From NCBI GenBank assembly GCA_018818165.1, contig JAHISP010000071.1, positions 1-64,000 of the forward strand: a DNA stretch of 64,000 bases. The letters run 5' to 3'. This document shows, in pieces, positions 1 through 64,000 of this stretch. The stretch is from Bacteroidota bacterium (GTDB lineage Bacteria > Bacteroidota > Ignavibacteria > Ignavibacteriales > Melioribacteraceae). Made by a program: the position numbers and the translations under genes. How positions within the stretch are numbered: position 1 is the first letter of the stretch; the number at the start of each line of letters is the position of its first letter. The notes under the pieces were generated by a model. It had not been told where the DNA came from. It worked only from the letters and a program-made list of their open reading frames with translations, and searched no databases.

Positions 1-152
1 ATAAGAGAATACTGAAACTTTCTTTAGCTATGAGGCGAAGGGAGTGGTTTATGGGGCTTTGGGGTTCAACTAAATTGATGTCTTGGCCTTTTGTCGTTGA
101 TTCTTAATTTTCTAATGACCGATTTGGGATAAATAACAAAACTAGAACAATT

Positions 153-1220
153 ATGAAATTAGAAGAACTAGGATATAATAGCAATTTTGAGAAATTCAAG
201 ATTGAAAATAAACTCGGTAGCTTTGAAATTGGGAGAGTTATTGCAGAGCATAAAGAGCGTTATATTATCAAGACTATTGTTGGTGAATTTGATGCTGAAA
301 TAACTGGTAATTTGCGTTTTACAGCAAAAAGTAGGGAAGATTTTCCAGCTGTGGGAGATTGGGTAGCCTTAACAACTTACGATTCCAATTTTGCAATAAT
401 TCATCAAATACTTCCAAGATACTCAGTTATTAAGCGGCAAGCTGTTGGGCAATTTGGTGAAATTCAGATTATTGCAACTAACATTGATTATGCATTTATA
501 GCACAAGCTGTTGACCGAGATTTTAATATAAACAGATTGGAAAGGTATCTAACAATTTGTTACTCATCTAACGTGACTCCAATAATTCTGCTAACAAAAA
601 CGGATTTGATAACTGAACAACAAATTTCGGAAATTAAAGAAAGCATAAAATTACGAATAAAGAATGTTCCACTTATTGCCATAAGTAATGAAACTCAAAA
701 TGGTTATGACGAATTAAATAGTAGTATCCAAAAGGAAAAAACTTATTGTATGCTTGGCTCATCTGGCGTTGGGAAATCCACGTTAATAAATAATCTTTCT
801 GATAGAATTATAATGCGAACTGATAATGTAAGTAAGAGTACCAATAAAGGAAGGCATGTTACGAGTCATAGAGAATTAGTAATTCTAGAAAATGGTGGAA
901 TATTAGTTGACACTCCTGGAATGAGAGAAGTAGGTATTGCCGATTCAACAAGTGGATTAGAAGCAACATTCGATATTATTGTTCAACTTTCTCAAAATTG
1001 TAAATTCAAAGATTGCACACACACCAATGAAATAGGTTGTTCTGTTCTTGAAGCTGTTGAAAAAGGAAAAATAGAAAAAGCTTCATACGAGAATTATTTA
1101 AAAATGGAGAAAGAGAAAGCGTATTTTGAATCAACAATTTTGGAAAGAAGAAAGAAGGACAAAGAGTTTGGAAAGTTCATGAAGAATTACAAAAAGGACA
1201 TGAAAAAAAATAAATACTAA
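153..1220 (+). CDS. rsgA: Ribosome small-subunit-dependent GTPase A (RsgA/YjeQ family)
   Basis: Cytoplasmic GTPase that acts late in 30S ribosomal subunit assembly. The 355 residues show the circularly permuted GTPase order typical of the family: an N-terminal OB-like region (about 25-105), G4 LLTKTDL (146-152), P-loop GSSGVGKST (202-210) and G3 DTPGMRE (253-259). A zinc knuckle follows, with Cys283, Cys288, His290 and Cys296. The very basic Lys-rich C-terminal tail matches the longer RsgA subtype. The ATG is the first in-frame start and has no clear Shine-Dalgarno. It is monocistronic; the next gene begins about 200 bp later. Identification rests on the complete motif set and is secure. Confidence 0.96.
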   Translation: MKLEELGYNSNFEKFKIENKLGSFEIGRVIAEHKERYIIKTIVGEFDAEITGNLRFTAKSREDFPAVGDWVALTTYDSNFAIIHQILPRYSVIKRQAVGQFGEIQIIATNIDYAFIAQAVDRDFNINRLERYLTICYSSNVTPIILLTKTDLITEQQISEIKESIKLRIKNVPLIAISNETQNGYDELNSSIQKEKTYCMLGSSGVGKSTLINNLSDRIIMRTDNVSKSTNKGRHVTSHRELVILENGGILVDTPGMREVGIADSTSGLEATFDIIVQLSQNCKFKDCTHTNEIGCSVLEAVEKGKIEKASYENYLKMEKEKAYFESTILERRKKDKEFGKFMKNYKKDMKKNKY

Positions 1221-1445
1221 TTACAACACGTGATTTTGCCAATAATAGTTCCAAATGTATAAGAAGGTTTCCACTCACAACAAATTAAGCAATTTCATAC
1301 AATCTCTTCCTAATTATACTATAAACCATTATGACGAAATCACTCAACTAAATTTTGACAAATAATATGCGCAAAGAGAAACAAGATATTGTAAACCATT
1401 ACAATAATAAATCAAAAATTCATGAACAAATTGACGGAATATAAA

Positions 1446-2408
1446 ATGAAGATTACTATCCTAGATGATTACCAAAATATTATTAAGGAACTTAAGTGTT
1501 TTGACCAATTGAATTCGCGAAATGTTCAAATAGTAAATTATACTGAGAAAGACCCGAAAAAATTAGCCAAAAAATTACGCGATACCAATATACTTGTGTT
1601 AACAAGGGAAAGAACAGAAATAAATGAAGCATTACTTTCATTGCTTCCAAATTTGAAATTAATTAGTCAGACAGGTAAAATTTCAAACCATTTAAATTTA
1701 GCTGACTGCACAAAATACAAAGTTGCAGTTGCCGAAGGAGTTAGTTCACCAATAGCACCAGCAGAGTTGACTTGGATTTTGCTTATGAACACGGTAAGAC
1801 AAATTCCACAAGCAATTGAAGCTATGAAAAGTGGACAATGGCAAATTAATATTGGTTCTACTATTAATGGTAAAACAATTGGAATTTGGGGTTATGGGAA
1901 AATAGGAAAAAAAATTGCACAATATGCAAAAGTCTTTGGGGCAAAAGTCTTAGTTTGGGGAAGTGAAACATCAAGGGAAAAAGCAGTTGAAGATGGATTT
2001 GACAAAGCCAAGAGCAAGGAAGAATTTTTTAAAACATCTGATATCATAACGCTACACCTAAGATTAACTGAAAATACATTTGGTATAATAAAAGAGAGTG
2101 ATTTAATGTTAATGAAAGAAAACTCAGCATTAATAAACACTTCAAGAGCCGAACTTCTTGAGGAAGGTGCACTTTTAAAAAGTTTATCAGTTGGGAAGCC
2201 AACATTTGCAGGTATTGATGTGTTTGAAGAAGAGCCTATTTATAACAAGGATTTCGCACTTTTGAAATTGCCAAATGTAATTTGTACACCTCATTTAGGT
2301 TATGTTGAAAAAAATGGATATGAATTATATTTTGGAAAAGCATTTGAAAATGCGATGAATTATATAAACAGAAATCCAACAAACATTGCTAATCCTGAAG
2401 TATTATAA
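1446..2408 (+). CDS. D-isomer-specific 2-hydroxyacid dehydrogenase
   Basis: NAD(P)-dependent dehydrogenase of the D-2-hydroxyacid family (phosphoglycerate/formate/glyoxylate dehydrogenase fold), cytoplasmic. From the chosen ATG, the Rossmann motif GYGKIG lies at 149-154. The catalytic triad is Arg234 (in NTSRAEL), Glu263 (in DVFEEEP) and His283 (in TPHLGY). An in-frame ATG at 1422 would add eight residues. I prefer 1446 because MKITILDDYQ is the usual beginning of this subfamily and a short GGA precedes it, but neither site has a strong ribosome binding site. The substrate cannot be read from the sequence. It converges with the LytTR regulator gene across 179 bp without an obvious terminator hairpin. 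Confidence 0.9.
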   Translation: MKITILDDYQNIIKELKCFDQLNSRNVQIVNYTEKDPKKLAKKLRDTNILVLTRERTEINEALLSLLPNLKLISQTGKISNHLNLADCTKYKVAVAEGVSSPIAPAELTWILLMNTVRQIPQAIEAMKSGQWQINIGSTINGKTIGIWGYGKIGKKIAQYAKVFGAKVLVWGSETSREKAVEDGFDKAKSKEEFFKTSDIITLHLRLTENTFGIIKESDLMLMKENSALINTSRAELLEEGALLKSLSVGKPTFAGIDVFEEEPIYNKDFALLKLPNVICTPHLGYVEKNGYELYFGKAFENAMNYINRNPTNIANPEVL

Positions 2409-2587
2409 AAACACGAGCAAGTTACATTGTAAATAAAATTTAGCACTCTGGCATTTACATAAAAAATATTACACTCGTTGTTTATATAAAGTCCACTTCC
2501 ATATTTTCGGAATTATTTGCTATCTCTATTTTATTTTACCGAGTATATAAAAGTGGTTTAAAATGTTAAGTGATAAATCATTTAACA

Positions 2588-3310
2588 TTATTTATTAGGA
2601 GACCTCTTTATTGCCTGTAAAAAACTTTCTCTATAAATTTTTCCAATTGGGATTTTGCTTTTTTCTAAAGTAACTTGATGTCTCTCAATTTTTGTGATAA
2701 AACTAAGATTAACAATAAATGATTTGTGGATACGAAAGAATTTATTTTGGGGTAACATTTCTAGAATTTTAGTCATGCTTAAAAGTGACATTACTTTTTG
2801 CTGTTTCAAATAAAAGGTAACATAGTTTCCTGCGCTTTCAACATAAATAATCTCATTGGTTTGAATGTTGTGAATGTCAAATCCGGATTTTACCATTATT
2901 GATTTAGCGGTATCAATAATAGATTCTGTTTTTACTAGAGGAATTTCATTTTGTTGAAACTGTTCCAAAGCTCTATTTGCTGCTTTTAGAAAACGGTCAA
3001 ATTCTATTGGCTTTAATAAATAATCCACAGCATTAAAATCGTAACTTTCAACTGCATATTCTGAATAAGCTGTAGTAAATATTACTAATGGTTGGTGAAT
3101 TAGAGATTTCAAAAACTGTATTCCAGTGAGGTCAGGCATATTAATATCAAGAAAAATAAGATCAACTTTATTATGCTGAAGATAATGTAACGCTTTAAGA
3201 GAATCACGGTAGGATTGAGATAATTCTAAAAATGGAACTTTGTTCACATAGTCTTTCACTATGTCCAAAGCCATCGGTTCATCATCAATTATAAGGCATT
3301 TTAATTTCAT
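2588..3310 (-). CDS. LytTR-family response regulator
   Basis: Cytoplasmic DNA-binding response regulator of 240 residues. The N-terminal receiver domain (about 1-120) has acidic pocket residues Asp9/Asp10, phosphoacceptor Asp55 in FLDINMPD, and the conserved TAYSEYA segment. The C-terminal LytTR domain (about 137-236) has the FFRIHKSFIVNL pattern. It lies 10 bp downstream of the histidine kinase gene on the same strand, so the two form a LytS/LytR-type two-component operon. The adjacent divergent genes (DUF5686 protein, ABC ATPase, permease-peptidase) are plausible targets by position only; LytTR direct-repeat sites were not clearly recognised. Confidence 0.93.
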   Translation of the reverse strand: MKLKCLIIDDEPMALDIVKDYVNKVPFLELSQSYRDSLKALHYLQHNKVDLIFLDINMPDLTGIQFLKSLIHQPLVIFTTAYSEYAVESYDFNAVDYLLKPIEFDRFLKAANRALEQFQQNEIPLVKTESIIDTAKSIMVKSGFDIHNIQTNEIIYVESAGNYVTFYLKQQKVMSLLSMTKILEMLPQNKFFRIHKSFIVNLSFITKIERHQVTLEKSKIPIGKIYRESFLQAIKRSPNK

Positions 3311-3320
3311 AATAATTCTT

Positions 3321-4331
3321 CTATAAATCTATTTTTAGATTAATATCAAATTTGTCATCTATATTTTCAATTAATAACTCGTGTTTGTTGGGATATAGTA
3401 ATTCCAATCTACGTTTTACATTTTGTAATCCAATTCCAGAATGTTCATTCTCTCTGTTGTAACGGAGTTTATTCACATTATTTCTAACAGAAAATATTAA
3501 CGTCTCAGTTTCAATCTTTAATTTAATGTTAATTGGAGACATATTTTTCAAGCTAATGCCATGTTTAAAAGCATTTTCGACAAATGGAACAAGTAGCATT
3601 GGAGCTATTTCTTGGTTTTGTAATTCACCAACTATACCAAAATTTATTTTTATATCATCTTCGTCAGAAAATCTGAGTTTTTGTAGTTCAATAAAATTAT
3701 TAATCATATCTATCTCTTTTTCTAATTCAATTTTATCAACATTGCAATCGTAAATAATATAGCGCATAATATGTGATAGTTTCGCGATTCCCTTTGATGT
3801 TGATTCATCCTTTTGTTTGCGAGCCATTGAAAAAAGATTATTAAGCGTATTGAAAAAGAAATGAGGATTTATCTGAAATCGTAATAAATCTAATTCGGCC
3901 TGATACTGCTTGGTCTGTACTTCTTGTAGTTGAAGCTGTAATTTTATTCCTCTATAATATGAGCGAGCTCCCGATGTAATTATCATTAATAAAAGAGGGT
4001 TGAGAAAAGCAATCATATTCATTTGTTCACTCATCCACATATATTCAATAAACCATTGAGCGAAAATACTACTTAGCACAACTATCAAAAATGTCAAAAC
4101 AGAATATGTTAAATATTTTTTTTTGTCAAAATAAAAATCCAATAAAAAAAAATGAATATAGACAGGTAAAATAACGGGAAAAATTACACCAAATGTTATA
4201 CGAATTGAGAAGTTCAAAGGATTAAATATTTGTAATGGTACAAAAACAACTAAAATAAAAGTAATCCAACCTAGAGTATGATATAATACTTTCCGGTAAT
4301 TAATGTACTGTATTTCATTGTTCAATCTCAT
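3321..4331 (-). CDS. LytS/YehU-type sensor histidine kinase
   Basis: Membrane sensor kinase of 336 residues, partner of the LytTR regulator. Four hydrophobic segments (about 17-35, 43-65, 75-95 and 104-120) form the membrane part. A coiled stretch (130-150) leads to the His_kinase domain with the H-box QINPHFFFNTLNN (phospho-His157). An ATPase domain follows with the N-box VPFVENAFKHG and G-box SGIGLQNVKRRL. No periplasmic sensor domain is visible, so the signal is probably sensed within or at the membrane. It is first gene of the two-gene operon. The 170-bp gap to the divergent DUF5686 gene must hold both promoters; no box could be assigned with confidence. Confidence 0.93.
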   Translation of the reverse strand: MRLNNEIQYINYRKVLYHTLGWITFILVVFVPLQIFNPLNFSIRITFGVIFPVILPVYIHFFLLDFYFDKKKYLTYSVLTFLIVVLSSIFAQWFIEYMWMSEQMNMIAFLNPLLLMIITSGARSYYRGIKLQLQLQEVQTKQYQAELDLLRFQINPHFFFNTLNNLFSMARKQKDESTSKGIAKLSHIMRYIIYDCNVDKIELEKEIDMINNFIELQKLRFSDEDDIKINFGIVGELQNQEIAPMLLVPFVENAFKHGISLKNMSPINIKLKIETETLIFSVRNNVNKLRYNRENEHSGIGLQNVKRRLELLYPNKHELLIENIDDKFDINLKIDL

Positions 4332-4501
4332 ATTTAAAAATAATCAAATCTAATTCCCAATTTCACATCTATTTTACAAACGTCTTTCGTCAAGTCAGAG
4401 GATCATTTTATCAATCAATACATAAGGAATCTATAAGAAAATTGATAGGTGACTTTTAGAAACTTAATTTTGGATCAACACTAATAAACCGGAAATGTTT
4501 T

Positions 4502-6931
4502 ATGAAATATGTTTTTGCATGTCTTATTCTGCTGATTATAGCAAGCAATATTAATTCACAAAATAGAATTAGTGGCAAAATCAGCAACTCGGAAACGAAA
4601 ATACCTTTGCCTAATGCCAATATTTATATTAAGGATTCTTATATAGGAACAGTATCAAATATCAACGGGGAATATTCGCTGAAAATATCACAGAGCCCGG
4701 CTACTCTTATTGTATCCTACATTGGTTATAAAACCGAACAAGTAGAAATTGAAAACAAAGATAGCTTGCAAATTGATATAACTCTTCAGCCAATTTTACT
4801 TGATGTAGGAAGTGTTGTTGTAATTGCAAGTGCTGAAGACCCTGCAATAGCAATAATGAAAAAAGTGATTGAAAATAAAATTAGATGGAGAAGCAAATTA
4901 AGCTCATTCAGTGCAAAAGCATATACAAGAAGTTTAGTTGAAAATGACACATCAATTGTCTCTCTATCTGAATCTGTTTCAAATCTATTTTGGGATAAAA
5001 GTGTTGGAACTAGAGAGGAGTTTCTAGGGAAAAAAAGTCCAAACCAAATGAGCTATTTAACTGATATGAATGTAGGTTCAAAAAACATAATAAATTTTTA
5101 CGATGATAATATTTCATTGTTGAATTTTGAATTTGTTGGACCCACACATCCCAATGCATTAGATTATTACGATTTTAAACTAAAGGGTGAAACAAAATTA
5201 GATGATAAAATTGTATTTGAAATTGAAGTTATTCCGGAATCTAAAATTCAACCACTTTTTTCTGGTAAAATATTGGTGCTTGATAAAGAATTTGCATTAC
5301 TAAACGTAGATCTGAAAAACAGTGGAAATTTCAGCTTTGCGACAATGCTAGAAGAATTTAGAGGAAGTTACAAGCAACAGTTTAGTAATTATGGAAAGGA
5401 TTTCTGGCTGCCTATTGATTCAAGAACCGAAGAGACTTTTGTATTAGACATGGGAATCTTTGCTTTTCCAAAAGCAATAATTAAAAAGAATTCACGGATA
5501 TCACACTATGAAATTAATGTTGATGTCTCCGATAACATTGAACTAATTGATTCCTTGAAAAAAAAATCTAAAAGTAAAAAACAAAATATAAGTAATGGAA
5601 AACACTTTGATAATTTCGAGAAAATTCCTTTAACAGAAAATGAGATTCAACTCTATAATAATCCCGATACAGCAAAAACTTTAATTAAATCATTTATGCC
5701 AACTGGTATAATGGCACCATTACTTATTAGCAAAGAGTATGAATTAGAAAAATCATTGAGAGAAGATGGAGGCTACGAACCTATACCACTCAGTAACGAT
5801 TATGGATTTAATCTGTGGTATAATAGAGTAGCGGGTCTAAACTTAGGAGGGAATTATAAGTATAATTTATTCAAAAATTTTGAAATTGGTTTATCTGCTG
5901 GATACGAAACTTTTTCGAAAAATTTCTATTATGGTAGTAATTTAAAGTTCTACACCAATGAACAAGAAAATAGCTTTTTACTTATCGGTTATTATGATAA
6001 AACTGATACTAGATACACTTCACAAAACTATTCTCAGTTAATAACAAGTTTGCTACCTCTTTTTGGTGAGCGAGATTATTTCGACTATTATTCCAGCAAA
6101 CAATTAAGTATTAGTTATAATCATAGACTGAGTAAAATGAGTGAACTTTCAGTGGAATTCATTTCGGAAGACAACTCTTCAATTAATAAAGTCTCAAACA
6201 GTGATATATTCAGGCAGGGTTTTCTGCAGAGAATTAATCCTACAATTGATGAGGGTAGACTAAATTCAATTAAGTTTAAACTCACACTAGATGAGGTTCT
6301 TGGTGTTCCAGAAATTGAAAAAGCATTCAACTATACCCTTACTGATAAAATTGAATTTCAAGTTGAACATAGCTCATCAAAAATACTTAATAGTGATTTT
6401 GATTTTACTCAATTCAAACTAATTGCAGATTATACTTTCAATACTTTTTTTCAACGAAGACCAGATTGCAATTTTTTACGAGTTCGAGCAGAAGCCTCCA
6501 CTTTTATTGGTGAATTACCAATGCAGCGTTTCGAAATTATTGATGGAAGTATTTTTGGGTATTCTCCCTTTGCCATATTTAGGTCTTTACGAAACAAACC
6601 GTTGGAAGGCGAAAGAAAACTTGCTCTCTTTTGGGAATATAACTTCCAATCAATCCCATTTGAATTAATGGGCTTAACCTACTTTGCTCAAAATAAATAT
6701 GAAGTAATTCTTCATGGTACATCTGGAAGAACGTGGATAAATGCAAACAAATTGAAGATTGTTACTCAAAATTACAGTCCAGTTTATATAGATGAGTTTG
6801 CAAATGAACTTGGTTTATCACTCCGACTAAAATATACTTTTGTAGCAGTAAAATTAGATATTACACAAAACTTGAGTGATAACAACACATATTTTGGTTT
6901 TAGTGTAAACTTGCTTTCACTCAGTTTTTAG
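4502..6931 (+). CDS. DUF5686 / carboxypeptidase-regulatory-like outer-membrane protein
   Basis: Exported protein of 809 residues. The signal peptide (about 1-19, cleaved after NSQ) is followed by a CarboxypepD_reg-like beta-sandwich (about 21-100), with ISGKI at its start, PLPNANIYI and the closing ATLIVSYIGYKT. The DUF5686 region then runs to the C-terminus and has the alternating pattern and terminal aromatic residue expected of an outer-membrane beta-barrel; the last residues are NLLSLSF. Members of this family are common in Bacteroidota and have no established reaction. It sits just upstream (36 bp) of an ABC ATPase gene, so co-transcription with the export/peptidase genes is likely. It is divergent from the LytS/LytR pair. 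Confidence 0.85.
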   Translation: MKYVFACLILLIIASNINSQNRISGKISNSETKIPLPNANIYIKDSYIGTVSNINGEYSLKISQSPATLIVSYIGYKTEQVEIENKDSLQIDITLQPILLDVGSVVVIASAEDPAIAIMKKVIENKIRWRSKLSSFSAKAYTRSLVENDTSIVSLSESVSNLFWDKSVGTREEFLGKKSPNQMSYLTDMNVGSKNIINFYDDNISLLNFEFVGPTHPNALDYYDFKLKGETKLDDKIVFEIEVIPESKIQPLFSGKILVLDKEFALLNVDLKNSGNFSFATMLEEFRGSYKQQFSNYGKDFWLPIDSRTEETFVLDMGIFAFPKAIIKKNSRISHYEINVDVSDNIELIDSLKKKSKSKKQNISNGKHFDNFEKIPLTENEIQLYNNPDTAKTLIKSFMPTGIMAPLLISKEYELEKSLREDGGYEPIPLSNDYGFNLWYNRVAGLNLGGNYKYNLFKNFEIGLSAGYETFSKNFYYGSNLKFYTNEQENSFLLIGYYDKTDTRYTSQNYSQLITSLLPLFGERDYFDYYSSKQLSISYNHRLSKMSELSVEFISEDNSSINKVSNSDIFRQGFLQRINPTIDEGRLNSIKFKLTLDEVLGVPEIEKAFNYTLTDKIEFQVEHSSSKILNSDFDFTQFKLIADYTFNTFFQRRPDCNFLRVRAEASTFIGELPMQRFEIIDGSIFGYSPFAIFRSLRNKPLEGERKLALFWEYNFQSIPFELMGLTYFAQNKYEVILHGTSGRTWINANKLKIVTQNYSPVYIDEFANELGLSLRLKYTFVAVKLDITQNLSDNNTYFGFSVNLLSLSF

Positions 6932-6967
6932 CAAATAATTTTAATAAGAATATGTAGGAAAAATAAA

Positions 6968-7840
6968 ATGAAATTAAAAATAAATAACTTGTCAAAAAAA
7001 TATTCAAATGGCATACAAGCACTTGATAATGTAAATCTAGAAATTGAAAACGGAATGTTTGGTTTACTCGGGCCAAATGGAGCGGGTAAATCTACATTAA
7101 TGCGAATAATTGCAACGTTACAGGATGCAGATTCTGGTAATATAACTTTTGAAAATATTAATGTGTTAGAGCAAAAAAATGAAGTAAAAAAGGTATTAGG
7201 ATATTTACCGCAAGAGTTTGGTTTCTATCCAAAAGATAAGGCTTACGATTTATTTGATCACTTCACAATGTTAAAAGGTATTACAAATAAATTGCAGAGA
7301 AAAATAAAAGTTGAAGAACTTTTAAGAAAAGTAAATCTATGGGATAAGCGTAATATTAAAATTGGTGAATTTTCCGGAGGGATGAAACAACGGTTGGGTA
7401 TTGCGCAGGCACTCCTTGGAAATCCTAAATTAATAATTGTTGATGAGCCAACTGCGGGGCTTGATCCTGCAGAACGAAACCGATTTCACAATCTGCTTAG
7501 TGAAATAGGTGAAGATATTATTGTAATTCTTTCTACTCATATTGTTGATGATGTAAGTGACTTGTGTGAAAACATGGCAATAATTAATAATGGAAAAATA
7601 ATTTTAGAAGCCAAAACTTTAGATAGTCTGAATTCATTAAAAGGGAAAATTTGGGAAAAGGAAATTTCGAAGCATGACAAAAGATCATATGATGAACAAT
7701 ATGACGTTCTTTCCGACAGACTGTTCGCGGGTAAAACTTTTATACGAATTTATAATGATGTTCATCCTAATAATGGTTTTCTACCTGCAGAAGTAACATT
7801 GGAGGATGTTTACTTTTTCCATTTAACAGACATCAACTGA
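6968..7840 (+). CDS. ABC transporter ATP-binding protein
   Basis: ATPase subunit of 290 residues, of the ABC-2 export type. Walker A GPNGAGKST is at 35-43, the Q-loop YLPQEFG near 79-85, the signature FSGGMKQR at 135-142, Walker B with VDEPTAGLD at 158-166, and the H-loop STHIVDD about 30 residues later. The C-terminal extension (about 215-290) is typical of ATPases paired with large permease/M1-peptidase proteins. It lies between the DUF5686 gene and the permease-peptidase gene with short spacing, and the latter is the obvious membrane partner. Cargo is unknown. Confidence 0.93.
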   Translation: MKLKINNLSKKYSNGIQALDNVNLEIENGMFGLLGPNGAGKSTLMRIIATLQDADSGNITFENINVLEQKNEVKKVLGYLPQEFGFYPKDKAYDLFDHFTMLKGITNKLQRKIKVEELLRKVNLWDKRNIKIGEFSGGMKQRLGIAQALLGNPKLIIVDEPTAGLDPAERNRFHNLLSEIGEDIIVILSTHIVDDVSDLCENMAIINNGKIILEAKTLDSLNSLKGKIWEKEISKHDKRSYDEQYDVLSDRLFAGKTFIRIYNDVHPNNGFLPAEVTLEDVYFFHLTDIN

Positions 7841-7898
7841 AACATGATGTTTGCATTTATGCATAGTTTGTTTAAAAATTATCATCATGGAGTTCCAA

Positions 7899-10800
7899 AT
7901 GTTTAAGTCAATATATTTAAAAGAAATAAATAGAAATTTTACTTCTGTTTCATTTTACATTTTTATGCTAGTATTGTTAATACTAACTACTTTGGCAGTG
8001 CAAAATGTGAATCCGAACATGGTTGTTCTTTTTCCAATCAGAAAAGAGTGGCACAATGCTCCTTTGGTTATTGCTAAGTTTTTTGCTGTCCTTAGTGTAT
8101 ATAGCTTGCTCTTTTCAATAGTTATAACTGGACGAAGTGTTGCTAAAGATTTTTCAGCTAGAATTCATGAATTTTTCTTTACACTTCCAATTACCAAAAC
8201 ATCTTTTTTGGGTGGAAGATTTTTTGCAGGGTTTTCAGCTAATTTGTTAATATTTACTGGAGTTATCGTAGGATTGCTTTTGGGAAGTTTACTTATAGAT
8301 TCTAAATTCTCTGGTCCGTTTAGCTTAACAGCATTTATTAAGCCAATCGTTTTTATTCTTATTCCAAATATTTTATTTACTGGAGCAATATTTTTCTCAT
8401 TTGCCACACTTAGCCGTAAAATGGTTATGACTTATGTTTCCGGAGTGATACTCCTTATGCTTTACGGCTTTCTATCGCTTGGATTACTTTTTGTTGATAG
8501 TGACACAATTAAAATATTAATAGATCCTTTTGCTATTTCTTCACTTAACACAATTACTGAAAATTGGACAGTATCCGAGATAAACAATAATCCAATGCCA
8601 TTAACAGGATTATTTCTGCTAAACAGAATTATATGGCTTTCTGTAAGTGGGATTGTTTTATTCCTAACATGGAAAAAATTCAGAATGATTTCATTTCTTG
8701 AAAACTCTATGCAAAAGAATTTTAAAAATGTAATTGAGAATGAATCACTAGATATAAATGTTTCCGAACCACTTATAGTTTCCACTACTAATTATTCTTT
8801 ATCAGCTCAAATATTTAAATGTATGAGCCTGGTAAAAAAAGAATTTACGCGAGTTGTATTTCATCCAGCATTTATAATATTAACAATAATGTCGTCATTA
8901 ACCATTTTTATGAATTTTTATATGAACGTTAATTTTGGTGGAGATAACGTATATCCAACAACGTCTTGGTATCTACAACAAAGCCAATCAATATTAGGTT
9001 ATACTATTCCAATGATTATATTTTTTGGTGGAGTAATTGTATGGAGGGAAAGGGACTATAATTCCAATCAAATTTTTGACACACTTCCTATACCTGACTG
9101 GGTTGGATATATTTCTAAACTCTTTGCACTGTTCAGCATTCTTTTTTTCTACATGTTTCTAATTATGTTTACCGGAGTTTTCACGCAAGTATTTATTCTT
9201 AATTGGACTGATATAGAATTGGGCTTATATATACGCTGGTTGTTTGGAATTGAAATGCTCTATTATTGGTTTCTTTCCGTTTTAGTTCTATTTATTCTAA
9301 ACTTAGCAAAAAATAAATATCTTGGATTTTTTATCTGCGTATTATTTATCGCCGCTGATATAATAATTTTTATAACATTGCGCTCCGAGTTGTCAATACT
9401 GCGGTATGGTCATGTCCCATCATTCATTTACTCTGATATCAATGGATTCGGGCACTATTCAGAACTGATTTTATGGTACTCTTTGCACTGGATAGTTATT
9501 GCAACTCTGTTAGGTATTATTACTTTATTAACTTGGCGAAGTAGTGAGGAAGTTGATTTAAAATTTCGCCTCCGCTCATTCTATAGTAACACAAACAATC
9601 CCCAGAAATTTATTGTAATAATTTTGCTCTTAATTGTAACAACTACCACAACTTATATTAGTTATAACAAATACTCTTTAAATAATTATATCTCTCATGA
9701 TGATCAAATTGAAATGAAAGCTGATTATGAGAAAAATTATTCGAAATTCAAAAATGTGCCACAACCCTCGTTATATCATGTCGATTTAAATGTTGATTTC
9801 TACCCAGAAGAATGTGATGCATTTATTAGGGGTATGTTTTTACTCAAAAATAAAACAGGCAACCCAATTGATTCAATTTTTATGAATTTACCAAAAAGGA
9901 AAATTTCCAAAATAAATTTATTGGAATTCTCTGAACCAAATAAATTAATCTATGAAGGCTCTGAATTTGGGTTCAGAATTTTTAAACTAAAAGAACCGTT
10001 ACTTCCTGGGGACGAAATAAAACTGTCATTTGATTTGGAAGCACAAACTTTAGGATTTTCAGATAACAATCCTAAAAATGAATTAGTCGAAAATGGAAGC
10101 AGAATTAATTTAACACTTTGGGGTGCAAATGAATATTTTCCAACAATAGGTTTTGATGATGACTTTATGCTAGAAAGTAAAATCAATAGAAAAAAACATA
10201 ATCTACCGATGATTAACAAATACCCCGAACCTGAAAATTATCTTCAAGAACATCAAATGTCATCCAACCCTTATATCACATATAATGCTGTAATAAGTAC
10301 ATCAGAATCTCAAACTGCAATTACAAATGGTAATTTAGTAAAAAATTGGATTGAAGAAAATCGCAACTATTTTCATTACAAATCAGATGTTCCAATGCAA
10401 TGCGAAATTCAAATTGTTTCTGGAGAATATGAGATTGTAAAGGAAAAACAAAATAATGTTTCGATCGAGGTTTACTACAATAAAAAGCATCCATGGAATG
10501 TTGAGAGAATAATTAGGGGTGCAAAAGCTTCACTAGAATATTGCTCTACTAATTTTATAAATTATCCATACTCAACGTTTAAAGTAGTAGAAATACCCAA
10601 GTATATGAAGAAAGGAGGTGCCAGAGAACAACCGACATTAATTGTCTGGAGGGAGGATGTAGGATTTTTGAGTCAAGTTGATGATGCAGATGGAATCGAT
10701 CAATTATTTGGAATTACAGCACATGAACTAACTCATAATTGGTGGCCCGATATTGTTATTCCTGCAAACGCTAGTGGTTTGGAAATGATGGCTGAAGCAA

Positions 10801-11486
10801 TTGCAGAGTATGTAAGAATTATGTGCATTGAAAAAGAGTATGGTAAAGAAATGGCACATAAGCATCTAAAGAGAGAGATGGATAAGTATCTTTCAGCCAG
10901 AAGCAGAGATTTGGATGGTGAAAGACCATTTAAATATGCGAATCCTAACCAATACTATATTAACTACCAAAAAGGAACAGCTGCAATGTATGCATTGCAG
11001 AACTTTATTAGCGAAGATAGGGTTAATTTAGCTTTAAGAAGAATTACAGAAAAATATGGTTTTAGCGAAAGCATCCATCCAACATCACTCGATTTAATTG
11101 CTGAATACAGAAAAGTTGCTCCCGATAGCATGCAGTATTTAATTACTGATCTGTTTGAAAAAATTACACTCTATGAAAACAAGGTAGAATCTGTTTCAGC
11201 AAAAAAACTAGCGGATAACAGATATTCCGTGATGTTGGAAGTAACTTCTCAAAAATATTATGCTGATAGCATTGGTAATGAAACAAAACAATCTCTAAAT
11301 GATTTTGTAGATATTGGTGTTTTGGGGGAAGGTGGAAAAGAACTCTATTTGCAAAAACATAAGTTTACTGATGAAAGAAAAATACTTGAAATAATTGTTG
11401 ATGAAAAACCATTTAAGGCAGGTATAGATCCATATGTAATTCTAATTGATCGGAATAGAGAGAATAATTTAGTAGATATTGATTAA
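7899..11486 (+). CDS. ABC-2 permease fused to an M1-family metallopeptidase
   Basis: A 1195-residue fusion. The N-terminal part carries two sets of about six membrane helices, each like an ABC-2 permease (about 1-270 and 315-570). A further helix near 580-600 leads to an exoplasmic M1-type aminopeptidase region. The zinc motif HELTH is at 942-946, followed by NWW, with a Glu-containing EMMAEAIAEY segment at the usual distance. The classical GxMEN substrate motif is not evident; the equivalent region reads GGAREQP. The start is set at ATG 7899 because GGAG sits 6 bases upstream; the frame is open back to a TTG at 7851. It pairs with the preceding ATPase. This fused architecture is known in Bacteroidota, but cargo and peptidase substrate are not. 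Confidence 0.88.
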   Translation: MFKSIYLKEINRNFTSVSFYIFMLVLLILTTLAVQNVNPNMVVLFPIRKEWHNAPLVIAKFFAVLSVYSLLFSIVITGRSVAKDFSARIHEFFFTLPITKTSFLGGRFFAGFSANLLIFTGVIVGLLLGSLLIDSKFSGPFSLTAFIKPIVFILIPNILFTGAIFFSFATLSRKMVMTYVSGVILLMLYGFLSLGLLFVDSDTIKILIDPFAISSLNTITENWTVSEINNNPMPLTGLFLLNRIIWLSVSGIVLFLTWKKFRMISFLENSMQKNFKNVIENESLDINVSEPLIVSTTNYSLSAQIFKCMSLVKKEFTRVVFHPAFIILTIMSSLTIFMNFYMNVNFGGDNVYPTTSWYLQQSQSILGYTIPMIIFFGGVIVWRERDYNSNQIFDTLPIPDWVGYISKLFALFSILFFYMFLIMFTGVFTQVFILNWTDIELGLYIRWLFGIEMLYYWFLSVLVLFILNLAKNKYLGFFICVLFIAADIIIFITLRSELSILRYGHVPSFIYSDINGFGHYSELILWYSLHWIVIATLLGIITLLTWRSSEEVDLKFRLRSFYSNTNNPQKFIVIILLLIVTTTTTYISYNKYSLNNYISHDDQIEMKADYEKNYSKFKNVPQPSLYHVDLNVDFYPEECDAFIRGMFLLKNKTGNPIDSIFMNLPKRKISKINLLEFSEPNKLIYEGSEFGFRIFKLKEPLLPGDEIKLSFDLEAQTLGFSDNNPKNELVENGSRINLTLWGANEYFPTIGFDDDFMLESKINRKKHNLPMINKYPEPENYLQEHQMSSNPYITYNAVISTSESQTAITNGNLVKNWIEENRNYFHYKSDVPMQCEIQIVSGEYEIVKEKQNNVSIEVYYNKKHPWNVERIIRGAKASLEYCSTNFINYPYSTFKVVEIPKYMKKGGAREQPTLIVWREDVGFLSQVDDADGIDQLFGITAHELTHNWWPDIVIPANASGLEMMAEAIAEYVRIMCIEKEYGKEMAHKHLKREMDKYLSARSRDLDGERPFKYANPNQYYINYQKGTAAMYALQNFISEDRVNLALRRITEKYGFSESIHPTSLDLIAEYRKVAPDSMQYLITDLFEKITLYENKVESVSAKKLADNRYSVMLEVTSQKYYADSIGNETKQSLNDFVDIGVLGEGGKELYLQKHKFTDERKILEIIVDEKPFKAGIDPYVILIDRNRENNLVDID

Positions 11487-11871
11487 AGTATGATAATTTT
11501 TGAAAAAGTAAAAGAAATATTCGTATTGAAATAATTATGGCAAGTGAATAGAAAGCTAATTTTAATGAAGTCGATTTAGCGAGTAGTTGTTAATAATTCA
11601 CGAAAAAGAGCCAGTAATATTAGCTAGAAAGATACTAATAAATAAAAAAGGATTAAGCACTTTTAGTAAAAAATTATTTCTAAAATCTCACTAATAATCT
11701 TGATAGCAAAAGCATGATGCATAATTCTATCAATAATAACATAAGATATAAAGATATAATCCAATATTAACCAGTTGTAAAAGTTTTTGTTGGTATTCCC
11801 AACTATTACTTTGTATATACCATTTTGAATCTTATCTAACAATAGTTTTGATAAGAAAATTATAACAATGC
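11487..11871. other. Intergenic stretch without recognisable gene
   Basis: This 385-bp AT-rich gap lies between the permease-peptidase gene and the convergent end of the HxlR-family gene. I see no hairpin with a T-run, no repeat shared with the rest of the window, and no open frame with a plausible start. A minus-strand frame of about 65 codons (roughly 11665-11870) is open but has no ATG and no recognisable similarity; it is treated as chance or decayed sequence. Confidence 0.5.
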
Positions 11872-12255
11872 TTAATTCTTGCTTACCACATTTCTAAATG
11901 TTTCTCTAGATTCTTTTATATCATTCATGTTATTTCCAGCCCATTTTACCAAACCATGAAGATGGGGTAATAAGGATTTTCCTCTTGGTGTTAATTCATA
12001 TTCAACCTTTGGTGGTATCTGCGGATAGGCAGTTCGTTTAATCAGTCCATCAGCTTCTAGGGTTTTAAGGGTTACAGCAAGCATTTTTTGTGAAATAGTT
12101 TCAATATAGCCATAAATCTCGTTGAACCTTAACACTTCACCTTCTTCAAGAAGCAAAATTACCAGCATGGACCATTTGTCACCTATTCGATTTATCACAT
12201 TTCGAACAGGACAATGTTCTGCGTTACTATATTTTTTAAATTTATTTTCGCTCAT
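11872..12255 (-). CDS. HxlR-family transcriptional regulator (YtfH-like)
   Basis: Winged-helix regulator of 127 residues. Residues 12-100 contain the family hallmarks: CPVRNVINRIGDKW with redox-capable Cys15, the recognition helix region ETISQKMLAVTLKTLEADGLI, and the wing PPKVEYELTPRG. It is divergent from a ytfG-like quinone reductase, the same pairing as ytfH/ytfG in Escherichia coli. Several HxlR relatives paired with such reductases respond to quinones or electrophiles through the N-terminal Cys, so a redox-sensing repressor is the likely role (inference). The 165-bp intergenic region contains a perfect 13-bp inverted repeat and an extra AGTAAGT half-site near the -7 box of this gene. 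Confidence 0.93.
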   Translation of the reverse strand: MSENKFKKYSNAEHCPVRNVINRIGDKWSMLVILLLEEGEVLRFNEIYGYIETISQKMLAVTLKTLEADGLIKRTAYPQIPPKVEYELTPRGKSLLPHLHGLVKWAGNNMNDIKESRETFRNVVSKN

Positions 12256-12291
12256 AACTCTTTATATTTAATAAAACTAACCACTAAGTAA

Positions 12292-12321
12292 GTATGTTAC
12301 ATTATTGTAAGCTCTTGTCAA
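12292..12321 (-). promoter_or_regulatory. Candidate promoter of the HxlR gene
   Basis: On the minus strand, TTGACA (12316-12321) is followed after 16 bases by TAACATAC (12292-12299). This agrees with the -35 box and partly with the TAnnTTT-type -7 box seen elsewhere in the window. The -35 box overlaps the TTGTCA box of the divergent promoter base for base, so the two promoters probably compete. An AGTAAGT half-site at 12287-12293 overlaps the downstream edge of the -7 box, suggesting autoregulation. Confidence 0.45.
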
Positions 12322-12345
12322 TTCTTAATTTATTTCCTATTTTTA
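12315..12345 (+). promoter_or_regulatory. Candidate promoter of the ytfG-like gene
   Basis: TTGTCA (12315-12320), a 17-base spacer and TATTTTTA (12338-12345) reproduce the TTGnCA-N17-TAnnTTT arrangement also seen upstream of arsR and of the exported protein at 56.7 kb. The perfect palindrome at 12340-12368 covers the -7 box and the expected start point, as a repressor operator would. The gene then has a good AAGGAG ribosome binding site just before its ATG at 12421. Confidence 0.55.
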
Positions 12346-12368
12346 ACTTACTAAAAGTAAGTTAAAAA
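12340..12368. promoter_or_regulatory. Operator-like perfect inverted repeat
   Basis: Arms TTTTTAACTTACT (12340-12352) and AGTAAGTTAAAAA (12356-12368) are exact reverse complements separated by AAA. The core ACTTACT/AGTAAGT is the kind of dyad bound by HxlR regulators, and the gene for one starts 85 bp away. There is no T-run after it and it lies upstream of both genes, so it is read as an operator rather than a terminator. Confidence 0.65.
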
Positions 12369-12420
12369 CTATTAGTAAGCAAATATAAAATTGTAATAGA
12401 TTAATAAAAAGGAGTCTCAA

Positions 12421-13272
12421 ATGAAAATTGGAGTAACAGGAGCAACAGGTCAGCTTGGAGTAAAAGTAATTAAAGAACTGAAAGAGAAAATCTCTACAGA
12501 CCAGATTGTAGCATTAGTTCGTTCGCCGAAAAAAGCCGCAGATCTTGGAGTTGAAGTGCGAAGTTTTGACTACAATGAACCTGATATTATGGTTGAATCA
12601 CTTAAAGATATTGATAAATTATTACTAATATCAAGTAACGAAATAGGTAAACGTCTTGAGCAACATACTAATGTTATTGAAGCAGCCCAAAAAGCGGGTG
12701 TGAAATTTATTGCTTATACCAGTTTACTACATGCAGAAACTTCTTCACTAGTATTAGCTGGAGAACATGTAGAAACTGAAAAGGTTTTAAAAAGTATTGA
12801 AATTCCATTTACTATATTGCGCCATGGCTGGTACACCGAAAATTATACTAACTCAATTTATGGTGCTATTGCTGGAGGAGTATTATTAGGTAGTTCGGGT
12901 GATGGAAAAATTTCATCAGCAACACGTGATGATTTTGCAAAAGCAGCAGCTGAAGTATTAACTTCAGAGGGTCACGAAGGAAAAACTTACGAACTTGCTG
13001 GTGATGAAGCTTTTACAATGAGTGATATGGCAGCAGAAATTGCACAGCAGACAGGAAAGAACATTGTTTACAAAAATCTACCTGTAGCAGAATATGCAAC
13101 TGCATTAGAAAATGCTGGATTGCCCGAAGGCATTGCTCAATTTTTAGCTGGAACTCATGTTTCAACTGAAAAGGGTGATTTATTTGATTCCAGCCATCAA
13201 CTTTCCCAACTAATAAAAAAGCCAACCACTTCTCTTGCTCAGGCTATTGCCGATGCTTTAGCAGGTCTTTAA
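12421..13272 (+). CDS. NAD(P)H:quinone oxidoreductase-like SDR (YtfG/QorB family)
   Basis: Atypical short-chain reductase of 283 residues, NmrA/QorB type, cytoplasmic. The dinucleotide motif TGATGQLG is at 6-13. The pattern ALVRSPKKAADLGVEVRSFDY matches the segment that reads NADP in YtfG relatives, and ILRHGWYTENY (about 140) is the characteristic family segment. E. coli YtfG reduces quinones with NADPH; the same role here is inferred from family and from the divergent HxlR regulator. Length is normal, and an AAGGAG site lies 6 bases before the ATG. A long hairpin follows the stop codon. Confidence 0.92.
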   Translation: MKIGVTGATGQLGVKVIKELKEKISTDQIVALVRSPKKAADLGVEVRSFDYNEPDIMVESLKDIDKLLLISSNEIGKRLEQHTNVIEAAQKAGVKFIAYTSLLHAETSSLVLAGEHVETEKVLKSIEIPFTILRHGWYTENYTNSIYGAIAGGVLLGSSGDGKISSATRDDFAKAAAEVLTSEGHEGKTYELAGDEAFTMSDMAAEIAQQTGKNIVYKNLPVAEYATALENAGLPEGIAQFLAGTHVSTEKGDLFDSSHQLSQLIKKPTTSLAQAIADALAGL

Positions 13273-13290
13273 TAAAACTACTATTGTGAT

Positions 13291-13323
13291 TTCTGTTTAC
13301 TAAATGAACTTTAGTAAACAGAA
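13291..13323 (+). terminator. Hairpin downstream of the ytfG-like gene
   Basis: Perfect 14-bp arms TTCTGTTTACTAAA (13291-13304) and TTTAGTAAACAGAA (13310-13323) enclose the five-base loop TGAAC, 18 bp after the stop codon. A T-rich run (TTATTTTTTC) follows after 8 bases, so a transcription terminator is likely. The stem contains TTTACTAAA/TTTAGTAAA, loosely like the HxlR operator, so a second binding site cannot be excluded. Confidence 0.6.
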
Positions 13324-13773
13324 TCATAATTTATTTTTTCTGTATTGTCCTAAAATAGTTTAACTCAAAAATGCAAAAAGTCTATACACAACCAAATGAA
13401 GTTAATTCACGAATACTTTCAAAATAGAGTTATTTCATAAGCTAAAGCAAAAGTTTGGATGTCAATAATAAAAGTATATTTTAGAATTATAAATTCACAG
13501 CATCACTTATCTGGCGAGCAAATTTGTTAATCCATACGGAGCAATAGCTCCATCTAAAAAGGTTTTCAGCTATTTAATCCAAACGCACTAATAAGAAAGG
13601 CATTTCAGTAAGAACTAAAATAATTCATAAACAGACAAAAAAGGTAAGTTAGGAATAGATATATAAAACATTTGGCAGGAAGTGTTATATTTGTGGCAGG
13701 TATACTTAACAAACTTTGCAGCAGTTTGATAGTGAAATGCCTTTAAAGTAAACGTTTCACAATCGCGACCATT
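13324..13773. other. 450-bp intergenic region with a distant inverted repeat
   Basis: No gene is seen in this AT-rich gap. It contains a 12-bp exact inverted repeat, AAAGGCATTTCA at 13596-13607 and TGAAATGCCTTT at 13733-13744, bracketing 149 bp just before the next gene. A short minus-strand frame (about 13500-13570) reads like the end of a protein but is broken by a stop, so it may be a gene relic. No promoter box could be assigned to the next gene. Confidence 0.4.
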
Positions 13774-14289
13774 ATGACAAATTCACTTAATAAAATATTG
13801 ACAGGTGCTTTACGTAAAGAGCAAATGGTTGATTTCTTAAAAAAAAATCCAACACTTTTTGATGAAACAATTAATATATCTCTTGGCGACTATCAGCCAG
13901 AATCATGGCGTGCAGCTTGGTTAATTAAACACTATATGAACAAGAATGATAAGAGAATTACAAAATATATAAACGCAATCTTAAAAGTATTAGTAAACAA
14001 AAAAGATGGACATCAGCGAGAACTATTAAAGATATTGCTAGCAATGGAGTTAACTGAAAAACAAGAAGGAATTTTATTTGATAAATGCATTACAATTTGG
14101 GAAGATATAAATAAAAGCCCATCTGTTAGGAGTTTTGCATTTCTAATTCTAACAAACACAGTAAAAAAATATCCAGAATTAATGGTGGAAATAGGGTTTT
14201 TAACTCAAAATCATTACACCGAATCTCTTTCTCCTGGAATTAGACATTCAATAGTGAGGGTAATTAATAAATTGCATATAAATATTTGA
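13774..14289 (+). CDS. Hypothetical all-helical (HEAT-like) protein
   Basis: A 171-residue cytoplasmic protein not recognised by name. It appears wholly alpha-helical, with about four helix pairs in which repeated Leu/Ile positions resemble HEAT or ARM repeats; SWRAAWLIKHYM and VRSFAFLILTNTVKKYP are the clearest repeat-like pieces. No signal peptide, membrane segment or catalytic motif is visible. The initiating ATG has no good ribosome binding site. It is flanked by long gaps on both sides and so is probably transcribed alone. A role as a protein-interaction scaffold is only a guess. Confidence 0.6.
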   Translation: MTNSLNKILTGALRKEQMVDFLKKNPTLFDETINISLGDYQPESWRAAWLIKHYMNKNDKRITKYINAILKVLVNKKDGHQRELLKILLAMELTEKQEGILFDKCITIWEDINKSPSVRSFAFLILTNTVKKYPELMVEIGFLTQNHYTESLSPGIRHSIVRVINKLHINI

Positions 14290-14485
14290 TTTTAATTGTT
14301 ACTATTCTTCATATTATATAATTCATTTATATAGTTTGGCATTTCAAGTCTATCTAATTAAATTGTAATTTAAGTGAATAATTGTTTTGGGATACAGTGT
14401 TTTACTTTGTATAAAATATTGTAGAGCAATAAATAAAATAAAAATCAATTAGTTCAATCTCTATCAAAAATTCTTTGGAGTAAAT

Positions 14486-15550
14486 ATGGCAAGATTTATA
14501 AAAAAACATAAAAAAGAAATTGGCATATCTCCTGATGAATTATGGTTTAGGGGTGAGCAAAAAATTGAAAATGTTTTAATGCGAATAATTGATTTTGACT
14601 CCACAAATTTAGAAGAAAAATCTCTTAGCTCTGTTAATGAATTAGTAAAATTTAGGGATAAAAATTCTGTTTCTTGGTTCAATGTTGATGGATTACATAA
14701 TATAGGAATTATGGAAGAAATTTCTACCATTCTTAGTCTTGAAAAAATAATTCTTGCAGATGTTATGAATCCTCATTCAAATCCCAAAGTCCAGGAATAT
14801 GATAATTGCCTTTTTATTTCAATAAAAATGATGCAGCATGATGAAAAAACAGACAGAATATCTGTAGAGAATTTAAGTCTAATTTTAACAAAATCAGTAC
14901 TTATTTCTTTCCAAGAAAAACAAGGTGATGTATTTGAGCCAATTAGAGAGCGAATAAGAAAGCAGAAAAAAAGAATAAGAAACTCCGGGACTGATTATTT
15001 AACATTTGCTTTGCTTGATGTGGTTGTTGATAATTACATTTATGTTATTGGAAATTTGGGTGAGAAAATTGAAAATTTGGAAGAAAATCTTGAGGGAGAA
15101 CCCAACCAAATTGTAATTGACCAAATAAATACTTTCAAAAGAGAGCTAAATTATATTAGAAAAAACATTAAACCTGCAAGAGAATTGCTTCTTGCAATAT
15201 CTAAAATGGATACAGAATTTATTTCTGATTCAGTTGATTTTCATTATAAAGAATTATTAGATAATATTAATCATGCTTACGAGCTTTCTGAAAGCTACCG
15301 TGAAATATTAACTGACCAATTAAATATTTATCATACAACAATGACCAGCAAGTTAAATGATATTATGAAATTTTTGACCATTTTTTCTGTAATATTTATT
15401 CCATTAACTTTTATTGCTGGCGTTTATGGAACAAATTTTGACGTTTTGCCCGAATTGCATTATAAAAACAGCTATTTTATTATGTGGGGAATTATGTTAA
15501 CCATCGCTTTTGGAATGTTATTTTATTTTCGAAAGCGAAAGTGGTTCTAA
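14486..15550 (+). CDS. corA: CorA-family magnesium/cobalt transporter with a GTN signature
   Basis: Inner-membrane divalent cation channel of 354 residues. A long soluble N-terminal domain (1-290) is followed by two C-terminal membrane helices and the short basic tail FRKRKWF, as in CorA. The pore loop reads YGTNF (Gly315-Thr316-Asn317) instead of the usual YGMNF, and the downstream PEL motif is present. Gly and Asn of the GMN filter are kept and only Met is replaced. The ribosome binding site TTTGGAG lies 8 bases before the ATG. Family membership is secure; magnesium as substrate is inferred and the altered filter leaves room for another cation. Confidence 0.92.
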   Translation: MARFIKKHKKEIGISPDELWFRGEQKIENVLMRIIDFDSTNLEEKSLSSVNELVKFRDKNSVSWFNVDGLHNIGIMEEISTILSLEKIILADVMNPHSNPKVQEYDNCLFISIKMMQHDEKTDRISVENLSLILTKSVLISFQEKQGDVFEPIRERIRKQKKRIRNSGTDYLTFALLDVVVDNYIYVIGNLGEKIENLEENLEGEPNQIVIDQINTFKRELNYIRKNIKPARELLLAISKMDTEFISDSVDFHYKELLDNINHAYELSESYREILTDQLNIYHTTMTSKLNDIMKFLTIFSVIFIPLTFIAGVYGTNFDVLPELHYKNSYFIMWGIMLTIAFGMLFYFRKRKWF

Positions 15551-15662
15551 TTGGTTTGTGATTTTTGATATTCAAAGAATATATTTTATTGCGTTTTGTT
15601 AAATAAACGAATAATATTCTCCACAAATGTACATTCAAATCTCATTATAAATTCAAATTTCC

Positions 15663-15670
15663 TATATTTG
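15663..15670 (+). promoter_or_regulatory. Candidate -7 box upstream of the M24 peptidase gene
   Basis: TATATTTG matches the TAnnTTTG -7 consensus of Bacteroidota-type housekeeping promoters exactly, and lies 34 bp before the chosen start codon. A convincing partner box about 19-25 bases upstream was not found, so the call rests on the -7 element and position alone. Confidence 0.35.
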
Positions 15671-15704
15671 ATTATTGTATTTAATATTTAAATATGGAGC
15701 TATT

Positions 15705-17096
15705 ATGTTCTCATCCAAGACTTATATTGAACGACGAAATGAACTAAAAAAGATAATGAAAAGTGGGATTTTGTTTTTCCCAGGCGCTGTTGATACCCCA
15801 ATGAATTACGGAGCCAATACATATAAATTTAGACAAGACAGCACATTTTTATATTATTTTGGAATTGACGCACCAGATCTTGCGGCTGTTATTGATGTTG
15901 ATAATAATAGAGAAATAATTTTTGGCAACGATAGAGATATTGATGATATTGTTTGGATGGGACCAGAAAAAACTATTACTGAAAAAGCATCCGAAGTTGG
16001 AATTTCTGAAGCAAAATCAATGTCAGAATTAGCCAATTCTCTTAAAAGTCATTTATCAGATGGAGAAACAATTCATCATTTGCCGCAGCATCAGGCACAA
16101 ATTAAAATTGAATTTGAAAAATGGCTAGGCATTCATCCAACTGAAGTTAATAATAAATCATCCAAAGAATTTATTCGTGCTGTAGTAAAACAAAGGTCAA
16201 TAAAATCCAGTGAAGAAGTTTCTGAAATTGAAAAAGCACTTGATATTAGTAACTTGATGTATAATCTTGCAATGCGTGCAACGCGTGCAGGAATGTTAGA
16301 ACGCGAAATTTATGGAGCCGTTGAAGGCTTAACTCTTGGAATGGGAAACGGAGTTTCATTCCCCGTAATATTTTCAATTAACGGTGAAACATTGCACAAC
16401 CATCACCACAATAATATTATGCGTGATGGCGATTTAGTATTGCTAGACTCTGGAGCAGAATCGTTACTGCATTACGCCAGCGATATTACAAGAACTTTTC
16501 CAGTTAGTGGAAAATTTACTCCTCGCCAAAAGGACATTTATAATATTGTTTTGGAATCGCAATTAAAAGCTATTGAAGCCATTAAGCCAGATGTTAAATA
16601 CAAAAATATTCATTTGCAAACTTCAAAAATAATTGCTAATGGATTAAAAGAGCTTGGATTGATGAAAGGAAATATTGATGATGCTGTAAGCGAAGGAGCA
16701 CACGCTCTTTTTTATCCGCACGGACTTGGACACATGCTAGGACTTGATGTTCACGATATGGAAGGGCTTGGTGAAGGTTTTGTTGGATATGATGATAATA
16801 CACAACGAAGTGATCAGTTTGGATTAGCATATTTACGTCTTGCTAAAGAACTCCATAGTGGATTTGTAATTACAGTTGAACCAGGAATTTATTTTATTCC
16901 ACAACTTTATAAAATCTGGAAATCAGAAAACAGACTTGCCGAATTCATTAACTATGATAAAGTTGCAGAATATCTTGATTTTGGTGGAATTAGAATTGAA
17001 GATGATGTTTTAGTTACTGAAACTGGACACAGAGTTTTAGGAAAATCTCCAATTCCCAAAACGGTTGAAGATGTTGAACAAACTTGTGGGAAATAG
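15705..17096 (+). CDS. Xaa-Pro aminopeptidase (M24B family)
   Basis: Cytoplasmic metallopeptidase that removes N-terminal residues preceding proline. The 463-residue protein has an aminopeptidase-P N-terminal domain (about 1-140) and a pita-bread M24 domain. Metal ligands are visible in order: Asp in LLDSGAE, Asp in SDITRTFP, His in HGLGHMLGLDVHD, Glu in VEPGIYF and Glu in IRIEDD. The start is ATG 15705 because GGAG precedes it by 5 bases; the frame is open back to a TTG at 15675. It is a single gene followed by a palindromic intergenic element. Confidence 0.95.
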   Translation: MFSSKTYIERRNELKKIMKSGILFFPGAVDTPMNYGANTYKFRQDSTFLYYFGIDAPDLAAVIDVDNNREIIFGNDRDIDDIVWMGPEKTITEKASEVGISEAKSMSELANSLKSHLSDGETIHHLPQHQAQIKIEFEKWLGIHPTEVNNKSSKEFIRAVVKQRSIKSSEEVSEIEKALDISNLMYNLAMRATRAGMLEREIYGAVEGLTLGMGNGVSFPVIFSINGETLHNHHHNNIMRDGDLVLLDSGAESLLHYASDITRTFPVSGKFTPRQKDIYNIVLESQLKAIEAIKPDVKYKNIHLQTSKIIANGLKELGLMKGNIDDAVSEGAHALFYPHGLGHMLGLDVHDMEGLGEGFVGYDDNTQRSDQFGLAYLRLAKELHSGFVITVEPGIYFIPQLYKIWKSENRLAEFINYDKVAEYLDFGGIRIEDDVLVTETGHRVLGKSPIPKTVEDVEQTCGK

Positions 17097-17185
17097 GAAA
17101 ATTATTAGTGACTAAAGTAAGCTAAAGTTGGAATGTTAGAACACAAAAAACAAGTATTGGTCTTGAGACATTTAATAGAATTAGT

Positions 17186-17283
17186 GTCATTGCGAGGAGT
17201 TCTTTCTGCGACGAAGCAATCTTTTAAATCGCGCAACTATTCTGACAGATTGCTTCATCCCTTAAAGCGGGATTCGCAATGAC
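17186..17283. repeat. 98-bp palindromic intergenic element with GTCATTGCGA ends
   Basis: The element begins GTCATTGCGA and ends with the exact reverse complement TCGCAATGAC. A second nested pair, GAAGCAATCT and AGATTGCTTC, lies inside, so the strand could fold into one long interrupted hairpin. The base composition is less AT-rich than its surroundings. It encodes nothing and sits between two same-strand genes. Similar 'CATTGCGAGGAG...GAAGCAATC' repeats are known from many bacterial genomes as non-autonomous palindromic repeats. Only one copy is visible here. Confidence 0.7.
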
Positions 17284-17304
17284 TTTAATAATGGAATAAT
17301 AAAA

Positions 17305-20136
17305 ATGAAAAGCAAAATTTATAGCAAACTTGCCTCCGAATTCGAAAAAAGGATTCCAGCCAAAAGAATTTTTATGGACGAACTAAATCGTCTAGCTTAT
17401 GGAACAGACGCAAGTTTTTACAGAATGCTTCCTGAGATTGTAATTAAAGTCCAGAATTCTGAGGAAGTTCAATTTGTTGTTCAAAAATGTAAAGAAGCCA
17501 ATGTGCCTGTTACATTTAGAGCAGCAGGAACAAGCCTTTCTGGACAAGCGATTTCTGATTCGGTATTAATGGTTGCCGATAGAAGCTGGCGTGGACATAA
17601 AATATCTAACGACAAACAATTTATTTCACTTGAGCCATCTGTAATTGGAAGTTTTGCAAATGCCTACTTAAAAAAATACGATAAAAAAATTGGACCTGAT
17701 CCTGCATCAATTGATGCTGCTATGATTGGCGGAATTGCTGCAAACAATGCAAGTGGAATGTGTTGTGGTACTGCACAGAACAGCTACAATACTCTGGAAA
17801 GTATGAAAATTATTTTTCATGATGGAACTTTGCTTGATACTGGAAATGAAGAATCCATCGCCTCGTTTAAAAAATCTCATACTAGTTTAATTGATAATAT
17901 TATTGAACTTCATAAAGAAATTAATTCTGATGCAGAACTATCAAGTTTAATTAGACACAAATACAAAATGAAAAACACAACAGGTTACAGCTTAAATTCG
18001 CTTGTCGATTTTTCAGATCCTATTCAAATTATCCAGCATTTAATGATTGGCTCAGAAGGAACTCTGGGATTTATTTCTGAAATAACTTACCGAACAGTTC
18101 TTGAAGCACCAAACAAAGCAAGTGCTTTAATCCTTTTTGAAAATTTGAGAGATGCTTGTAAAGCCGTTTTTACTTTGAAAAAGCAAGCAGTTGACGCGGT
18201 GGAAATAATGGATAGAGCAGCACTCCGCTCTGTTGAAGACAAAGCTGGAATGCCAGAGTACTTGAAAACATTGGCTAATAATGTAACTGCACTCTTGATT
18301 GAAACATCATCTGTTGATAAAGAATCACTTCAAAAGCAGATGGCTGAAATTACTGAGAGTATAAATGAATATAATTTAGTTCTTCCTGTTGCTTTTACTG
18401 ACGTACCATCCGAATATTCAAAATTGTGGAAAATACGCAAAGGATTATTCCCATCAGTAGGCGCAATGAGAGAAACTGGAACTACCTGTATAATTGAAGA
18501 TGTCGCGTTTCCATTGGATAAACTTGCAGATGCTGCCTTGGAACTGCAATCACTATTTGCTAAATATCATTATGATGAAGCTATTATTTTTGGTCATTCG
18601 CTTGAAGGTAATTTACACTTTGTGTTTAATCAAGATTTCAATATTGAAAGTGAAGTTCGCCGTTATAAAAACTTTATGGATGAAGTTATTTTGATGACAG
18701 CTGGCAAATACAAAGGTTCACTTAAAGCTGAGCATGGCACTGGTAGAAATATGGCTCCCTTTGTAAAATACGAATGGGGTGAAAAAGCATACTCTATGAT
18801 GCAAGAGATTAAAAAAATATTTGATCCAGAAAATATTTTAAACCCTGGAGTAATTTTAAACAACGATGAAAATATTCATCTCAAAAATTTGAAACCACTT
18901 CCAGCAGCTAGAGATATTATTGATAAATGTATTGAGTGTGGATTTTGTGAAAATAGTTGTCCATCGCGTGATTTAACTTTAACACCACGTCAGAGAATTG
19001 CAACGTATCGTGAAATTGCAAATCTTACCCGCAATAAAAAAGATGTTCACAGAAAAAATGAACTGATTGAATCATTCAAATATTATGGCGAAGAAACTTG
19101 TGCAACAGATGGTTTGTGCGCAATCTCTTGTCCAGTAGGTATTGATACTGGAAAGCTAATTAAGCAATTGCGAGCTGATGATATTTCTCCAACCGGAAAT
19201 ACCGTTGCAAAAGTATTAGCAAATAGACTGTCTTTAGTTTTATCAGTTATGAAAATTGGGTTGAATGTTGTTCATTTTTGGCACATTATACTTGGGACTC
19301 CAACTATAGAATATCTTGCAAAAACTAAAAAGAAAATATTTGGAAAGAATTTCCCTTTGTGGAATAAATGGATGCCAAAAGCTGCCGACAAATTATTGCC
19401 AGAAGTGAATTCATTTGAGAATGAAAAGAAAGTTGTTTATTTCCCAAGTTGTATTAGCAGATCAATGGGAAATCCTAAAGGTAGCAAAACTAATGAATCG
19501 CTTACAACAGTTACACATCGTCTGCTTCTCAAAGCTGGTTATGATATAATTTATCCAAAGGATTTAGACAATCTTTGTTGCGGGATGCCATGGTTAAGTA
19601 AAGGTTATAACGAACAAGGCAATGAAAAAACAGATGAACTTATAAATAGATTGAATGAAGTTTCTGAAAATGGCAAGTATCCAGTTTTGTATGATACATC
19701 TCCTTGTTTACAAACAACTAAAAATAGAATTGAATCAAAAGGTGGAAATTCACTAAAAATTTATGAACCAGTTGAATTTATAAGTGATTATTTGCTTGAA
19801 GCTTTGGAAATTGAAAAACAAGAAAAGACAATTACAGTTCACGTTACTTGCAGTTCAACAAAAATGGGATTAACAGATAAATTTATTAAAGTTGCAAAAG
19901 CATGTGCTACGGATGTAATTGTTCCAGAAAATGTTACATGCTGCGGATTTGCTGGTGATAGAGGTTTCAACTTCCCAGAATTAAATGAATCAGCGCTAAA
20001 AGATTTGAAGCCACAACTTACAGAATCATGTCACGAAGGATATTCCAATAGTAAAACTTGTGAAATTGGCTTATCATATAATAGTGGAATAGAATATCGT
20101 TCAATTATTTATCTTGTGGATGAATGTTGCAAATAA
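17305..20136 (+). CDS. FAD/Fe-S D-lactate (D-2-hydroxyacid) dehydrogenase
   Basis: A 943-residue flavoprotein joining a VAO-type FAD domain to an iron-sulphur/cysteine-rich half. The FAD_binding_4 domain (about 40-260) contains FRAAGTSLSGQA and GPDPASIDAAMIGGIAANNASG. An FAD-oxidase_C domain (280-520) ends in FDPENILNPG. Two ferredoxin-like clusters follow, Cys542-xx-Cys545-xx-Cys548-xxx-Cys552 and Cys599...Cys605-xxx-Cys609, then two CCG-type repeats with CCGMPWLSKG and CCGFAGDRG. This order matches Dld-II/GlcD-GlcF-type D-lactate dehydrogenases that feed electrons to the quinone pool. D-lactate is the likeliest substrate; D-2-hydroxyglutarate is possible. A single gene. Confidence 0.9.
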   Translation: MKSKIYSKLASEFEKRIPAKRIFMDELNRLAYGTDASFYRMLPEIVIKVQNSEEVQFVVQKCKEANVPVTFRAAGTSLSGQAISDSVLMVADRSWRGHKISNDKQFISLEPSVIGSFANAYLKKYDKKIGPDPASIDAAMIGGIAANNASGMCCGTAQNSYNTLESMKIIFHDGTLLDTGNEESIASFKKSHTSLIDNIIELHKEINSDAELSSLIRHKYKMKNTTGYSLNSLVDFSDPIQIIQHLMIGSEGTLGFISEITYRTVLEAPNKASALILFENLRDACKAVFTLKKQAVDAVEIMDRAALRSVEDKAGMPEYLKTLANNVTALLIETSSVDKESLQKQMAEITESINEYNLVLPVAFTDVPSEYSKLWKIRKGLFPSVGAMRETGTTCIIEDVAFPLDKLADAALELQSLFAKYHYDEAIIFGHSLEGNLHFVFNQDFNIESEVRRYKNFMDEVILMTAGKYKGSLKAEHGTGRNMAPFVKYEWGEKAYSMMQEIKKIFDPENILNPGVILNNDENIHLKNLKPLPAARDIIDKCIECGFCENSCPSRDLTLTPRQRIATYREIANLTRNKKDVHRKNELIESFKYYGEETCATDGLCAISCPVGIDTGKLIKQLRADDISPTGNTVAKVLANRLSLVLSVMKIGLNVVHFWHIILGTPTIEYLAKTKKKIFGKNFPLWNKWMPKAADKLLPEVNSFENEKKVVYFPSCISRSMGNPKGSKTNESLTTVTHRLLLKAGYDIIYPKDLDNLCCGMPWLSKGYNEQGNEKTDELINRLNEVSENGKYPVLYDTSPCLQTTKNRIESKGGNSLKIYEPVEFISDYLLEALEIEKQEKTITVHVTCSSTKMGLTDKFIKVAKACATDVIVPENVTCCGFAGDRGFNFPELNESALKDLKPQLTESCHEGYSNSKTCEIGLSYNSGIEYRSIIYLVDECCK

Positions 20137-20188
20137 ATTTGTGTTATTAAGTTTACACTGGTGGAATTAAGTAAGGTTTAGGTTGAAT

Positions 20189-22900
20189 ATGAAACATATT
20201 ATTTTATTTTTATTGTTGATTTCAACTACTGAAATCTTTGGTGGAGGCGTTGTATATATAGTTCTTGGTTCCGATACAGCAATCTGGGAAGGAATGGGCA
20301 CATCAACCTTCAATGATTTTTATAAAATTGATTTATTCACTAATTCAGAAAGAAATACGTACAAAGTGATGGACCCAGCATTCAGGGCGCAATTCAAAGA
20401 TTCTTATGGCACTCCGTTAAAAATGACTTGGTGGATGATGGCAGGTAATATTTTTAGATATGCTAAAAACAAAAATATGCCAGTTCCAAATATTATGACA
20501 CTCTATTTAATGAAAAAATATCATGGTGAAAATGTTACAATAAATGGTGATGAATTATCACTTCACTATCATACATTTCTTTGGTCAGATTATGACGGTG
20601 ATGGAGTTTACTATTGGAACCAAGCAAAAACATTTTTAGAAACTTTGGATGATTTCAAATACACTTTATCACAATTCCTTTTGGAGGAAGAAACATTTCC
20701 TGTATCATTCAGAAGCGGATGGCATTATATGGATAATGATTGGCAGCAGTATCTTGACCAAAAAATTCTTCCATATAGCATGCATAACGATTATCCTGCT
20801 AAACGAATTTTTGATGAGGAGCCAATTGATAATATATTTGATTGGTCGGAAGCTACTTCCGAATGGATTCCTTACCATCCTTCCTATTCTAATTACCAAG
20901 TTGACGGTACATTGAAAGGATGGAATTTGCGCTCCGCACATTTTTCTACTACAATTAGTCGTAACTACTTTGATTCAATTTTTGCCAAAGCTAAAGAGGG
21001 AACTGATCAGGTAGCTTGTATTTGGGGACATTTGCCTGAAGTGGATTTCCTTGAAAACATTGAAAAGCTGGATATCCTTGCTCATCAAGCAGAAGCAAAG
21101 TATGGTGTTGAATTCAGATATTGTACTGCAATTGAGGCAATGCAACTCTGGCGAGGAGGTGATGATAGCGATAAACCACAAATATCAATTACAGAAAAAT
21201 TAGTTGGAAGTGAAGTGTTTTTCGAAATTAATTCTAACGAAACGATATTTCAATCGCAGCCTTTTGTTGCAATTAAGGATATTAATGAAAAATATTTTAT
21301 TGCTGATTGCATTAAAATTGATCAGAACAATTGGCGCACTAATAGTTCCTATCTTAAAAAAGATTTGGTAAAAGTCGGTGTCACTGTTTGCGACACACTG
21401 GGTAATCAAGCAATGGATTTTATTGAATACTTGCCGGCAGATGTTTTCGTAGATAATCTGGATGCTGAATATTCAGAATTGTACGGAAATTGGAATAAAC
21501 AAAACGTAAACTCATGGGGCATTGATTCAAGAATAGCCAGTATAACCGAAACTGATTTTATAGCTGCGCAGTGGAAACATTTAATTCCTAAATCAACTTA
21601 TTATAATTTGTTTATTCAAGTTCCAGAAATTATTAATCCAGTAGAAAAATTTGAATATGTTGTTTATACAAATTCTAATCCTATTGACACAATTAAATTT
21701 ACTGAAGCACTTAAACCACTAATTTGGATTTATGTTAGCACCTTATTTGGTAATGAGAATGATGAAATAACAGTTGAATTTAGAGCTAATGGAAAAAGTC
21801 AAGGTACAAAAAATGCAGTTGCTGATGTACTTAAAATTTCTGCTTTAGTAAAAGCAAAAGAGTTAAGTGTAAATGAAACAATTCTGGATTTGAATGAAAT
21901 AGTTATTGGCGATACCGTTAGTTACCCTTTAATTATTTCAAATTATGGCATAAATAATTTAAATATATTTGGAATAAATTCATTAGGAAGTTCAATGATT
22001 TCAAAGTTTTCATTCCCAATTGAAATTCCCAAAATGAGCTCTGTTGAATTCAATTTGAAATTTTGTATTAATCAGTTAGGTGATTTGACAGATTCACTTT
22101 TAATTCTTAGTGATGATCCAGTAAAAGGGAAGTATATATTGCCAATCAGTGCATTCGTTCAAAATTATTTTACAATTGTGGATAACGAAGATCATGAAAA
22201 ATATTCCGAATTTGGTGAATGGACTACTAGTGTTGCAACTGCAAACGGTTCTTCAAGCAGATATGCAAAAGTAAACTCAAATCCCAAAAGTTATGCCTTA
22301 TTCCAAACTAAACTATTGAAGTCTGGCAAGTACAATATTTTTGAAATTGTGCCAACTACGGTTAATGCATGCGATAGAGCGCTTTACCAAGTGAGTATTG
22401 GTAATATTAAAATGGATTCACTTATATTAAATCAGAATGAAGGAAGTGGTTCGTGGAAACTAATTGGATCATATTACTTACCTGAAAATATTGATATAAC
22501 AGTTAAAGTATCAGATATTGGCGAAAGTACGCCAGGATTTGTGCTTCGCGCAGATGCTTTTAAATTTCAATTAATTGAAGAATTGACAGATTTATCTGGA
22601 GACGAAAATTTATCACAAAAATATCAGTATAAGCTTAATCAAAATTATCCAAACCCATTTAATACATCAACAACAATAACATTTGAAATTCCTAAGTCAT
22701 CAAATGTAAGGTTGGAAATATTTAATTTGCTTGGTGAAAAAGTAAATACACTTATTAATGAAAACTTAATTGCAGGAACTCACTCAGCAATATGGAAAGG
22801 GGAAAACAACGAAGGTATTACAGCAGCTTCGGGAATATACTTTTATAGACTTAAGACAAACGATTTTTTTGAAGTAAAGAAAATGATTTATTTACATTAG
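20189..22900 (+). CDS. Exported protein with deacetylase-like N-terminal region and T9SS sorting tail
   Basis: A 903-residue secreted protein. The signal peptide (1-17) ends in TEIFGG. The N-terminal 300 residues hold motifs reminiscent of NodB/polysaccharide-deacetylase barrels (LSLHYHTFLWSD, FRSGWHYMDNDW, CIWGHLPEVDF), but I could not assign the family firmly. Beta-rich regions follow (about 410-800), including an ASPM/Ig-like stretch. The C-terminal 85 residues are a type-A T9SS sorting domain with NQNYPNPFN, VRLEIFNLLGEKV and a final SGIYFYRL. The start is ATG 20189, after AAGG; a TTG two codons earlier is in frame. Surface polysaccharide processing is a guess. Confidence 0.8.
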   Translation: MKHIILFLLLISTTEIFGGGVVYIVLGSDTAIWEGMGTSTFNDFYKIDLFTNSERNTYKVMDPAFRAQFKDSYGTPLKMTWWMMAGNIFRYAKNKNMPVPNIMTLYLMKKYHGENVTINGDELSLHYHTFLWSDYDGDGVYYWNQAKTFLETLDDFKYTLSQFLLEEETFPVSFRSGWHYMDNDWQQYLDQKILPYSMHNDYPAKRIFDEEPIDNIFDWSEATSEWIPYHPSYSNYQVDGTLKGWNLRSAHFSTTISRNYFDSIFAKAKEGTDQVACIWGHLPEVDFLENIEKLDILAHQAEAKYGVEFRYCTAIEAMQLWRGGDDSDKPQISITEKLVGSEVFFEINSNETIFQSQPFVAIKDINEKYFIADCIKIDQNNWRTNSSYLKKDLVKVGVTVCDTLGNQAMDFIEYLPADVFVDNLDAEYSELYGNWNKQNVNSWGIDSRIASITETDFIAAQWKHLIPKSTYYNLFIQVPEIINPVEKFEYVVYTNSNPIDTIKFTEALKPLIWIYVSTLFGNENDEITVEFRANGKSQGTKNAVADVLKISALVKAKELSVNETILDLNEIVIGDTVSYPLIISNYGINNLNIFGINSLGSSMISKFSFPIEIPKMSSVEFNLKFCINQLGDLTDSLLILSDDPVKGKYILPISAFVQNYFTIVDNEDHEKYSEFGEWTTSVATANGSSSRYAKVNSNPKSYALFQTKLLKSGKYNIFEIVPTTVNACDRALYQVSIGNIKMDSLILNQNEGSGSWKLIGSYYLPENIDITVKVSDIGESTPGFVLRADAFKFQLIEELTDLSGDENLSQKYQYKLNQNYPNPFNTSTTITFEIPKSSNVRLEIFNLLGEKVNTLINENLIAGTHSAIWKGENNEGITAASGIYFYRLKTNDFFEVKKMIYLH

Positions 22901-23159
22901 ATTATTTTCATGTTTTAACAAAACTAAAACTAGTTGTTAAAGAATAGGTAAGCGAAAAATGTAATTCAATAATTATCTGTTCAACTTTTTGCCCAAAATA
23001 AATTATTATCAAAAGTTATTATTAAAAATCAATTTAATATAATAACTTATAATTAGTGCATTTTAAGTCTTTTTGTGATAAAGATTAAGTTGCAATTTTG
23101 AGTTCTCTAATTGTAACTTGTACCCTTAATTTGTTTTTACTTATTAATTATGGAATTAA

Positions 23160-24020
23160 ATGAAAGCATTTCTTTTTTGGATTTTGGCGTTGGTTATTAC
23201 CCTATCATCTGCTATATATCAACGTATGACTGGCCCAACTCACCCAACATTCGGAACAGTTCAATTCAATAATAGTGATGTAGATTATTATTTTTACAGA
23301 AGTCAAGGTGGAACGGTTGACCACCTTGTTAGTATCATAGATAAGGATACAACAATTACAGCAACCTTATTTTGGAAAAGATATAAAACGAATGATGAGT
23401 GGATTCAGGTAGTTATGAAGTCGCGCAATGATAGTCTTGTCGCATATTTACCAAACCAGCCACCAGCGGGCAAATTGGAGTATTATGTGAAAATATCTAA
23501 TGGAATAGATGAAATTAATCTTCCTAAAGATAATTCAGTTGTTATAAGATATAAGGGAGCTGTTCCAGATGTTATTCTTATTATCCACATAATATTTATG
23601 TTCACCGCAATGCTGCTTTCTGTTAGAACAGGAATTGAAGCTTTTAGAAAAGAACCCAAATTATATACATTAACTTATTGCACTTTAATTACCCTTTTTA
23701 TTGGTGGGCTTATTTTGGGTCCAATAGTTCAGCAATATGCGTTTGGTGCTTTGTGGACTGGAATTCCTTTTGGTCATGATTTAACAGATAACAAAACACT
23801 AATAATTTTTGTTGGATGGGTAATAGCTTTATTTATGTACAAAAAATCTGCTCATCCTGAAAGGTGGGCAATAGCTGCGTCGGTATTGATGATTGCTATT
23901 TATTTAATTCCACACAGTACACTTGGTTCTGAAATTGACTATAATAAATTGGATAAGGAAAAAGCTAAACAAGAACAGTTAGAAAATTCTAGTCCAGAAA
24001 TAATTGATACATTAAAATAA
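23160..24020 (+). CDS. Conserved membrane protein of unknown function
   Basis: Not recognised by name. The 286 residues begin with an N-terminal membrane anchor or signal (1-19). An exported beta-rich domain (about 20-138) follows, in which PAGKLEYYVKISNG resembles an Ig-like fold. Four membrane helices lie at about 139-158, 173-192, 213-230 and 237-255, and the acidic/basic cytoplasmic tail has DKEKAKQEQ. The loop FGHDLTDNKT between helices 2 and 3 stands out. The stop is 13 bp before the S8 protease gene, which is followed closely by an oligopeptide transporter, so it probably belongs to a peptide-use operon. No catalytic role can be assigned. Confidence 0.75.
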   Translation: MKAFLFWILALVITLSSAIYQRMTGPTHPTFGTVQFNNSDVDYYFYRSQGGTVDHLVSIIDKDTTITATLFWKRYKTNDEWIQVVMKSRNDSLVAYLPNQPPAGKLEYYVKISNGIDEINLPKDNSVVIRYKGAVPDVILIIHIIFMFTAMLLSVRTGIEAFRKEPKLYTLTYCTLITLFIGGLILGPIVQQYAFGALWTGIPFGHDLTDNKTLIIFVGWVIALFMYKKSAHPERWAIAASVLMIAIYLIPHSTLGSEIDYNKLDKEKAKQEQLENSSPEIIDTLK

Positions 24021-24033
24021 TATAGGTAGGAAA

Positions 24034-26838
24034 ATGAGAAAAATTATTTTGTTTACGGTGTTATTGTTTTCTTCAATAATAGCACAAGAATCGGTTCAAT
24101 CGTTTATTTCTATTAAGAATACTGGAGTTCAAGAATTCTTGCAGAAATATCCTGAGTATGATGGTCGTGGAACTATTATCATGGTTCTTGATACTGGAAT
24201 TGATATTGGAGTTGATGGCTTAACAAAAACATCAACTGGAGAAGACAAAGTTCTTGACGTGCAAGATTTTACAGGGCAAGGTGATGTTAAATATTTTGAA
24301 GCTGATACTGAAGAGGATAATGACACACTATTTTTTGTAAATGAAAAAATGAGTTACAAAGTAGCTGGTGCAGAAAAATTATCGCTAAAAGCTAATGATG
24401 ATAAATATTTTATTGGATTGTTGGATGAAAAATTATGGATGAATTCGGGGTCAAAAGTTAAAGACATAAATAGTAATGGTTCTAACGATGACAAATTATA
24501 TTTTGTGGTTTTTAAAACGCTTGAGAATGATGAAACTTTTGATGTCGTTTACATTGACACAGACATTGATGGTGATTTATCAGACGAAACCCCTATTAGA
24601 AATTATAATGAAAAACATCAGATAGTTAAATTAGAGGGAAAAGATGAATTAGCTTTTTTCACAATAGCATTAAATATTTGCTCAAAAGAAAACAAACTAA
24701 GTTTCTTTTTTGATGATGGAAGTCATGGAACACATTGTGCTGGAATTGCTTGTGGAAATAGCATTGGCGAAACAGCCTTAAATGGCGTTGCTCCTGGAGC
24801 AAATTTAATGGGGTTCAAAATTGGGAACAATAATTATTCCGGTGGCGCTACTGTTACTGAAAGTATGAAAAATGCTTATTTATATGCTGATAAAATATCA
24901 AAAGAAAGAAAAGAACCTTGCATTATTAACATGAGTTTTGGTGTTGGCTCCGAAATAGAAGGGCAAGCTGATATGGAAAAATTTCTGGAGAAACTAGTGA
25001 AGGAAAATCCATATCTATACATATCAACATCAAACGGAAACAACGGACCTGGTATTTCAACCGCTGGACTTCCAGCAGCTACAAATGCTATATTCTCCTC
25101 TGGTGCTGTACTCGCTCAAGATGTTGGAAATGATTTATATGGAACTATACTTGACAAAGATATTATACTTCATTTTTCATCACGCGGTGGTGAAGTTGCA
25201 AAACCTGATGTTGTTGCTCCTGGCGCAGCTACGTCAACTGTTCCTAATTTTCAGAAGTTTGATAGATTTTGGGGAACTAGCATGGCATCACCTTATTCTG
25301 CAGGTGTTATGTCCTTAGTACTTAGTGCGGCAAAAGTTGAATTTCCAGATGTTAAAATTCCATCTAGATTTCTATATAAAATTCTTCGTGAAAGCGCTAT
25401 GCCTATGGAAGGATATACTAAAATTGATGAAGGTAGTGGAATGATAAATGCTCTAAAGGCATTCGAATTACTTAAAAAATATATAAAGAATGAAGAACTT
25501 AAAAACTTTGAGACATACACTATAGAAGCTTTTGCTCCTAATATGCCAAACGAAACGGCACCTAATTTGTACATTAGAAATGGTGCTTATTTAAATGGCG
25601 ATGAAAACTTTTCATTTACAGTTAAAAGAGATAATCTTATAGACAGCAAAAAATTCTATCGTATTTATAATATTAAAAGCGACAGCGATTGGTTAATTCC
25701 AGTTTCAAAGCAAGCTGCAATGAGAAATAATAGTCCAACAACAATTTCTTTTGGACTTGATAAATCAAAAATGAAAGAGCCTGGCATTTATAATGGAGTA
25801 ATTAAGGCATTCCGCAATAAAACTGATATAGAAGAATTTGAAATGATGGCAACGGTTATTATTCCAAACGAATTTAACGCCACAAATAGATATTCAAAAA
25901 CTTGGAAAGCTGAAACAGTTGAACAAGGTATGCACAAAAGATATTATTTTGAAGTTCCAGCTGGTGCAAATTCCTTGCGAATTAAGATAAATTCTGAAAA
26001 TGACACTTACACAAATTTAAGAATGTATCTTCATAATCCAGAAGGTGAAGAAGTAATGTCTAATTATCTTGCACCTGGATTACAAGATGATGTAAGCGAA
26101 AAATATTATTACAATCTTGAACCAGGTGTATATGAACTTGTAATTTTAGGACAATTTACTGCTAAAAGTAAATCAATTTATGATTTAATAGTCGAATTTA
26201 AAGGAATTTCGAGAATTAACGAAAGCCCAATTTGTCAAAAAGAAAATTCTATTGAGGTAGTAAATTACTTGAATAAAGTTGAATCGTACAAAATGAGTGG
26301 CGATATTCTTGGATTTCAAAAGCAATACACTCTGTCTCTCGATAGCGTAAAAACTTATGATTATGATTTCAAATTTATTAAAGGCGAAAAAGCTAAATAT
26401 TTTGAAGTTGAAATTGCTAAAACAGATTTTAATAAGATAACTGATTTTGCACTTCTTATTTTGGATAAAAAAGGTAAAATTTTAAGCTCGGACGGACTTT
26501 CATACAATACTGGAGCAATTTCTATTTATAATACATTTTCTGAAGATGAATTGGAATTGACTTTTAGACTTGTGCCTGCTTACGCTTGTGGAGTTGGTAA
26601 AATGAAAGTTAAAATTGTTGAAACAACTCTTTTGAAAGAAAAAAAGGAAATATCTTTAACTGATGGTGGTTCAAAAAGAGTAACTTTATATCCTTCATTG
26701 AAAAAAACACTTAATCTGAAATATAAATTGCCGGAATTAAAAATTCCTACAGACGCAAATTATTACGGCAAATTGTACTTTAATTCACTCGATGATGAAA
26801 GAGAAATTTCAAAAATGACTATACTAATTAAACAATAA
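24034..26838 (+). CDS. Exported S8 serine protease, tripeptidyl-peptidase-II-like
   Basis: A 934-residue subtilase with a signal peptide (1-17, ending IIAQ). The catalytic triad is Asp53 (VLDTGID), His231 (GSHGTHCAG) and Ser416 (GTSMASP). The oxyanion Asn lies in STSNGNNGPG. The insert of nearly 180 residues between Asp and His is the hallmark of TPP-II/pyrolysin-like subtilases. About 500 residues of beta-rich C-terminal domains follow. Unlike classical cytosolic TPP-II it is predicted to be exported, and it has no T9SS tail, so it probably works in the periplasm or outer membrane. The gene precedes an OPT transporter by 9 bp, consistent with release and uptake of short peptides. Confidence 0.92.
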   Translation: MRKIILFTVLLFSSIIAQESVQSFISIKNTGVQEFLQKYPEYDGRGTIIMVLDTGIDIGVDGLTKTSTGEDKVLDVQDFTGQGDVKYFEADTEEDNDTLFFVNEKMSYKVAGAEKLSLKANDDKYFIGLLDEKLWMNSGSKVKDINSNGSNDDKLYFVVFKTLENDETFDVVYIDTDIDGDLSDETPIRNYNEKHQIVKLEGKDELAFFTIALNICSKENKLSFFFDDGSHGTHCAGIACGNSIGETALNGVAPGANLMGFKIGNNNYSGGATVTESMKNAYLYADKISKERKEPCIINMSFGVGSEIEGQADMEKFLEKLVKENPYLYISTSNGNNGPGISTAGLPAATNAIFSSGAVLAQDVGNDLYGTILDKDIILHFSSRGGEVAKPDVVAPGAATSTVPNFQKFDRFWGTSMASPYSAGVMSLVLSAAKVEFPDVKIPSRFLYKILRESAMPMEGYTKIDEGSGMINALKAFELLKKYIKNEELKNFETYTIEAFAPNMPNETAPNLYIRNGAYLNGDENFSFTVKRDNLIDSKKFYRIYNIKSDSDWLIPVSKQAAMRNNSPTTISFGLDKSKMKEPGIYNGVIKAFRNKTDIEEFEMMATVIIPNEFNATNRYSKTWKAETVEQGMHKRYYFEVPAGANSLRIKINSENDTYTNLRMYLHNPEGEEVMSNYLAPGLQDDVSEKYYYNLEPGVYELVILGQFTAKSKSIYDLIVEFKGISRINESPICQKENSIEVVNYLNKVESYKMSGDILGFQKQYTLSLDSVKTYDYDFKFIKGEKAKYFEVEIAKTDFNKITDFALLILDKKGKILSSDGLSYNTGAISIYNTFSEDELELTFRLVPAYACGVGKMKVKIVETTLLKEKKEISLTDGGSKRVTLYPSLKKTLNLKYKLPELKIPTDANYYGKLYFNSLDDEREISKMTILIKQ

Positions 26839-26847
26839 GGATCTTGT

Positions 26848-28830
26848 ATGAGCGAGCATGAAGTATCTAAAGTAATAGGGTTACCAGAAAATGCATATAA
26901 TGAGCTAAAACCTGGTGAAAAGTACATTCCAATTATGCCACAGGATAAAGAAGTTCCAGAAATAAATTTCTGGTCAGTAATTTGGGGTTTGTTGATGGCA
27001 ATCTTGTTTTCAGGAGCTGCCGCTTATCTTGGATTGAAAATTGGACAAGTATTTGAAGCTGCAATTCCTATAGCTATTATAGCTGTTGGACTTTCAACAG
27101 CATTTAAACGTAAGGGTGCATTAGGTGAAAATATTATTATTCAATCAATTGGTTCCACTTCTGGGGCAGTAGTTGCGGGTGCTATATTCACAATTCCCGC
27201 ACTTTACATTTTAGATTTGGAAGTGCAATTCCTTCAAGTATTTATGGCTTCACTACTTGGTGGATTTCTTGGAATACTTTTCCTAATTCCATTTAGAAAA
27301 TATTTTGTTGCCGAAATGCACGGAAAATTTCCTTTCCCAGAAGCTACTGCCACAACAGAAGTTCTTGTTGCTGGTGAAAAAGGTGGTGGGCAGGCTAAAG
27401 TTTTAATAATGAGTGGACTTATTGGTGGTATCTATGATTTTGTAATTGCAACTTTTGGCTGGTGGAGCGAAACATTTTCCACTCGTGTACTTCCAATTGG
27501 TGAGATGCTTGCTGATAAATTTAAATTAGTATTCAAAATAAATGTTGGTGCAGCGGTAATGGGTTTGGGTTACATTGTTGGAATTAAATTCGCGTCAATA
27601 ATAGCAGCTGGTTCATTCGTAGCTTGGTATGTTGTTATTCCAGTTTTCGCCTATTTAGGTGATGCAATTACTCAGCCAATTGGTGCAAACATAACAATGT
27701 TAATTAAAGATATGTCTCCAGAGCAGATTTTTAGTAATTATGTACGTCATATTGGTATTGGCGGAATTGCAATGGCTGGATTGATTGGAATTATTAAATC
27801 ATCTGGAATTATTAAATCAGCATTTGTTCTTGGAGCAAAAGAAATTTTCCAAAAGAAAGGAAGCAATGGTGCAACACTAAGAACTCAACGTGATATTCCA
27901 ATGGGTATTATTGCTGGTGGAATTTCTCTAGTTGCGGTAGTCATTTTTGTATTCTTCATGTTTGGTGTGGTTCACAATATCCTTTATGCTTTTGTGGGAT
28001 TATTAATTGTACTTATAATATCATTTCTTTTTACAACAGTTGCCGCAAATGCAATTGCTATTGTTGGAACTAATCCAGTTTCTGGAATGACTTTAATGAC
28101 ATTAATTCTTTCATCTTTAGTGCTTGTAGCTGTTGGTTTAACTGGCGAAGCTGGAATGGTTTCTGCACTTATTATTGGTGGAGTTGTTTGCACAGCCCTT
28201 TCAGTTGCTGGAGCATTTATTACCGACTTAAAAATCGGTTACTGGCTTGGCGCTTCTCCTTACAAACAAGAGAAATGGAAATTTGTTGGAACTGCAGTTT
28301 CAGCTGCTACAGTTGCTTGGGTTATTTTAATACTTAACGAAACTTATGGTTTTACTGGTGATGGCGCACTTGTTGCTCCACAAGCTAATGCTATGGCTGC
28401 TGTAATTAAACCACTTATGTCAAATCAGCCAGCTCCATGGATGATGTATGTTGCTGGTATGTTTATGGCTCTAATTCTTAATATGATTGGAGTTTCTGCT
28501 TTAGCATTCGCACTTGGAATGTACATCCCACTACATCTTAATACTCCAATTCTTGTTGGTGGTATTATCGCTTGGTTTGTTTCAACAAGAAGTAAAGATG
28601 ATGCTTTGAATAAAGCGCGTAAAGAACGTGGAACACTCATTGCTTCTGGTTTTATTGCTGGTGGTGCATTGTTAGGAGTTATTAGCGCAGTATTGAGACG
28701 ATTCGATTTCAACTGGGTAAATCCCGAATGGTTTGAATCTCACTCAGCAGAAATTCTTGGCTTAGTAATGTTTATCGGAATTATTGTTTATATGATTTGG
28801 GATTCACTACGGGCTGAAAAAGAAGAATAA
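26848..28830 (+). CDS. OPT-family oligopeptide transporter
   Basis: Inner-membrane transporter of 660 residues with about 15 hydrophobic segments. The N-terminal block SVIWGLLMAILFSGAAAYLG and the segment KFPFPEATATTEVL are typical of prokaryotic OPT proteins. It starts with an AAGGA site 6 bases before the ATG and lies directly behind the exported S8 protease gene. Prokaryotic OPT members import short peptides, or metal chelates in the YSL branch; the protease neighbour favours peptides (inference). It ends 52 bp from the convergent POT-like gene, with a palindromic repeat between them. Confidence 0.93.
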   Translation: MSEHEVSKVIGLPENAYNELKPGEKYIPIMPQDKEVPEINFWSVIWGLLMAILFSGAAAYLGLKIGQVFEAAIPIAIIAVGLSTAFKRKGALGENIIIQSIGSTSGAVVAGAIFTIPALYILDLEVQFLQVFMASLLGGFLGILFLIPFRKYFVAEMHGKFPFPEATATTEVLVAGEKGGGQAKVLIMSGLIGGIYDFVIATFGWWSETFSTRVLPIGEMLADKFKLVFKINVGAAVMGLGYIVGIKFASIIAAGSFVAWYVVIPVFAYLGDAITQPIGANITMLIKDMSPEQIFSNYVRHIGIGGIAMAGLIGIIKSSGIIKSAFVLGAKEIFQKKGSNGATLRTQRDIPMGIIAGGISLVAVVIFVFFMFGVVHNILYAFVGLLIVLIISFLFTTVAANAIAIVGTNPVSGMTLMTLILSSLVLVAVGLTGEAGMVSALIIGGVVCTALSVAGAFITDLKIGYWLGASPYKQEKWKFVGTAVSAATVAWVILILNETYGFTGDGALVAPQANAMAAVIKPLMSNQPAPWMMYVAGMFMALILNMIGVSALAFALGMYIPLHLNTPILVGGIIAWFVSTRSKDDALNKARKERGTLIASGFIAGGALLGVISAVLRRFDFNWVNPEWFESHSAEILGLVMFIGIIVYMIWDSLRAEKEE

Positions 28831-28844
28831 AAAATATATTTAAT

Positions 28845-28873
28845 TGTAGCACAGATTAATAATCTGTGCTACA
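28845..28873. repeat. Palindromic repeat 'TGTAGCACAGATTA', copy 1
   Basis: Exact 14-bp arms TGTAGCACAGATTA (28845-28858) and TAATCTGTGCTACA (28860-28873) surround one base. It sits between two convergent genes and could act as a bidirectional terminator; A/T runs flank it on both sides. A second, slightly decayed copy lies at 51040-51067, so it belongs to a dispersed family. Confidence 0.75.
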
Positions 28874-28881
28874 AAATTTAA

Positions 28882-30222
28882 CTAAGAGTTTAACTCAACT
28901 TTTCTATCAATTCTTTCAGTAACAATTTTAAAAACCAAAAGCGATACTGCCGATACTAATCCAATAGCAACAAAGTAATACCAAATGTAATGAGCATCTG
29001 CATAATAGGCGGCATGTTGAATTTCAGTTAATCCTGCTGGAAGAGTTTTTGGATCTGGACAATATTTAGTTAGCAAAAATCCCGAAAGTCCAAAACCAAT
29101 AATTGCAGAAAGGAATGAATGTAAATGACTAAATCCAAGATATAAACCTTCTTCACCTTTTGGAGCTTGAAACGAAAAATATTCCAAAAATCGTGGAGAA
29201 ATAAAACACTCTGCAAGTCCTTGAATTGCAATTCCAATAATCATCATTACTGTAAGTGGATGAAGATTAAACATGCCCATAATTGAAATTGAAGTTCCTG
29301 TAATTGCTTCTAACTCCTGACTCATTGCCATTGCTAATGCTGAAAGCGGCATTAACAACATTCCAACCAACATTGAAGTGACAGCTTTTTGCTTTTTCAT
29401 AAGTTGCGTAACTAAAACCACTGATAACACAACTATTCCAGGATTAACATTTGCCAACCATTCTGGCTTTGCTGTTTCGTCCAAAAGACGAATTACATAT
29501 TTGGGCATTGTTGCGTAGAGTTGCCCTTGAATAAGCCAAAAACCAGTAATAATTAAAGTAAGCACCCACAAACGAGGTTTTTCCAAAATGCCTTTTAAAG
29601 CACGTATTGTGTCTTTAAATGATTTACTGCCAGAAGTTTTATCTGGTTCATCAAAAAAGAAATAAGCAAAAAGAAGGGCAACAAATGCCATTCCAGCCGA
29701 GAAAAAATTTACATATTCAAGTCCTAAACCTTGGCGAATAAATGGAACAAATGTTTTACCACTAAAGGCACCAATATTTACAATCCAATAAAAAAGAGAG
29801 AATCCCCGCGCTCTATTTTTTTCTGTTGTTGTTTTTGCTACAGTACCAGTAATTAGTGGTTTAATAAACGAAGCTCCAACGAGAAGCACAAAAAGGAAAA
29901 ATACTACTGGAAGTTTTGTTAGGAAAACACCAAGAAAAAAATAACCAATAGTAAGTAAAGTAAATGCAATTAATAGTCCTTTACGGAATCCAATTTTATC
30001 TACATAAGCTCCAACAAAAGTTGGGAATAAATATAAGAGCCCATAAAAAAGACCAACAATAATACCAGTTTCAATATCAGTAAAGCCAACAATATCTGTC
30101 ATGTACAACGTTAAAACAATAAAAAAGCCATAATATGCAGCTCGTTCACATAATTCCATAAAATTTGCAAGCCAAAAATCTTTTGGAAATTTCCAACTCT
30201 CTTTTTCGGTAACTTCTGTCAT
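28882..30222 (-). CDS. POT/PTR-like MFS peptide transporter
   Basis: A 446-residue inner-membrane carrier with about 12 membrane helices. Helix 1 carries MELCERAAYYGFF, close to the ExxERFxYYG proton/peptide motif of the POT family, and helix 4-5 carries FSLFYWIVNIGAF, matching the FYxxINxG POT signature. It is therefore best read as a proton-coupled di/tripeptide transporter, although the large central region differs from well-studied members. It converges on the OPT gene, so the block contains two independent peptide importers. The ATG is preceded by a weak site only. Confidence 0.85.
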   Translation of the reverse strand: MTEVTEKESWKFPKDFWLANFMELCERAAYYGFFIVLTLYMTDIVGFTDIETGIIVGLFYGLLYLFPTFVGAYVDKIGFRKGLLIAFTLLTIGYFFLGVFLTKLPVVFFLFVLLVGASFIKPLITGTVAKTTTEKNRARGFSLFYWIVNIGAFSGKTFVPFIRQGLGLEYVNFFSAGMAFVALLFAYFFFDEPDKTSGSKSFKDTIRALKGILEKPRLWVLTLIITGFWLIQGQLYATMPKYVIRLLDETAKPEWLANVNPGIVVLSVVLVTQLMKKQKAVTSMLVGMLLMPLSALAMAMSQELEAITGTSISIMGMFNLHPLTVMMIIGIAIQGLAECFISPRFLEYFSFQAPKGEEGLYLGFSHLHSFLSAIIGFGLSGFLLTKYCPDPKTLPAGLTEIQHAAYYADAHYIWYYFVAIGLVSAVSLLVFKIVTERIDRKVELNS

Positions 30223-30318
30223 TTTAGTCCATTAATTGTTATTAAAAAAATAATTATTGAAAATTAAGATAGTAATAAATAATGAATGGTTTTAAAAATA
30301 TATGTGAATATTTGTTAC

Positions 30319-30349
30319 TTGACAATCACGATTTTTTGATTTACATTTC
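30319..30349 (+). promoter_or_regulatory. Candidate promoter of the ars operon
   Basis: TTGACA (30319-30324), a 17-base spacer and TACATTTC (30342-30349) fit the TTGnCA-N17-TAnnTTT pattern recurring in this window. The box lies about 26 bp before the chosen arsR ATG and its -7 element overlaps an inverted repeat suited to ArsR binding. Confidence 0.55.
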
Positions 30350-30364
30350 GTCATATAACGAAAT
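30345..30364. promoter_or_regulatory. Candidate ArsR operator
   Basis: Arms ATTTCGT (30345-30351) and ACGAAAT (30358-30364) are exact reverse complements separated by CATATA. The dyad overlaps the -7 box and ends 10 bp before the arsR start codon, the usual place for an autoregulatory ArsR operator. Binding is inferred from symmetry and position. Confidence 0.6.
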
Positions 30365-30374
30365 AGGATTTGCA

Positions 30375-30722
30375 ATGATGGTTGAAAACACAAAAATATT
30401 CAAAGCGCTTTCGGATAATAGCAGGCTACGTATCTTGAAAATGCTTCAAATTAAATCACTTTGCGTATGCGAAATTCAAGATATTCTTGGTTTGGCTGCT
30501 TCAACAGTTTCAAAACATTTGAGTATTTTACGCGATACGGGATTTATTACAGAAGAAAAAGAAGGGAAATGGGTAAATTATATGATAAATACACATCCAA
30601 GAGATTTACGGATTTCTTCTGTTTTATCATCACTCGATTTTTGGATTGCCGATGAAAAAACAATTATTGAAGATAAAGATAAAATTAAATCAATTAACCG
30701 ATTTACTATTTGTAGTAACTAA
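30375..30722 (+). CDS. arsR: ArsR-family arsenic-responsive repressor
   Basis: Winged-helix metalloregulator of 115 residues. The helix-turn-helix (about 34-60) has LGLAASTVSKHLSILRDTGF. The As(III)-binding pair Cys30-Val-Cys32 lies in SLCVCEI, the classical alpha-3 position of arsenic-sensing ArsR, and an extra Cys lies near the end (TICSN). The start is set at ATG 30375 (or 30378) after AGGA; an upstream in-frame ATG at 30282 would add 31 residues and would swallow the promoter and operator. It is first gene of a long ars operon and probably represses it until arsenite binds. Confidence 0.93.
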   Translation: MMVENTKIFKALSDNSRLRILKMLQIKSLCVCEIQDILGLAASTVSKHLSILRDTGFITEEKEGKWVNYMINTHPRDLRISSVLSSLDFWIADEKTIIEDKDKIKSINRFTICSN

Positions 30723-30783
30723 AATTTTTTACTAAATCATATCGATACTTAGCGAAATGTAAAAATGACATGAGATAAAAAAA

Positions 30784-32085
30784 ATGAATTGGAAAGAACA
30801 ATATAAAAATTTTTTGTGGATAGCGGGAGTTTTCCTATTTATCTATTTTATGCCCTTGGGCAATACAAACTTTGATTCAGCAATATATGATGCTTTAGAA
30901 TTAGCAAAATGGTACGCTCGCGAGCATGTGCTTTTGTGCTTAATTCCAGCATTTTTTATTGCAGGCACCATTTCTGTATTTGTTAGCAGCGCATCAGTTA
31001 TAAAATATTTTGGTGCTAAAGCTAAATTGTGGATTGCTTATTTAGTGGCTTCCGTTTCGGGTTCAATTCTTGCAGTTTGCTCATGCACAGTTCTTCCGCT
31101 GTTTTCAAGTATTCACAAACGCGGTGCCGGTTTGGGACCTGCAATTGCATTTCTTTATTCTGGACCAGCAATAAATATTTTAGCTATAATTTTAACCGCT
31201 CGAATTCTCGGTTTTGAGCTTGGAATTGCACGCATTATTGGGGCAATAATATTTAGTGTTGTAATTGGCTTAATAATGGCGTTTTTGTACAGAAAAGAGG
31301 AGGCAGAAAAAGCAAAAACTCAATTGGCTATGCCAGAAATTCCAGAAGAACGACCAATGTGGCAAACAACATCACATTTTTTTGTTTTGGTAGGAATTTT
31401 AGTGTTTGCAACTTGGGGAAATCCTGAAGAAAATAGTGGATTTTTTGTATTGGTGGCTCAATATAAGTGGTTAATTACGGGTGTTTTTGGAATTTTACTT
31501 TCTGCTTCATTAATCTTTATCCTAAAAATTAATAAAACTTGGGTTTTGCTTGCAACTGTGTTTGTCGCAATTTTAGGATTTTCTTTCCCAAATGAGCCAT
31601 TAATTGCTTTTGTAGCCGCAATTTTTGCACTTTCTGTTATACTGACTTTCTCAAAAGATGAAGCAAATGATTGGCTTGGTGAAAGTTGGACTTTAGCAAA
31701 GCAAATTTTACCGTTGCTTATTGGTGGAGTTTTGGTTGCAGGATTTTTACTCGGTCGCCCAGGTGGTGGAACGGGAATAATTCCAGCCGAGTGGATTAGC
31801 AATCTTGTTGGTGGAAATTCAATTTCAGCCAATTTTTTTGCATCATTTATAGCAGCTTTTATGTATTTCGCAACTCTTACAGAAGTTCCAATTTTGCAAG
31901 GATTAATGAATAATGGAATGGGAAATGGACCCGCACTTGCACTTTTATTAGCTGGTCCAGCGTTATCTTTGCCAAATATGCTTGTAATAAGAAATGTAAT
32001 TGGAACTGAAAAAACAGTCGTTTATGTTACATTAGTAATAATAATGGCGACAATTAGTGGAGTTGTTTTTGGATCGTTTTATTAA
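30784..32085 (+). CDS. ArsP_1-family permease
   Basis: Inner-membrane permease of 433 residues with roughly 10-11 helices in two halves. The first half holds VCSCTVLPLFSSIHKRGAGLG and the second FATLTEVPILQGLMNNGMG, the paired motifs of PF03773 permeases. Members include ArsP, which exports trivalent organoarsenicals, and SO_0444-type proteins implicated in Cu/Zn efflux. Being between arsR and acr3 and close to arsM, which would make methylated arsenicals, export of methylarsenite is the best guess. The two Cys in the CSC motif could bind a soft metal(loid). It is followed by a small CxxC protein that often accompanies this permease. Confidence 0.85.
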   Translation: MNWKEQYKNFLWIAGVFLFIYFMPLGNTNFDSAIYDALELAKWYAREHVLLCLIPAFFIAGTISVFVSSASVIKYFGAKAKLWIAYLVASVSGSILAVCSCTVLPLFSSIHKRGAGLGPAIAFLYSGPAINILAIILTARILGFELGIARIIGAIIFSVVIGLIMAFLYRKEEAEKAKTQLAMPEIPEERPMWQTTSHFFVLVGILVFATWGNPEENSGFFVLVAQYKWLITGVFGILLSASLIFILKINKTWVLLATVFVAILGFSFPNEPLIAFVAAIFALSVILTFSKDEANDWLGESWTLAKQILPLLIGGVLVAGFLLGRPGGGTGIIPAEWISNLVGGNSISANFFASFIAAFMYFATLTEVPILQGLMNNGMGNGPALALLLAGPALSLPNMLVIRNVIGTEKTVVYVTLVIIMATISGVVFGSFY

Positions 32086-32123
32086 AATTAATTAAAAATC
32101 ATATATAATTAAGGAAAAACAAA

Positions 32124-32366
32124 ATGTTAGAAATTAAAGTTATAGGAAGCGGTTGCCCTAATTGTAAAAAATTAGAAGCACTTTGTAACGAAGTTGTTAA
32201 TGAAAAAAAGTTGGATGCAAAAATTGAAAAAGTAACTGATTTTAATCAATTTGGCGAATTGGGAATTATGATGACACCAGGTTTAATTGTAAATGGAAAA
32301 ATATTAAGCCAAGGTAAAATTCCAACAAAATCAACTCTTGAACATTGGATAATTGATTCAAATTAA
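32124..32366 (+). CDS. Small redox-active disulfide (thioredoxin-like) protein
   Basis: An 80-residue cytoplasmic thioredoxin-fold protein. Active site Cys11-Pro-Asn-Cys14 lies in GSGCPNCKK, with the conserved cis-Pro segment MMTPGLIVNGK about 40 residues on. This is the TM0996/MTH895 type. Such proteins often lie next to ArsP-type permeases and in ars operons, where they are thought to support dithiol reduction or metal hand-over. A paralogue follows three genes downstream. The AAGGAAAAAC stretch upstream is a usable ribosome binding site. Confidence 0.88.
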   Translation: MLEIKVIGSGCPNCKKLEALCNEVVNEKKLDAKIEKVTDFNQFGELGIMMTPGLIVNGKILSQGKIPTKSTLEHWIIDSN

Positions 32367-32402
32367 ATAAAAATAGATTTTTTAAACTAATGAAAGTGAA
32401 TT

Positions 32403-33479
32403 ATGGCAAATCTTACAAAACGTTTGAACTTTTTAGATAGATATTTAACGCTGTGGATTTTTCTTGCAATGTTTTTGGGCGTGTTTTCTGGATATTTATT
32501 TCCAGAAGTTGCCCCATTTTGGAATTCGTTTAATAGCGGAACCACAAATATTCCTATTGCAATTGGATTAATTTTAATGATGTATCCTCCGCTTGCAAAG
32601 GTTAAATATGAAGAACTTGGCGACGTATTCAAAGACACCAAAATTTTAATTCTTTCACTTGTCCAAAATTGGATTATTGGTCCAGTTTTAATGTTTGGAT
32701 TAGCAATATTATTTTTACAAGATTATCCAAATTATATGGCTGGATTAATCTTAATTGGACTTGCTCGTTGCATTGCAATGGTTATAGTTTGGAACGATTT
32801 GGCTAATGGCGATCGCGAATATGCTGCTGGATTAGTAGCTTTTAACTCAATATTTCAAGTACTTTTCTTTTCGCTTTACGCTTATCTGTTTTTAACATTG
32901 CTTCCAGAATGGTTGGGAATTGCTTCGTTTCAAGTAGATGTTACAATATCACAAATTGCCGAAAGTGTTTTAATTTATTTGGGAATTCCTTTCTTTGGTG
33001 GAATGTTTACTCGTTATTTTCTAATTAAAGCAAAAGGGAAAGATTGGTATAATAGGAAATTTATTCCAAAGTTAAGTCCATTAACATTATATGCTTTGCT
33101 ATTCACAATATTTGTAATGTTTTCGCTTAAAGGTGAATACATTGTAAAAATTCCATTAGATGTTGTAAAAATTGCCATTCCACTCGTGCTTTATTTTGTA
33201 ATTATGTTTTTTGTTTCCTTTTTTATGGGCAAAAAAATGGGAGCAAATTATCCCAAAACTGTAACGTTAAGTTTTACGGCAGCAAGTAACAATTTTGAAC
33301 TTGCAATAGCAGTTGCAATAGCAGTTTTTGGAATAAATAGTGGAGAAGCATTTGCCGCAGTTATTGGTCCTTTGGTAGAAGTTCCAGTCCTAATTACGTT
33401 GGTTAATGTTGCATTATGGCTTAAGAAGAAATATTTCAAAAATGAAAAAGAAATTTATAAATCACAAATTATTAGTTAA
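32403..33479 (+). CDS. acr3: ACR3-family arsenite efflux permease
   Basis: Inner-membrane arsenite exporter of 358 residues with ten predicted helices. The conserved Cys123 in the helix-4 motif [14 protein letters not shown] and the helix-9 Glu in [10 protein letters not shown] are both present; these are the residues tied to As(III) transport in ACR3 proteins. It lies in the middle of the operon between a small CxxC protein and arsM. Expected substrate is As(OH)3, produced by the arsenate reductase encoded further downstream. Confidence 0.96.
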
Positions 33480-33490
33480 AAAGGAAAAAA

Positions 33491-34285
33491 ATGAATACAA
33501 ATCAAGAAGTTAAAAACGTAGTAAAAGATAAATATGCATCAATTGCAGTAAAAGAAAGTGGTTGCGGATGTAGTTGCGGATGTGGTTCTCAGCAAGTGGA
33601 AGTAAATATGATTGGCGATGAATATAAAAATGTTGATGGACATATTGAAGAAGCTGATTTAGGATTGGGATGCGGAATTCCCACGGTATTTGCAGATATT
33701 AAATTAAATGATATAGTACTCGATCTTGGAAGTGGTGCTGGTAACGATGTTTTTATTGCAAGTAAATTAGTCGGTCCTTTGGGTAAAGTAATTGGTGTTG
33801 ATATGACCAATGAAATGATTGAGAAAGCTAATTACAATAAAGCTAAATTAAACTTTTCTAATGTTGAATTTCGTTTAGGCGAAATTGAATATTTACCTAT
33901 TGAAGATAACTCGATAGATGTTGTGTTAAGCAATTGCGTACTTAATTTAGTTCCAGATAAAAATAAAGCGTTTTCTGAAATATATAGAACGTTAAAAACA
34001 AATGGACATTTTTGCATTTCTGATATTGTTACAAAAGGAAATTTGCCAGAAAAGTTAAAAAAATCGGCTGAAATGTATGCGGGTTGTGTTTCTGGAGCAA
34101 TTCAGCAAAGCGACTATTTACAAATAATTCAACAAACTGGATTTGAAAATGTTGAAATAAAAAAATCGAAAGTGATTGAACTTCCCGATAATTTATTATC
34201 TGAATATTTGAATGAAGCAGAAATTAAAGCTTTCAGAGAAAATGAAATAGGAGTTTTTAGCATAACAGTTCAAGCAAAAAAATAA
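33491..34285 (+). CDS. arsM: Arsenite S-adenosylmethionine methyltransferase
   Basis: Cytoplasmic methyltransferase of 264 residues that methylates trivalent arsenic with SAM. The SAM-binding motif VLDLGSGAGND is at 77-87. The three As(III)-ligand cysteines are present: Cys61 (GLGCGIPT), Cys149 (LSNCVLNL) and Cys199 (YAGCVSGA). An extra N-terminal cluster, Cys25/27/29/31 in GCGCSCGCG, is common in bacterial ArsM. The start codon is 12 bp after the acr3 stop, preceded by AAAAAGGAAA. Methylated trivalent products could be exported by the ArsP-type permease two genes upstream. Confidence 0.96.
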   Translation: MNTNQEVKNVVKDKYASIAVKESGCGCSCGCGSQQVEVNMIGDEYKNVDGHIEEADLGLGCGIPTVFADIKLNDIVLDLGSGAGNDVFIASKLVGPLGKVIGVDMTNEMIEKANYNKAKLNFSNVEFRLGEIEYLPIEDNSIDVVLSNCVLNLVPDKNKAFSEIYRTLKTNGHFCISDIVTKGNLPEKLKKSAEMYAGCVSGAIQQSDYLQIIQQTGFENVEIKKSKVIELPDNLLSEYLNEAEIKAFRENEIGVFSITVQAKK

Positions 34286-34308
34286 ATAGTTTAAAATGGA
34301 GTTGTAAG

Positions 34309-34545
34309 ATGAAAACAATAAAAGTACTCGGCACAGGTTGTGCAAAATGTAAAAATCTTGACAGAAAAGTTAGGGAATTAGTTGAAAAACACAACATTAA
34401 TGCCGAAGTACTTTATGTTACAGATATAAACGAAATGATAGAAGCTGGAATTATGATGACTCCAGGTTTATCAGTTAATGGAGTTGTAAAATCTATTGGA
34501 ATAATTCCAAAAGAAGAACAAATGCTAAAATGGTTTGCGGAATGA
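34309..34545 (+). CDS. Second small redox-active disulfide protein
   Basis: A 78-residue thioredoxin-fold protein paralogous to the one at 32.1 kb. Active site Cys11-Ala-Lys-Cys14 lies in GTGCAKCKN, and MMTPGLSVNGV is the conserved cis-Pro segment. It begins after a GGAG site and its stop overlaps the start of the rhodanese gene (ATGA at 34542-34545), suggesting translational coupling. Two different CxxC partners in one operon suggest that different reductases or permeases are served. Confidence 0.88.
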   Translation: MKTIKVLGTGCAKCKNLDRKVRELVEKHNINAEVLYVTDINEMIEAGIMMTPGLSVNGVVKSIGIIPKEEQMLKWFAE

Positions 34546-35006
34546 AAATTATGAAAAATTTTATCGTAATTATTTTAATCTCTTTTACAACAATTTTGGG
34601 TCAAAATATAAAAAAAGGGGAAATCGTGGATTTTGCAGATTATTTGCGAAACTTCAATTATCAAGAAAGAAAGGATATGAAAATAGATGTTGAGCAGTTA
34701 CTTGCTTTGCTAATTGAAGAAAAAGCTGAGTTAATTGATATCCGATTTACTGAGGAAGTTGAAACTTGGGGAGTAAGTTTTTCAAAAAATATTCCTCTAA
34801 ACGAACTTCCTAACAGACTTTCAGAATTGGATAAAAATAAAATTATTGTTACGGTTTGTCCTCACATGGATAGAGCTTCAATTGCAAGGCAATATTTAAC
34901 GTTAAACGGATTTGAAAGCAAATATCTAACAATTGGTCTGCTTGGTTTGGTTGAATATTTAAGAGGTGATAAAGCAAAAGATTTTGTTAAAAAATTAAAA
35001 AAGTAG
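34542..35006 (+). CDS. Exported single-domain rhodanese-like protein
   Basis: About 154 residues with a hydrophobic signal peptide (cleaved after ILGQ) and one rhodanese fold (about 50-150). The active-site loop is CPHMDRASIA, keeping the catalytic Cys with an Arg; LIDIRFTEE is the family's first motif. Periplasmic rhodaneses carry sulfane sulfur or serve as thiol redox proteins; the exact role here is unknown. The start is set at 34542 because its ATG overlaps the previous stop; in-frame ATGs at 34530 and 34551 are alternatives. It is followed by an exported thioredoxin and CcdA, so a periplasmic thiol relay is likely. Confidence 0.85.
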   Translation: MKIMKNFIVIILISFTTILGQNIKKGEIVDFADYLRNFNYQERKDMKIDVEQLLALLIEEKAELIDIRFTEEVETWGVSFSKNIPLNELPNRLSELDKNKIIVTVCPHMDRASIARQYLTLNGFESKYLTIGLLGLVEYLRGDKAKDFVKKLKK

Positions 35007-35042
35007 TACCAAATAAAATATCACAAAAAAAATGGAAAAATT

Positions 35043-35444
35043 ATGAAAAATCTTATTACAAAATTCATTGTGCTTCTACTCGTATTTTCAACTTCATGTA
35101 TTGCACAAAATGCAGATGACGAAAATAGTACAATTAAAAAGTTAACTACGAAAGCAAAAGTAACATTTGTTGAGTTAGGCTCAGTAAATTGTATTCCTTG
35201 CGTAAAGATGCAACCAGTTATGAAAGCAATTGAAGAAAAATATGGTGAACAAATTGATGTAGTATTTTATGATGTTTGGAAACCCGAACAAAAAATGTAT
35301 GCTCAAAAATATGGTATTAAACTAATTCCAACCCAAGTATTTTTGGATGAAAGCGGCAAAGAATTCCATCGTCACGAAGGATTTTATCCCGAAATTGAAA
35401 TTGACAAAATTCTGAAAACCAAAGGATTGAAGGCAAAGGATTAA
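35043..35444 (+). CDS. Exported thioredoxin-like protein
   Basis: A 133-residue protein with an N-terminal signal (1-21, ending TSCIAQ; Cys19 might act as a lipoprotein anchor, but the lipobox is poor). The thioredoxin domain has active site Cys50-Ile-Pro-Cys53 and cis-Pro segment LIPTQVFLDE. Its stop is 1 bp from the ccdA start. CcdA-type proteins pass electrons across the membrane to exactly such thioredoxins, so the pair should form a periplasmic reducing branch within the ars operon. Confidence 0.9.
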   Translation: MKNLITKFIVLLLVFSTSCIAQNADDENSTIKKLTTKAKVTFVELGSVNCIPCVKMQPVMKAIEEKYGEQIDVVFYDVWKPEQKMYAQKYGIKLIPTQVFLDESGKEFHRHEGFYPEIEIDKILKTKGLKAKD

Positions 35445-35445
35445 A

Positions 35446-36144
35446 ATGATAGAAAGTTTATTTAATACACTTTACGATGCAATGTTAGGTGCAACTTGGA
35501 TTGCACTTCTTGCTTCATTTGTTTGGGGAATATTATCAATACTCCTTTCACCTTGTCATCTATCAAGTATTCCACTTGTGGTTGGATTTATAAGTACACA
35601 AGGGAAAATATCGGTAGGCAGGACTTTTAAAATATCGCTAGTTTTTTCTATCGGTATTTTAATTACAATTGCATTAATTGGTGTTATAACCGCATCGTTA
35701 GGCAGATTGATGGGAGATGTAGGCGTTTACGGTAACTACTTTGTAGCTGCTATATTTTTTGTTGTAGGATTATATTTGCTCGACATAATCAAAATTGATT
35801 GGAATAGTGCGGGATTAAAGCAAACCAAAGCAAAGGGTTTACTTGCAGCTTTAATACTAGGTTTACTTTTTGGTATTGCACTTGGTCCTTGCACGTTTGC
35901 ATACATGGCACCAGTTCTTGGAGTTGTATTTCAAACAGCTCAAACCAATTATTTTCTAGCAATTATATTTTTGTTGGCTTTCGGCATTGGGCATTGTACC
36001 GTTATTGTTGGTGCTGGAACACTTGCTGGCAAAGTTCAAAAATATTTGAATTGGAGTGAAGAATCAAAAGTAATCTTGTGGATTAAACGCGTTTGTGGAA
36101 TTTTAGTAATTCTTGGTGGAATCTATTTGTTAACAAACTTTTAA
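35446..36144 (+). CDS. CcdA/DsbD-beta-type transmembrane electron carrier
   Basis: Inner-membrane protein of 232 residues with six predicted helices. One conserved Cys lies in each half, in LLSPCHLSSIPLV and GIALGPCTFAYMAP, the redox pair of CcdA. Such proteins take electrons from cytoplasmic thioredoxin and deliver them to periplasmic thioredoxin-like proteins; the partner is encoded immediately upstream. Presence in an ars operon suggests that reduction of periplasmic thiols, or of a cytochrome or metal-binding partner, is part of the arsenic response (inference). Confidence 0.9.
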   Translation: MIESLFNTLYDAMLGATWIALLASFVWGILSILLSPCHLSSIPLVVGFISTQGKISVGRTFKISLVFSIGILITIALIGVITASLGRLMGDVGVYGNYFVAAIFFVVGLYLLDIIKIDWNSAGLKQTKAKGLLAALILGLLFGIALGPCTFAYMAPVLGVVFQTAQTNYFLAIIFLLAFGIGHCTVIVGAGTLAGKVQKYLNWSEESKVILWIKRVCGILVILGGIYLLTNF

Positions 36145-36163
36145 AAATTTTAGGAAAACGTAA

Positions 36164-36787
36164 ATGACTATATATGAACCAGTAAAAAACGAAATTTTAA
36201 AGCTATTGAAAACAAGTTATACAATTAGCGAAGAAAGGAAAAATTTGTTAAATAACTTTGCTGAGTATATTTCCAAAAAAATAAATAATGGAACGGTTGT
36301 AAATCTTATTTTTATTTGTACTCATAATTCAAGACGAAGTACAATGAGTCAAATTTGGGCTCAAACTGCGGCGGAGTATTTTAACATTCCAAACATAAAT
36401 TGTTTTTCTGGTGGAACGGAAGCTACTGCATTTAATCCAAGAGCCGTAAAAGCTGTCCAAAATTTTGGTTTTAAAGTTGAACAAAAAGATGAGTCGGAAA
36501 ATCCAATTTATCTAGTCCATTTTTCGGATGAAAATGAACCAATTAAATGTTTTTCAAAAGTTTATAGTGATAAATTTAACCCTCAAAATAATTTTGCTGC
36601 AATTATGACTTGCTCAGATGCGGACGCAAATTGTCCATTAGTTTTAGGTGCAGAAGCAAGATTTCCTGTTAAATATAACGATCCAAAAGAATATGATGAT
36701 ACTGATTTTGAAACGCAAAAATATTCTGAAAGATTTGAACAAATTGGAATAGAAATGCTTTATACATTTAGTAGGATTAAGCAGTGA
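36164..36787 (+). CDS. Arsenate reductase, low-molecular-weight tyrosine phosphatase type
   Basis: Cytoplasmic enzyme of 207 residues that would reduce As(V) to As(III). After an N-terminal extension (1-45), the PTPase P-loop CTHNSRRS (catalytic Cys52, Arg58) is followed by the FSGGTEATAFNPRAV segment. Further cysteines Cys150 and Cys157 in MTCSDADANC could complete a thiol relay. An Asp-Pro in YNDPKEYDD may be the general acid. The fold is that of the Staphylococcus-type ArsC, which is recycled by thioredoxin; small CxxC proteins in the same operon could serve. Its stop codon overlaps the GTG of the next gene. Confidence 0.9.
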   Translation: MTIYEPVKNEILKLLKTSYTISEERKNLLNNFAEYISKKINNGTVVNLIFICTHNSRRSTMSQIWAQTAAEYFNIPNINCFSGGTEATAFNPRAVKAVQNFGFKVEQKDESENPIYLVHFSDENEPIKCFSKVYSDKFNPQNNFAAIMTCSDADANCPLVLGAEARFPVKYNDPKEYDDTDFETQKYSERFEQIGIEMLYTFSRIKQ

Positions 36788-38112
36788 ATCAATTTGAAGA
36801 TTCGTTTATAAACATAAACAGTGTAAAAATTTTAGATTCTTTAGCAGAGGGAATTTATGTAATTGATAAAGAGTTTAAAATTAGGTTTGTTAATAAAGCC
36901 GCATATCAAATAACTAATAAAAAGCCAACAGATGTTATAGGTCAAATATGTCGTAGTCTTTGTAAATCGGATAGATGCGAAATTGGCTGTCCTGTTACAG
37001 AGGTTTTACAAACAGGAAAAAATGTTATTGATATGGAATCGACTTTGCAAGACAATAACGGAAATCTTATACCAGTACTGTTAAATGCCTCTATTCTAAA
37101 TGATGTTGATGGTGACACTCTTGGGGGAATAATAAGTTTTAAAAAGAACAGAAAGAGTATTTTTTCTGGTTATAATAGCAAAGAAAATATGTATTATGGA
37201 ATAATTGGAAAATCTAAAAAGATGGTGGCTCTTTTTAATGTGATTAGTGAAATATCCTACAGTTTTGCCACAGTTTTAATTACAGGTGAAACTGGAGTAG
37301 GAAAAGAGCTTATTGCAAATGCTGTAAAAGAAACTAGCAGCAGAAATAAGGCACCATTTGTAAAAGTAAATTGTGCTGCGCTTCCACCAACTTTATTGGC
37401 TAGCGAATTATTTGGGCATGTAAAAGGTGCTTTTACAGATGCAAAGAATGATAGAATTGGTAGATTTGAATTTGCTGATGGTGGAACAATATTTTTAGAC
37501 GAAATTGCAGAAATTCCAATAGCAATGCAAGCACAATTATTACGAGTTATTCAAGACGGAACTTTTGAAAGATTAGGAGATAGTAAAACAAGAAAAACAG
37601 ATATAAGAATTATTGCTGCAACAAATAAAAATTTGCTAGATGAAATTTCAAAAAATATGTTTAGAGAAGATTTATTTTATCGTTTAAATGTAGTTCCATT
37701 ATTTGTTCCATCACTCCGTGAGCGCAAAGAAGATATTATATATTTAACGAAATATTTTATTGAAAAGTTTAATGAGAAATATGGTAAAAATATTGAATAT
37801 GCCGATAATGATACTATGGATATTTTAATGAATTACGATTGGCCAGGAAATATTAGGGAATTAGAGAACTGTATTGAATATTCTATTATTAGATCTAAAC
37901 GGGCAGATTATATTTGTTCTTGTTCTTTACCATCTAGCTTAAGAAAGAAAGACCATTGTAATCAGAACCTTTCACTTAAAGAAATTGAATTAAACGAGAA
38001 AACCGAAACAATTCTTGCTTTACTAAGGCAGAACAATTGGAATAAATCTAAAGTAGCAGAAATTCTTGGCATTAATAGAAGCACTATCCACAGAAAACTA
38101 AAAAAAATATAG
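36784..38112 (+). CDS. PAS-domain sigma-54-dependent transcriptional activator
   Basis: Enhancer-binding protein of 442 residues. The PAS domain (about 14-120) carries a cysteine cluster, Cys56, Cys60, Cys65 and Cys69, likely to sense redox state or a metal. The AAA+ domain has Walker A GETGVGKE (168-175), Walker B TIFLDE (235-240) and the sigma-54 loop written GAFTDA (215-220) rather than GAFTGA. A Fis-type helix-turn-helix ends the protein (NNWNKSKVAEILGINRSTIHRKL). It starts with GTG overlapping the arsC stop (GTGA), so it is translated with the ars operon. Phased TTGCAA sites and a -24/-12-like promoter lie just downstream, making the next two genes its probable targets. Confidence 0.93.
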   Translation: MNQFEDSFININSVKILDSLAEGIYVIDKEFKIRFVNKAAYQITNKKPTDVIGQICRSLCKSDRCEIGCPVTEVLQTGKNVIDMESTLQDNNGNLIPVLLNASILNDVDGDTLGGIISFKKNRKSIFSGYNSKENMYYGIIGKSKKMVALFNVISEISYSFATVLITGETGVGKELIANAVKETSSRNKAPFVKVNCAALPPTLLASELFGHVKGAFTDAKNDRIGRFEFADGGTIFLDEIAEIPIAMQAQLLRVIQDGTFERLGDSKTRKTDIRIIAATNKNLLDEISKNMFREDLFYRLNVVPLFVPSLRERKEDIIYLTKYFIEKFNEKYGKNIEYADNDTMDILMNYDWPGNIRELENCIEYSIIRSKRADYICSCSLPSSLRKKDHCNQNLSLKEIELNEKTETILALLRQNNWNKSKVAEILGINRSTIHRKLKKI

Positions 38113-38131
38113 CAACTTGATAAATTAACTG

Positions 38132-38199
38132 TTGCAATTTGACGCATCTTTAAACCTATAATTTCCTTTTAACCTTTTATTTGTTGCAAAGTGTTGCAA
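38132..38199. promoter_or_regulatory. Three phased TTGCAA sites: candidate enhancer of the sigma-54 activator
   Basis: The self-complementary hexamer TTGCAA occurs at 38132-38137, 38184-38189 and 38194-38199, each time preceded by G. Spacings are 52 and 10 bp, close to five and one helical turns, so all three face the same side of the DNA. They lie 55-120 bp upstream of a -24/-12-like promoter, the usual enhancer distance, and immediately behind the gene for a sigma-54 activator. Confidence 0.5.
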
Positions 38200-38248
38200 T
38201 TATAAAATATATACCTATCTTTTTAACTCTAAATCGAAATAAATATTC

Positions 38249-38264
38249 TGGTATAAAAGTTGAC
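38249..38264 (+). promoter_or_regulatory. Candidate sigma-54 promoter (-24/-12)
   Basis: TGGTAT (38249-38254) matches the -24 consensus TGGYAY. Five bases later TTGAC (38260-38264) matches the -12 element TTGCW except for A in place of C, with the canonical spacing between GG and TTG. Transcription would begin near 38275, at the first ATG of the TPR gene. Either that message is leaderless or translation starts at the ATG at 38285. Confidence 0.5.
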
Positions 38265-38275
38265 TACTTGCGAGT

Positions 38276-38749
38276 ATGAACGAAATGCTTGCAAATCAAT
38301 ATTTTATTTCTGAACGCTACCAAGAAGCTTCCTACCAATATGGTGAAGTATTAAAAAAACATCCAGAAAACTATTTAGTAAAAAAGAAATTAGTGTTATG
38401 CTACATCAAAACAGGTGAAATAGATAATGCATTAAAGTTATTTACAGAACTTACTAAATCAAATGTTAACATAATCTTCAAGAATGAAATAAGTATCTAT
38501 CCTCAAATATGTAAAGATATGATTTATGAAATTGAAAATTTTAACTCAAATTTTACTCAAAAAGAAAAATATTTAATTCTTGGAATATTATATATGTATT
38601 GTGACTTTAAAATTGCAGAAGAACATTTCCAAAAACTACAAAAAATGATTCCTTACAATGACAATTTATTCACAACTATAAAAACTATTAATCATTTTAT
38701 TACTAAAAAAAAGGAACATGAAGATGGAAAAGAAACTTTATTCACGTAA
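38276..38749 (+). CDS. TPR-like protein upstream of the split-Soret-like cytochrome
   Basis: About 157 residues, all helical. YQEASYQYGEVLKKHPENY and GEIDNALKLFTELTK follow the tetratricopeptide pattern (two repeats, about 1-60); the remainder is helical without a clear motif. No signal peptide is visible, so it should be cytoplasmic, perhaps a chaperone or adaptor for the cytochrome-like product. It overlaps the next gene by 26 bp in another frame, implying coupled expression. The first ATG coincides with the predicted transcription start, so ATG 38285 is an alternative start. Confidence 0.7.
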   Translation: MNEMLANQYFISERYQEASYQYGEVLKKHPENYLVKKKLVLCYIKTGEIDNALKLFTELTKSNVNIIFKNEISIYPQICKDMIYEIENFNSNFTQKEKYLILGILYMYCDFKIAEEHFQKLQKMIPYNDNLFTTIKTINHFITKKKEHEDGKETLFT

Positions 38750-39848
38750 AGACTTTTTAACAAACACTACAAAGTATGTTGCTGGTGCTGCTATTGGGGT
38801 TGTTGGACTAAGTACAATTGGAGGAGAAAAAATATTTGGTAATGTAAAAGAATATACTTGGCCTTACCCATACACAGCTCTCGACCCAGAAGTAGCTCGA
38901 TTAAAAGCTCATACTCTTTATTGGAATGGTATGGATTGTGGAGCAGGAGTTTTGGGTGGAATTACAGAATGTTTGAAGGATGCCATTGGTGACCCTTGGA
39001 ATAATTTCCCAATTGAGATTTTGCTGTTTGGACGTGGTGGTGGCGTGAGCTGGGGTTCGCTATGTGGAGCATTAAATGGTGCAGGCGCAATTGTGAGTTT
39101 AGTTGTTGAAAAAGATCCTTCTGTTGCATTAATTAACGAAATTTGGGGCTGGTACACAACAGAAAATTTACCAACTGATGCCGCAAATAACGCAACTTAC
39201 ACAGAAATTAAATATTCAGGTGCTTTACCTCAAAATATTGCTGGCTCTCCACTTTGTCATCAATCTGTTAGTCAATGGTGTAATATTGCCAATAAAAAAG
39301 TTGCTGATATTGAGAGAAAAGAAAGATGTGCTCGTTTAGCCGGAGATATTGCTGCAAAGACAGTGCAAGTATTAAATGCATATTTTGCAAGTACATTTGT
39401 TGGAACTTTTTCTGATCCATCAGAAAATGCTACTTGTTTAACTTGCCATGGTGGTGCTGTGCTTGGTAACGTAATGACACATATGGAATGTGCGTCATGC
39501 CATAATGACTCACCAGTTCATAATGGAATATATGTTGGCGCTGAGCCAATTTCGGATTCAACTCCTAAAAACTATAAATTAGAAAACGCTTATCCAAATC
39601 CATTTAATCCCGAAACAACAATTCGATTTTCTCTTCCAAAAGCTGAAAAAGTAAGACTTGAGATATTTGATATTCGTGGCAGACTTGTTCACTCAATCAT
39701 TGATTCAGATTATATGCCAGCTGGAACATATGAATCGAAGTGGAACGCGACTGATAATATAGGAGCAAAAGTTAGTAGTGGAATTTATATTGCTCGTATT
39801 ACAACAGGCAATTTCATCCAATCAATAAAACTCAACCTTCTTAAATAG
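38724..39848 (+). CDS. Split-Soret-cytochrome-like (C_GCAxxG_C_C) protein with two CxxCH motifs and T9SS tail
   Basis: A 374-residue exported redox protein. The N-terminal signal contains SRKDFLTN and a hydrophobic run (18-32), a Tat-like motif with Lys for the second Arg. A C_GCAxxG_C_C-type domain follows, with Cys72, Cys83, Cys114 (LCGALNGAG), Cys178, Cys186 and Cys202. Two c-type haem motifs come next, CLTCH (238-242) and CASCH (256-260). The order resembles split-Soret cytochrome c of Desulfovibrio. Residues about 285-374 are a T9SS sorting domain (NAYPNPFNPETTI, VRLEIFDIRGRLV), which that protein lacks. ATG 38724 is chosen for AAGGA 8 bases upstream. Surface-located diheme electron transfer is inferred. 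Confidence 0.85.
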   Translation: MEKKLYSRKDFLTNTTKYVAGAAIGVVGLSTIGGEKIFGNVKEYTWPYPYTALDPEVARLKAHTLYWNGMDCGAGVLGGITECLKDAIGDPWNNFPIEILLFGRGGGVSWGSLCGALNGAGAIVSLVVEKDPSVALINEIWGWYTTENLPTDAANNATYTEIKYSGALPQNIAGSPLCHQSVSQWCNIANKKVADIERKERCARLAGDIAAKTVQVLNAYFASTFVGTFSDPSENATCLTCHGGAVLGNVMTHMECASCHNDSPVHNGIYVGAEPISDSTPKNYKLENAYPNPFNPETTIRFSLPKAEKVRLEIFDIRGRLVHSIIDSDYMPAGTYESKWNATDNIGAKVSSGIYIARITTGNFIQSIKLNLLK

Positions 39849-39876
39849 TAAAAATAATTTAGGAAAATTTAAAATT

Positions 39877-39912
39877 AAAAAGCCTACAAAAATAATTTTG
39901 TAGGCTTTTTTT
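39877..39912 (+). terminator. Strong rho-independent terminator after the cytochrome-like gene
   Basis: Exact 15-bp arms AAAAAGCCTACAAAA (39877-39891) and TTTTGTAGGCTTTTT (39896-39910) enclose the loop ATAA and run into further T residues. It begins 28 bp after the stop codon and closes the putative sigma-54 operon. Confidence 0.85.
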
Positions 39913-39960
39913 ATACACCATAAAATGGAATAAAATTTATTGGTCCAAGTAGAAGTTAAA

Positions 39961-40033
39961 ATAAAAATCAAACGACAAAAGGTAAATTCCAAACAAATAA
40001 CCAAAACTATGTACTTGCAGTCCATAGTTTTGG
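39961..40033. repeat. Dispersed intergenic repeat, copy 1
   Basis: The first 47 bp (39961-40007, beginning ATAAAAATCAAACGACAAAAG) match 56030-56076 at 43 of 47 positions. A hairpin follows, with arms CCAAAACTATGTACT (40001-40015) and AGTCCATAGTTTTGG (40019-40033), one mismatch and loop TGC; the ACT-TGC-AGTCCAT core recurs in the hairpin at 56244-56268. Both copies sit just beyond a transcription terminator. Confidence 0.65.
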
Positions 40034-40129
40034 TTTAGTAAATATCAGTTCCATTGTTAATTGGCATTTCTAATTTTCGTTATTTATCCAGCATTTTTTT
40101 CGCTTAGTATAATTATCAAAAACCCAATT

Positions 40130-40570
40130 TTAGCCTTTTACCATTGAGCAACCGTTAGTTTTACAGTTGTCGTCACATTTATGCATCATTGCTTTTTTTT
40201 CAATAGTTTTAGCTTCTTTCATTTTCACAGCTGTACAACCAGCAGTTTTGCATTCGTCAGTGCAAACATGTTTTGCAACATCTGCACATGCTTTTGCTTT
40301 TTTAGCTTTTACAACATCACAGCCAGCAGTTTTACATTCGTCAGTACAAACATGTTTTGCAACATCTGCACATGCTTTTGCTTCTTTAGCTTTTACAACA
40401 TCACAGCCTGCAGTTTTACATTCGTCAGTGCAAACATGTTTTGGCGCTTTATCAGAGCAACATGCTTTTGCTTTTTCAGTGCTTGGTTTTTCTTGTGCAA
40501 ATAGTGATGTTGACAGAATTAATGTAAATCCTATAACAAACATTCCTTTTATTAAATTTGTAGCTTTCAT
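40130..40570 (-). CDS. Exported cysteine-rich tandem-repeat protein (putative metal binder)
   Basis: A 146-residue protein with a signal peptide (1-26, cleaved after LFAQ). Its mature part is three nearly identical 28-residue repeats (44-71, 72-99, 100-127), each with HVCTDECKTAGC and most with a further Cys in KACADVA. A degenerate fourth unit follows (HKCDDNCKTNGC, 130-141), and a CC pair precedes the repeats at 37-38. With 15 Cys plus His in about 110 residues it looks like a periplasmic metallothionein-like metal or metalloid sponge; no enzyme motif is present. It starts after a good AAGGAG site. It lies beside the ars island, on the opposite strand. Function is inferred only. Confidence 0.8.
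   Translation of the reverse strand: MKATNLIKGMFVIGFTLILSTSLFAQEKPSTEKAKACCSDKAPKHVCTDECKTAGCDVVKAKEAKACADVAKHVCTDECKTAGCDVVKAKKAKACADVAKHVCTDECKTAGCTAVKMKEAKTIEKKAMMHKCDDNCKTNGCSMVKG
40190..40441 (-). repeat. Three 84-bp tandem repeats inside the Cys-rich gene
   Basis: The units are in frame, each exactly 84 bp (28 codons). The marker CATTCGTCAG or its close variant recurs at 40251, 40335 and 40419 on the plus strand. Units differ at only a few bases, so the duplication is recent and the copy number may vary between strains. Confidence 0.85.
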
Positions 40571-40634
40571 TGTTTCTCCTTTTTTATGATTAATTAAGTG
40601 TCTGTCAAAAAATAATAATGTTGTCTAATTCTTG

Positions 40635-40652
40635 TTGTCGTATAACGGACAA
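40635..40652. promoter_or_regulatory. Operator-like dyad upstream of the Cys-rich gene
   Basis: TTGTCGTATAACGGACAA has TTGTC/GACAA ends and a near-palindromic CGTATAACG core, 65 bp upstream of the Cys-rich gene's start codon. The core shares CGT and ATAACG with the proposed ArsR operator at 30345-30364, but lacks the three bases CAT between them. A link to ArsR is therefore tentative. Confidence 0.35.
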
Positions 40653-40830
40653 TAATGAAAAATATGTAATGTTATAAAATTAAGTTTCACTAAACAAGAC
40701 AGATTAACTTATTAAAATATAACACTAGTATAATTAAAAAAAACAAAATAAAATCCTTTCTTTTAATAATATTGAGGTAACCAATTATTATTAAATTATT
40801 TTTCGCACTTACTAATTCAATTTTAGTTAA

Positions 40831-41361
40831 GGTCAAATTGTATCGGCAAAAAAAATAACGGAATTCCTGAAATCTCAAAATATTCGGTTTTCAAATAATA
40901 TTGTGTTGGATTATCTAAATTATCTTTGCGATGCTTATTTTATTATTAAAGTAAAACGAACGGATATCAAAGGAAAGCGTATTCTTGAAATAGGAGAAAA
41001 ATATTATCTAGAGGATACAGGGTTACGACATGCTCTCACAGGTTATAAACAAAATGATATAAGTCAATTACTTGAAAATATTGTTCTATTACATTTATTA
41101 ATAAATGATTACGAAGTTACTGTTGGAAAACTTGATGATAAAGAGATTGATTTTATTTGCGATAAATTAGATGATAGAATCTATATTCAAGTAACACTCT
41201 CTTTAGCAAGTGAAGAAGTTAAAAAACGTGAATATGGTAACTTAGTTGCCATAAAGGACAATTACAAAAAAATTGTTATTACTGCTGATGAATATAAAGC
41301 CGATTCAATTGAAGGAATTGAGACTATAAATATTCGTGATTTTTTACTGAATTTTAGCTAA
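40831..41361 (+). pseudogene. C-terminal remnant of a DUF4143 AAA ATPase
   Basis: The frame is open from just after a stop at 40828 and reads, with family-like sequence, SAKKITEFLKSQ, then LDYLNYLCDAYFI, YYLEDTGLRHALTG and DKEIDFICDKLDDRIYIQV. These are the middle and end of the DUF4143 domain found behind an AAA ATPase module in 'ATP-binding protein' genes of about 400 residues. The ATPase half is absent; only about 176 residues remain, without a proper start (first candidate is GTG 40903). It is therefore a truncated gene, probably non-functional. Upstream sequence holds no recognisable rest of the gene. Confidence 0.75.
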
Positions 41362-41410
41362 TCTTTATTTACTAAAACTAAAAAATGATTTTGATGAGGT
41401 AAAGTATTAA

Positions 41411-42622
41411 ATGAACCATTTCACAATAATTGGTGCTGGCATTGTTGGTCTAGCAACTGCATTAAAGCTGAACGAAAATCTCTCCAAAAGGGATGCATTT
41501 GGCACCGAAGCTAAAATTACAATTCTTGAAAAAGAAAATGGTGTGTCAAAGCATCAGACTGGTAATAACAGCGGTGTAATTCATTCTGGAATTTATTATA
41601 AACCTGGAAGTTTAAAGGCATTGAATTGCATAAATGGTTATAAGATGCTTATAAAATTCTGTGACGAAAATAATATTAAATACAATCTTTGCGGAAAAGT
41701 TGTTGTTGCAACGGATGAATGTGAAATTGAATATCTCAAAACTCTTTATGAACGAGGAGTAGAAAATGGTTTGGAAAATCTGAAAATGTTAAGTGAACAA
41801 GAGTTAAAACAAATTGAACCAAATGTAAAAGGCATTGCGGGCATTTACGTTCCACAGACTGGAATTATTGATTATAAAATTGTTTCAGAAAAAATGAAAG
41901 AAATTCTAATTTCAAAAGGTGTTGAAATTAAATTTAATGAAGAAGTAATTGGAATTGAACAGCATAATTCTCACCAACTTATCAGAACAAAATCAAATAA
42001 ATACGAAACGGATTTTATAATCAGCTGCGCTGGTTTGCAGTCGGATAGAGTTGCTTCACTTACTGAAAATAATTTAAATGTGCGCATTATTCCTTTTCGT
42101 GGGGAGTACTATAAGTTAAAAGACTCTGCAAAGCATTTAGTGAAAACTTTAATTTATCCAGTTCCAGATCCAAATTTTCCATTTCTTGGAGTTCATTTTA
42201 CCAATTTAATTGATGGTGGTGTGGAAGCTGGTCCAAATGCAGTATTTTCATTTAAAAGAGAAGGTTACACAAGAACTAGCTTCAATTTTAACGATACATT
42301 TCAATCATTAACTTGGCCTGGATTTTTACTAGTCGCAAAAAAATATTGGCGAACTGGAATGGGCGAGTTTTATAGGTCATTTAGAAAAAAAGCATTTGTG
42401 CAAGCACTTCAAAAGTTAATTCCTCAAATAACAGAATCTGATTTAGCAAAAGGCGGAGCCGGAGTTCGCGCTCAAGCATGCGAAAAAAACGGGGGATTAG
42501 TTGATGATTTCTATCTAATTGAGAGGGAAAAAGTTATTCATGTTTTAAATGCTCCATCTCCAGCAGCTACAGCCTCGTTAGCAATTGGAGATTATATTGC
42601 CAACAGAGTTATTAAAAAATAA
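41411..42622 (+). CDS. lhgO: L-2-hydroxyglutarate oxidase/dehydrogenase
   Basis: FAD-dependent oxidoreductase of the DAO family, 403 residues, oxidising L-2-hydroxyglutarate to 2-oxoglutarate at the membrane quinone pool. The dinucleotide motif GAGIVGLATA is near the N-terminus; HQTGNNSGVIHSGIYYKPGSLKA is the diagnostic LhgO segment, and the C-terminal GGAGVRAQA and NAPSPAATASLAIG complete the FAD site. Length and motif order fit the family. It appears to be a single gene, between a decayed ATPase gene and the polysaccharide cluster. Confidence 0.94.
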   Translation: MNHFTIIGAGIVGLATALKLNENLSKRDAFGTEAKITILEKENGVSKHQTGNNSGVIHSGIYYKPGSLKALNCINGYKMLIKFCDENNIKYNLCGKVVVATDECEIEYLKTLYERGVENGLENLKMLSEQELKQIEPNVKGIAGIYVPQTGIIDYKIVSEKMKEILISKGVEIKFNEEVIGIEQHNSHQLIRTKSNKYETDFIISCAGLQSDRVASLTENNLNVRIIPFRGEYYKLKDSAKHLVKTLIYPVPDPNFPFLGVHFTNLIDGGVEAGPNAVFSFKREGYTRTSFNFNDTFQSLTWPGFLLVAKKYWRTGMGEFYRSFRKKAFVQALQKLIPQITESDLAKGGAGVRAQACEKNGGLVDDFYLIEREKVIHVLNAPSPAATASLAIGDYIANRVIKK

Positions 42623-42682
42623 TGTGACATATTTCTGCACAAAGATTGTCATAAAAAAATAAACCTATTCCCGAATAAATTG

Positions 42683-42690
42683 TATATTTG
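42683..42690 (+). promoter_or_regulatory. Candidate -7 box of the polysaccharide cluster
   Basis: TATATTTG is an exact match to the TAnnTTTG -7 consensus, about 33 bp before the TTG start of the priming sugar transferase. No convincing upstream box was found at the expected distance, so confidence is low. Confidence 0.35.
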
Positions 42691-42722
42691 CAAGATATTT
42701 TAAAGTTATTCAGGCAGCCATT

Positions 42723-44126
42723 TTGAGCAAAAAACTCGAAACATTTTTAATCTTATTCGCAGATTTTATTACAATTAATCTGGCGGGGTTTTTCTATTTC
42801 TATTTTAGAGTTGAATCAGGAATGTTTGTTTTATTAACTGAACCTGCTTTAATTTTATTTATGATTGCTGTTTTCCTTTATTGGCTTTTAATTTTCACTT
42901 TTGTGGGTATGTATAGAAGATGGTTTGCTTCTTCGCGATTTGATGAAATGACAACTCTTTTTAAAGCTACATTTGTTGGAATATTTATCCTTTTCTTTTT
43001 GATACTTTATGATGATGCAATTCATAATGTTGTGTCAACTAGTCGATTTTTAATTTTAATTTATTGGTTGCTTTTATTATCATTTGTTGGTGCTGGGCGC
43101 ATTATTTTAAGAAGTATTCAACGAAGATTGCTTATAAAGGGAATAGGAAGAAAAAATGCTTTGATTGTTGGTTACAATAAAAAAGCTTTTGATATGCATA
43201 ATACAATTGATACATATAAAGGTTTAGGGCTTGATGTAATTGCATTTTTAGCCGTAAATGAGGAAAATGTTGGTAAAAATCATAATAATATAAAAGTTGT
43301 TGATACAGTTCACAATATTAAAAGTGTAATTGAAAAACGCAATATTTCCGAAATAATACTTGCACTTGAAAAGCACGAAGGCGATATAATGCTAGAAGTT
43401 GTGGCAGCTTGCGATTCTAATAGTGTATCTATAAAAATAATTCCAGACTTGTATGAAATTATTAGTGGGCAAGCCCGTACTTCGCAACTTTATGGAGCAC
43501 CGCTTATTAGTATTTCATCTCAACTAATGCCAGAGTGGGAGAAGAAAATTAAAAGACTTATGGATATAGTAATTTCAATTTTAATATTAGTATTTTCGCT
43601 TCCAATAATGATTGTTACAGCTGTTGGAATTAAAATTGAAAGTAAGGGACCAATATTTTATAGGCAAGAAAGATCTGGCTTAAACGGGAAAGTATTCAAA
43701 ATGATAAAATTTCGTTCAATGAGAAGTGATGCTGAAAAACTATCGGGACCCGTTTGGTCAACAAAGGATGACCCACGAATAACAAAAATTGGAAAGTTTA
43801 TTAGAAAAGTTCGCATTGATGAAATTCCACAAATGATAAATGTTTTAAGCGGTGCAATGAGCCTTGTTGGTCCTCGTCCAGAAAGACCATTTTTTGTAGA
43901 AAAATTATCTGAAGAGATTCCTTTTTACAAGAGAAGACTAAAAGTGCGCCCAGGAGTTACTGGCTGGGCTCAAGTGAAACATAAGTATGATGAAAATGTA
44001 GAAGATGTTAAAGAAAAATTAAGGTACGATCTTTTCTATATAGAAAATATGAGTTTAAGCAACGATTTTAAAATTTTATTAAGAACGGTTTTTGTTGTTC
44101 TTTTTGGACAAGGACATTTTAACTAA
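42723..44126 (+). CDS. Polyprenyl-phosphate glycosyl-1-phosphate transferase (priming sugar transferase)
   Basis: Inner-membrane enzyme of 467 residues that loads the first sugar phosphate onto undecaprenyl phosphate for exopolysaccharide or O-antigen. Four to five N-terminal helices (about 5-125) and a CoA_binding_3-like NAD fold (140-260) precede the catalytic sugar-transferase domain. The latter has KRLMDIVIS, PIFYRQERSG, KFRSMRSDAE, RIDEIPQ, SLVGPRPE and RPGVTGWAQV, so every known active-site block is intact. The start is TTG 42723; the next in-frame ATG would cut into the first helices. It probably begins an operon with the following two glycosyltransferase genes. Confidence 0.93.
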   Translation: MSKKLETFLILFADFITINLAGFFYFYFRVESGMFVLLTEPALILFMIAVFLYWLLIFTFVGMYRRWFASSRFDEMTTLFKATFVGIFILFFLILYDDAIHNVVSTSRFLILIYWLLLLSFVGAGRIILRSIQRRLLIKGIGRKNALIVGYNKKAFDMHNTIDTYKGLGLDVIAFLAVNEENVGKNHNNIKVVDTVHNIKSVIEKRNISEIILALEKHEGDIMLEVVAACDSNSVSIKIIPDLYEIISGQARTSQLYGAPLISISSQLMPEWEKKIKRLMDIVISILILVFSLPIMIVTAVGIKIESKGPIFYRQERSGLNGKVFKMIKFRSMRSDAEKLSGPVWSTKDDPRITKIGKFIRKVRIDEIPQMINVLSGAMSLVGPRPERPFFVEKLSEEIPFYKRRLKVRPGVTGWAQVKHKYDENVEDVKEKLRYDLFYIENMSLSNDFKILLRTVFVVLFGQGHFN

Positions 44127-44147
44127 CCCGCACGGAATATTTAGAGT

Positions 44148-44864
44148 ATGAAAAAAGCAATAGTTGTAATTCCAACTTATAATGAGCGTGAAAACATTGA
44201 AAAAATGATTCATAGATTAATTGAACTTTATCCCGAAATTCATATTTTGGTGGTTGATGATAATTCTCCAGACGGAACGGGCGAATTTGTTAAAGCCAAA
44301 TCAATAGATGATAACAGAATTCACGTTCTTCAACGAGCTGGTAAAATGGGTTTAGGAACGGCATATGTTGCTGGTTTTAAATATACACTTGAAAGAGACT
44401 ATGAATATATTATTCAAATGGATGCTGATTTTTCACATGATCCCAAAGAGGTTAGAAGTTTATTAAAGGCAATTGAAGAAAATGATTTGGTTATTGGAAG
44501 TAGATATATTCAAGGTGTTAATGTTATTAACTGGCCAATGTCACGATTATTGTTGAGTTATTTTGCCTCCATTTATACACGTGTTATTACTGGAATGCCA
44601 GTAATGGATGCAACAGGAGGTTTTAAGTGTTTCAGAAGAAAGGTTTTGGAAAGCATAAATTTAGATAAAGTAAAATCAAACGGATATTCCTTTCAAATAG
44701 AGATGAATTTTAAAACTTATAAAAAAGGATTTAGAATAAAAGAAATTCCAATTGTTTTTACAGATAGAGTAGAAGGAACTTCCAAAATGTCTAAAAAAAT
44801 AGTTCACGAAGCTGTAACAATGGTGTGGAAATTAAGATTCAGATCGATAGTTGGCAAACTTTAG
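44148..44864 (+). CDS. Polyprenol-phosphate mannosyl/glucosyltransferase (DPM1-like GT2)
   Basis: A 238-residue GT-A fold family-2 glycosyltransferase. VVIPTYNERENI opens the nucleotide-binding region, VVDDNSPDGT and MDADFSHDP (the DXD motif) follow, and GSRYIQG and TGGFKCFRR complete the DPM1-type pattern. It ends without the membrane domain of longer homologues, like bacterial and eukaryotic single-domain DPM1. It would move a hexose from GDP- or UDP-sugar to a polyprenyl phosphate at the inner face of the membrane. It is 21 bp behind the priming transferase gene. Confidence 0.92.
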   Translation: MKKAIVVIPTYNERENIEKMIHRLIELYPEIHILVVDDNSPDGTGEFVKAKSIDDNRIHVLQRAGKMGLGTAYVAGFKYTLERDYEYIIQMDADFSHDPKEVRSLLKAIEENDLVIGSRYIQGVNVINWPMSRLLLSYFASIYTRVITGMPVMDATGGFKCFRRKVLESINLDKVKSNGYSFQIEMNFKTYKKGFRIKEIPIVFTDRVEGTSKMSKKIVHEAVTMVWKLRFRSIVGKL

Positions 44865-44909
44865 TTTCACTAATAATATATTTAATTCTCTAAACAGAAC
44901 TTATAATTA

Positions 44910-46895
44910 ATGATTGATATATCAATAATAATAGTTAACTACAACGTAAAGGAATTTGTTAAAAATCTTCTTTACTCACTTCAAAAAGCTTTGGATAATT
45001 TTACATCTGAAATTATTATTGTTGATAATGCTTCGTCTGATGGTAGTGTTCCTGATATTAAAGAGAAGTTTGATTATGTAAATGTTATTGCAAACAAAGA
45101 AAATATTGGTTTCGGTAAAGCAAATAATCAAGGGCTTCAAATAGCAAAGGGAAAGTATATAGTTCTTCTCAATCCAGATACAATTGTTAGAGAGGATACG
45201 TTCACTAAACTAATTGAATTTATGAAAGCTACTCCAAATGCTGGAATGGTAACTTGCAAAGTGTTAAATCCAGATGGTTCTTTACAATTAGCTTGTCGTA
45301 GAAGTTTCCCAGGTCCATGGGTTTCTTTTACAAAAATCATAGGTCTTAGCAAGCTATTTCCGAAAAGTAAATTATTTGCAAAGTACAATCTTACCTATCT
45401 TGATGAAAATAAAATAAACGAAGTAGATGCTGTCTCAGGCTCATTCATGGTTTTTACAAAAGAAGTTTACGAAAAAGTTGGTGGATTTGACCCACAATTT
45501 TTTATGTATGGTGAAGATTTAGATTTGTGCTACCGAGTTCAACAAGCTGGATATAAAGTATTTTACGTTCCAGAAACAGAAATAATTCATTACAAAGGTG
45601 AAAGTACAAAGCGCAGTAGTATTGACGAAGGAAAAATATTTTATAATGCAATGCATCTGTTCGTAAAAAAACATTTGTCTTCTTCATTTTTGGTAGAGAT
45701 AATTTTACGATCTGCAATAATTGCAAGGCGATTTATTGCTTTTGTCAATTCGTATAAAACATCATTAATTTCAGGTATAATTGACTTTTCATTATTCACT
45801 TCTGCTTATTATCTTGCGGAGAAATTTTATAGACCTGGAAATTGGAGCGGTTTCCCAGAAGAAGTTAAGCCTTGGATTTTCTTTTTCCCAGCATTGTTGC
45901 AATTAATAATTTCATCATTTGGTGGCACTTACAAACGAAACGCAATATCTGTTTTACGAGCAGTTCTTTTGCTTATTGTAGGATTTATATTTTCATCTGC
46001 CCTTACATATTTCTTAAAACAATATGCATTTAGTAGAGCAGTGTTACTTATTACATACATAATGGCTGGAAGTGCTTATGTTGTTTGGCGTTTTATAGCA
46101 AAAATTGTTTTGAAAATAGGAATTGCTGATTCTGTTAAAAACACAAAAACCCTAATTGTTGGGAGTGAAAATTATTGCATCGAATTATCAAAAAAACTGG
46201 ACAAAAGTATAACTGATATATACACTGTTGTTGGCTTTATAAGTGAAACTGCAAGTGGAATTGGAAAAACTTTTGGCAATTATTCCGTTCTTGGAAGTCT
46301 CGAAAATATTGTAAAAGTTATTAAAGAAGAAAAAATAAATAAGGTAATATTTGCATCGCACGAAATATCCTTTGAAAAAATGTTTAAAATTGTTTCTCAA
46401 AGTGATAATGTAAATGTGGAATTTCTTGTAGCGGGAACAGAACTTGATTACCTTGTTGGAAAATCATCTGTTACAATGCTAGAAAATATTCCATTGCTTA
46501 AAGTGCATTATAACATTTCAGAGGCATCGCATAAAATTCTTAAGTCAATTTTTGATATAAGTTTTGCGCTTCTGCTTCTTTTAGTATTTCCATTTGCATT
46601 TATATATTCGTTGTTCCAAGAAAAAAAAGGGTGTTTTGTTACATTTATTTTACAGGCACCCTTCGTTTTAACTAGAAAAAAAAGTTTTGTGGGACCGAAA
46701 AATACTAGTAATTCGCAGCTTTATCTTGGTAAACAAGGATTAACTGGACTCTGGTTCTTTGAAAAATCTAATTTGTCAGACAAGAGTGCTTTTAACAAAC
46801 TGGATGTTTATTACGCCAAGAATCAAAATATTTGGTTAGATTTGGAAATACTAGGAAAAAGTTTTAGCAAGATGTTTTTCGATAAAGAAAAATAG
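44910..46895 (+). CDS. GT2 glycosyltransferase fused to a degenerate priming-transferase-like membrane half
   Basis: A 661-residue chimera. Residues 1-about 260 are a WbbL-type family-2 glycosyltransferase ([39 protein letters not shown]). Residues about 285-400 form several membrane helices, and 410-530 a CoA_binding_3-like fold. The last 120 residues resemble the end of a sugar transferase: [28 protein letters not shown] and [22 protein letters not shown] are still alignable. The KFRSM and RxDE-PQ catalytic blocks seen in the enzyme at 42.7 kb are missing, so this half is probably not catalytic. It may scaffold the GT2 domain at the membrane. Confidence 0.82.
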
Positions 46896-46909
46896 AATTT
46901 GGAGAAATT

Positions 46910-47860
46910 ATGGCATTTACAGCTTTAGAATTTGAGAAACCTATTATTGCTCTCGAAAAAAAAATTGAAGAGATGAAGGAATACGAGGAAAATCTCGATA
47001 TAAAGGAAGAAATACAAAAACTGGAAGAAAAAGTAATTCTTCTTAAAAAAAGTGTATTTAATAATTTAACAAGATGGCAAAGAGTTCAGTTGGCTCGCCA
47101 TCCAGAAAGACCTTACACACTTGATTATATTTACTTGATGACAGACGATTTTGTTGAACTACATGGCGATAGATTATACCGCGATGATAAAGCTATTGTT
47201 GGTGGATTTGCGAAAATTGATGATCAAAAAGTTATGATTATTGGACATCAAAAAGGTCGTGATACAAAATCGAATGTTTATAGAAATTTTGGAATGGCAA
47301 ATCCTGAAGGATATCGCAAAGCTCTTCGATTGATGAAAATGGCAGAAAAATTTAATACACCAATTATAACTTTAATTGATACTCCTGGTGCTTATCCAGG
47401 ATTAGAAGCTGAGCAAAATGGACAAGCTGAAGCAATTGCAAGAAATTTACTTGAAATGAGCAGATTAAAAGTACCAGTAATTGTCGTAATTATTGGTGAA
47501 GGTGCAAGTGGTGGAGCTCTGGGAATTGGAGTTGGCGATAGAATTATAATGCTGGAAAATACTTGGTATTCAGTTATTAGTCCAGAATCTTGTTCCTCGA
47601 TACTTTGGAGAACTTGGGAATATAAAGAACAAGCTGCCGAAGCACTTAAATTAACAGCAAAAGATTTGCTAGAACAAAAAATAATTGATAGAATTGTACC
47701 AGAACCACTTGGCGGAGCTCACAAAGATCATAAGCTAATGGCAGTTACTTTAAAAGCTGTTTTAGTTGAAGAACTAGAAATTCTGTTAAAAATAAAACCA
47801 GATAAATTAGTTAACAATCGTCTTGAAAAATTTGGTAAAATGGGAGTATATGTAGAGTAG
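46910..47860 (+). CDS. accA: Acetyl-CoA carboxylase carboxyltransferase subunit alpha
   Basis: Cytoplasmic subunit (316 residues) of the heteromeric acetyl-CoA carboxylase, which makes malonyl-CoA for fatty acid synthesis. An N-terminal coiled stretch (1-50) precedes the crotonase-like core with [50 protein letters not shown] and the [11 protein letters not shown] segment. Length is standard and all family blocks are intact. A GGAG site lies 7 bases before the ATG, 14 bp after the chimeric transferase gene. Its presence in an envelope cluster suggests coordination of lipid and polysaccharide supply, but may only reflect gene order. Confidence 0.96.
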
Positions 47861-47938
47861 GACGTAAATTAAATGGAATCCTTTGCTATTTATTTAGCAG
47901 ATATATTCCTTTGACTACTCACATTAAATTTGATTAAT

Positions 47939-48355
47939 ATGGCAAAATTCACTTCGCAAATAAGAGTAAGATATGCAGATACTGACAAGATGCAGTTTGT
48001 ATATAATGGAAAATATCTAGAATATTTTGAAGTTGGAAGAACTGAGCTTTTACGAAATATTGGCTTACCCTATTCTGAACTTGAAAAAGCTGGTTTTCAG
48101 CTTCCATTAATTGAAGCAAGTCTTAAATACAAAAAGCCAGCAGTTTACGATGATTTGCTCGATATTGAAGCAAATGTTTCAGCTCCATATTCGGCAAAAG
48201 TACATATTGAATATAAAATAACAAATCATGAAACTGGCTATTTAATTTGTGAGGGTTTTACTTCACATATGTTTATTCATGCCGATAGTAAAAAACCAAC
48301 TCGTCCACCAAAAGTTTATGTTGAAAAATTAGCAAAATATTTCCCTGCCAAATAA
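47939..48355 (+). CDS. Acyl-CoA thioesterase (4HBT/YbgC family)
   Basis: Hotdog-fold thioesterase of 138 residues, cytoplasmic. VRYADTDKMQFVYNGKYLEYFEVGRTELLR contains the 4HBT signature with the catalytic Asp in YADTD. The substrate is probably short- or medium-chain acyl-CoA, as for YbgC; the sequence does not decide this. The start is ATG 47939; the frame extends three codons to a TTG at 47930, which is less likely. It lies between accA and a flippase gene, with 78 bp before and 134 bp after it. Confidence 0.92.
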   Translation: MAKFTSQIRVRYADTDKMQFVYNGKYLEYFEVGRTELLRNIGLPYSELEKAGFQLPLIEASLKYKKPAVYDDLLDIEANVSAPYSAKVHIEYKITNHETGYLICEGFTSHMFIHADSKKPTRPPKVYVEKLAKYFPAK

Positions 48356-48489
48356 GGGAAATTCCTTAAAAATCAATCTTTTTCTAGCACAGTAAAACCA
48401 TATTATTATTTTTAATTGATGCAATTTTTTTATAATCTATTAATTCCTTAATTTCAGCAACTGTTTTCCACAAAATATAAATCAAAATA

Positions 48490-49947
48490 ATGCTAAAAAA
48501 ACTTAAAGAACTCTCAAAAGATACCGCTGTTTATGGTGTTAGCACAATGATTGGTCGGTTTTTGGGTTTTTTACTTTTCCCGATTTATACAAACGTTTTT
48601 AGTCCAACGGAATATGGGCATTTTACAGTTGTTTATGCATATTTAGCCTTCCTAAATGTTGTTTATATCTACGGAATGGATGCGGCATTTATGAAATATA
48701 CTTCACTTGCAACCGCGGATGAAAAAAAAGCGACTTTTTCGACTCCATATCTGTTTGTAGCAACAACAACAGTTATTTTCTCAATCATTTTTTACCTATT
48801 CCTTCATCCAATAAGTGAGGGAATAAATCTTCCTATTCAATACTCATATCTTTTAATATATGTGATATTTATTCTGCTTTTTGATACTTTATCTTTAATT
48901 CCATTTAATAGTTTACGTTTGGAAAGAAAAACTCAAAAATTTACACTTATTAAAATCACAAATATTATTATAAACCTTGCACTTAATGTAGTTCTTATTC
49001 TGGGTTATGGATTTGGAATTGAGTCGATATTCATAAGTAATCTTGTTGCGTCAATATTTTCATTTGTTGTATTATTGCCAGAGATATCCCAAAAACTAAG
49101 TTTCAGTATCAATTTTATAGTTCTAAAAAAAATGCTAAAGTTTGGAATTCCATATTTAGCAGCAGCTTTTACATCAATGATAGTTCAAGTAATTGATGTT
49201 CCAATAGTTGAAAAACTTACCAATACAGCAACTTTGGGTATTTACAGAGCTAATTATAGACTTGGAATTTTCATGATGCTATTTGTGCAAATGTTTAATT
49301 ATGCATGGCAACCTTTCTTTTTAACAAATGCAAAAGAAGAAAATGCAAAAGAGATTTTTTCAAAAGTATTTACTCTTTTCTTAATTGCCTCAGCAATTAT
49401 TTGGGCATTTTTAAGTCTATTTGTGGAAAATATTGTTCAAATAGAAATTGCTGGAAGAACATTACTAGGAAGAGAATTTTTATCAGGACTTCCAATTATT
49501 CCAATAATATTGCTTGCTTACCTTTTTAATGGATTATATATGAATTTCACTGCAGGAATTTATATTGAAGAAAAAACAAAATATTTCCCAATTGTTACTA
49601 TTTCTGGTGCTTTAGTAAATGTAATTGTTAATTTTACATTAATTCCAATACTTGGAATAATGGGTGCAGCTTGGGCAACACTTGCAAGTTATATAGTAAT
49701 GGCAGTTGGATTATTTATAGTTTCCCAAAAATTTTATAAAATTGATTATGAATACATTAAAATTTTAAAAATATTTTTAATTATTGCTATTACCTCAGCT
49801 ATTTATTATTTCTATAAAGAAGTAATGAATTTAGAAATAAAGATACTAGTTTTCATCATGTTTCTAATTGAACTTTTTGTTTTAAGAGTAATTAAAAAAG
49901 ATGAGATTTTAAGAACGTTAAAATCATTTAAGAAAATAAAAGTTTAA
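48490..49947 (+). CDS. Polysaccharide flippase (Wzx/MurJ-like, MATE superfamily)
   Basis: Inner-membrane protein of 485 residues with about 14 predicted helices. The N-terminal segment DTAVYGVSTMIGRFLGFLLFPIYTNVFSPTEYG is characteristic of Wzx-type lipid-linked oligosaccharide flippases, as is YSYLLIYVIFILLFDTL in the first half. It should move the undecaprenyl-linked repeat unit made by the upstream transferases to the periplasmic face. No polymerase or ligase gene is seen in this window. It ends before a repeat-rich gap holding a GxxExxY gene. Confidence 0.9.
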   Translation: MLKKLKELSKDTAVYGVSTMIGRFLGFLLFPIYTNVFSPTEYGHFTVVYAYLAFLNVVYIYGMDAAFMKYTSLATADEKKATFSTPYLFVATTTVIFSIIFYLFLHPISEGINLPIQYSYLLIYVIFILLFDTLSLIPFNSLRLERKTQKFTLIKITNIIINLALNVVLILGYGFGIESIFISNLVASIFSFVVLLPEISQKLSFSINFIVLKKMLKFGIPYLAAAFTSMIVQVIDVPIVEKLTNTATLGIYRANYRLGIFMMLFVQMFNYAWQPFFLTNAKEENAKEIFSKVFTLFLIASAIIWAFLSLFVENIVQIEIAGRTLLGREFLSGLPIIPIILLAYLFNGLYMNFTAGIYIEEKTKYFPIVTISGALVNVIVNFTLIPILGIMGAAWATLASYIVMAVGLFIVSQKFYKIDYEYIKILKIFLIIAITSAIYYFYKEVMNLEIKILVFIMFLIELFVLRVIKKDEILRTLKSFKKIKV

Positions 49948-49988
49948 AAAATTTGTGCATTCTCGACGAGACTGTTAGAAAAAAAACA

Positions 49989-50060
49989 GCCACAAGGACA
50001 CAAATTCACGAAGGGAAAAGGAAATAAAACATTTTGTGTCTTAGAGCCTTTGTGGCGAAG
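49989..50060. repeat. Inverted/direct repeat upstream of the GxxExxY gene
   Basis: GCCACAAGG at 49989 is mirrored by CCTTTGTGGC ending at 50056, giving an imperfect inverted repeat. The right part, 50032-50060 (TTTTGTGTCTTAGAGCCTT and the bases after it), is repeated in the same direction after the gene at 50518-50546 with about five mismatches. Such 'cacaaagacacaaag' sequences are frequent intergenic repeats in Bacteroidota-type genomes. Confidence 0.6.
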
Positions 50061-50121
50061 CTCTTTGGAATGACAAAATATAGCCACATAAAATTAGAAT
50101 ATTTAGAATACGGTGATGCAA

Positions 50122-50514
50122 ATGGGATTTTCTCCACTTTCAAAAAGAGAAGAAGAAATAGCAAAGTTAATTGTTAACTCTGCATACACAGTTCATAAAA
50201 ATCTTGGACCTGGATTATTAGAAAGAGTTTATGAAGTTTGTTTTTGTCATGAACTTAACAAAAGGGGATTAAAATGTAAAAGACAAATTGATGTTCCTAT
50301 TGAGTATGATGGAATAAAATTTGATGAAGGATTTAGATTAGATGTATTAGTTGAAGATTCAATTATTTGTGAGCTTAAAGCAGTTGAGAATCCAAATCCT
50401 GTATGGATATCTCAATTACTAAGTCACTTAAAGTTAACAAAGAACAGGTTAGGTTTTCTAATAAACTTTAATGTACCAATTATTAAGAATGGAATTAAAA
50501 GGCTAATAATATAA
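50122..50514 (+). CDS. GxxExxY protein (PD-(D/E)xK nuclease-like fold)
   Basis: A 130-residue cytoplasmic protein of the GxxExxY family. The name-giving motif appears as GPGLLERVY, followed by VCFCHELNKRGL. The FRLDVLVEDSIICELKAVE segment fits the D...ExK pattern of PD-(D/E)xK nucleases, with Asp, Glu and Lys all present. Family members are widespread and unassigned, and are often found singly within intergenic repeats. The start is taken as ATG 50122, 6 bases after GGTG; ATG 50116 or GTG 50113 are alternatives. Direct repeats bracket it closely, suggesting that it travels as a small unit. Confidence 0.85.
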   Translation: MGFSPLSKREEEIAKLIVNSAYTVHKNLGPGLLERVYEVCFCHELNKRGLKCKRQIDVPIEYDGIKFDEGFRLDVLVEDSIICELKAVENPNPVWISQLLSHLKLTKNRLGFLINFNVPIIKNGIKRLII

Positions 50515-50517
50515 ATC

Positions 50518-50546
50518 TTTTGTGACTTAGTGCCTTCGTGACAAGG
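50518..50546. repeat. Direct repeat downstream of the GxxExxY gene
   Basis: TTTTGTGACTTAGTGCCTT and the next ten bases match 50032-50060 upstream of the gene at about 24 of 29 positions, in the same orientation. The pair delimits a unit of about 486 bp that contains only the GxxExxY gene. Confidence 0.6.
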
Positions 50547-50575
50547 TTTTAACTAATAATAAAAAATGGAGTATC

Positions 50576-51031
50576 ATGAATATAGTAAAATTAAACATAA
50601 AAAGAATTTCAGATGAATTTGGTGATATTGCACTTCCACATTATGCGACAGAGGGAAGTTCTGGTATGGATGTTCGCGCGGCAATTAAGGATGAAGTGGT
50701 TATTAATTCTGGTGAAGTAAAATTAGTTCCAACAAATCTAATATTTGAAATTCCAGAAGGTTACGAAATTCAAGTGCGACCAAGAAGTGGATTGGCATTG
50801 AAACATGGAATTGGATTACTAAATTCACCTGGAACAATAGATTCTGATTACAGAGGTGAAGTTGGAATTATAATGTATAACATTGGCAAAGAAAAGTTTT
50901 CAATTAAACGCGGTGATAGAATTGCACAGCTTGTTCTCACAGAATTTTCTAAAGCCGAAGTAATAGAAGTAGGAAATATTTCAGAAAGCCAACGAGGTGA
51001 AGGTGGCTTTGGACATACTGGCAAAGCATAA
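50576..51031 (+). CDS. dut: dUTP diphosphatase
   Basis: Cytoplasmic trimeric dUTPase of 151 residues, hydrolysing dUTP to dUMP and pyrophosphate. All five conserved motifs are present: SSGMDVRA (1), RPRSGLAL (2), GTIDSDYRGEVG (3), RGDRIAQLV (4) and the C-terminal RGEGGFGHTG (5), which closes over the active site. A GGAG site precedes the ATG. It is followed by a palindromic repeat and then dnaE, so it is grouped with DNA replication genes. Confidence 0.96.
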   Translation: MNIVKLNIKRISDEFGDIALPHYATEGSSGMDVRAAIKDEVVINSGEVKLVPTNLIFEIPEGYEIQVRPRSGLALKHGIGLLNSPGTIDSDYRGEVGIIMYNIGKEKFSIKRGDRIAQLVLTEFSKAEVIEVGNISESQRGEGGFGHTGKA

Positions 51032-51039
51032 AACGAACA

Positions 51040-51067
51040 GTAGCACAGATTAGTAATCTGTGTTTAC
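51040..51067. repeat. Palindromic repeat 'GTAGCACAGATTA', copy 2
   Basis: The left arm GTAGCACAGATTA (51040-51052) is identical to copy 1 at 28845 apart from the first base; the right arm TAATCTGTGTTTAC (51054-51067) has decayed at the outer end. It lies 9 bp after the dut stop codon and could end its transcript. The two copies 22 kb apart define a dispersed family. Confidence 0.7.
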
Positions 51068-51157
51068 AAATTTGATTCACAAAGATTACATATTTGAGCT
51101 CTAAAAATCAATTTAACAAAGTAAAAAATAAATAAAGATTAGGAATTTAAAAGAATT

Positions 51158-54100
51158 ATGAGTGATTTCGTTCATTTACATAATCATACACACTACAGTT
51201 TACAAGATGCTGCATGCACGGTTGATACACTTATTGCCGCTGCAGTTGAGCATAAACAAACAGCATTAGCACTTACAGATCACGGAGTAATGTATGGTGT
51301 TTCTGAGTTTTATAAAAAAGCAAAAAAAGCTGGAATAAAACCTATCATTGGCTCTGAAATATATATAGTTTCGGAAGGTTCTCGGTTTTCCAGAGGTGAA
51401 AAAAACGAAAGTCTAAAAAAAACAAAGCATTATAGACATTTAATTTTACTTGCAAAGAATAATATAGGTTATAAAAATTTAACTAAGCTTGTATCAATTG
51501 GTTTTACAGAAGGGTTTTACTATAAACCCAGAATTGATATGGAAGTGCTAAAAAAATATAAAGAAGGTTTAATTGTAACCACTGCATGTCTTGGTGGAAT
51601 TGTTGCCGCGCCATTTCGTGAAGGAAATCATGACAAGGCTAGAGAAATTGCATTAGAGTTTAAGGAATTATTTGGAGATGACTTTTATCTTGAAATTCAA
51701 GAGCATTGGATGGATGGAGATGAGGTTTTTAGAAATGAAATTCCAAAACTTGCAAAAGAGCTTAATATAAAATTAGTAGCTACAAACGATATTCATTACG
51801 TTAAAAAAGAACATGCAATTGCTCATAACATTCTGCTTTTAATGTCGGATAAAACTGGGGACAAAGATTACAAAGAGCTACGATATAGAACTGATGAAAT
51901 ATATTTCAAATCAAGCGAAGAAATGAAAGCCCTTTTTCCAAAGTATCCGGAAGCAATTTCTAACACAATTGAAATTGCTAATAAGATTGAAGATAATATT
52001 CAGTTTGGTGGATTACACTTTCCTGATTTTCCAATTCCCAAAGATTCAACAGCAAAAAATCTTTCTGATTATTTGGAAGTGCTAGCAAAGGCTGGATTAG
52101 AAAAACGATATGCAGGCAAAGAGATAACCAAGGAAGTTTGGGATAGATTTAATTTTGAAATTAAAGTAATTAATGACATGGGTTATCCAGGTTACTTTTT
52201 AATTACATCCGATTTTATTAATGCAGCAAAAGATATGGGAATTCCAGTTGGTCCCGGACGAGGCAGTGCTGCCGGTAGTTTAGTAGCCTACGCTTTGCGA
52301 ATTACAAATGTTAATCCTCTCGATTACGATTTGCTTTTTGAACGTTTCCTAAATCCTGCTAGACAATCAATGCCCGATATTGATATTGATTTTTCTGACG
52401 ATCAACGTGGTGAAGTAATTGAATATGTAAAGAAAAAGTATGGTGAAGATTCTGTGTGTCAGATAGTTACTTTTAATAGGCTTTCATCCAAAGCGGTTTT
52501 AAAGGATGTTGCTCGCGTATTAAAAATATCGATACCAACCGTTACTAGTATTACAAAATTCATCCCTTCAAAATTTGGTAAAGTATATTCAATTGAAGAA
52601 TCACTTGCAAAAGTTGCAGAGCTTAAATGGGTGAAAAATTCCTCCGATCCGCAAATTAAAGATTTAATTAAGTACGCAAAAGTTTTAGAGGGAATGAATA
52701 GAAATAACTCAAAGCACGCAGCAGGAGTTGTAATTGCTCCAGGACCAGTTAGCGATTATGTTGCATTGGCAACGGCTGGTACTTCTAGAGATTTAGTTAC
52801 CCAGTTTAATATGAAGGAGCTTGAAGCTAGTGCTGGTCTTCTTAAAATGGATTTCCTTGGTTTGCGAACACTTTCAATTATTCGCGATGCTATAAAATTA
52901 ATTGAGAAAAATAGAGGAATAAAAATAGTTGCTGATGACATTCCCATTGATGATGAAAAAACATATGAACTTTTTGCAAAGGGACAAACCACTGGTGTTT
53001 TTCAGTTTGAATCAGGAGCAATGCGCGAGCATTTAAAAAACCTTAAGCCTACAAGCATAAAAGATTTAGCTGCAATGAATGCCCTTTACCGCCCTGGGCC
53101 AATGGAGTTTATAGAAACTTTTATTAAACGCAAACAAGGTAAAGAAGAAGTAAAATACGATCATCCAATATTGGAGCCTATCTTAGGTGAAACTTACGGA
53201 ATTATTGTTTATCAAGAACAAGTTATAAAATTAGCAAATCAAGTTGCAGGCATGAGTTTAGCTGATGCTGATATTCTAAGGCGTGCAATGGGTAAAAAAG
53301 ATTTAGCCGCTATGAAAGAACAGCGCGAATGGTTTGTTAAAGGTGCCAAAGAAACAAATAATATTTCCGCAAAAATTGCCACTGAAATATTTGATAATAT
53401 TGACAAGTTCGCTAACTATGGTTTTAATAAAAGTCATGCTGTTGCTTATGGTTATGTTGCTTATCAAACTGCATTTCTGAAAGCAAATTATCTCCCAGAA
53501 TTTTTAGCTTCTAACCTAACTCACGAATTTGGAAACTCTGCTAAAGTTTCAATGTTTTTGGAAGAATGTCGTAAGATGAAAATACAAGTCCTTCCACCTG
53601 ATGTAAACATTCCTTCGGTAGATTTTAGTGTTGATGGCGATAAAATTATTTTTGGAATGAAGGCAATTAAAAATGTTGGGGCTCCTGCTGTGGAAGCTCT
53701 TAGGCTTGGTCGCGAAAAACTTGGGCGAGATTTTAAGACCATTTATGATGTTTGTTCAAATGTTGATACGCGAATAATAAACAAAAGGGCATTAGAAGGT
53801 TTTGTCCTCGCAGGAGGATTTGATATCCTAGTTGGTACACGAGCGCAAAACTTTGCTGCAATAGAAGCTGCGCTTGCTTATGGATCAAAATATCAGGCTG
53901 CGAAAGAATCATTAAGTGGCGGTTTATTTGGTGAAGAAGATGCAGTTCTAGATATTGAAGAACCAGAATTACCAAATATTAAACCATGGCCACAAAATGT
54001 TAGATTGGCAAAGGAAAGGGAGGTGCTAAATTTTTATCTTTCAGACCACCCTTTGCGAAAATATGAGTTAGAATATAAATCCTTTGCGTCTGTTCATCTT

Positions 54101-54622
54101 GGCGAAGCTGAAACATTTGAAGGCAAGGAATATGTTGTTGCCATTGGTGTAGTTACAGAATTCCGTACTAAAATTGATAGATCTGGAAAAGAAATGGCTT
54201 TCTTTAAAATTGATGATTTTTCGGGCTCATGCGAATGCTTAATGTTTTCAAAAAATTATGGGGAATTTGGTAATTGCCTTATTCAAGAATCAACCGTTAT
54301 TGTTAGGGGTAATATTGAAAGCACAGGCGATTCAATAAAAATTCATGTTGAAGATGCCTTTCCACTTGAAGAAGCTAGAGCTAAATTTACTAAAAAAATT
54401 CTGTTGAACCTTAATTCCGAAAGTCATAATGAAGAGACAATTACCAAAATGAAAAAGATTCTTGGAACTTATTCTGGTTCAATTCCTGTTTATCTGCGTC
54501 TTCATACAAATGGAACAATGAGAGATTTTTACTTGAATCAAAAAATTTCAATAACAGAATCTTCAATTTCTGATTTATTAAATTTGCTTGGAGAAAATGG
54601 AATAAAGTACCTTTCGTCCTAA
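51158..54622 (+). CDS. dnaE: DNA polymerase III alpha subunit
   Basis: Replicative polymerase catalytic subunit, 1154 residues, normal for DnaE1. The N-terminal PHP domain keeps its putative metal-binding residues (FVHLHNHTHYS, LTDHGVMYG), so it may retain metal-dependent proofreading. The palm motifs GPGRGSAAGSLVAYAL and the catalytic Asp pair in MPDIDIDF lie at about 365-410, followed by the helix-hairpin-helix region and a C-terminal OB fold (VTEFRTKIDRSGKEMAFFKIDD). No tau-binding tail is obvious. The gene lies 126 bp behind dut and starts from an ATG with no strong ribosome binding site. Confidence 0.97.
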   Translation: MSDFVHLHNHTHYSLQDAACTVDTLIAAAVEHKQTALALTDHGVMYGVSEFYKKAKKAGIKPIIGSEIYIVSEGSRFSRGEKNESLKKTKHYRHLILLAKNNIGYKNLTKLVSIGFTEGFYYKPRIDMEVLKKYKEGLIVTTACLGGIVAAPFREGNHDKAREIALEFKELFGDDFYLEIQEHWMDGDEVFRNEIPKLAKELNIKLVATNDIHYVKKEHAIAHNILLLMSDKTGDKDYKELRYRTDEIYFKSSEEMKALFPKYPEAISNTIEIANKIEDNIQFGGLHFPDFPIPKDSTAKNLSDYLEVLAKAGLEKRYAGKEITKEVWDRFNFEIKVINDMGYPGYFLITSDFINAAKDMGIPVGPGRGSAAGSLVAYALRITNVNPLDYDLLFERFLNPARQSMPDIDIDFSDDQRGEVIEYVKKKYGEDSVCQIVTFNRLSSKAVLKDVARVLKISIPTVTSITKFIPSKFGKVYSIEESLAKVAELKWVKNSSDPQIKDLIKYAKVLEGMNRNNSKHAAGVVIAPGPVSDYVALATAGTSRDLVTQFNMKELEASAGLLKMDFLGLRTLSIIRDAIKLIEKNRGIKIVADDIPIDDEKTYELFAKGQTTGVFQFESGAMREHLKNLKPTSIKDLAAMNALYRPGPMEFIETFIKRKQGKEEVKYDHPILEPILGETYGIIVYQEQVIKLANQVAGMSLADADILRRAMGKKDLAAMKEQREWFVKGAKETNNISAKIATEIFDNIDKFANYGFNKSHAVAYGYVAYQTAFLKANYLPEFLASNLTHEFGNSAKVSMFLEECRKMKIQVLPPDVNIPSVDFSVDGDKIIFGMKAIKNVGAPAVEALRLGREKLGRDFKTIYDVCSNVDTRIINKRALEGFVLAGGFDILVGTRAQNFAAIEAALAYGSKYQAAKESLSGGLFGEEDAVLDIEEPELPNIKPWPQNVRLAKEREVLNFYLSDHPLRKYELEYKSFASVHLGEAETFEGKEYVVAIGVVTEFRTKIDRSGKEMAFFKIDDFSGSCECLMFSKNYGEFGNCLIQESTVIVRGNIESTGDSIKIHVEDAFPLEEARAKFTKKILLNLNSESHNEETITKMKKILGTYSGSIPVYLRLHTNGTMRDFYLNQKISITESSISDLLNLLGENGIKYLSS

Positions 54623-54686
54623 TTATTGATTTAGGTACTCAAATTTTATAACTTTGCAATTCAATTTTATAATTATGAGGAATAAT

Positions 54687-55511
54687 ATGGTTCAGAAATG
54701 GGCATTAGTTTTAGGTGCTTCTAGTGGATTTGGCGGCGCTTCAGCAGTTGAGCTTGCTAAAGCTGGCTTTAGTATAATAGGTATACATTTGGATAGACAA
54801 GTAACAATGCCAAACGTACATTCTATAATCAAAAAGATTGAAAAGACAGGTCAAAAGGCAGTCTATTTTAATATGAATGCTGCCGATCAATTAAAAAGAA
54901 ATGACACACTTGATGAAATAAAAGAGAGATTTGAAACAAAAGAACATCCACATATTGATGTTTTAATACACTCATTAGCTTTTGGCACTTTAAAACCATT
55001 TATAACTAAAGACCCTGCAAATTGTGTTACAAAAGCACAAATGGAAATGACATTGGATGTTATGGCTCATTCGCTTGTATATTGGACACAAGGTTTAGTT
55101 CAACGCGATTTGCTGGCTAAAAAAGCAAGAATTTTTGCATTAACTAGTGCAGGCTCTCAATCAGTATTTCCTTCTTATGGAGTAGTTTCTGCAGCAAAAG
55201 CTGCTTTGGAATCTCATATAAGACAGTTAGCTGTTGAACTTGGCTCAATGGGAGTTACAGCTAATGCCATTATGGCAGGTGTTACAGATACTCCTGCTCT
55301 AAGAAAAATTCCAGGAAATGAAAAAATGATGGAAGCAGCTATTGGTAAAAATCCTGGTGGTAGACTTACACTTGCGCTCGATGTTGCGAAAACAATTGTT
55401 ATGTTAACAGATGAAAAAGCTGATTGGATTTCAGGAAATGTCTTGCAAGTTGATGGTGGTGAGTTTATTGTTAATTATACAGGCGAAGTTATTTGTAAGC
55501 CTATTAAATAG
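54687..55511 (+). CDS. Enoyl-ACP-reductase-like short-chain dehydrogenase
   Basis: Cytoplasmic SDR of 274 residues. It has a modified cofactor motif GASSGFGGASAVELAKAG and the active-site pattern SYGVVSAAKAALE, in which Tyr and Lys are separated by six residues (Yx6K). That spacing marks FabI/FabL/FabV-type enoyl-ACP reductases rather than classical SDRs (Yx3K), so a role as the enoyl reductase of fatty acid synthesis is likely. The C-terminus WISGNVLQVDGGEF is typical. The start is ATG 54687, five bases after GAGGA; an in-frame TTG at 54654 is not needed. A clear fabI is not otherwise present in this window. Confidence 0.82.
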   Translation: MVQKWALVLGASSGFGGASAVELAKAGFSIIGIHLDRQVTMPNVHSIIKKIEKTGQKAVYFNMNAADQLKRNDTLDEIKERFETKEHPHIDVLIHSLAFGTLKPFITKDPANCVTKAQMEMTLDVMAHSLVYWTQGLVQRDLLAKKARIFALTSAGSQSVFPSYGVVSAAKAALESHIRQLAVELGSMGVTANAIMAGVTDTPALRKIPGNEKMMEAAIGKNPGGRLTLALDVAKTIVMLTDEKADWISGNVLQVDGGEFIVNYTGEVICKPIK

Positions 55512-55546
55512 TTTGTAAAGTTTTTGAACAAATAAATGGAGAAAAA

Positions 55547-55867
55547 ATGAAACCTATTGAATTTACAGATGGTAATTTTGAAGTAGAAGTTTTAAAATCT
55601 GAGTTACCAGTAATAATCGATTTTTGGGCTGCTTGGTGTGCACCTTGTAGAATGATTGCACCTATAATTGAAGACTTAGCCAATTCTTACGAAGGAAGAG
55701 TAAAAGTTGGCAAACTTGATGTTGATACAAATCAGCAAACCGCAATTAAATACGGTGTTAGATCTATTCCTACTGTGCTTATTATTAAAAATGGTCAAGT
55801 TGCAGATACTATTATTGGAGCCGTATCAAAAGCTACTTTTGTTGACAAAATTGAAGCTGTACTTTAA
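55547..55867 (+). CDS. trxA: Thioredoxin
   Basis: Cytoplasmic thioredoxin of 106 residues with the canonical active site WCAPCR, the buried Asp in IDFWAAW and the cis-Pro loop RSIPTVLIIKNG. It is the general dithiol reductant and could recycle the arsenate reductase and feed the CcdA of the ars operon, although it is encoded 20 kb away. GGAG precedes the ATG by 9 bases. A strong terminator follows after 15 bp. Confidence 0.97.
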   Translation: MKPIEFTDGNFEVEVLKSELPVIIDFWAAWCAPCRMIAPIIEDLANSYEGRVKVGKLDVDTNQQTAIKYGVRSIPTVLIIKNGQVADTIIGAVSKATFVDKIEAVL

Positions 55868-55882
55868 TTAATAATTATATCT

Positions 55883-55920
55883 AATAGGGACTTCAATATT
55901 TTTTGAAGTCCCTATTTTAT
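55883..55920 (+). terminator. Rho-independent terminator after trxA
   Basis: Exact 14-bp arms AATAGGGACTTCAA (55883-55896) and TTGAAGTCCCTATT (55903-55916) enclose TATTTT and continue into TTAT. It starts 15 bp after the trxA stop codon. Confidence 0.85.
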
Positions 55921-56029
55921 TTGTCCAAACATGTTTATCCAATTTTCCCAATCCAGCTATATATTATATTTTTCTTGTTTTACATAAGTTAAAACAATGG
56001 AATTAAGTGCCTCTTCTAAAAATGTCATA

Positions 56030-56268
56030 ATAAAAATCAAACGACAAAAGATAAATTTCAAACAAATAGCAAAAACGAATTTTAAAAAAAAGCCCAACTT
56101 TTCAAAAAAGTTGGGCTTTTTAAACCGCAAAGTTTGGATATTAGAAATTGAAATTTGGATATTATTTGGTTTTTGTGGTTTGTCGTTTGGTCTTTCAAAA
56201 CAAATTTTACGGTTACTGAACTTGACGAAGTATTCGTAAGTAAAACAATGGACTTGCAGTCCATTGTT
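56030..56268. repeat. Dispersed intergenic repeat, copy 2, with inner hairpins
   Basis: It begins with the 47-bp segment shared with 39961-40007 (43/47). CAAACGACAAA at 56038-56048 recurs inverted at 56179-56189, so the unit can fold on itself. In the middle is a terminator-like hairpin (56087-56121). At its end is a perfect hairpin with arms AACAATGGACT (56244-56254) and AGTCCATTGTT (56258-56268), loop TGC. Confidence 0.6.
56087..56121. terminator. Terminator-like hairpin within the repeat
   Basis: Exact 16-bp arms AAAAAGCCCAACTTTT (56087-56102) and AAAAGTTGGGCTTTTT (56106-56121) with loop CAA. A-run and T-run on either side let it work in both directions. No gene ends directly before it, so it may be part of the repeat's own structure. 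Confidence 0.6.
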
Positions 56269-56361
56269 GTTTATTTCTAAATAACTATTATATTTACCTT
56301 TGTTAAGTAATATTTTATAGAGCATCAATTATTAAACTAATTTATGGTATAAAAAAACACC

Positions 56362-56392
56362 TTGACAAAAAATAATAGATATGTTAACTTTT
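56362..56392 (+). promoter_or_regulatory. Candidate promoter of the T9SS-exported protein gene
   Basis: TTGACA (56362-56367), a 17-base spacer and TAACTTTT (56385-56392) give the same layout as the ars and ytfG promoters. The resulting leader would be about 330 bases long. No other equally good pair was seen closer to the start codon. Confidence 0.45.
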
Positions 56393-56731
56393 ATGCGTTG
56401 CTTAATAGTTGCATAGTTCTTTTACACCTATGAACACTAAGTGATTTTACATAATGGTGATAGATTAGCTTTAATTTAGGGGTCATTTATAATTTGAAAG
56501 GTTTAAATTAAAATATTATTTTAATTTGCTTATTGAAATCATGCTTGACTAATAAATCCAAAAGTATTATTTTAGGTCTGTTATGGTATTTATAATTAAA
56601 GCGGAAACAACTTGAACTTAGTTTTTTTTTATTACATAATTAGGACGCACGAGGTTCAAGTAAGTTCCAAGGCTTTAAAAAAAGTTTACACCAATTAATT
56701 CACTATTTCACAATTAAACAGGGAGAAACCT

Positions 56732-59062
56732 ATGTTTAAAAGATTTTTTACAATTTCATTATTACTTGCATTCGTTGCAAGTTTTACCATGGCTCAAAAT
56801 TCTCAATTTATTTTGAAACCAAATGGTGAAAAAGCAAAAATAGCTAAAAACAAAAATTTCAAAGAAGCTATTTTAGAGACAAGAGTTACTGAACAAAACG
56901 GTGAAGTTATTACTTCTGCTTTTGCTACACCAAGCAGAGTTGCTGCTGGTTTAGCTGATACTTTATCTTATCGTAATAATGGCGGTACTTGGAATTCGAA
57001 CTTTGGCTTTTTTGGTCAAGATGTAATGTTCCAATTTTTTGTTGCTCCAGCTGATATGGATATTAAAGGTATTGGTTTTAAATGTTCTGATGATGCAGGT
57101 GCAGCTAATGCAACTATTAGTTTTAAAATGATTAGATTAAATTGGACTGAAGAACAGTTAAGAGCTTATCATACAACAGGATTTACAGGTATTAGAGAAG
57201 GTTACTATCCATCAGATGGTGATGGTATGAACAATATTGATCCTTTTGGTGAAGCTGCAACAGGTAGCTGGGTTTCTACTGATGAAAATTATCCACTTCC
57301 TCCATGGACTGATAATGCAGATCCTGCACTAAATACATTTGATTATGATTTATGGTCAGATGGTCATTATGGATGGCCTGTAACTCCAGTACCTTCTGCA
57401 AGTTCAACAGATGCTATTATGAACTGGATTAATACAATTGATCTAGGTTTTGAACCTCAAGTTTCTGAAGGCGATGTTTTTGCGGTTGTTGCTGTTAATG
57501 ATGGTATTACTTTAGATGACGATAGAATGGGTTTCTATGCTGCTAGTGATGTAGGCTATCCAGGATGGAAATTCTACGAAAATGGTAGAGCAATTGCAGG
57601 AGGTTTAGGTGATGCAGGCTGGCACATTAGAGAATTTACTTGGGATTTTAGACTAGCTGTTGAAATTACAAGTGATTTAGCTCCTTCAATTGTTGACTTA
57701 ACAAATTTAGGTACTACTCTTTCAACTGAATCAAGAACTGTTGAAGCTACTATTACAGATACAAATCCTGGTGGCGGTGCTGCTGGTGTTGCTTCTGCAA
57801 GTTTAGTTTATACATTAAATGGTGGTTCTGAAGTTTCTATACCTATGACTGCTAGTGGTGATGTTTATTCTGCAGTAATTCCTGGACAAGTTCCTGGAAC
57901 GGAAGTTACTTATTTCGTTACTGCTACTGACGTTAATGGAAATAGTGCTGTATCTGCTCAAACAGTAACTTATAAAATATTCTTAGTTACTGATGATAAT
58001 AATTTAGTTGTTTTCAATGGCTATACTACTACTACTGGATATCCACAAGCATATTATTGGGGACCAGATACTTCTTATTATGCTGAATGGTCTTATGATG
58101 CTTGGGCATTTGGTCCATTAACAAAAGAATTAGTTGATAATTATAGAAACATTTTCGAAATCTGTACAAGCGGTCCTTCTGCTTATAACAGAGAAGTTAT
58201 TTCTGAATGGTTAGCTGGTGACGCTACACGTAACTATTTGCTTTCTGGTGAAGAATGGTTAGGTGCTGATAATAATTATACAGATCAAGATTATGCAGCT
58301 GGTTCATTTGAATATGACGTTCTTGGTGTAACTCACAGCTACAACGACGTTTCTTATGATGGAACATCTGGACAAGAATTAGCATCTGTATTCTTCCCAC
58401 AAGAAGGAACACTTATAGGTGGAGCTATGTTTGATTATGTGGCTGCAGTTGTTGCTGGTGGTGAAGCAATTGATTCAGTTCTTTATGACCCAATGTTTGA
58501 AATTAGCACTGCTTCTAACTGGCATGATGGTTTCACAAGTGTTGATGGTGCAGAAGTTTTCATGAAAGCTGAAACTCGTGGTATTCTTGGTGCTGCTGCA
58601 GTTCAAGAAGTTAGTGTTGGTGTTAGTAACACTACTGCTAATGGAAATAAAGTTGTATTTATGACTTATGATCCGCTTTCTATTAACTCTACACCTACAT
58701 ATGAATGGTTAGGAAGAGGAAATCAATCTAATACTTTTCAATCAATGATGTGGTTTGATGCTATAATTATTGGTGTTGACGATCAAGGTCCTTTACCTTC
58801 ATCTTATACACTTTCTCAAAACTATCCAAACCCATTTAACCCTACAACTGTTATTTCTTATTCTATTCCAGAAAAAGCAGACGTTACACTTAAAGTGTTC
58901 AACTTATTAGGTCAAGAAGTTGCAACATTAGTTAATAGTGCACAAAATGTTGGTTCACACGAAATTAACTTCAATGCTAGTAATTTAACTTCTGGCGTTT
59001 ATTTCTATACAATTAAAGCTGGTGATTTTACAAGCACAAGAAAAATGATGCTAATCAAATAA
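56732..59062 (+). CDS. Large exported protein with T9SS C-terminal sorting domain
   Basis: A 776-residue secreted protein of unknown function. The signal peptide (1-21) ends FTMAQ. The middle is beta-rich: an early domain with acidic loops (YPSDGDGMNNIDPFGE), an Ig/FN3-like domain (about 315-425, with VTYFVTATDVNGNSAVS), and a domain with GYTTTTGYPQAYYWGPDTSYYAEWSY. The last 85 residues are a type-A sorting domain (SQNYPNPFNPTTVISYS, VTLKVFNLLGQEVATL, SGVYFYTIKAG). A good GGGAGAAA site precedes the ATG. Codon use is even and Gly/Ala/Thr-rich, suggesting high expression. Surface or extracellular location is expected. Confidence 0.85.
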   Translation: MFKRFFTISLLLAFVASFTMAQNSQFILKPNGEKAKIAKNKNFKEAILETRVTEQNGEVITSAFATPSRVAAGLADTLSYRNNGGTWNSNFGFFGQDVMFQFFVAPADMDIKGIGFKCSDDAGAANATISFKMIRLNWTEEQLRAYHTTGFTGIREGYYPSDGDGMNNIDPFGEAATGSWVSTDENYPLPPWTDNADPALNTFDYDLWSDGHYGWPVTPVPSASSTDAIMNWINTIDLGFEPQVSEGDVFAVVAVNDGITLDDDRMGFYAASDVGYPGWKFYENGRAIAGGLGDAGWHIREFTWDFRLAVEITSDLAPSIVDLTNLGTTLSTESRTVEATITDTNPGGGAAGVASASLVYTLNGGSEVSIPMTASGDVYSAVIPGQVPGTEVTYFVTATDVNGNSAVSAQTVTYKIFLVTDDNNLVVFNGYTTTTGYPQAYYWGPDTSYYAEWSYDAWAFGPLTKELVDNYRNIFEICTSGPSAYNREVISEWLAGDATRNYLLSGEEWLGADNNYTDQDYAAGSFEYDVLGVTHSYNDVSYDGTSGQELASVFFPQEGTLIGGAMFDYVAAVVAGGEAIDSVLYDPMFEISTASNWHDGFTSVDGAEVFMKAETRGILGAAAVQEVSVGVSNTTANGNKVVFMTYDPLSINSTPTYEWLGRGNQSNTFQSMMWFDAIIIGVDDQGPLPSSYTLSQNYPNPFNPTTVISYSIPEKADVTLKVFNLLGQEVATLVNSAQNVGSHEINFNASNLTSGVYFYTIKAGDFTSTRKMMLIK

Positions 59063-59086
59063 TTTTGGCATTATAAGTTTTAATTT

Positions 59087-59127
59087 TAGCAGTTCTCTTT
59101 GAAAATAGGAGAACTGCTACTTTTTTT
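59087..59127 (+). terminator. Rho-independent terminator
   Basis: Exact 11-bp arms TAGCAGTTCTC (59087-59097) and GAGAACTGCTA (59109-59119) with an 11-base loop, followed by C and seven T residues, 24 bp after the stop codon of the exported protein gene. Confidence 0.85.
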
Positions 59128-59197
59128 ATTTCATATTAGTTTTTGAAATAATTCCAAGTAAAATGTTGAGTTTTTATCAAATAATTTTGGAGTAGAC

Positions 59198-62053
59198 ATG
59201 AAAAAGTTACTCACTTTTTCAATAATTTTGTTTATTTCGGTCTTCACTGCTAATCTTTTCGCACAATCTTCAGCTGGTAAATTAGCAGGAAAAGTAGTAG
59301 ACGCCGAAACACAAGAACCATTGATAGGTGCAAATATTGTTATTTTAAATACATCCCTAGGTGCTGCTTGTGATATTGATGGTAATTATTTTATTTTGAA
59401 TATCACACCTGGAACCTATGACGTTCAAATAAGTTTTGTTGGGTATACTTCTAAGGTAATTCAAGAAGTTAGAGTTATTCCTGGTGTAACTTATGAACTG
59501 AATACAACTTTATCTCCTGGTATTGCCATGGAAGAAATTGTTGTATCAGATAAAAAGTTTTTTGAAGAAAAATCAACTAACACAGTTAAAGTAGTTGATG
59601 CTGATCAAATAGATAGACTACCTGTACGTGGTGTAACAAAACTTGCTTCTTTACAAGCTGGTGTTGTTATGGCAGAAGGTAGTGGTGGTGCCGATGGTAA
59701 CGGTACTATTAACGTTCGTGGTGGACGTGGGGGAGAAGTTTTATACATAGTTGATGGTGTTCCTCAAAACGATTCATTTTTTGGAACAAACTATGCTCAA
59801 GTTAGTAATGCTGCTGTTGATCAGTTATCATTCCAAATTGGTGGATTTGAAGCTAAATATGGTCAAGCACAGTCAGGTATTATTAATATAACAACTAAAT
59901 CTGGTTCGCCAAAGTATAACCTTTTTGCAGATGTTGTATCATCATCTTTTACAGATGCTTATGGTTATAACCTTTATACTATGTCATTTGGTGGTCCAAT
60001 TGTACCTGGTGTTAAAGAACATACTTTCTTTTTAAGCGGTGAAAAAGGTTGGTTCTTAGATTCTGACCCTAGAGCTATTCCTTTAGTTATTCCTTCAGTA
60101 AAATTAGATTCTGATTATAAACCAAATATGAACAGTGAATCGTACAGAATGACTGCAAGAACATCTCATGATTTAAAACCTTTTACATTAAGATTAGGTG
60201 GAACTTACAATTATTCTGATTACAATACTTATACACATTCATATGCTAAAAGTAACGCGCATCATTACCCAAAAACAATTGAAGACAATTTAACAATTAG
60301 TGCTCGTTTAAGCCAAACTGTTTCTTCTAATTCATTTTGGAATTTAAATACTGGGTACAGAAACTATAATAGAGAGAATGGTGATGGTCAATTATTTGAT
60401 AATATAGAAGCTTATGGCGATCCTGATTTAAATCCTGAATTAGTTAATGAAGATGGTACTCCTGCTGCTGTCGGTTCAAGACTTGGTTTGGATAGACAAG
60501 GCTCATTCTTTAAAAAGGGTAGAGTATCAAACAATTACAATAAATCTAATAACAAAACATTTTATGCTGATTTTGACTTTACAAGTCAAATTGATAACCA
60601 TCTATTTGAAGTTGGTGCTGGTGCGGCTTATGATATTCTAAGAAGATATATTATTTTACCTGTAAAACTTGCTGAAAATAAAGATGTATTATCTTATAAA
60701 GAGAGATTAGCTCTTAGATTACCTACTTTAATAGGTTATGACGTTTTTGGAAATGAATCAGATGAAGATACAAGAGAAACTGTTGAAGGTTTTGAATTAG
60801 ATATATCCGCAAAACCAAAAACGCCTTTAACAGCTTATGCATATATTCAAGATAGATTTGAGTTAGACGATATCGTTCTTAATCTTGGTCTTAGAATGGA
60901 TTATTTTGATTCTCAACAAGATGTTTTAAGAGACGAAGCTTTACCTTACGTTTATGGAGATCCTGATATTTTTGATCCAGCTGATTTTGTAAGAAAAGAT
61001 GCAGAATTATTCTTTTCACCAAGAATTGGTTTAGGATTCCCTGTTACACAATCTACTGTTTTTCATGCTCAATATGGTAAATTTATACAAAGACCTAATA
61101 TAGTAGATGTTGTTACTTCTGTTAACGATTTATCTGGTCTTATTAATGATGGTAATTTTGGAGTTAATACTGGAGTAGTTAATAGCCAAACAACTACTCA
61201 ATACGAAATTGGGTTTAGACAAGTTTTAGGTGATAATGTAGCTGGTTTAAATGTTACAGCTTTTTATAAAAACACTAAAGGTTTAATTAATGACCAAACT
61301 ATATTTTTCCGAAGATCTGAAGGTGGACAAATAGATAGATACTATAGACCTACAAATGCAGATTTTGGAACAGTAAAAGGTGTTGCATTATCATTAAATG
61401 TAAGTAGCATGAATTACATTTCTCTTAATATTGATTATACTTATTCAATGGCAGAAGGTACTGGTTCTTCAACAGGTTCTGCTACTATGGCTGCTTTTAG
61501 AAATACTTATGGTGAAACTCCAAAAGTAATTGCACCATTAGATTTTGATCAAAGACACACTGGTGTTGTAAACGTAAGTTTCTTTGTTCCTGAAGGAGAT
61601 CTTGGTTTATTAGAAATGTCTTCACTTACTTTACTATATTCATTTAATAGTGGAAGACCTTACACACCATTGCTAACTCAAAATATTGTACCTGGTGGTG
61701 AAAGTAATTTAGGCGAAACAAAAGGATATGTCAATTCCGCGTTTGGTCCTGGTTCTAACAGAATTGATCTTAAACTTGAAAAATCATTTAAATTATTTGA
61801 GGACTTTTATTTATCACCATATTTATGGGTTGAAAATGTTCTAGGAGCGGAAAATGCAGTTAATATATATCGCTCAACTGGAAGTGCTTATTCATCTGGT
61901 TATTTATCAACAGAACAAGGAAAAAGCATTACTGCCCAAATTAATGGTTACGCGGAAGATTATAAGGCTCTAGAATTAGACCCAACTAATTTTGGTATTC
62001 CAAGAACTATTAAGCTTGGCGTTAAAGTTAGGTTTTCAAACTTTGGTGGATAA
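59198..62053 (+). CDS. TonB-dependent-receptor-like outer-membrane protein with CarboxypepD_reg domain
   Basis: A 951-residue outer-membrane protein. The signal peptide (1-22, ending NLFAQ) is followed by a CarboxypepD_reg-like domain (about 27-110; GKVVDAETQEPLIGANIVIL, PGTYDVQISFVGYTSK). A plug domain comes next (about 120-235; RLPVRGVTKLASLQAGV, INVRGGRGGEVLYIVDGVPQ, QSGIINITTKSG). The 22-strand-type barrel runs to the C-terminus, with FSPRIGLGFPVTQSTVFHAQYG a typical late-barrel segment. No clear TonB box was identified. It is probably expressed with the next, exported gene 42 bp downstream. Many Ignavibacteria encode such pairs; the ligand is unknown. Confidence 0.88.
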   Translation: MKKLLTFSIILFISVFTANLFAQSSAGKLAGKVVDAETQEPLIGANIVILNTSLGAACDIDGNYFILNITPGTYDVQISFVGYTSKVIQEVRVIPGVTYELNTTLSPGIAMEEIVVSDKKFFEEKSTNTVKVVDADQIDRLPVRGVTKLASLQAGVVMAEGSGGADGNGTINVRGGRGGEVLYIVDGVPQNDSFFGTNYAQVSNAAVDQLSFQIGGFEAKYGQAQSGIINITTKSGSPKYNLFADVVSSSFTDAYGYNLYTMSFGGPIVPGVKEHTFFLSGEKGWFLDSDPRAIPLVIPSVKLDSDYKPNMNSESYRMTARTSHDLKPFTLRLGGTYNYSDYNTYTHSYAKSNAHHYPKTIEDNLTISARLSQTVSSNSFWNLNTGYRNYNRENGDGQLFDNIEAYGDPDLNPELVNEDGTPAAVGSRLGLDRQGSFFKKGRVSNNYNKSNNKTFYADFDFTSQIDNHLFEVGAGAAYDILRRYIILPVKLAENKDVLSYKERLALRLPTLIGYDVFGNESDEDTRETVEGFELDISAKPKTPLTAYAYIQDRFELDDIVLNLGLRMDYFDSQQDVLRDEALPYVYGDPDIFDPADFVRKDAELFFSPRIGLGFPVTQSTVFHAQYGKFIQRPNIVDVVTSVNDLSGLINDGNFGVNTGVVNSQTTTQYEIGFRQVLGDNVAGLNVTAFYKNTKGLINDQTIFFRRSEGGQIDRYYRPTNADFGTVKGVALSLNVSSMNYISLNIDYTYSMAEGTGSSTGSATMAAFRNTYGETPKVIAPLDFDQRHTGVVNVSFFVPEGDLGLLEMSSLTLLYSFNSGRPYTPLLTQNIVPGGESNLGETKGYVNSAFGPGSNRIDLKLEKSFKLFEDFYLSPYLWVENVLGAENAVNIYRSTGSAYSSGYLSTEQGKSITAQINGYAEDYKALELDPTNFGIPRTIKLGVKVRFSNFGG

Positions 62054-62095
62054 TAATGAATGAATTTAATACTGAAATAAATTTATGGCGGAAAA

Positions 62096-64000
62096 ATGAA
62101 AAACTTTAAAAACAATTATTTTAGAAAAATATCAGGTTTGGCTTTTCTAGTAATTATTTTTCTTTTTTCAATTGGTGCTACAACAAATACCGTGAAAAAA
62201 GGAAAGAATAATACAATTAAAAAAGTTCAAGCTGGCGGAGAATTCTTCGTTTTTGATATTAATAACTTAAATATTCCTGTGGATAACAAAGGTGTTATTG
62301 CAGATGTAGACCCAGGAACTGGCGTTGGTGCTGGTGCTTGGTATGATAATGTTGTCTTTTTGTTTTCATCAGGATTCTACGTTTCTGGTTATTCAAATGG
62401 AGCATTATGGGGTAATGGAGTGTTAAGTGCTTCAAGAATTGAAGACTATCAACCAGGACCAGTTGGTTCAAATAAAAATGATTCCAAAAATGTTATGTAT
62501 GTTGTTTCTCAGCAAGACAAGCAGTTTGGAGATAGCTGGCAAGAATGGAGTGATGCTGTTTCTATTGGTGCTGATTTTTATGATGGCGATGGCGATGGTG
62601 CTTATAGTCCTATTGATAAAAATGGTAACGGAAAATGGGATAAAGATGAAGATAGACCTGACATTTTAGGCGATGTAACTGCTTGGTGTGTTTATAATGA
62701 TGGTCTTGTATCTGCTTTAAGACGATTTTCTGTTAACCCACAAGGCATTGAAATTCATCAATCAGTTTTTGGATTTAAAGCCAAAAGTATTGTTGGAGAT
62801 CTTATGTTCGTACGTTACAGAATTAAAAATTCTGGAGCTTTTGTTGATACATTGAAAGACATATATTTTTCTGCTGCTGCAGATCCTGATTTAGGTGATT
62901 CTGGAGACGATTTAGTTGGTTCAGATATCAATTTAAGTGCTGGTTTTGTATATAACGATGGAGACGATATTTCTTATGGTGCTAATCCGCCAGCTTTTCT
63001 AATGGATTTTTTTCAAGGACCTTATGTATATATTCCTGGTGAAACTTTTACTGATGTTGATGGTGATGGAGTTTATACTGATGGAGTTGATGTTGCTCTT
63101 GATACTGCTTACGCTGTTAGAGGACCACAAATTGGTGTTGACCAATACATTGGAGCTAAAAACATACCATTAACTTCTATGTCTCAATATATACAGTCAC
63201 ATCCTACACATGGTGATCCTGATACACATACCGAACTAAGAAATTATATGATAGGTGGACACGGTAAAACAGGTGATTCCCTTTATGTTAGTAATTGGGA
63301 ATTTGGTAATGGTCCTGATTTAGCGGCTCAAGGTATTGATACTTCTAGTGTAATAGCTAAATATATGTATTCTGGTGATCCAGAAAAAGGGACTGGTTGG
63401 TTAAATATTAAACCCTTTGACCAAAGGCAAATGAGTAATACTGGTCCTTTTAATTTAGCGGCTGGTGAATATCAAGATATTTATGTTGCTTATGTAGTTG
63501 GTAGAGGAACTGATGCTAAAAATAGTGTAACTGTAGCTAAAGAAACAGATAAAACTGCTCAAATTATTTTTGATAATAACTTCCCAGCACCTCCTCCACC
63601 AGATCCAATATCATATACAATTGAATCAGGTGATGGTTTTATTGACATTACTTGGGATACTTACAAGCAAGTACCTTATGATGTTCAAGATACAGTATTG
63701 TTGCTTCGTAATAAATTTGAAGGATATTATTTAACAGCTTTTGGTACTCCAACAAGTCAAATAACTATTAATGGTGTATTAAATGCAAAAGAAGTGATTT
63801 CATACGATTTAGATAATATCATTGAAGACATTTATTCGGTTGATAAGCAAGGAAATACTAATCTTGTGCGTAGAGTAAGTGCTAATCCTTTGGATTCATT
63901 ACTTTATGCAGATCCTGCAACCGGACGTATAAGATATCGTGTAACAAAAAATCCTCTTACTGGAGCTGATTTAATTCCTGGTCACGAATATTACTTTGCG
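62096..64000 (+). CDS. Exported protein with calcium-loop-like repeats, partial (3' end beyond window)
   Basis: The frame opens at ATG 62096 (GGCGG upstream) and stays open to the window edge, 635 codons. A signal segment (about 11-28) is followed by beta-rich sequence. Two Asp-rich loops, YDGDGDGAYSPIDKNGNGKWDKDED (in part) near 160-185 and DVDGDGVYTDGVD near 320-332, look like thrombospondin-type-3 or dockerin-style Ca2+ sites. An FN3-like stretch begins near 505 (PPPPDPISYTIESGDGFIDITWD). A T9SS tail may follow beyond the window. It lies 42 bp behind the TonB-type receptor gene and may be its surface partner (inference). Function is not recognised. Confidence 0.85.
   Translation, partial: MKNFKNNYFRKISGLAFLVIIFLFSIGATTNTVKKGKNNTIKKVQAGGEFFVFDINNLNIPVDNKGVIADVDPGTGVGAGAWYDNVVFLFSSGFYVSGYSNGALWGNGVLSASRIEDYQPGPVGSNKNDSKNVMYVVSQQDKQFGDSWQEWSDAVSIGADFYDGDGDGAYSPIDKNGNGKWDKDEDRPDILGDVTAWCVYNDGLVSALRRFSVNPQGIEIHQSVFGFKAKSIVGDLMFVRYRIKNSGAFVDTLKDIYFSAAADPDLGDSGDDLVGSDINLSAGFVYNDGDDISYGANPPAFLMDFFQGPYVYIPGETFTDVDGDGVYTDGVDVALDTAYAVRGPQIGVDQYIGAKNIPLTSMSQYIQSHPTHGDPDTHTELRNYMIGGHGKTGDSLYVSNWEFGNGPDLAAQGIDTSSVIAKYMYSGDPEKGTGWLNIKPFDQRQMSNTGPFNLAAGEYQDIYVAYVVGRGTDAKNSVTVAKETDKTAQIIFDNNFPAPPPPDPISYTIESGDGFIDITWDTYKQVPYDVQDTVLLLRNKFEGYYLTAFGTPTSQITINGVLNAKEVISYDLDNIIEDIYSVDKQGNTNLVRRVSANPLDSLLYADPATGRIRYRVTKNPLTGADLIPGHEYYFA

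Follow-up and report, generated by a model that had tools for sequence, protein, structure and literature searches.

A putative sigma-54 activator encoded at the end of an ars operon and its predicted control of a split-Soret-type cytochrome operon in a member of the Melioribacteraceae

Introduction

Split-Soret cytochromes are known structurally. In the PspF/PspA system, an activator is accompanied by a negative partner that is made from the activator's own target promoter. Split-Soret cytochromes appear among the genes without a phenotype in one mutant survey (PMC4215793), and no function for them was met in the literature searched, some of it in excerpt. Arsenite oxidase, which is regulated by AoxRS/AioSR, is a described case of sigma-54 acting on a gene for arsenic-related redox chemistry (abstract of PMC2848651). 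The locus reported here resembles that case in having a candidate sigma-54 promoter before an arsenic-related redox gene, but AoxRS/AioSR is a two-component system that serves another enzyme, whereas here a PAS-type activator and a tetratricopeptide repeat (TPR) partner precede a cytochrome. The first-pass annotation of this DNA knew of no described link between arsenic resistance, sigma-54 control and split-Soret cytochromes. This holds for the full combination, as no paper in the literature searched joins a split-Soret or C_GCAxxG_C_C protein to both sigma-54 and arsenic; it does not hold for the pairing of sigma-54 with arsenic, which was already known (PMC2848651).

Results

The ars operon and the activator gene

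The window is the whole stretch of DNA analysed, 64,000 nucleotides of contig JAHISP010000071.1. Upstream of the activator lies a run of genes whose order suggests a putative ars operon:

30282..30722, + strand: ArsR-family repressor gene, heading the operon (Pfam HTH_5, 3.5e-15)
30784..32085, + strand: ArsP-type permease (PF03773, 4.7e-72)
32124..32366, + strand: small thioredoxin (Thioredoxin_3, PF13192, 2.2e-26)
32403..33479, + strand: Acr3 arsenite efflux transporter (TIGR00832, 461.8 bits, above cut-off)
33491..34285, + strand: ArsM arsenite methyltransferase (NF008823, 328.7 bits, above cut-off)
34309..34545, + strand: another small thioredoxin-like ORF, in the gap behind arsM (from its translation; family by resemblance only)
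34530..35006, + strand: rhodanese-domain protein, probably exported (PF00581, 1.6e-8; export from the N-terminus)
35043..35444, + strand: thioredoxin-like protein, probably exported (PF13098; export from the N-terminus)
35446..36144, + strand: CcdA/DsbD-like transmembrane protein, ArsG-like (PF02683, 1.1e-13; NF040495 below cut-off)
36164..36787, + strand: ArsC/LMW-phosphatase-like protein with CX5R (weak NF010053/LMWPc matches)

The genes for ArsR, ArsP, Acr3 and ArsM stand in one line with intergenic gaps of 11-61 bp, and after ArsM the gaps are at most 36 bp, except for 244 bp occupied by the small ORF. Its ArsR regulator, together with genes for efflux and modification, identifies the run as an ars operon, putatively cotranscribed. 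The gene first called arsC matches weakly (43.7 bits against a 215-bit cut-off; 22.5 against 23.2 for Pfam LMWPc). Behind it lie the activator and its candidate target:

36784..38112, + strand: PAS-AAA+-Fis sigma-54 activator with PAS Cys56/65/69 and recognition-helix N431 (domains, alignments)
38131..38136, + strand: distal half-site GTTGCA (motif search)
38183..38188, + strand: proximal half-site 1, GTTGCA (motif search)
38193..38198, + strand: proximal half-site 2, GTTGCA (motif search)
38249..38264, + strand: -24/-12 element TGGTATAAAAGTTGAC (pattern match)
38276..38749, + strand: TPR protein, no signal peptide seen, with C42, C79 and C109 kept and C77 lost
38718..39848, + strand: split-Soret-type dihaem cytochrome with a T9SS sorting tail, probably exported (profiles, alignments)
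39877..39910, no strand assigned (listed on the - strand): terminator-like hairpin closing the operon

The activator gene overlaps the end of arsC in a GTGA at 36784-36787, as first annotated, and its identity as a PAS/sigma-54 activator was borne out by Pfam, which finds PAS, Sigma54_activat (PF00158, 3.5e-68) and HTH_8 (PF02954, 4.4e-11) domains. Such an AAA+ sigma-54 interaction domain with a Fis-type helix-turn-helix predicts a bacterial enhancer-binding protein; the GAFTGA loop reads GAFTDA, its second G replaced by D, which we count as a valid variant, and loop residues G215-A220 are kept in 20-21 of 21 activators. The structure model has a pLDDT of 87 and a pTM of 0.60. The protein matches the NCBIfam model for PrdR (NF041552) over its full length (activator residues 13-441), with 343.9 bits against a 795-bit cut-off. 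The target genes of PrdR differ from the candidate targets of the window activator. Of the PAS cysteine cluster proposed at positions 56, 60, 65 and 69, neither C56 nor C69 varies in 40 activators and C65 is kept in at least 90% of them, but Cys60 is not conserved, and a conserved four-cysteine cluster was rejected.

Half-sites and promoter

The first-pass annotation had placed three TTGCAA-type sites and a TGGTAT-N5-TTGAC promoter one base off consensus between the activator and the TPR gene, and it made its reading depend on their conservation among relatives and on the presence of rpoN. All were found. GTTGCA occurs at 38131, 38183 and 38193, with spacings of 52 and 10, and a degenerate second distal copy, GACGCA, may lie 10 bp on from the first (38141-38146); the promoter is located at 38249-38264, its -12 element reading GA instead of GC, and would place the transcript start near 38275. 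The genome carries rpoN (one PF00309 match, E 2.2e-13). Upstream sites, a -24/-12 promoter at the target and rpoN in the genome are together what a sigma-54 activator is predicted to use. The combined pattern GTTGCA-N45..75-GGYA-N6-TTG, searched with half-sites in the GTTGCA orientation, gave 27 rows in the window's own genome against 5 in a backward control; two of the 27 are the window site, which alone has two GTTGCA copies 10 bp apart. The strict consensus TGGCAYRNNNNTTGCW occurs at two places in the same genome, in stretches that look coding.

Conservation was assessed in a core set of 21 activator–TPR–split-Soret loci (the window and 20 relatives) against dinucleotide shuffles. GTTGCA/TGCAAC half-sites are present in the intergenic region of all 21, 77 in total against 5.5±2.3 in shuffles. 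The pattern GG[CT]A-N6-TTG is likewise present in 21/21, with 25–30 nt from its first G to the TPR start codon, against 0.16/21 in shuffles; this pattern was written after the 21 sequences had been viewed, which we count against the control model, and a version one base off was found in 0/21. The pattern, by then fixed, recurred in 42 of 49 paralogous modules of the non-split-Soret type, where 2.2 were expected. Seven non-split-Soret loci (L218, L222, L230, L231, L233, L240 and L281) miss it, as does L249, a split-Soret locus and the nearest relative by activator; in L249, L218, L230 and L281 a GG-N10-GC element lies close to the start of the TPR gene, where TA or TAT replaces TT, an observation made post hoc, and in L229 the pattern stands 200 nt before the TPR ATG. 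It is also above background in cytochrome loci that lack the activator (12/34 within 700 bp upstream, about 4.4 expected), and the pattern alone is therefore not specific to the activator.

The cytochrome and the TPR protein

Downstream of the activator, the TPR gene at 38276-38749 and the C_GCAxxG_C_C/split-Soret gene at 38718-39848 with two CxxCH motifs are as first annotated. The terminator of that annotation corresponds to a terminator-like hairpin (39877-39910) with 15 pairs, of which 4 are G-C. The cytochrome is homologous over residues 54-267 (3.8e-31) to split-Soret cytochrome c of Desulfovibrio desulfuricans (PDB 1h21), with both CxxCH motifs and further cysteines matched in the alignment; C74, C116, C180, C204 and both CxxCH motifs are kept in 55-56 of 56 rows. 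It fails the equivalog cut-off of NF047622, the Desulfovibrio type (155.5 against 400 bits), and of 395 genomes of the phylum 26 have a match to that model, 0 of them above cut-off. On these scores we file it as a split-Soret homologue, not as an NF047622 equivalog. It differs from the Desulfovibrio protein in an added T9SS sorting tail and apparently in having its own activator. The sorting domain exceeds both cut-offs (PF18962, 34.1 bits over 27; TIGR04183, 38.3 over 23), which marks the protein as predicted T9SS cargo, probably exported to the cell surface.

The cysteines of the TPR protein are conserved across the family (C42 in 73/76; C77, C79 and C109 in 75/76 each); in the window protein the CPC motif has lost its C77, and no branch of the TPR tree is longer than that of this protein. 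A structure model of the L203 TPR protein (pLDDT 93) gave one Foldseek match at E up to 0.001, the matches being generic TPR scaffolds with TM about 0.4. Unlike in the activator tree, the split-Soret type is not one clade in the TPR tree (5 changes), and this disagreement leaves strict co-inheritance of the pair unsupported.

The wider family

The activator belongs to a wider family in which a PAS–sigma-54 activator is paired with a cysteine-bearing TPR protein; 63 of 78 loci lie beside exported c-type cytochromes, and most non-split-Soret members adjoin multihaem cytochromes. No description of this family was found in the literature searched, and it is apparently undescribed. Split-Soret activators form one clade (100/100), with N or D in the recognition helix where nearly all others have G, and the half-sites are GTTGCA at split-Soret loci and GTTTCA at the others. 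GTTGCA outnumbers GTTTCA for 19/20 activators with N/D, and the reverse is seen for 41/47 with G; L243, a split-Soret activator with more GTTTCA, is an exception. The switch is confined to one tree branch, which weighs against the control model.

Arsenic genes lie near 9/20 split-Soret relatives and 0/58 other modules (Fisher 9e-7). The remaining 11/20 have no arsenic gene within 9 kb, so that the activator there must be controlled otherwise, and a universal arsenic link was rejected. Thioredoxin/DsbD genes lie near 10/20. Among the 34 activator-free cytochrome loci, nine have a MarR or ArsR gene upstream instead, and in three the cytochrome gene comes after an ArsR gene that encodes a CQC motif.

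Discussion

Our results suggest, with a probability of roughly 0.8, that the tpr-ssc operon is controlled by the activator through the intergenic sites and the sigma-54 promoter. The sequence comparisons support the target sites, promoter, operon and family, and with them the control first proposed, which needs to be widened beyond split-Soret cytochromes and arsenic. The product of the 36784 gene would be a dedicated sigma-54 activator. It would bind TGTTGCA half-sites that form two clusters, one distal and one proximal, in the stretch separating the activator's stop codon from the 38249 promoter, and would drive transcription of tpr-ssc by RNA polymerase-sigma54 from a start probably 0-6 nt before the TPR ATG. 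As the activator gene stands at the tail of an operon headed by an ArsR gene, more activator should be made when arsenic is present; its activity would probably be set via the PAS domain (Cys56/65/69) and perhaps by the TPR protein, which would be made from the very promoter it regulates. The operon would thereby yield a dihaem cytochrome of the split-Soret type that is carried out to the cell surface. That arsenic induces the system, what signal is sensed, what the TPR protein does, that the cytochrome is exported and what it acts on are the parts that we infer. There is some likeness to PspF/PspA, in that the TPR protein would come from the promoter its activator drives, a likeness of gene arrangement.

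The intergenic motifs could in principle reflect chance or composition, with a sigma-70-type promoter or read-through of the ars operon supplying the transcript, and the imperfect -12 element of the window would fit this. Chance motifs were rejected on the shuffle counts and the correlation between helix and site; the recurrence of the promoter in the paralogous modules also speaks against them, as does a sigma-70 scan of 34000-41000 on both strands, which gave 24 sites against 36.4±5.9 in shuffles and left 37889-39497 free of sites on the + strand. We consider this explanation very improbable. A much stronger contender, which we place only slightly below even odds, accepts the sigma-54 control and takes the signal to be extracellular electron-acceptor or thiol-redox status, with the arsenic genes mere neighbours through a shared thioredoxin/CcdA-type supply of reducing power. 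The multihaem cytochromes of most paralogous modules, their want of arsenic genes at the thresholds used, the nearby thioredoxin/DsbD genes and the 11 arsenic-free relatives are consistent with it, but among the modules examined only those of the split-Soret type show the arsenic link, and in the three activator-free loci with an ArsR gene the cytochrome gene follows that gene.

It is also conceivable, though we lean against it, that the TPR protein works in the cytoplasm as a helper in cytochrome maturation or export and does not regulate the activator. In split-Soret modules and those of type A the tpr gene immediately precedes the cytochrome gene, in type B it comes after that gene in the same run, and the structural matches of the protein are to generic scaffolds. 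However, in seven loci of Calditrichota (type C) the activator and the TPR protein are retained among other genes, with no cytochrome gene immediately downstream, and the conserved cysteines fit sensing at least equally well. Rather doubtful is the proposal that the activator works with the TPR protein as a new cytoplasmic sensor of two proteins in Ignavibacteriota, Calditrichota and KSB1, one that chiefly chooses the surface cytochrome to be made. On this proposal one branch would have been retargeted (recognition helix G to N/D, site GTTTCA to GTTGCA) so as to serve a split-Soret cytochrome for extracellular arsenic redox chemistry.

In summary, control of tpr-ssc by its own sigma-54 activator is the reading we favour. 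A promoter and activator of its own, together with a recurring link to arsenic genes, would provide a testable condition under which a split-Soret cytochrome is made. In three lineages, regulators of the wider family would commonly stand near surface cytochromes, and the family's helix and site switch would offer a natural case of an activator changing its DNA target.

Conservation of the Promoter and Activator Sites

The activator gene closes a long run of arsenic and thiol-redox genes and stands 163 bp ahead of the TPR gene, which the cytochrome gene overlaps. The features of the window are as follows.

ArsR gene, first in the run that ends with the activator gene
36784-38112 (+), PAS-AAA+-Fis sigma-54 activator
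38249-38264, -24/-12 element
38276-38749 (+), TPR gene
38718-39848 (+), split-Soret-type dihaem cytochrome (C_GCAxxG_C_C)
39877-39910, hairpin behind the cytochrome gene

Behind the ArsR gene come an ArsP permease, a small thioredoxin, Acr3, ArsM, a second small thioredoxin-like ORF, a rhodanese, a thioredoxin, a CcdA/DsbD-like gene, an ArsC/LMW-phosphatase-like gene and the activator gene. The GTGA overlap of the last two, reported in the first-pass annotation, is present in the window, and the organism's own genome carries an rpoN gene, whose absence would have spoken against sigma-54 control. The cytochrome matches the solved split-Soret cytochrome 1h21 (3.8e-31) but scores under the cut-off of the NCBIfam split-Soret equivalog. 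It carries a T9SS tail; the same protein has an N-terminus of the form [STD]RKxFL (50 of 56 rows, window and relatives), which resembles a Tat motif with RK replacing RR. Adjoining the terminator, a 146-aa cysteine-rich protein (40130-40570, minus strand) has repeats such as HVCTDECKTAGCDVVKAKEAKACADVAK; NCBIfam gave no match for it, and its sole Pfam match fell below the cut-off.

A search with the cytochrome protein matched 56 of 294 genomes of the class, own genome counted, and 56 neighbourhoods outside the window were retrieved and mapped. Activator, TPR and cytochrome genes stand in line in 20 of these (21 with the window), including L032, a near copy of the window; the TPR and cytochrome genes of a further locus, L040, lie at the end of a contig, and no cytochrome ORF was obtained from the L056 neighbourhood. 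The proposed conservation of the upstream repeats and the -24/-12 element held in all 21 loci. Counting GTTGCA and TGCAAC, their intergenic regions hold 77 half-sites; 200 dinucleotide shuffles gave 5.5±2.3 and never more than 12. Without L032 there are 74 in 3,656 bp (20 per kb), compared with 16 in 22,984 bp (0.7 per kb) in the 700 bp that precede the cytochrome gene in 34 loci lacking the activator. The half-sites form a distal and a proximal cluster, neighbours being mostly 8-11 bp apart in direct or inverted orientation. The promoter pattern GG[CT]A-N6-TTG lies no more than 50 nt from the TPR ATG in 21/21 loci (shuffles: mean 0.16, at most 2). TTG is followed by C in 10 loci, by A in 6 and by T in 5, which puts the GA of the window inside the range of the family.

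Putative sigma-54 control of the cytochrome operon by the adjoining activator is well supported by this comparison. The pattern also occurs in 12 of 34 loci without an activator, where about 4.4 would be expected from the background rate, and this counts against its specificity. In seven such loci from two genera (L069, L070, L075, L078, L076, L082 and L083) it lies 59-92 nt upstream of the cytochrome gene; control of these split-Soret genes in trans is possible. With activator, the first G of the promoter is 25-30 nt ahead of the TPR ATG and, given the usual position of a sigma-54 start, a leader of 0-6 nt is predicted; the transcript from window 38249-38276 and its equivalents in 20 relatives would be nearly leaderless.

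A Wider Activator-TPR Family

The PAS part of the activator had matches in 151 of the same 294 genomes, and 22 of 30 neighbourhoods chosen from the better matches contain a homologous TPR gene, with multihaem cytochromes beside it in those that were read. A scan of named genomes with a TPR alignment gave 91 places, of which the best 80 were kept; these make up 79 loci. Their labels are Ignavibacteria and kin, Calditrichota and KSB1, with a few from Bacteroidota, Chlorobiota, Actinomycetota and Deltaproteobacteria bins. The TPR gene was recognised in 78 of the 79, and in 68 of these 78 an activator lies at most 4.5 kb upstream on the same strand. Modules were typed from our own gene calls, Pfam being run on single members only.

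Module types among the best 80 of 91 places: number of modules; rows with the promoter pattern; expected from shuffles
Type S, split-Soret: 20; 18/19 (largely species already seen); 0.23
Type A, TPR, then multihaem cytochrome: 10; 7/10; 0.26
Type B, activator, ten-haem cytochrome, double rhodanese, TPR: 26; 19/20; 1.5
Type B', TPR, cytochrome, rhodanese: 7; 5/7; 0.1
Type C, TPR before a small unknown ORF and XerD-like gene, Calditrichota: 7; 7/7; 0.14
Untyped: 8; 4/5; 0.19

The pattern, fixed before the non-S rows were scored, is present in 42 of those 49. Its spacing to the TPR ATG is 29-31 in 5/7 pattern-bearing type A loci and 36-42 in type C. Four type C loci of Calditrichota (L258, L260, L263 and L273) have a PIG-L-like deacetylase after the activator-TPR pair, then a small unknown protein and the XerD-like gene (named from sequence), and no cytochromes; the PIG-L-like gene comes first in these 4/7 and is missing from L256, L266 and L275.

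In a tree of 73 activators, those closest to the window's are from Melioribacteraceae, and the 20 split-Soret activators form one clade (100/100). Ahead of the promoter, type S is enriched in the six-base words GTTGCA/GCAACA; for types A, B, B' and C the enriched words are GTTTCA/GAAACA. Recognition-helix position N431 (window numbering) is N or D in all 20 type S activators, and G in 47 and S in one of the others. GTTGCA outnumbers GTTTCA in 19 of the 20 N/D activators, with the reverse in one; GTTTCA is the more frequent for 41 of the 47 G activators, GTTGCA for one and neither for five. A Fisher value for this association overstates independence, since the switch occurred once on the tree.

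A cysteine cluster at 56/60/65/69 of the activator had been put forward as a possible sensor. Among 40 activators, a set that leaves out 12 of 51 candidates in which the start motif could not be located, C56 and C69 never vary and C65 is kept in at least 90%, while C60 is not conserved. All 21 split-Soret activators have C56 and C69, and 20 have C65. The TPR protein has C42 in 73/76 sequences and C77, C79 and C109 each in 75/76; the window's protein, on the longest branch, is the one that departs at C77 and P78. Since TPR proteins were located by their start motif MxEML, conservation of that motif is not independent evidence. Activator and TPR protein are kept together while other genes vary, in loci found via the TPR protein itself, which suggests that the latter may have a regulatory role.

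The own genome also carries a type B module (L196), and 16 of the 26 type B modules contain a barrel-like ORF, "porin" by its look alone, with no Pfam match in the single member run. In L173, L274 and other type B loci one run, with several genes named from sequence, comprises a barrel-like protein, 14-haem and further cytochromes, the activator, the ten-haem cytochrome, a double rhodanese lipoprotein and the TPR protein; ccsA-like and hemA-like genes often come next. It is possible that this run is a sigma-54-controlled extracellular electron conduit.

Arsenic and the Regulation of the Cytochrome

Sigma-54 control of arsenite oxidase is already described (PMC2848651). A literature search for split-Soret cytochrome together with sigma-54 found one paper, in which the two are dealt with separately (PMC5701242), and a fitness survey lists Desulfovibrio split-Soret genes among those without a phenotype (PMC4215793). 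A literature search for C_GCAxxG_C_C with arsenic found no paper.

Of the 20 type S relatives, the window left aside, 9 carry an Acr3, ArsM or ArsC-like gene within 9 kb of the cytochrome, against 0/58 other TPR loci (Fisher 9e-7). Thioredoxin/DsbD genes are nearby in 10/20 and 0/58, respectively. These contrasts are indicative, because the references were the window's own proteins, flank lengths varied and the 58 loci take in more distant lineages. Acr3/ArsM/ArsC-like genes also occur in 3 of the other 35 cytochrome loci (L040 counted here), or in 7 when ArsP is included. Arsenic is a plausible but unproven inducing signal. In 9 of the 34 activator-less loci the cytochrome gene is directly preceded by a regulator gene, of MarR type in six and of ArsR type, with CQC, in three. 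Judged from gene order, the split-Soret cytochrome appears to be one effector placed under different regulators across loci.

Follow-up and report, generated by a model that had tools for sequence, protein, structure and literature searches.

A split-Soret-family cytochrome with a T9SS sorting domain and a Tat-like leader in Ignavibacteriales: a predicted cell-surface electron-transfer protein

Split-Soret cytochrome c was previously known as a periplasmic protein, and PDB 1h21 is the split-Soret cytochrome of Desulfovibrio desulfuricans. Multihaem cytochromes of the outer cell surface are exemplified by MtrC and OmcA. No fitness phenotype was seen for two such genes in D. alaskensis (PMC4215793), and a split-Soret cytochrome of Pyrodictium was associated with the cytochrome b subunit of formate dehydrogenase (PMC8105010). 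The T9SS cargo proteins reviewed so far carry classical Sec signals (PMC5445135). The open-access literature that we searched contained no paper on a split-Soret domain combined with a T9SS tail, and none that connects T9SS to multihaem cytochromes or to extracellular electron transfer.

The window analysed here, a 64,000-nucleotide stretch of a single Ignavibacteriales contig, encodes a protein with this combination (Table 1). Because the homologues align to the ATG at 38724, this start is preferred over that of the longest possible ORF, which begins at 38718 (376 aa) and from which residue numbers are counted throughout. The first-pass annotation had used the same start. The ORF lay where that annotation placed it, and the SRKDFL motif of the leader, C74, C116, C180 and C204, the CxxCH motifs at 240 and 258, and NAYPNPFNP at residue 290 were all present.

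Table 1. Features of the cytochrome gene, its upstream neighbourhood and one related locus. Positions are those of the window unless a locus is named.
Feature	Positions	Strand	Basis and remarks
ArsR-like regulator	30282-30722	+	By sequence only; part of the arsenic cluster 30282-34285
ArsP_1 permease	30784-32085	+	243 bits, above cut-off
ArsE-type thioredoxin	32124-32366	+	MTH895/ArsE family, 87 bits, above cut-off
ACR3	32403-33479	+	acr3, 462 bits, above cut-off
ArsM	33491-34285	+	Arsenite methyltransferase, 329 bits, above cut-off
Extracytoplasmic thioredoxin and CcdA/DsbD-type membrane protein (ArsG-like)	35043-36144	+	Profile matches; with the cytochrome in 18/60 loci
ArsC-like protein, low-molecular-weight phosphatase family	36164-36787	+	Weak: PRK13530 E=3.3e-11, below cut-off
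PAS sigma-54-dependent activator	36784-38112	+	PF00158 E=3.5e-68, PAS, HTH_8
TPR-repeat protein	38276-38749	+	TPR families; overlap with the cytochrome gene start
Split-Soret cytochrome with T9SS sorting domain	38724-39848	+	374 aa; ORF, PF09719, TIGR04183, NF047622, 1h21, model
Tat-like signal peptide MEKKLYSRKDFL...GAAIGVVGLSTI...	38724-38840	+	RK pair at 38745-38750; signal end approximate
Split-Soret cytochrome domain, residues about 47-267	38856-39518	+	1h21 sequence and fold match
Candidate Fe-S ligands C74, C116, C180, C204 and conserved H181	38937-39329	+	99/99 rows; putative ligand role
First haem-binding motif CLTCH, residues 240-244	39435-39449	+	Invariant
Second haem-binding motif CASCH, residues 258-262	39489-39503	+	Invariant
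T9SS type A C-terminal sorting domain, residues 290-376	39585-39845	+	TIGR04183, PF18962, own-genome match, PorU-like fold
Octahaem cytochrome with T9SS domain	L048:10613-12022	-	Same gene in L123

The cytochrome core matched PF09719, the C_GCAxxG_C_C family, with 37.9 bits against a cut-off of 27, the haem motifs and the tail being additional to that family. TIGR01909, a model of the same name, stayed below its cut-off (19.2 vs 47.4). The split-Soret cytochrome c model NF047622 matched with E=1.8e-45 and 155.5 bits and did not reach its strict equivalog cut-off of 400 bits, a score passed by no genome among the 391 of the class. Judged by these profiles, the protein is a homologue within the split-Soret family, not the Desulfovibrio equivalog. 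A sequence search aligned 1h21 over residues 54-267 (E=6e-31), with about 30% identity over the domain. The AlphaFold2 single-chain model, built from 50 aligned homologues, had a pLDDT of 81, falling under 50 in the leader, and its best fold match was again 1h21 (Foldseek E=1.6e-12). VIA superposed 223 residues of the two structures, within residues 40-266, at an rmsd of 3.2 and a Z of 27.3. The four Cys, H181 and both CxxCH motifs occur in the same order in 1h21 and were invariant in all 99 aligned rows, that of 1h21 included. One difference lay at H65: the tailed and Acidobacterial rows have His there, and those of Bacillota, Actinomycetota and 1h21 have Tyr. The first-pass annotation had likened the protein to split-Soret cytochrome c and had staked its proposal on the fold, on the conservation of the motifs and on T9SS genes in the genome; all three were found.

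The C-terminal 85 residues, which have no counterpart in 1h21, scored above the curated cut-offs of both TIGR04183 (38.3 bits, cut-off 23) and PF18962 (34.1 bits, cut-off 27), and in the model their structure matched the PorU C-terminal domain (VIA, Z 11.2). The genome also encodes SprA (969 bits, above cut-off), PorU (939 bits) and at least 150 T9SS tails, so the sorting tail and secretion genes expected by the first-pass annotation are in place, as for other type A cargo. The protein differs from the usual cargo in two respects: its leader has a Tat-like Arg-Lys pair instead of a Sec signal, and it is a cofactor-bearing cytochrome and not a hydrolase or adhesin. The tail was matched by FlgD_ig as well, and its fold is a common beta sandwich, which would suit a structural Ig-like appendix on a cytochrome that remains periplasmic. 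This reading is quite improbable given the two sorting-domain profiles above cut-off, a T9SS complete enough to show SprA and PorU, and the distribution of the tail, which follows the T9SS-bearing phyla.

NF047622 was matched in 67 of the 391 genomes, and every homologue in the 60 loci fetched from these 67 carried two CxxCH motifs and a PNPF tail. The architecture is thus not due to chance, and this conservation ruled out a stray chimera. A scan of public genomes gave 287 relatives, of which the best 80 were kept. Among these, the nearest was an Ignavibacteriales MAG with 95% identity (L103), and the tail was present in all C-terminally complete members from Bacteroidota, Ignavibacteriota, Chlorobiota, Kryptoniota, Calditrichota and KSB1. 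Eight of the best 80, from Bacillota, Actinomycetota and Acidobacteriota (HR10 being counted with the last), were tail-less and ended at about 257-281 residues, as 1h21 is also tail-less. To our knowledge, these three phyla are not known for T9SS. On the 99-row tree, the tail-less label needed two changes, compared with a mean of 8.8 in shuffles. The Kryptoniota clustered with two Acidobacteria, which is compatible with one fusion followed by a loss as well as with two separate fusions. In either case, the known cytochrome domain and the known sorting tail together form a real, conserved family.

The leader was described in the first-pass annotation as Tat-like, which would be unusual for T9SS cargo. 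Its motif, SRKDFL, departs from the twin-arginine consensus S/T-R-R-x-F-L in having Lys as the second residue. R10 and K11 were nearly invariant and F13 and L14 invariant in 50 homologues, the motif being conserved as [S/T]RKxFL. Of about 90 tailed members, 75 had RK as the pair, two had RR, and a few had RQ, RN, RS, RT or RH, some of the automatic motif calls being unreliable where ORFs were over-extended. Five Bacillota/Actinomycetota rows had RR, and three Acidobacterial rows had RK. From the T9SS cargo of the same genome, 40 tailed loci were taken and 38 could be examined. Nearly all of these leaders opened with a short basic segment that passed directly into a strongly hydrophobic one, as is typical of Sec signals; three showed no clear signal in the piece fetched, and the single regex match, MRKSFLLILI, was also of the Sec kind. 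None of the 38 had an RKxFL motif in a Tat-like setting, and the cytochrome leader was longer and milder than theirs. A census of Tat-like leaders in flanking ORFs yielded six weak matches. The Tat-like character was supported by the distinctness from the Sec-type cargo leaders and by the RR pairs of Bacillota and Actinomycetota, whereas the twin arginine itself was not: the pair is Arg-Lys, and a few relatives deviate further.

The c-type cytochromes normally leave the cytoplasm unfolded through Sec. The same surface cytochrome might likewise have its leader read by Sec, the Arg-Lys motif being a relic of an ancestral Tat signal. The prevalence of RK with its occasional substitutes fits this alternative, as do the classical Sec signals of reviewed T9SS cargo. 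In one study, an E. coli Tat reporter was blocked when the second Arg was changed to D, E, H, N or Q, changes that do not include R-to-K alone, and more hydrophobic h-regions rescued altered motifs (PMC5539426). Because N, Q and H blocked the reporter, we grade the Tat route as likely only. The rescue of altered motifs counts against the Sec alternative, and so does the difference from the 38 sampled leaders. The near invariance of RKxFL also disfavours a neutral relic, which would not be expected to be so well kept. TatC (E=7e-64 in this genome) was found in every tailed genome at least 90% complete, although 97% of all genomes have it; the tailed genomes without a match (G035, G095 and G335) were all under 90% complete. 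With TatC in 375 and SprA in 388 of the 391 genomes of the class, the co-occurrence of Tat and T9SS is uninformative. On the sequences, Tat appears the more probable inner-membrane route, and Sec is a real rival, if one that we do not favour.

The cytochrome gene lies downstream of an arsenic cluster, and a rhodanese-like protein is also among the genes upstream. The activator, about 1.8 kb upstream, is conserved in many loci. The gene immediately before the cytochrome encoded a TPR homologue in 24 of 60 loci, and others had further ORFs of similar size; the TPR protein could possibly be a dedicated helper or chaperone. Across many loci, the activator, the TPR gene and the thioredoxin-CcdA pair are found again with constant spacing. 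ACR3 was no more than 10 kb away from the cytochrome in 13 of 45 genomes, compared with about 0.23 expected for random placement in 4 Mb with roughly one ACR3 copy per genome; these 13 genomes span several families but are related and not independent, so the P value overstates independence. The tail-less relatives adjoin other genes, and the arsenic link is thus not general to the split-Soret family. It is an association. The metalloid role guessed at in the first-pass annotation gained unexpected support from this neighbourhood, which does not, however, support metalloid reduction by the cytochrome itself.

Other redox proteins accompany the cytochrome in relatives. In L048 and L123, the activator is separated from the TPR-cytochrome pair by the gene of an octahaem cytochrome, which has a Sec-type leader and ends in a T9SS tail (TIGR04183, 42.9 bits); this neighbour was seen in one lineage only. 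Its architecture is unusual in itself. An octahaem protein of the tetrathionate reductase family is near the cytochrome in L117, and other multihaem proteins are near it in other relatives. In two Acidobacterial relatives, an NrfD-trihaem protein is encoded beside the cytochrome, and L165 also has an HmcB-like Fe-S protein. Melioribacter roseus belongs to a related lineage; its electron acceptors include Fe(III), arsenate and nitrite, and a hypothetical outer-membrane Fe(III) reductase has been described for it (PMC3534657).

Taken together, the sequence and model data are best read as predicting an electron-transfer protein of the cell surface, with a link to metalloid or respiratory conditions; we give this reading a probability of about 0.6. 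T9SS-bearing bacteria would have turned a split-Soret cytochrome c into a surface protein. The Tat-like leader would bring it into the periplasm, where two c-type haems may be attached at the CxxCH motifs by Ccm-type machinery; the genome has three PF01578 haem-assembly proteins of the Ccm type, and a search of it for ResB of System II found none. The four conserved Cys would hold an Fe-S centre, as reported for 1h21. The C-terminal domain would then direct passage through SprA, and PorU would cut off or exchange the tail. Once outside, the protein could exchange electrons, in either direction, with an extracellular partner or acceptor. Given the linkage of its gene to arsenic genes and to a PAS sigma-54 activator, it is probably produced in response to a metalloid or to a change of electron acceptor. 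As in MtrC and OmcA, the haems would sit on the outer face of the outer membrane. The present protein differs from these in its two haems, its fold and its secretion route, and with only two haems it could not alone bridge an envelope. The lack of a fitness phenotype for the two D. alaskensis genes also speaks against a strong role.

The same arsenic linkage, the invariant Cys-rich core and the adjoining activator would also suit a surface protein whose Fe-S centre and Cys serve chiefly to bind or sense metal, metalloid or oxidative stress, and not to carry respiratory electrons, and the title of the 1h21 paper names a novel iron centre. Such a role seems unlikely, because no member departs from either haem motif, several relatives have multihaem cytochromes or an NrfD/Fe-S quinol module nearby, and the Pyrodictium homologue is linked to a formate dehydrogenase subunit. 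The electron-transfer role may be extended, tentatively and with more doubt than confidence, to a lineage-wide family of T9SS cargo that crosses by Tat through its conserved Arg-Lys, reaches the surface with an Fe-S centre and two haems, and belongs to an arsenic-linked extracellular electron-transfer system of T9SS-sorted cytochromes. Arrival at the surface with cofactors in place would mean a second inner-membrane route feeding T9SS. It would also suggest a way in which redox proteins are placed outside the cell by Ignavibacteriota and their relatives, of which some respire Fe(III) and arsenate (PMC3534657). The tail is predicted to move the cytochrome to the surface in dozens of related bacteria, often beside arsenic-resistance genes, and the tailed family gives the role of split-Soret cytochromes a testable setting.

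Some smaller features of the neighbourhood were also noted. A strict sigma-54 promoter pattern had no site in the window; a degenerate sigma-54-like sequence, TGGTATAAAAGTTGAC, was picked out by eye at 38249. Across loci, sigma-54-like sites preceded the upstream ORF in 10 of 53, compared with 0.8 in simple shuffles, and loci of Kryptoniota, Acidobacteriota and Bacillota (L046, L059/L173, L161, L165 and L170) had similar sequences that preceded the cytochrome gene by 36-72 bases. The stretch that separates the activator from the TPR gene (38112-38276) contains repeated GTTGCAA motifs, possibly a site where the activator binds. In the PAS domain of the activator, the Cys-rich sequence CRSLCKSDRCEIGC could serve as a sensor of metal or redox state. 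Immediately downstream of the cytochrome, the reverse strand at 40130-40570 encodes a small protein that begins like a signal peptide and contains repeated Cys-rich units (KHVCTDECKTAGCDVVKAK); it had no clear family match and may be a metal-binding protein.
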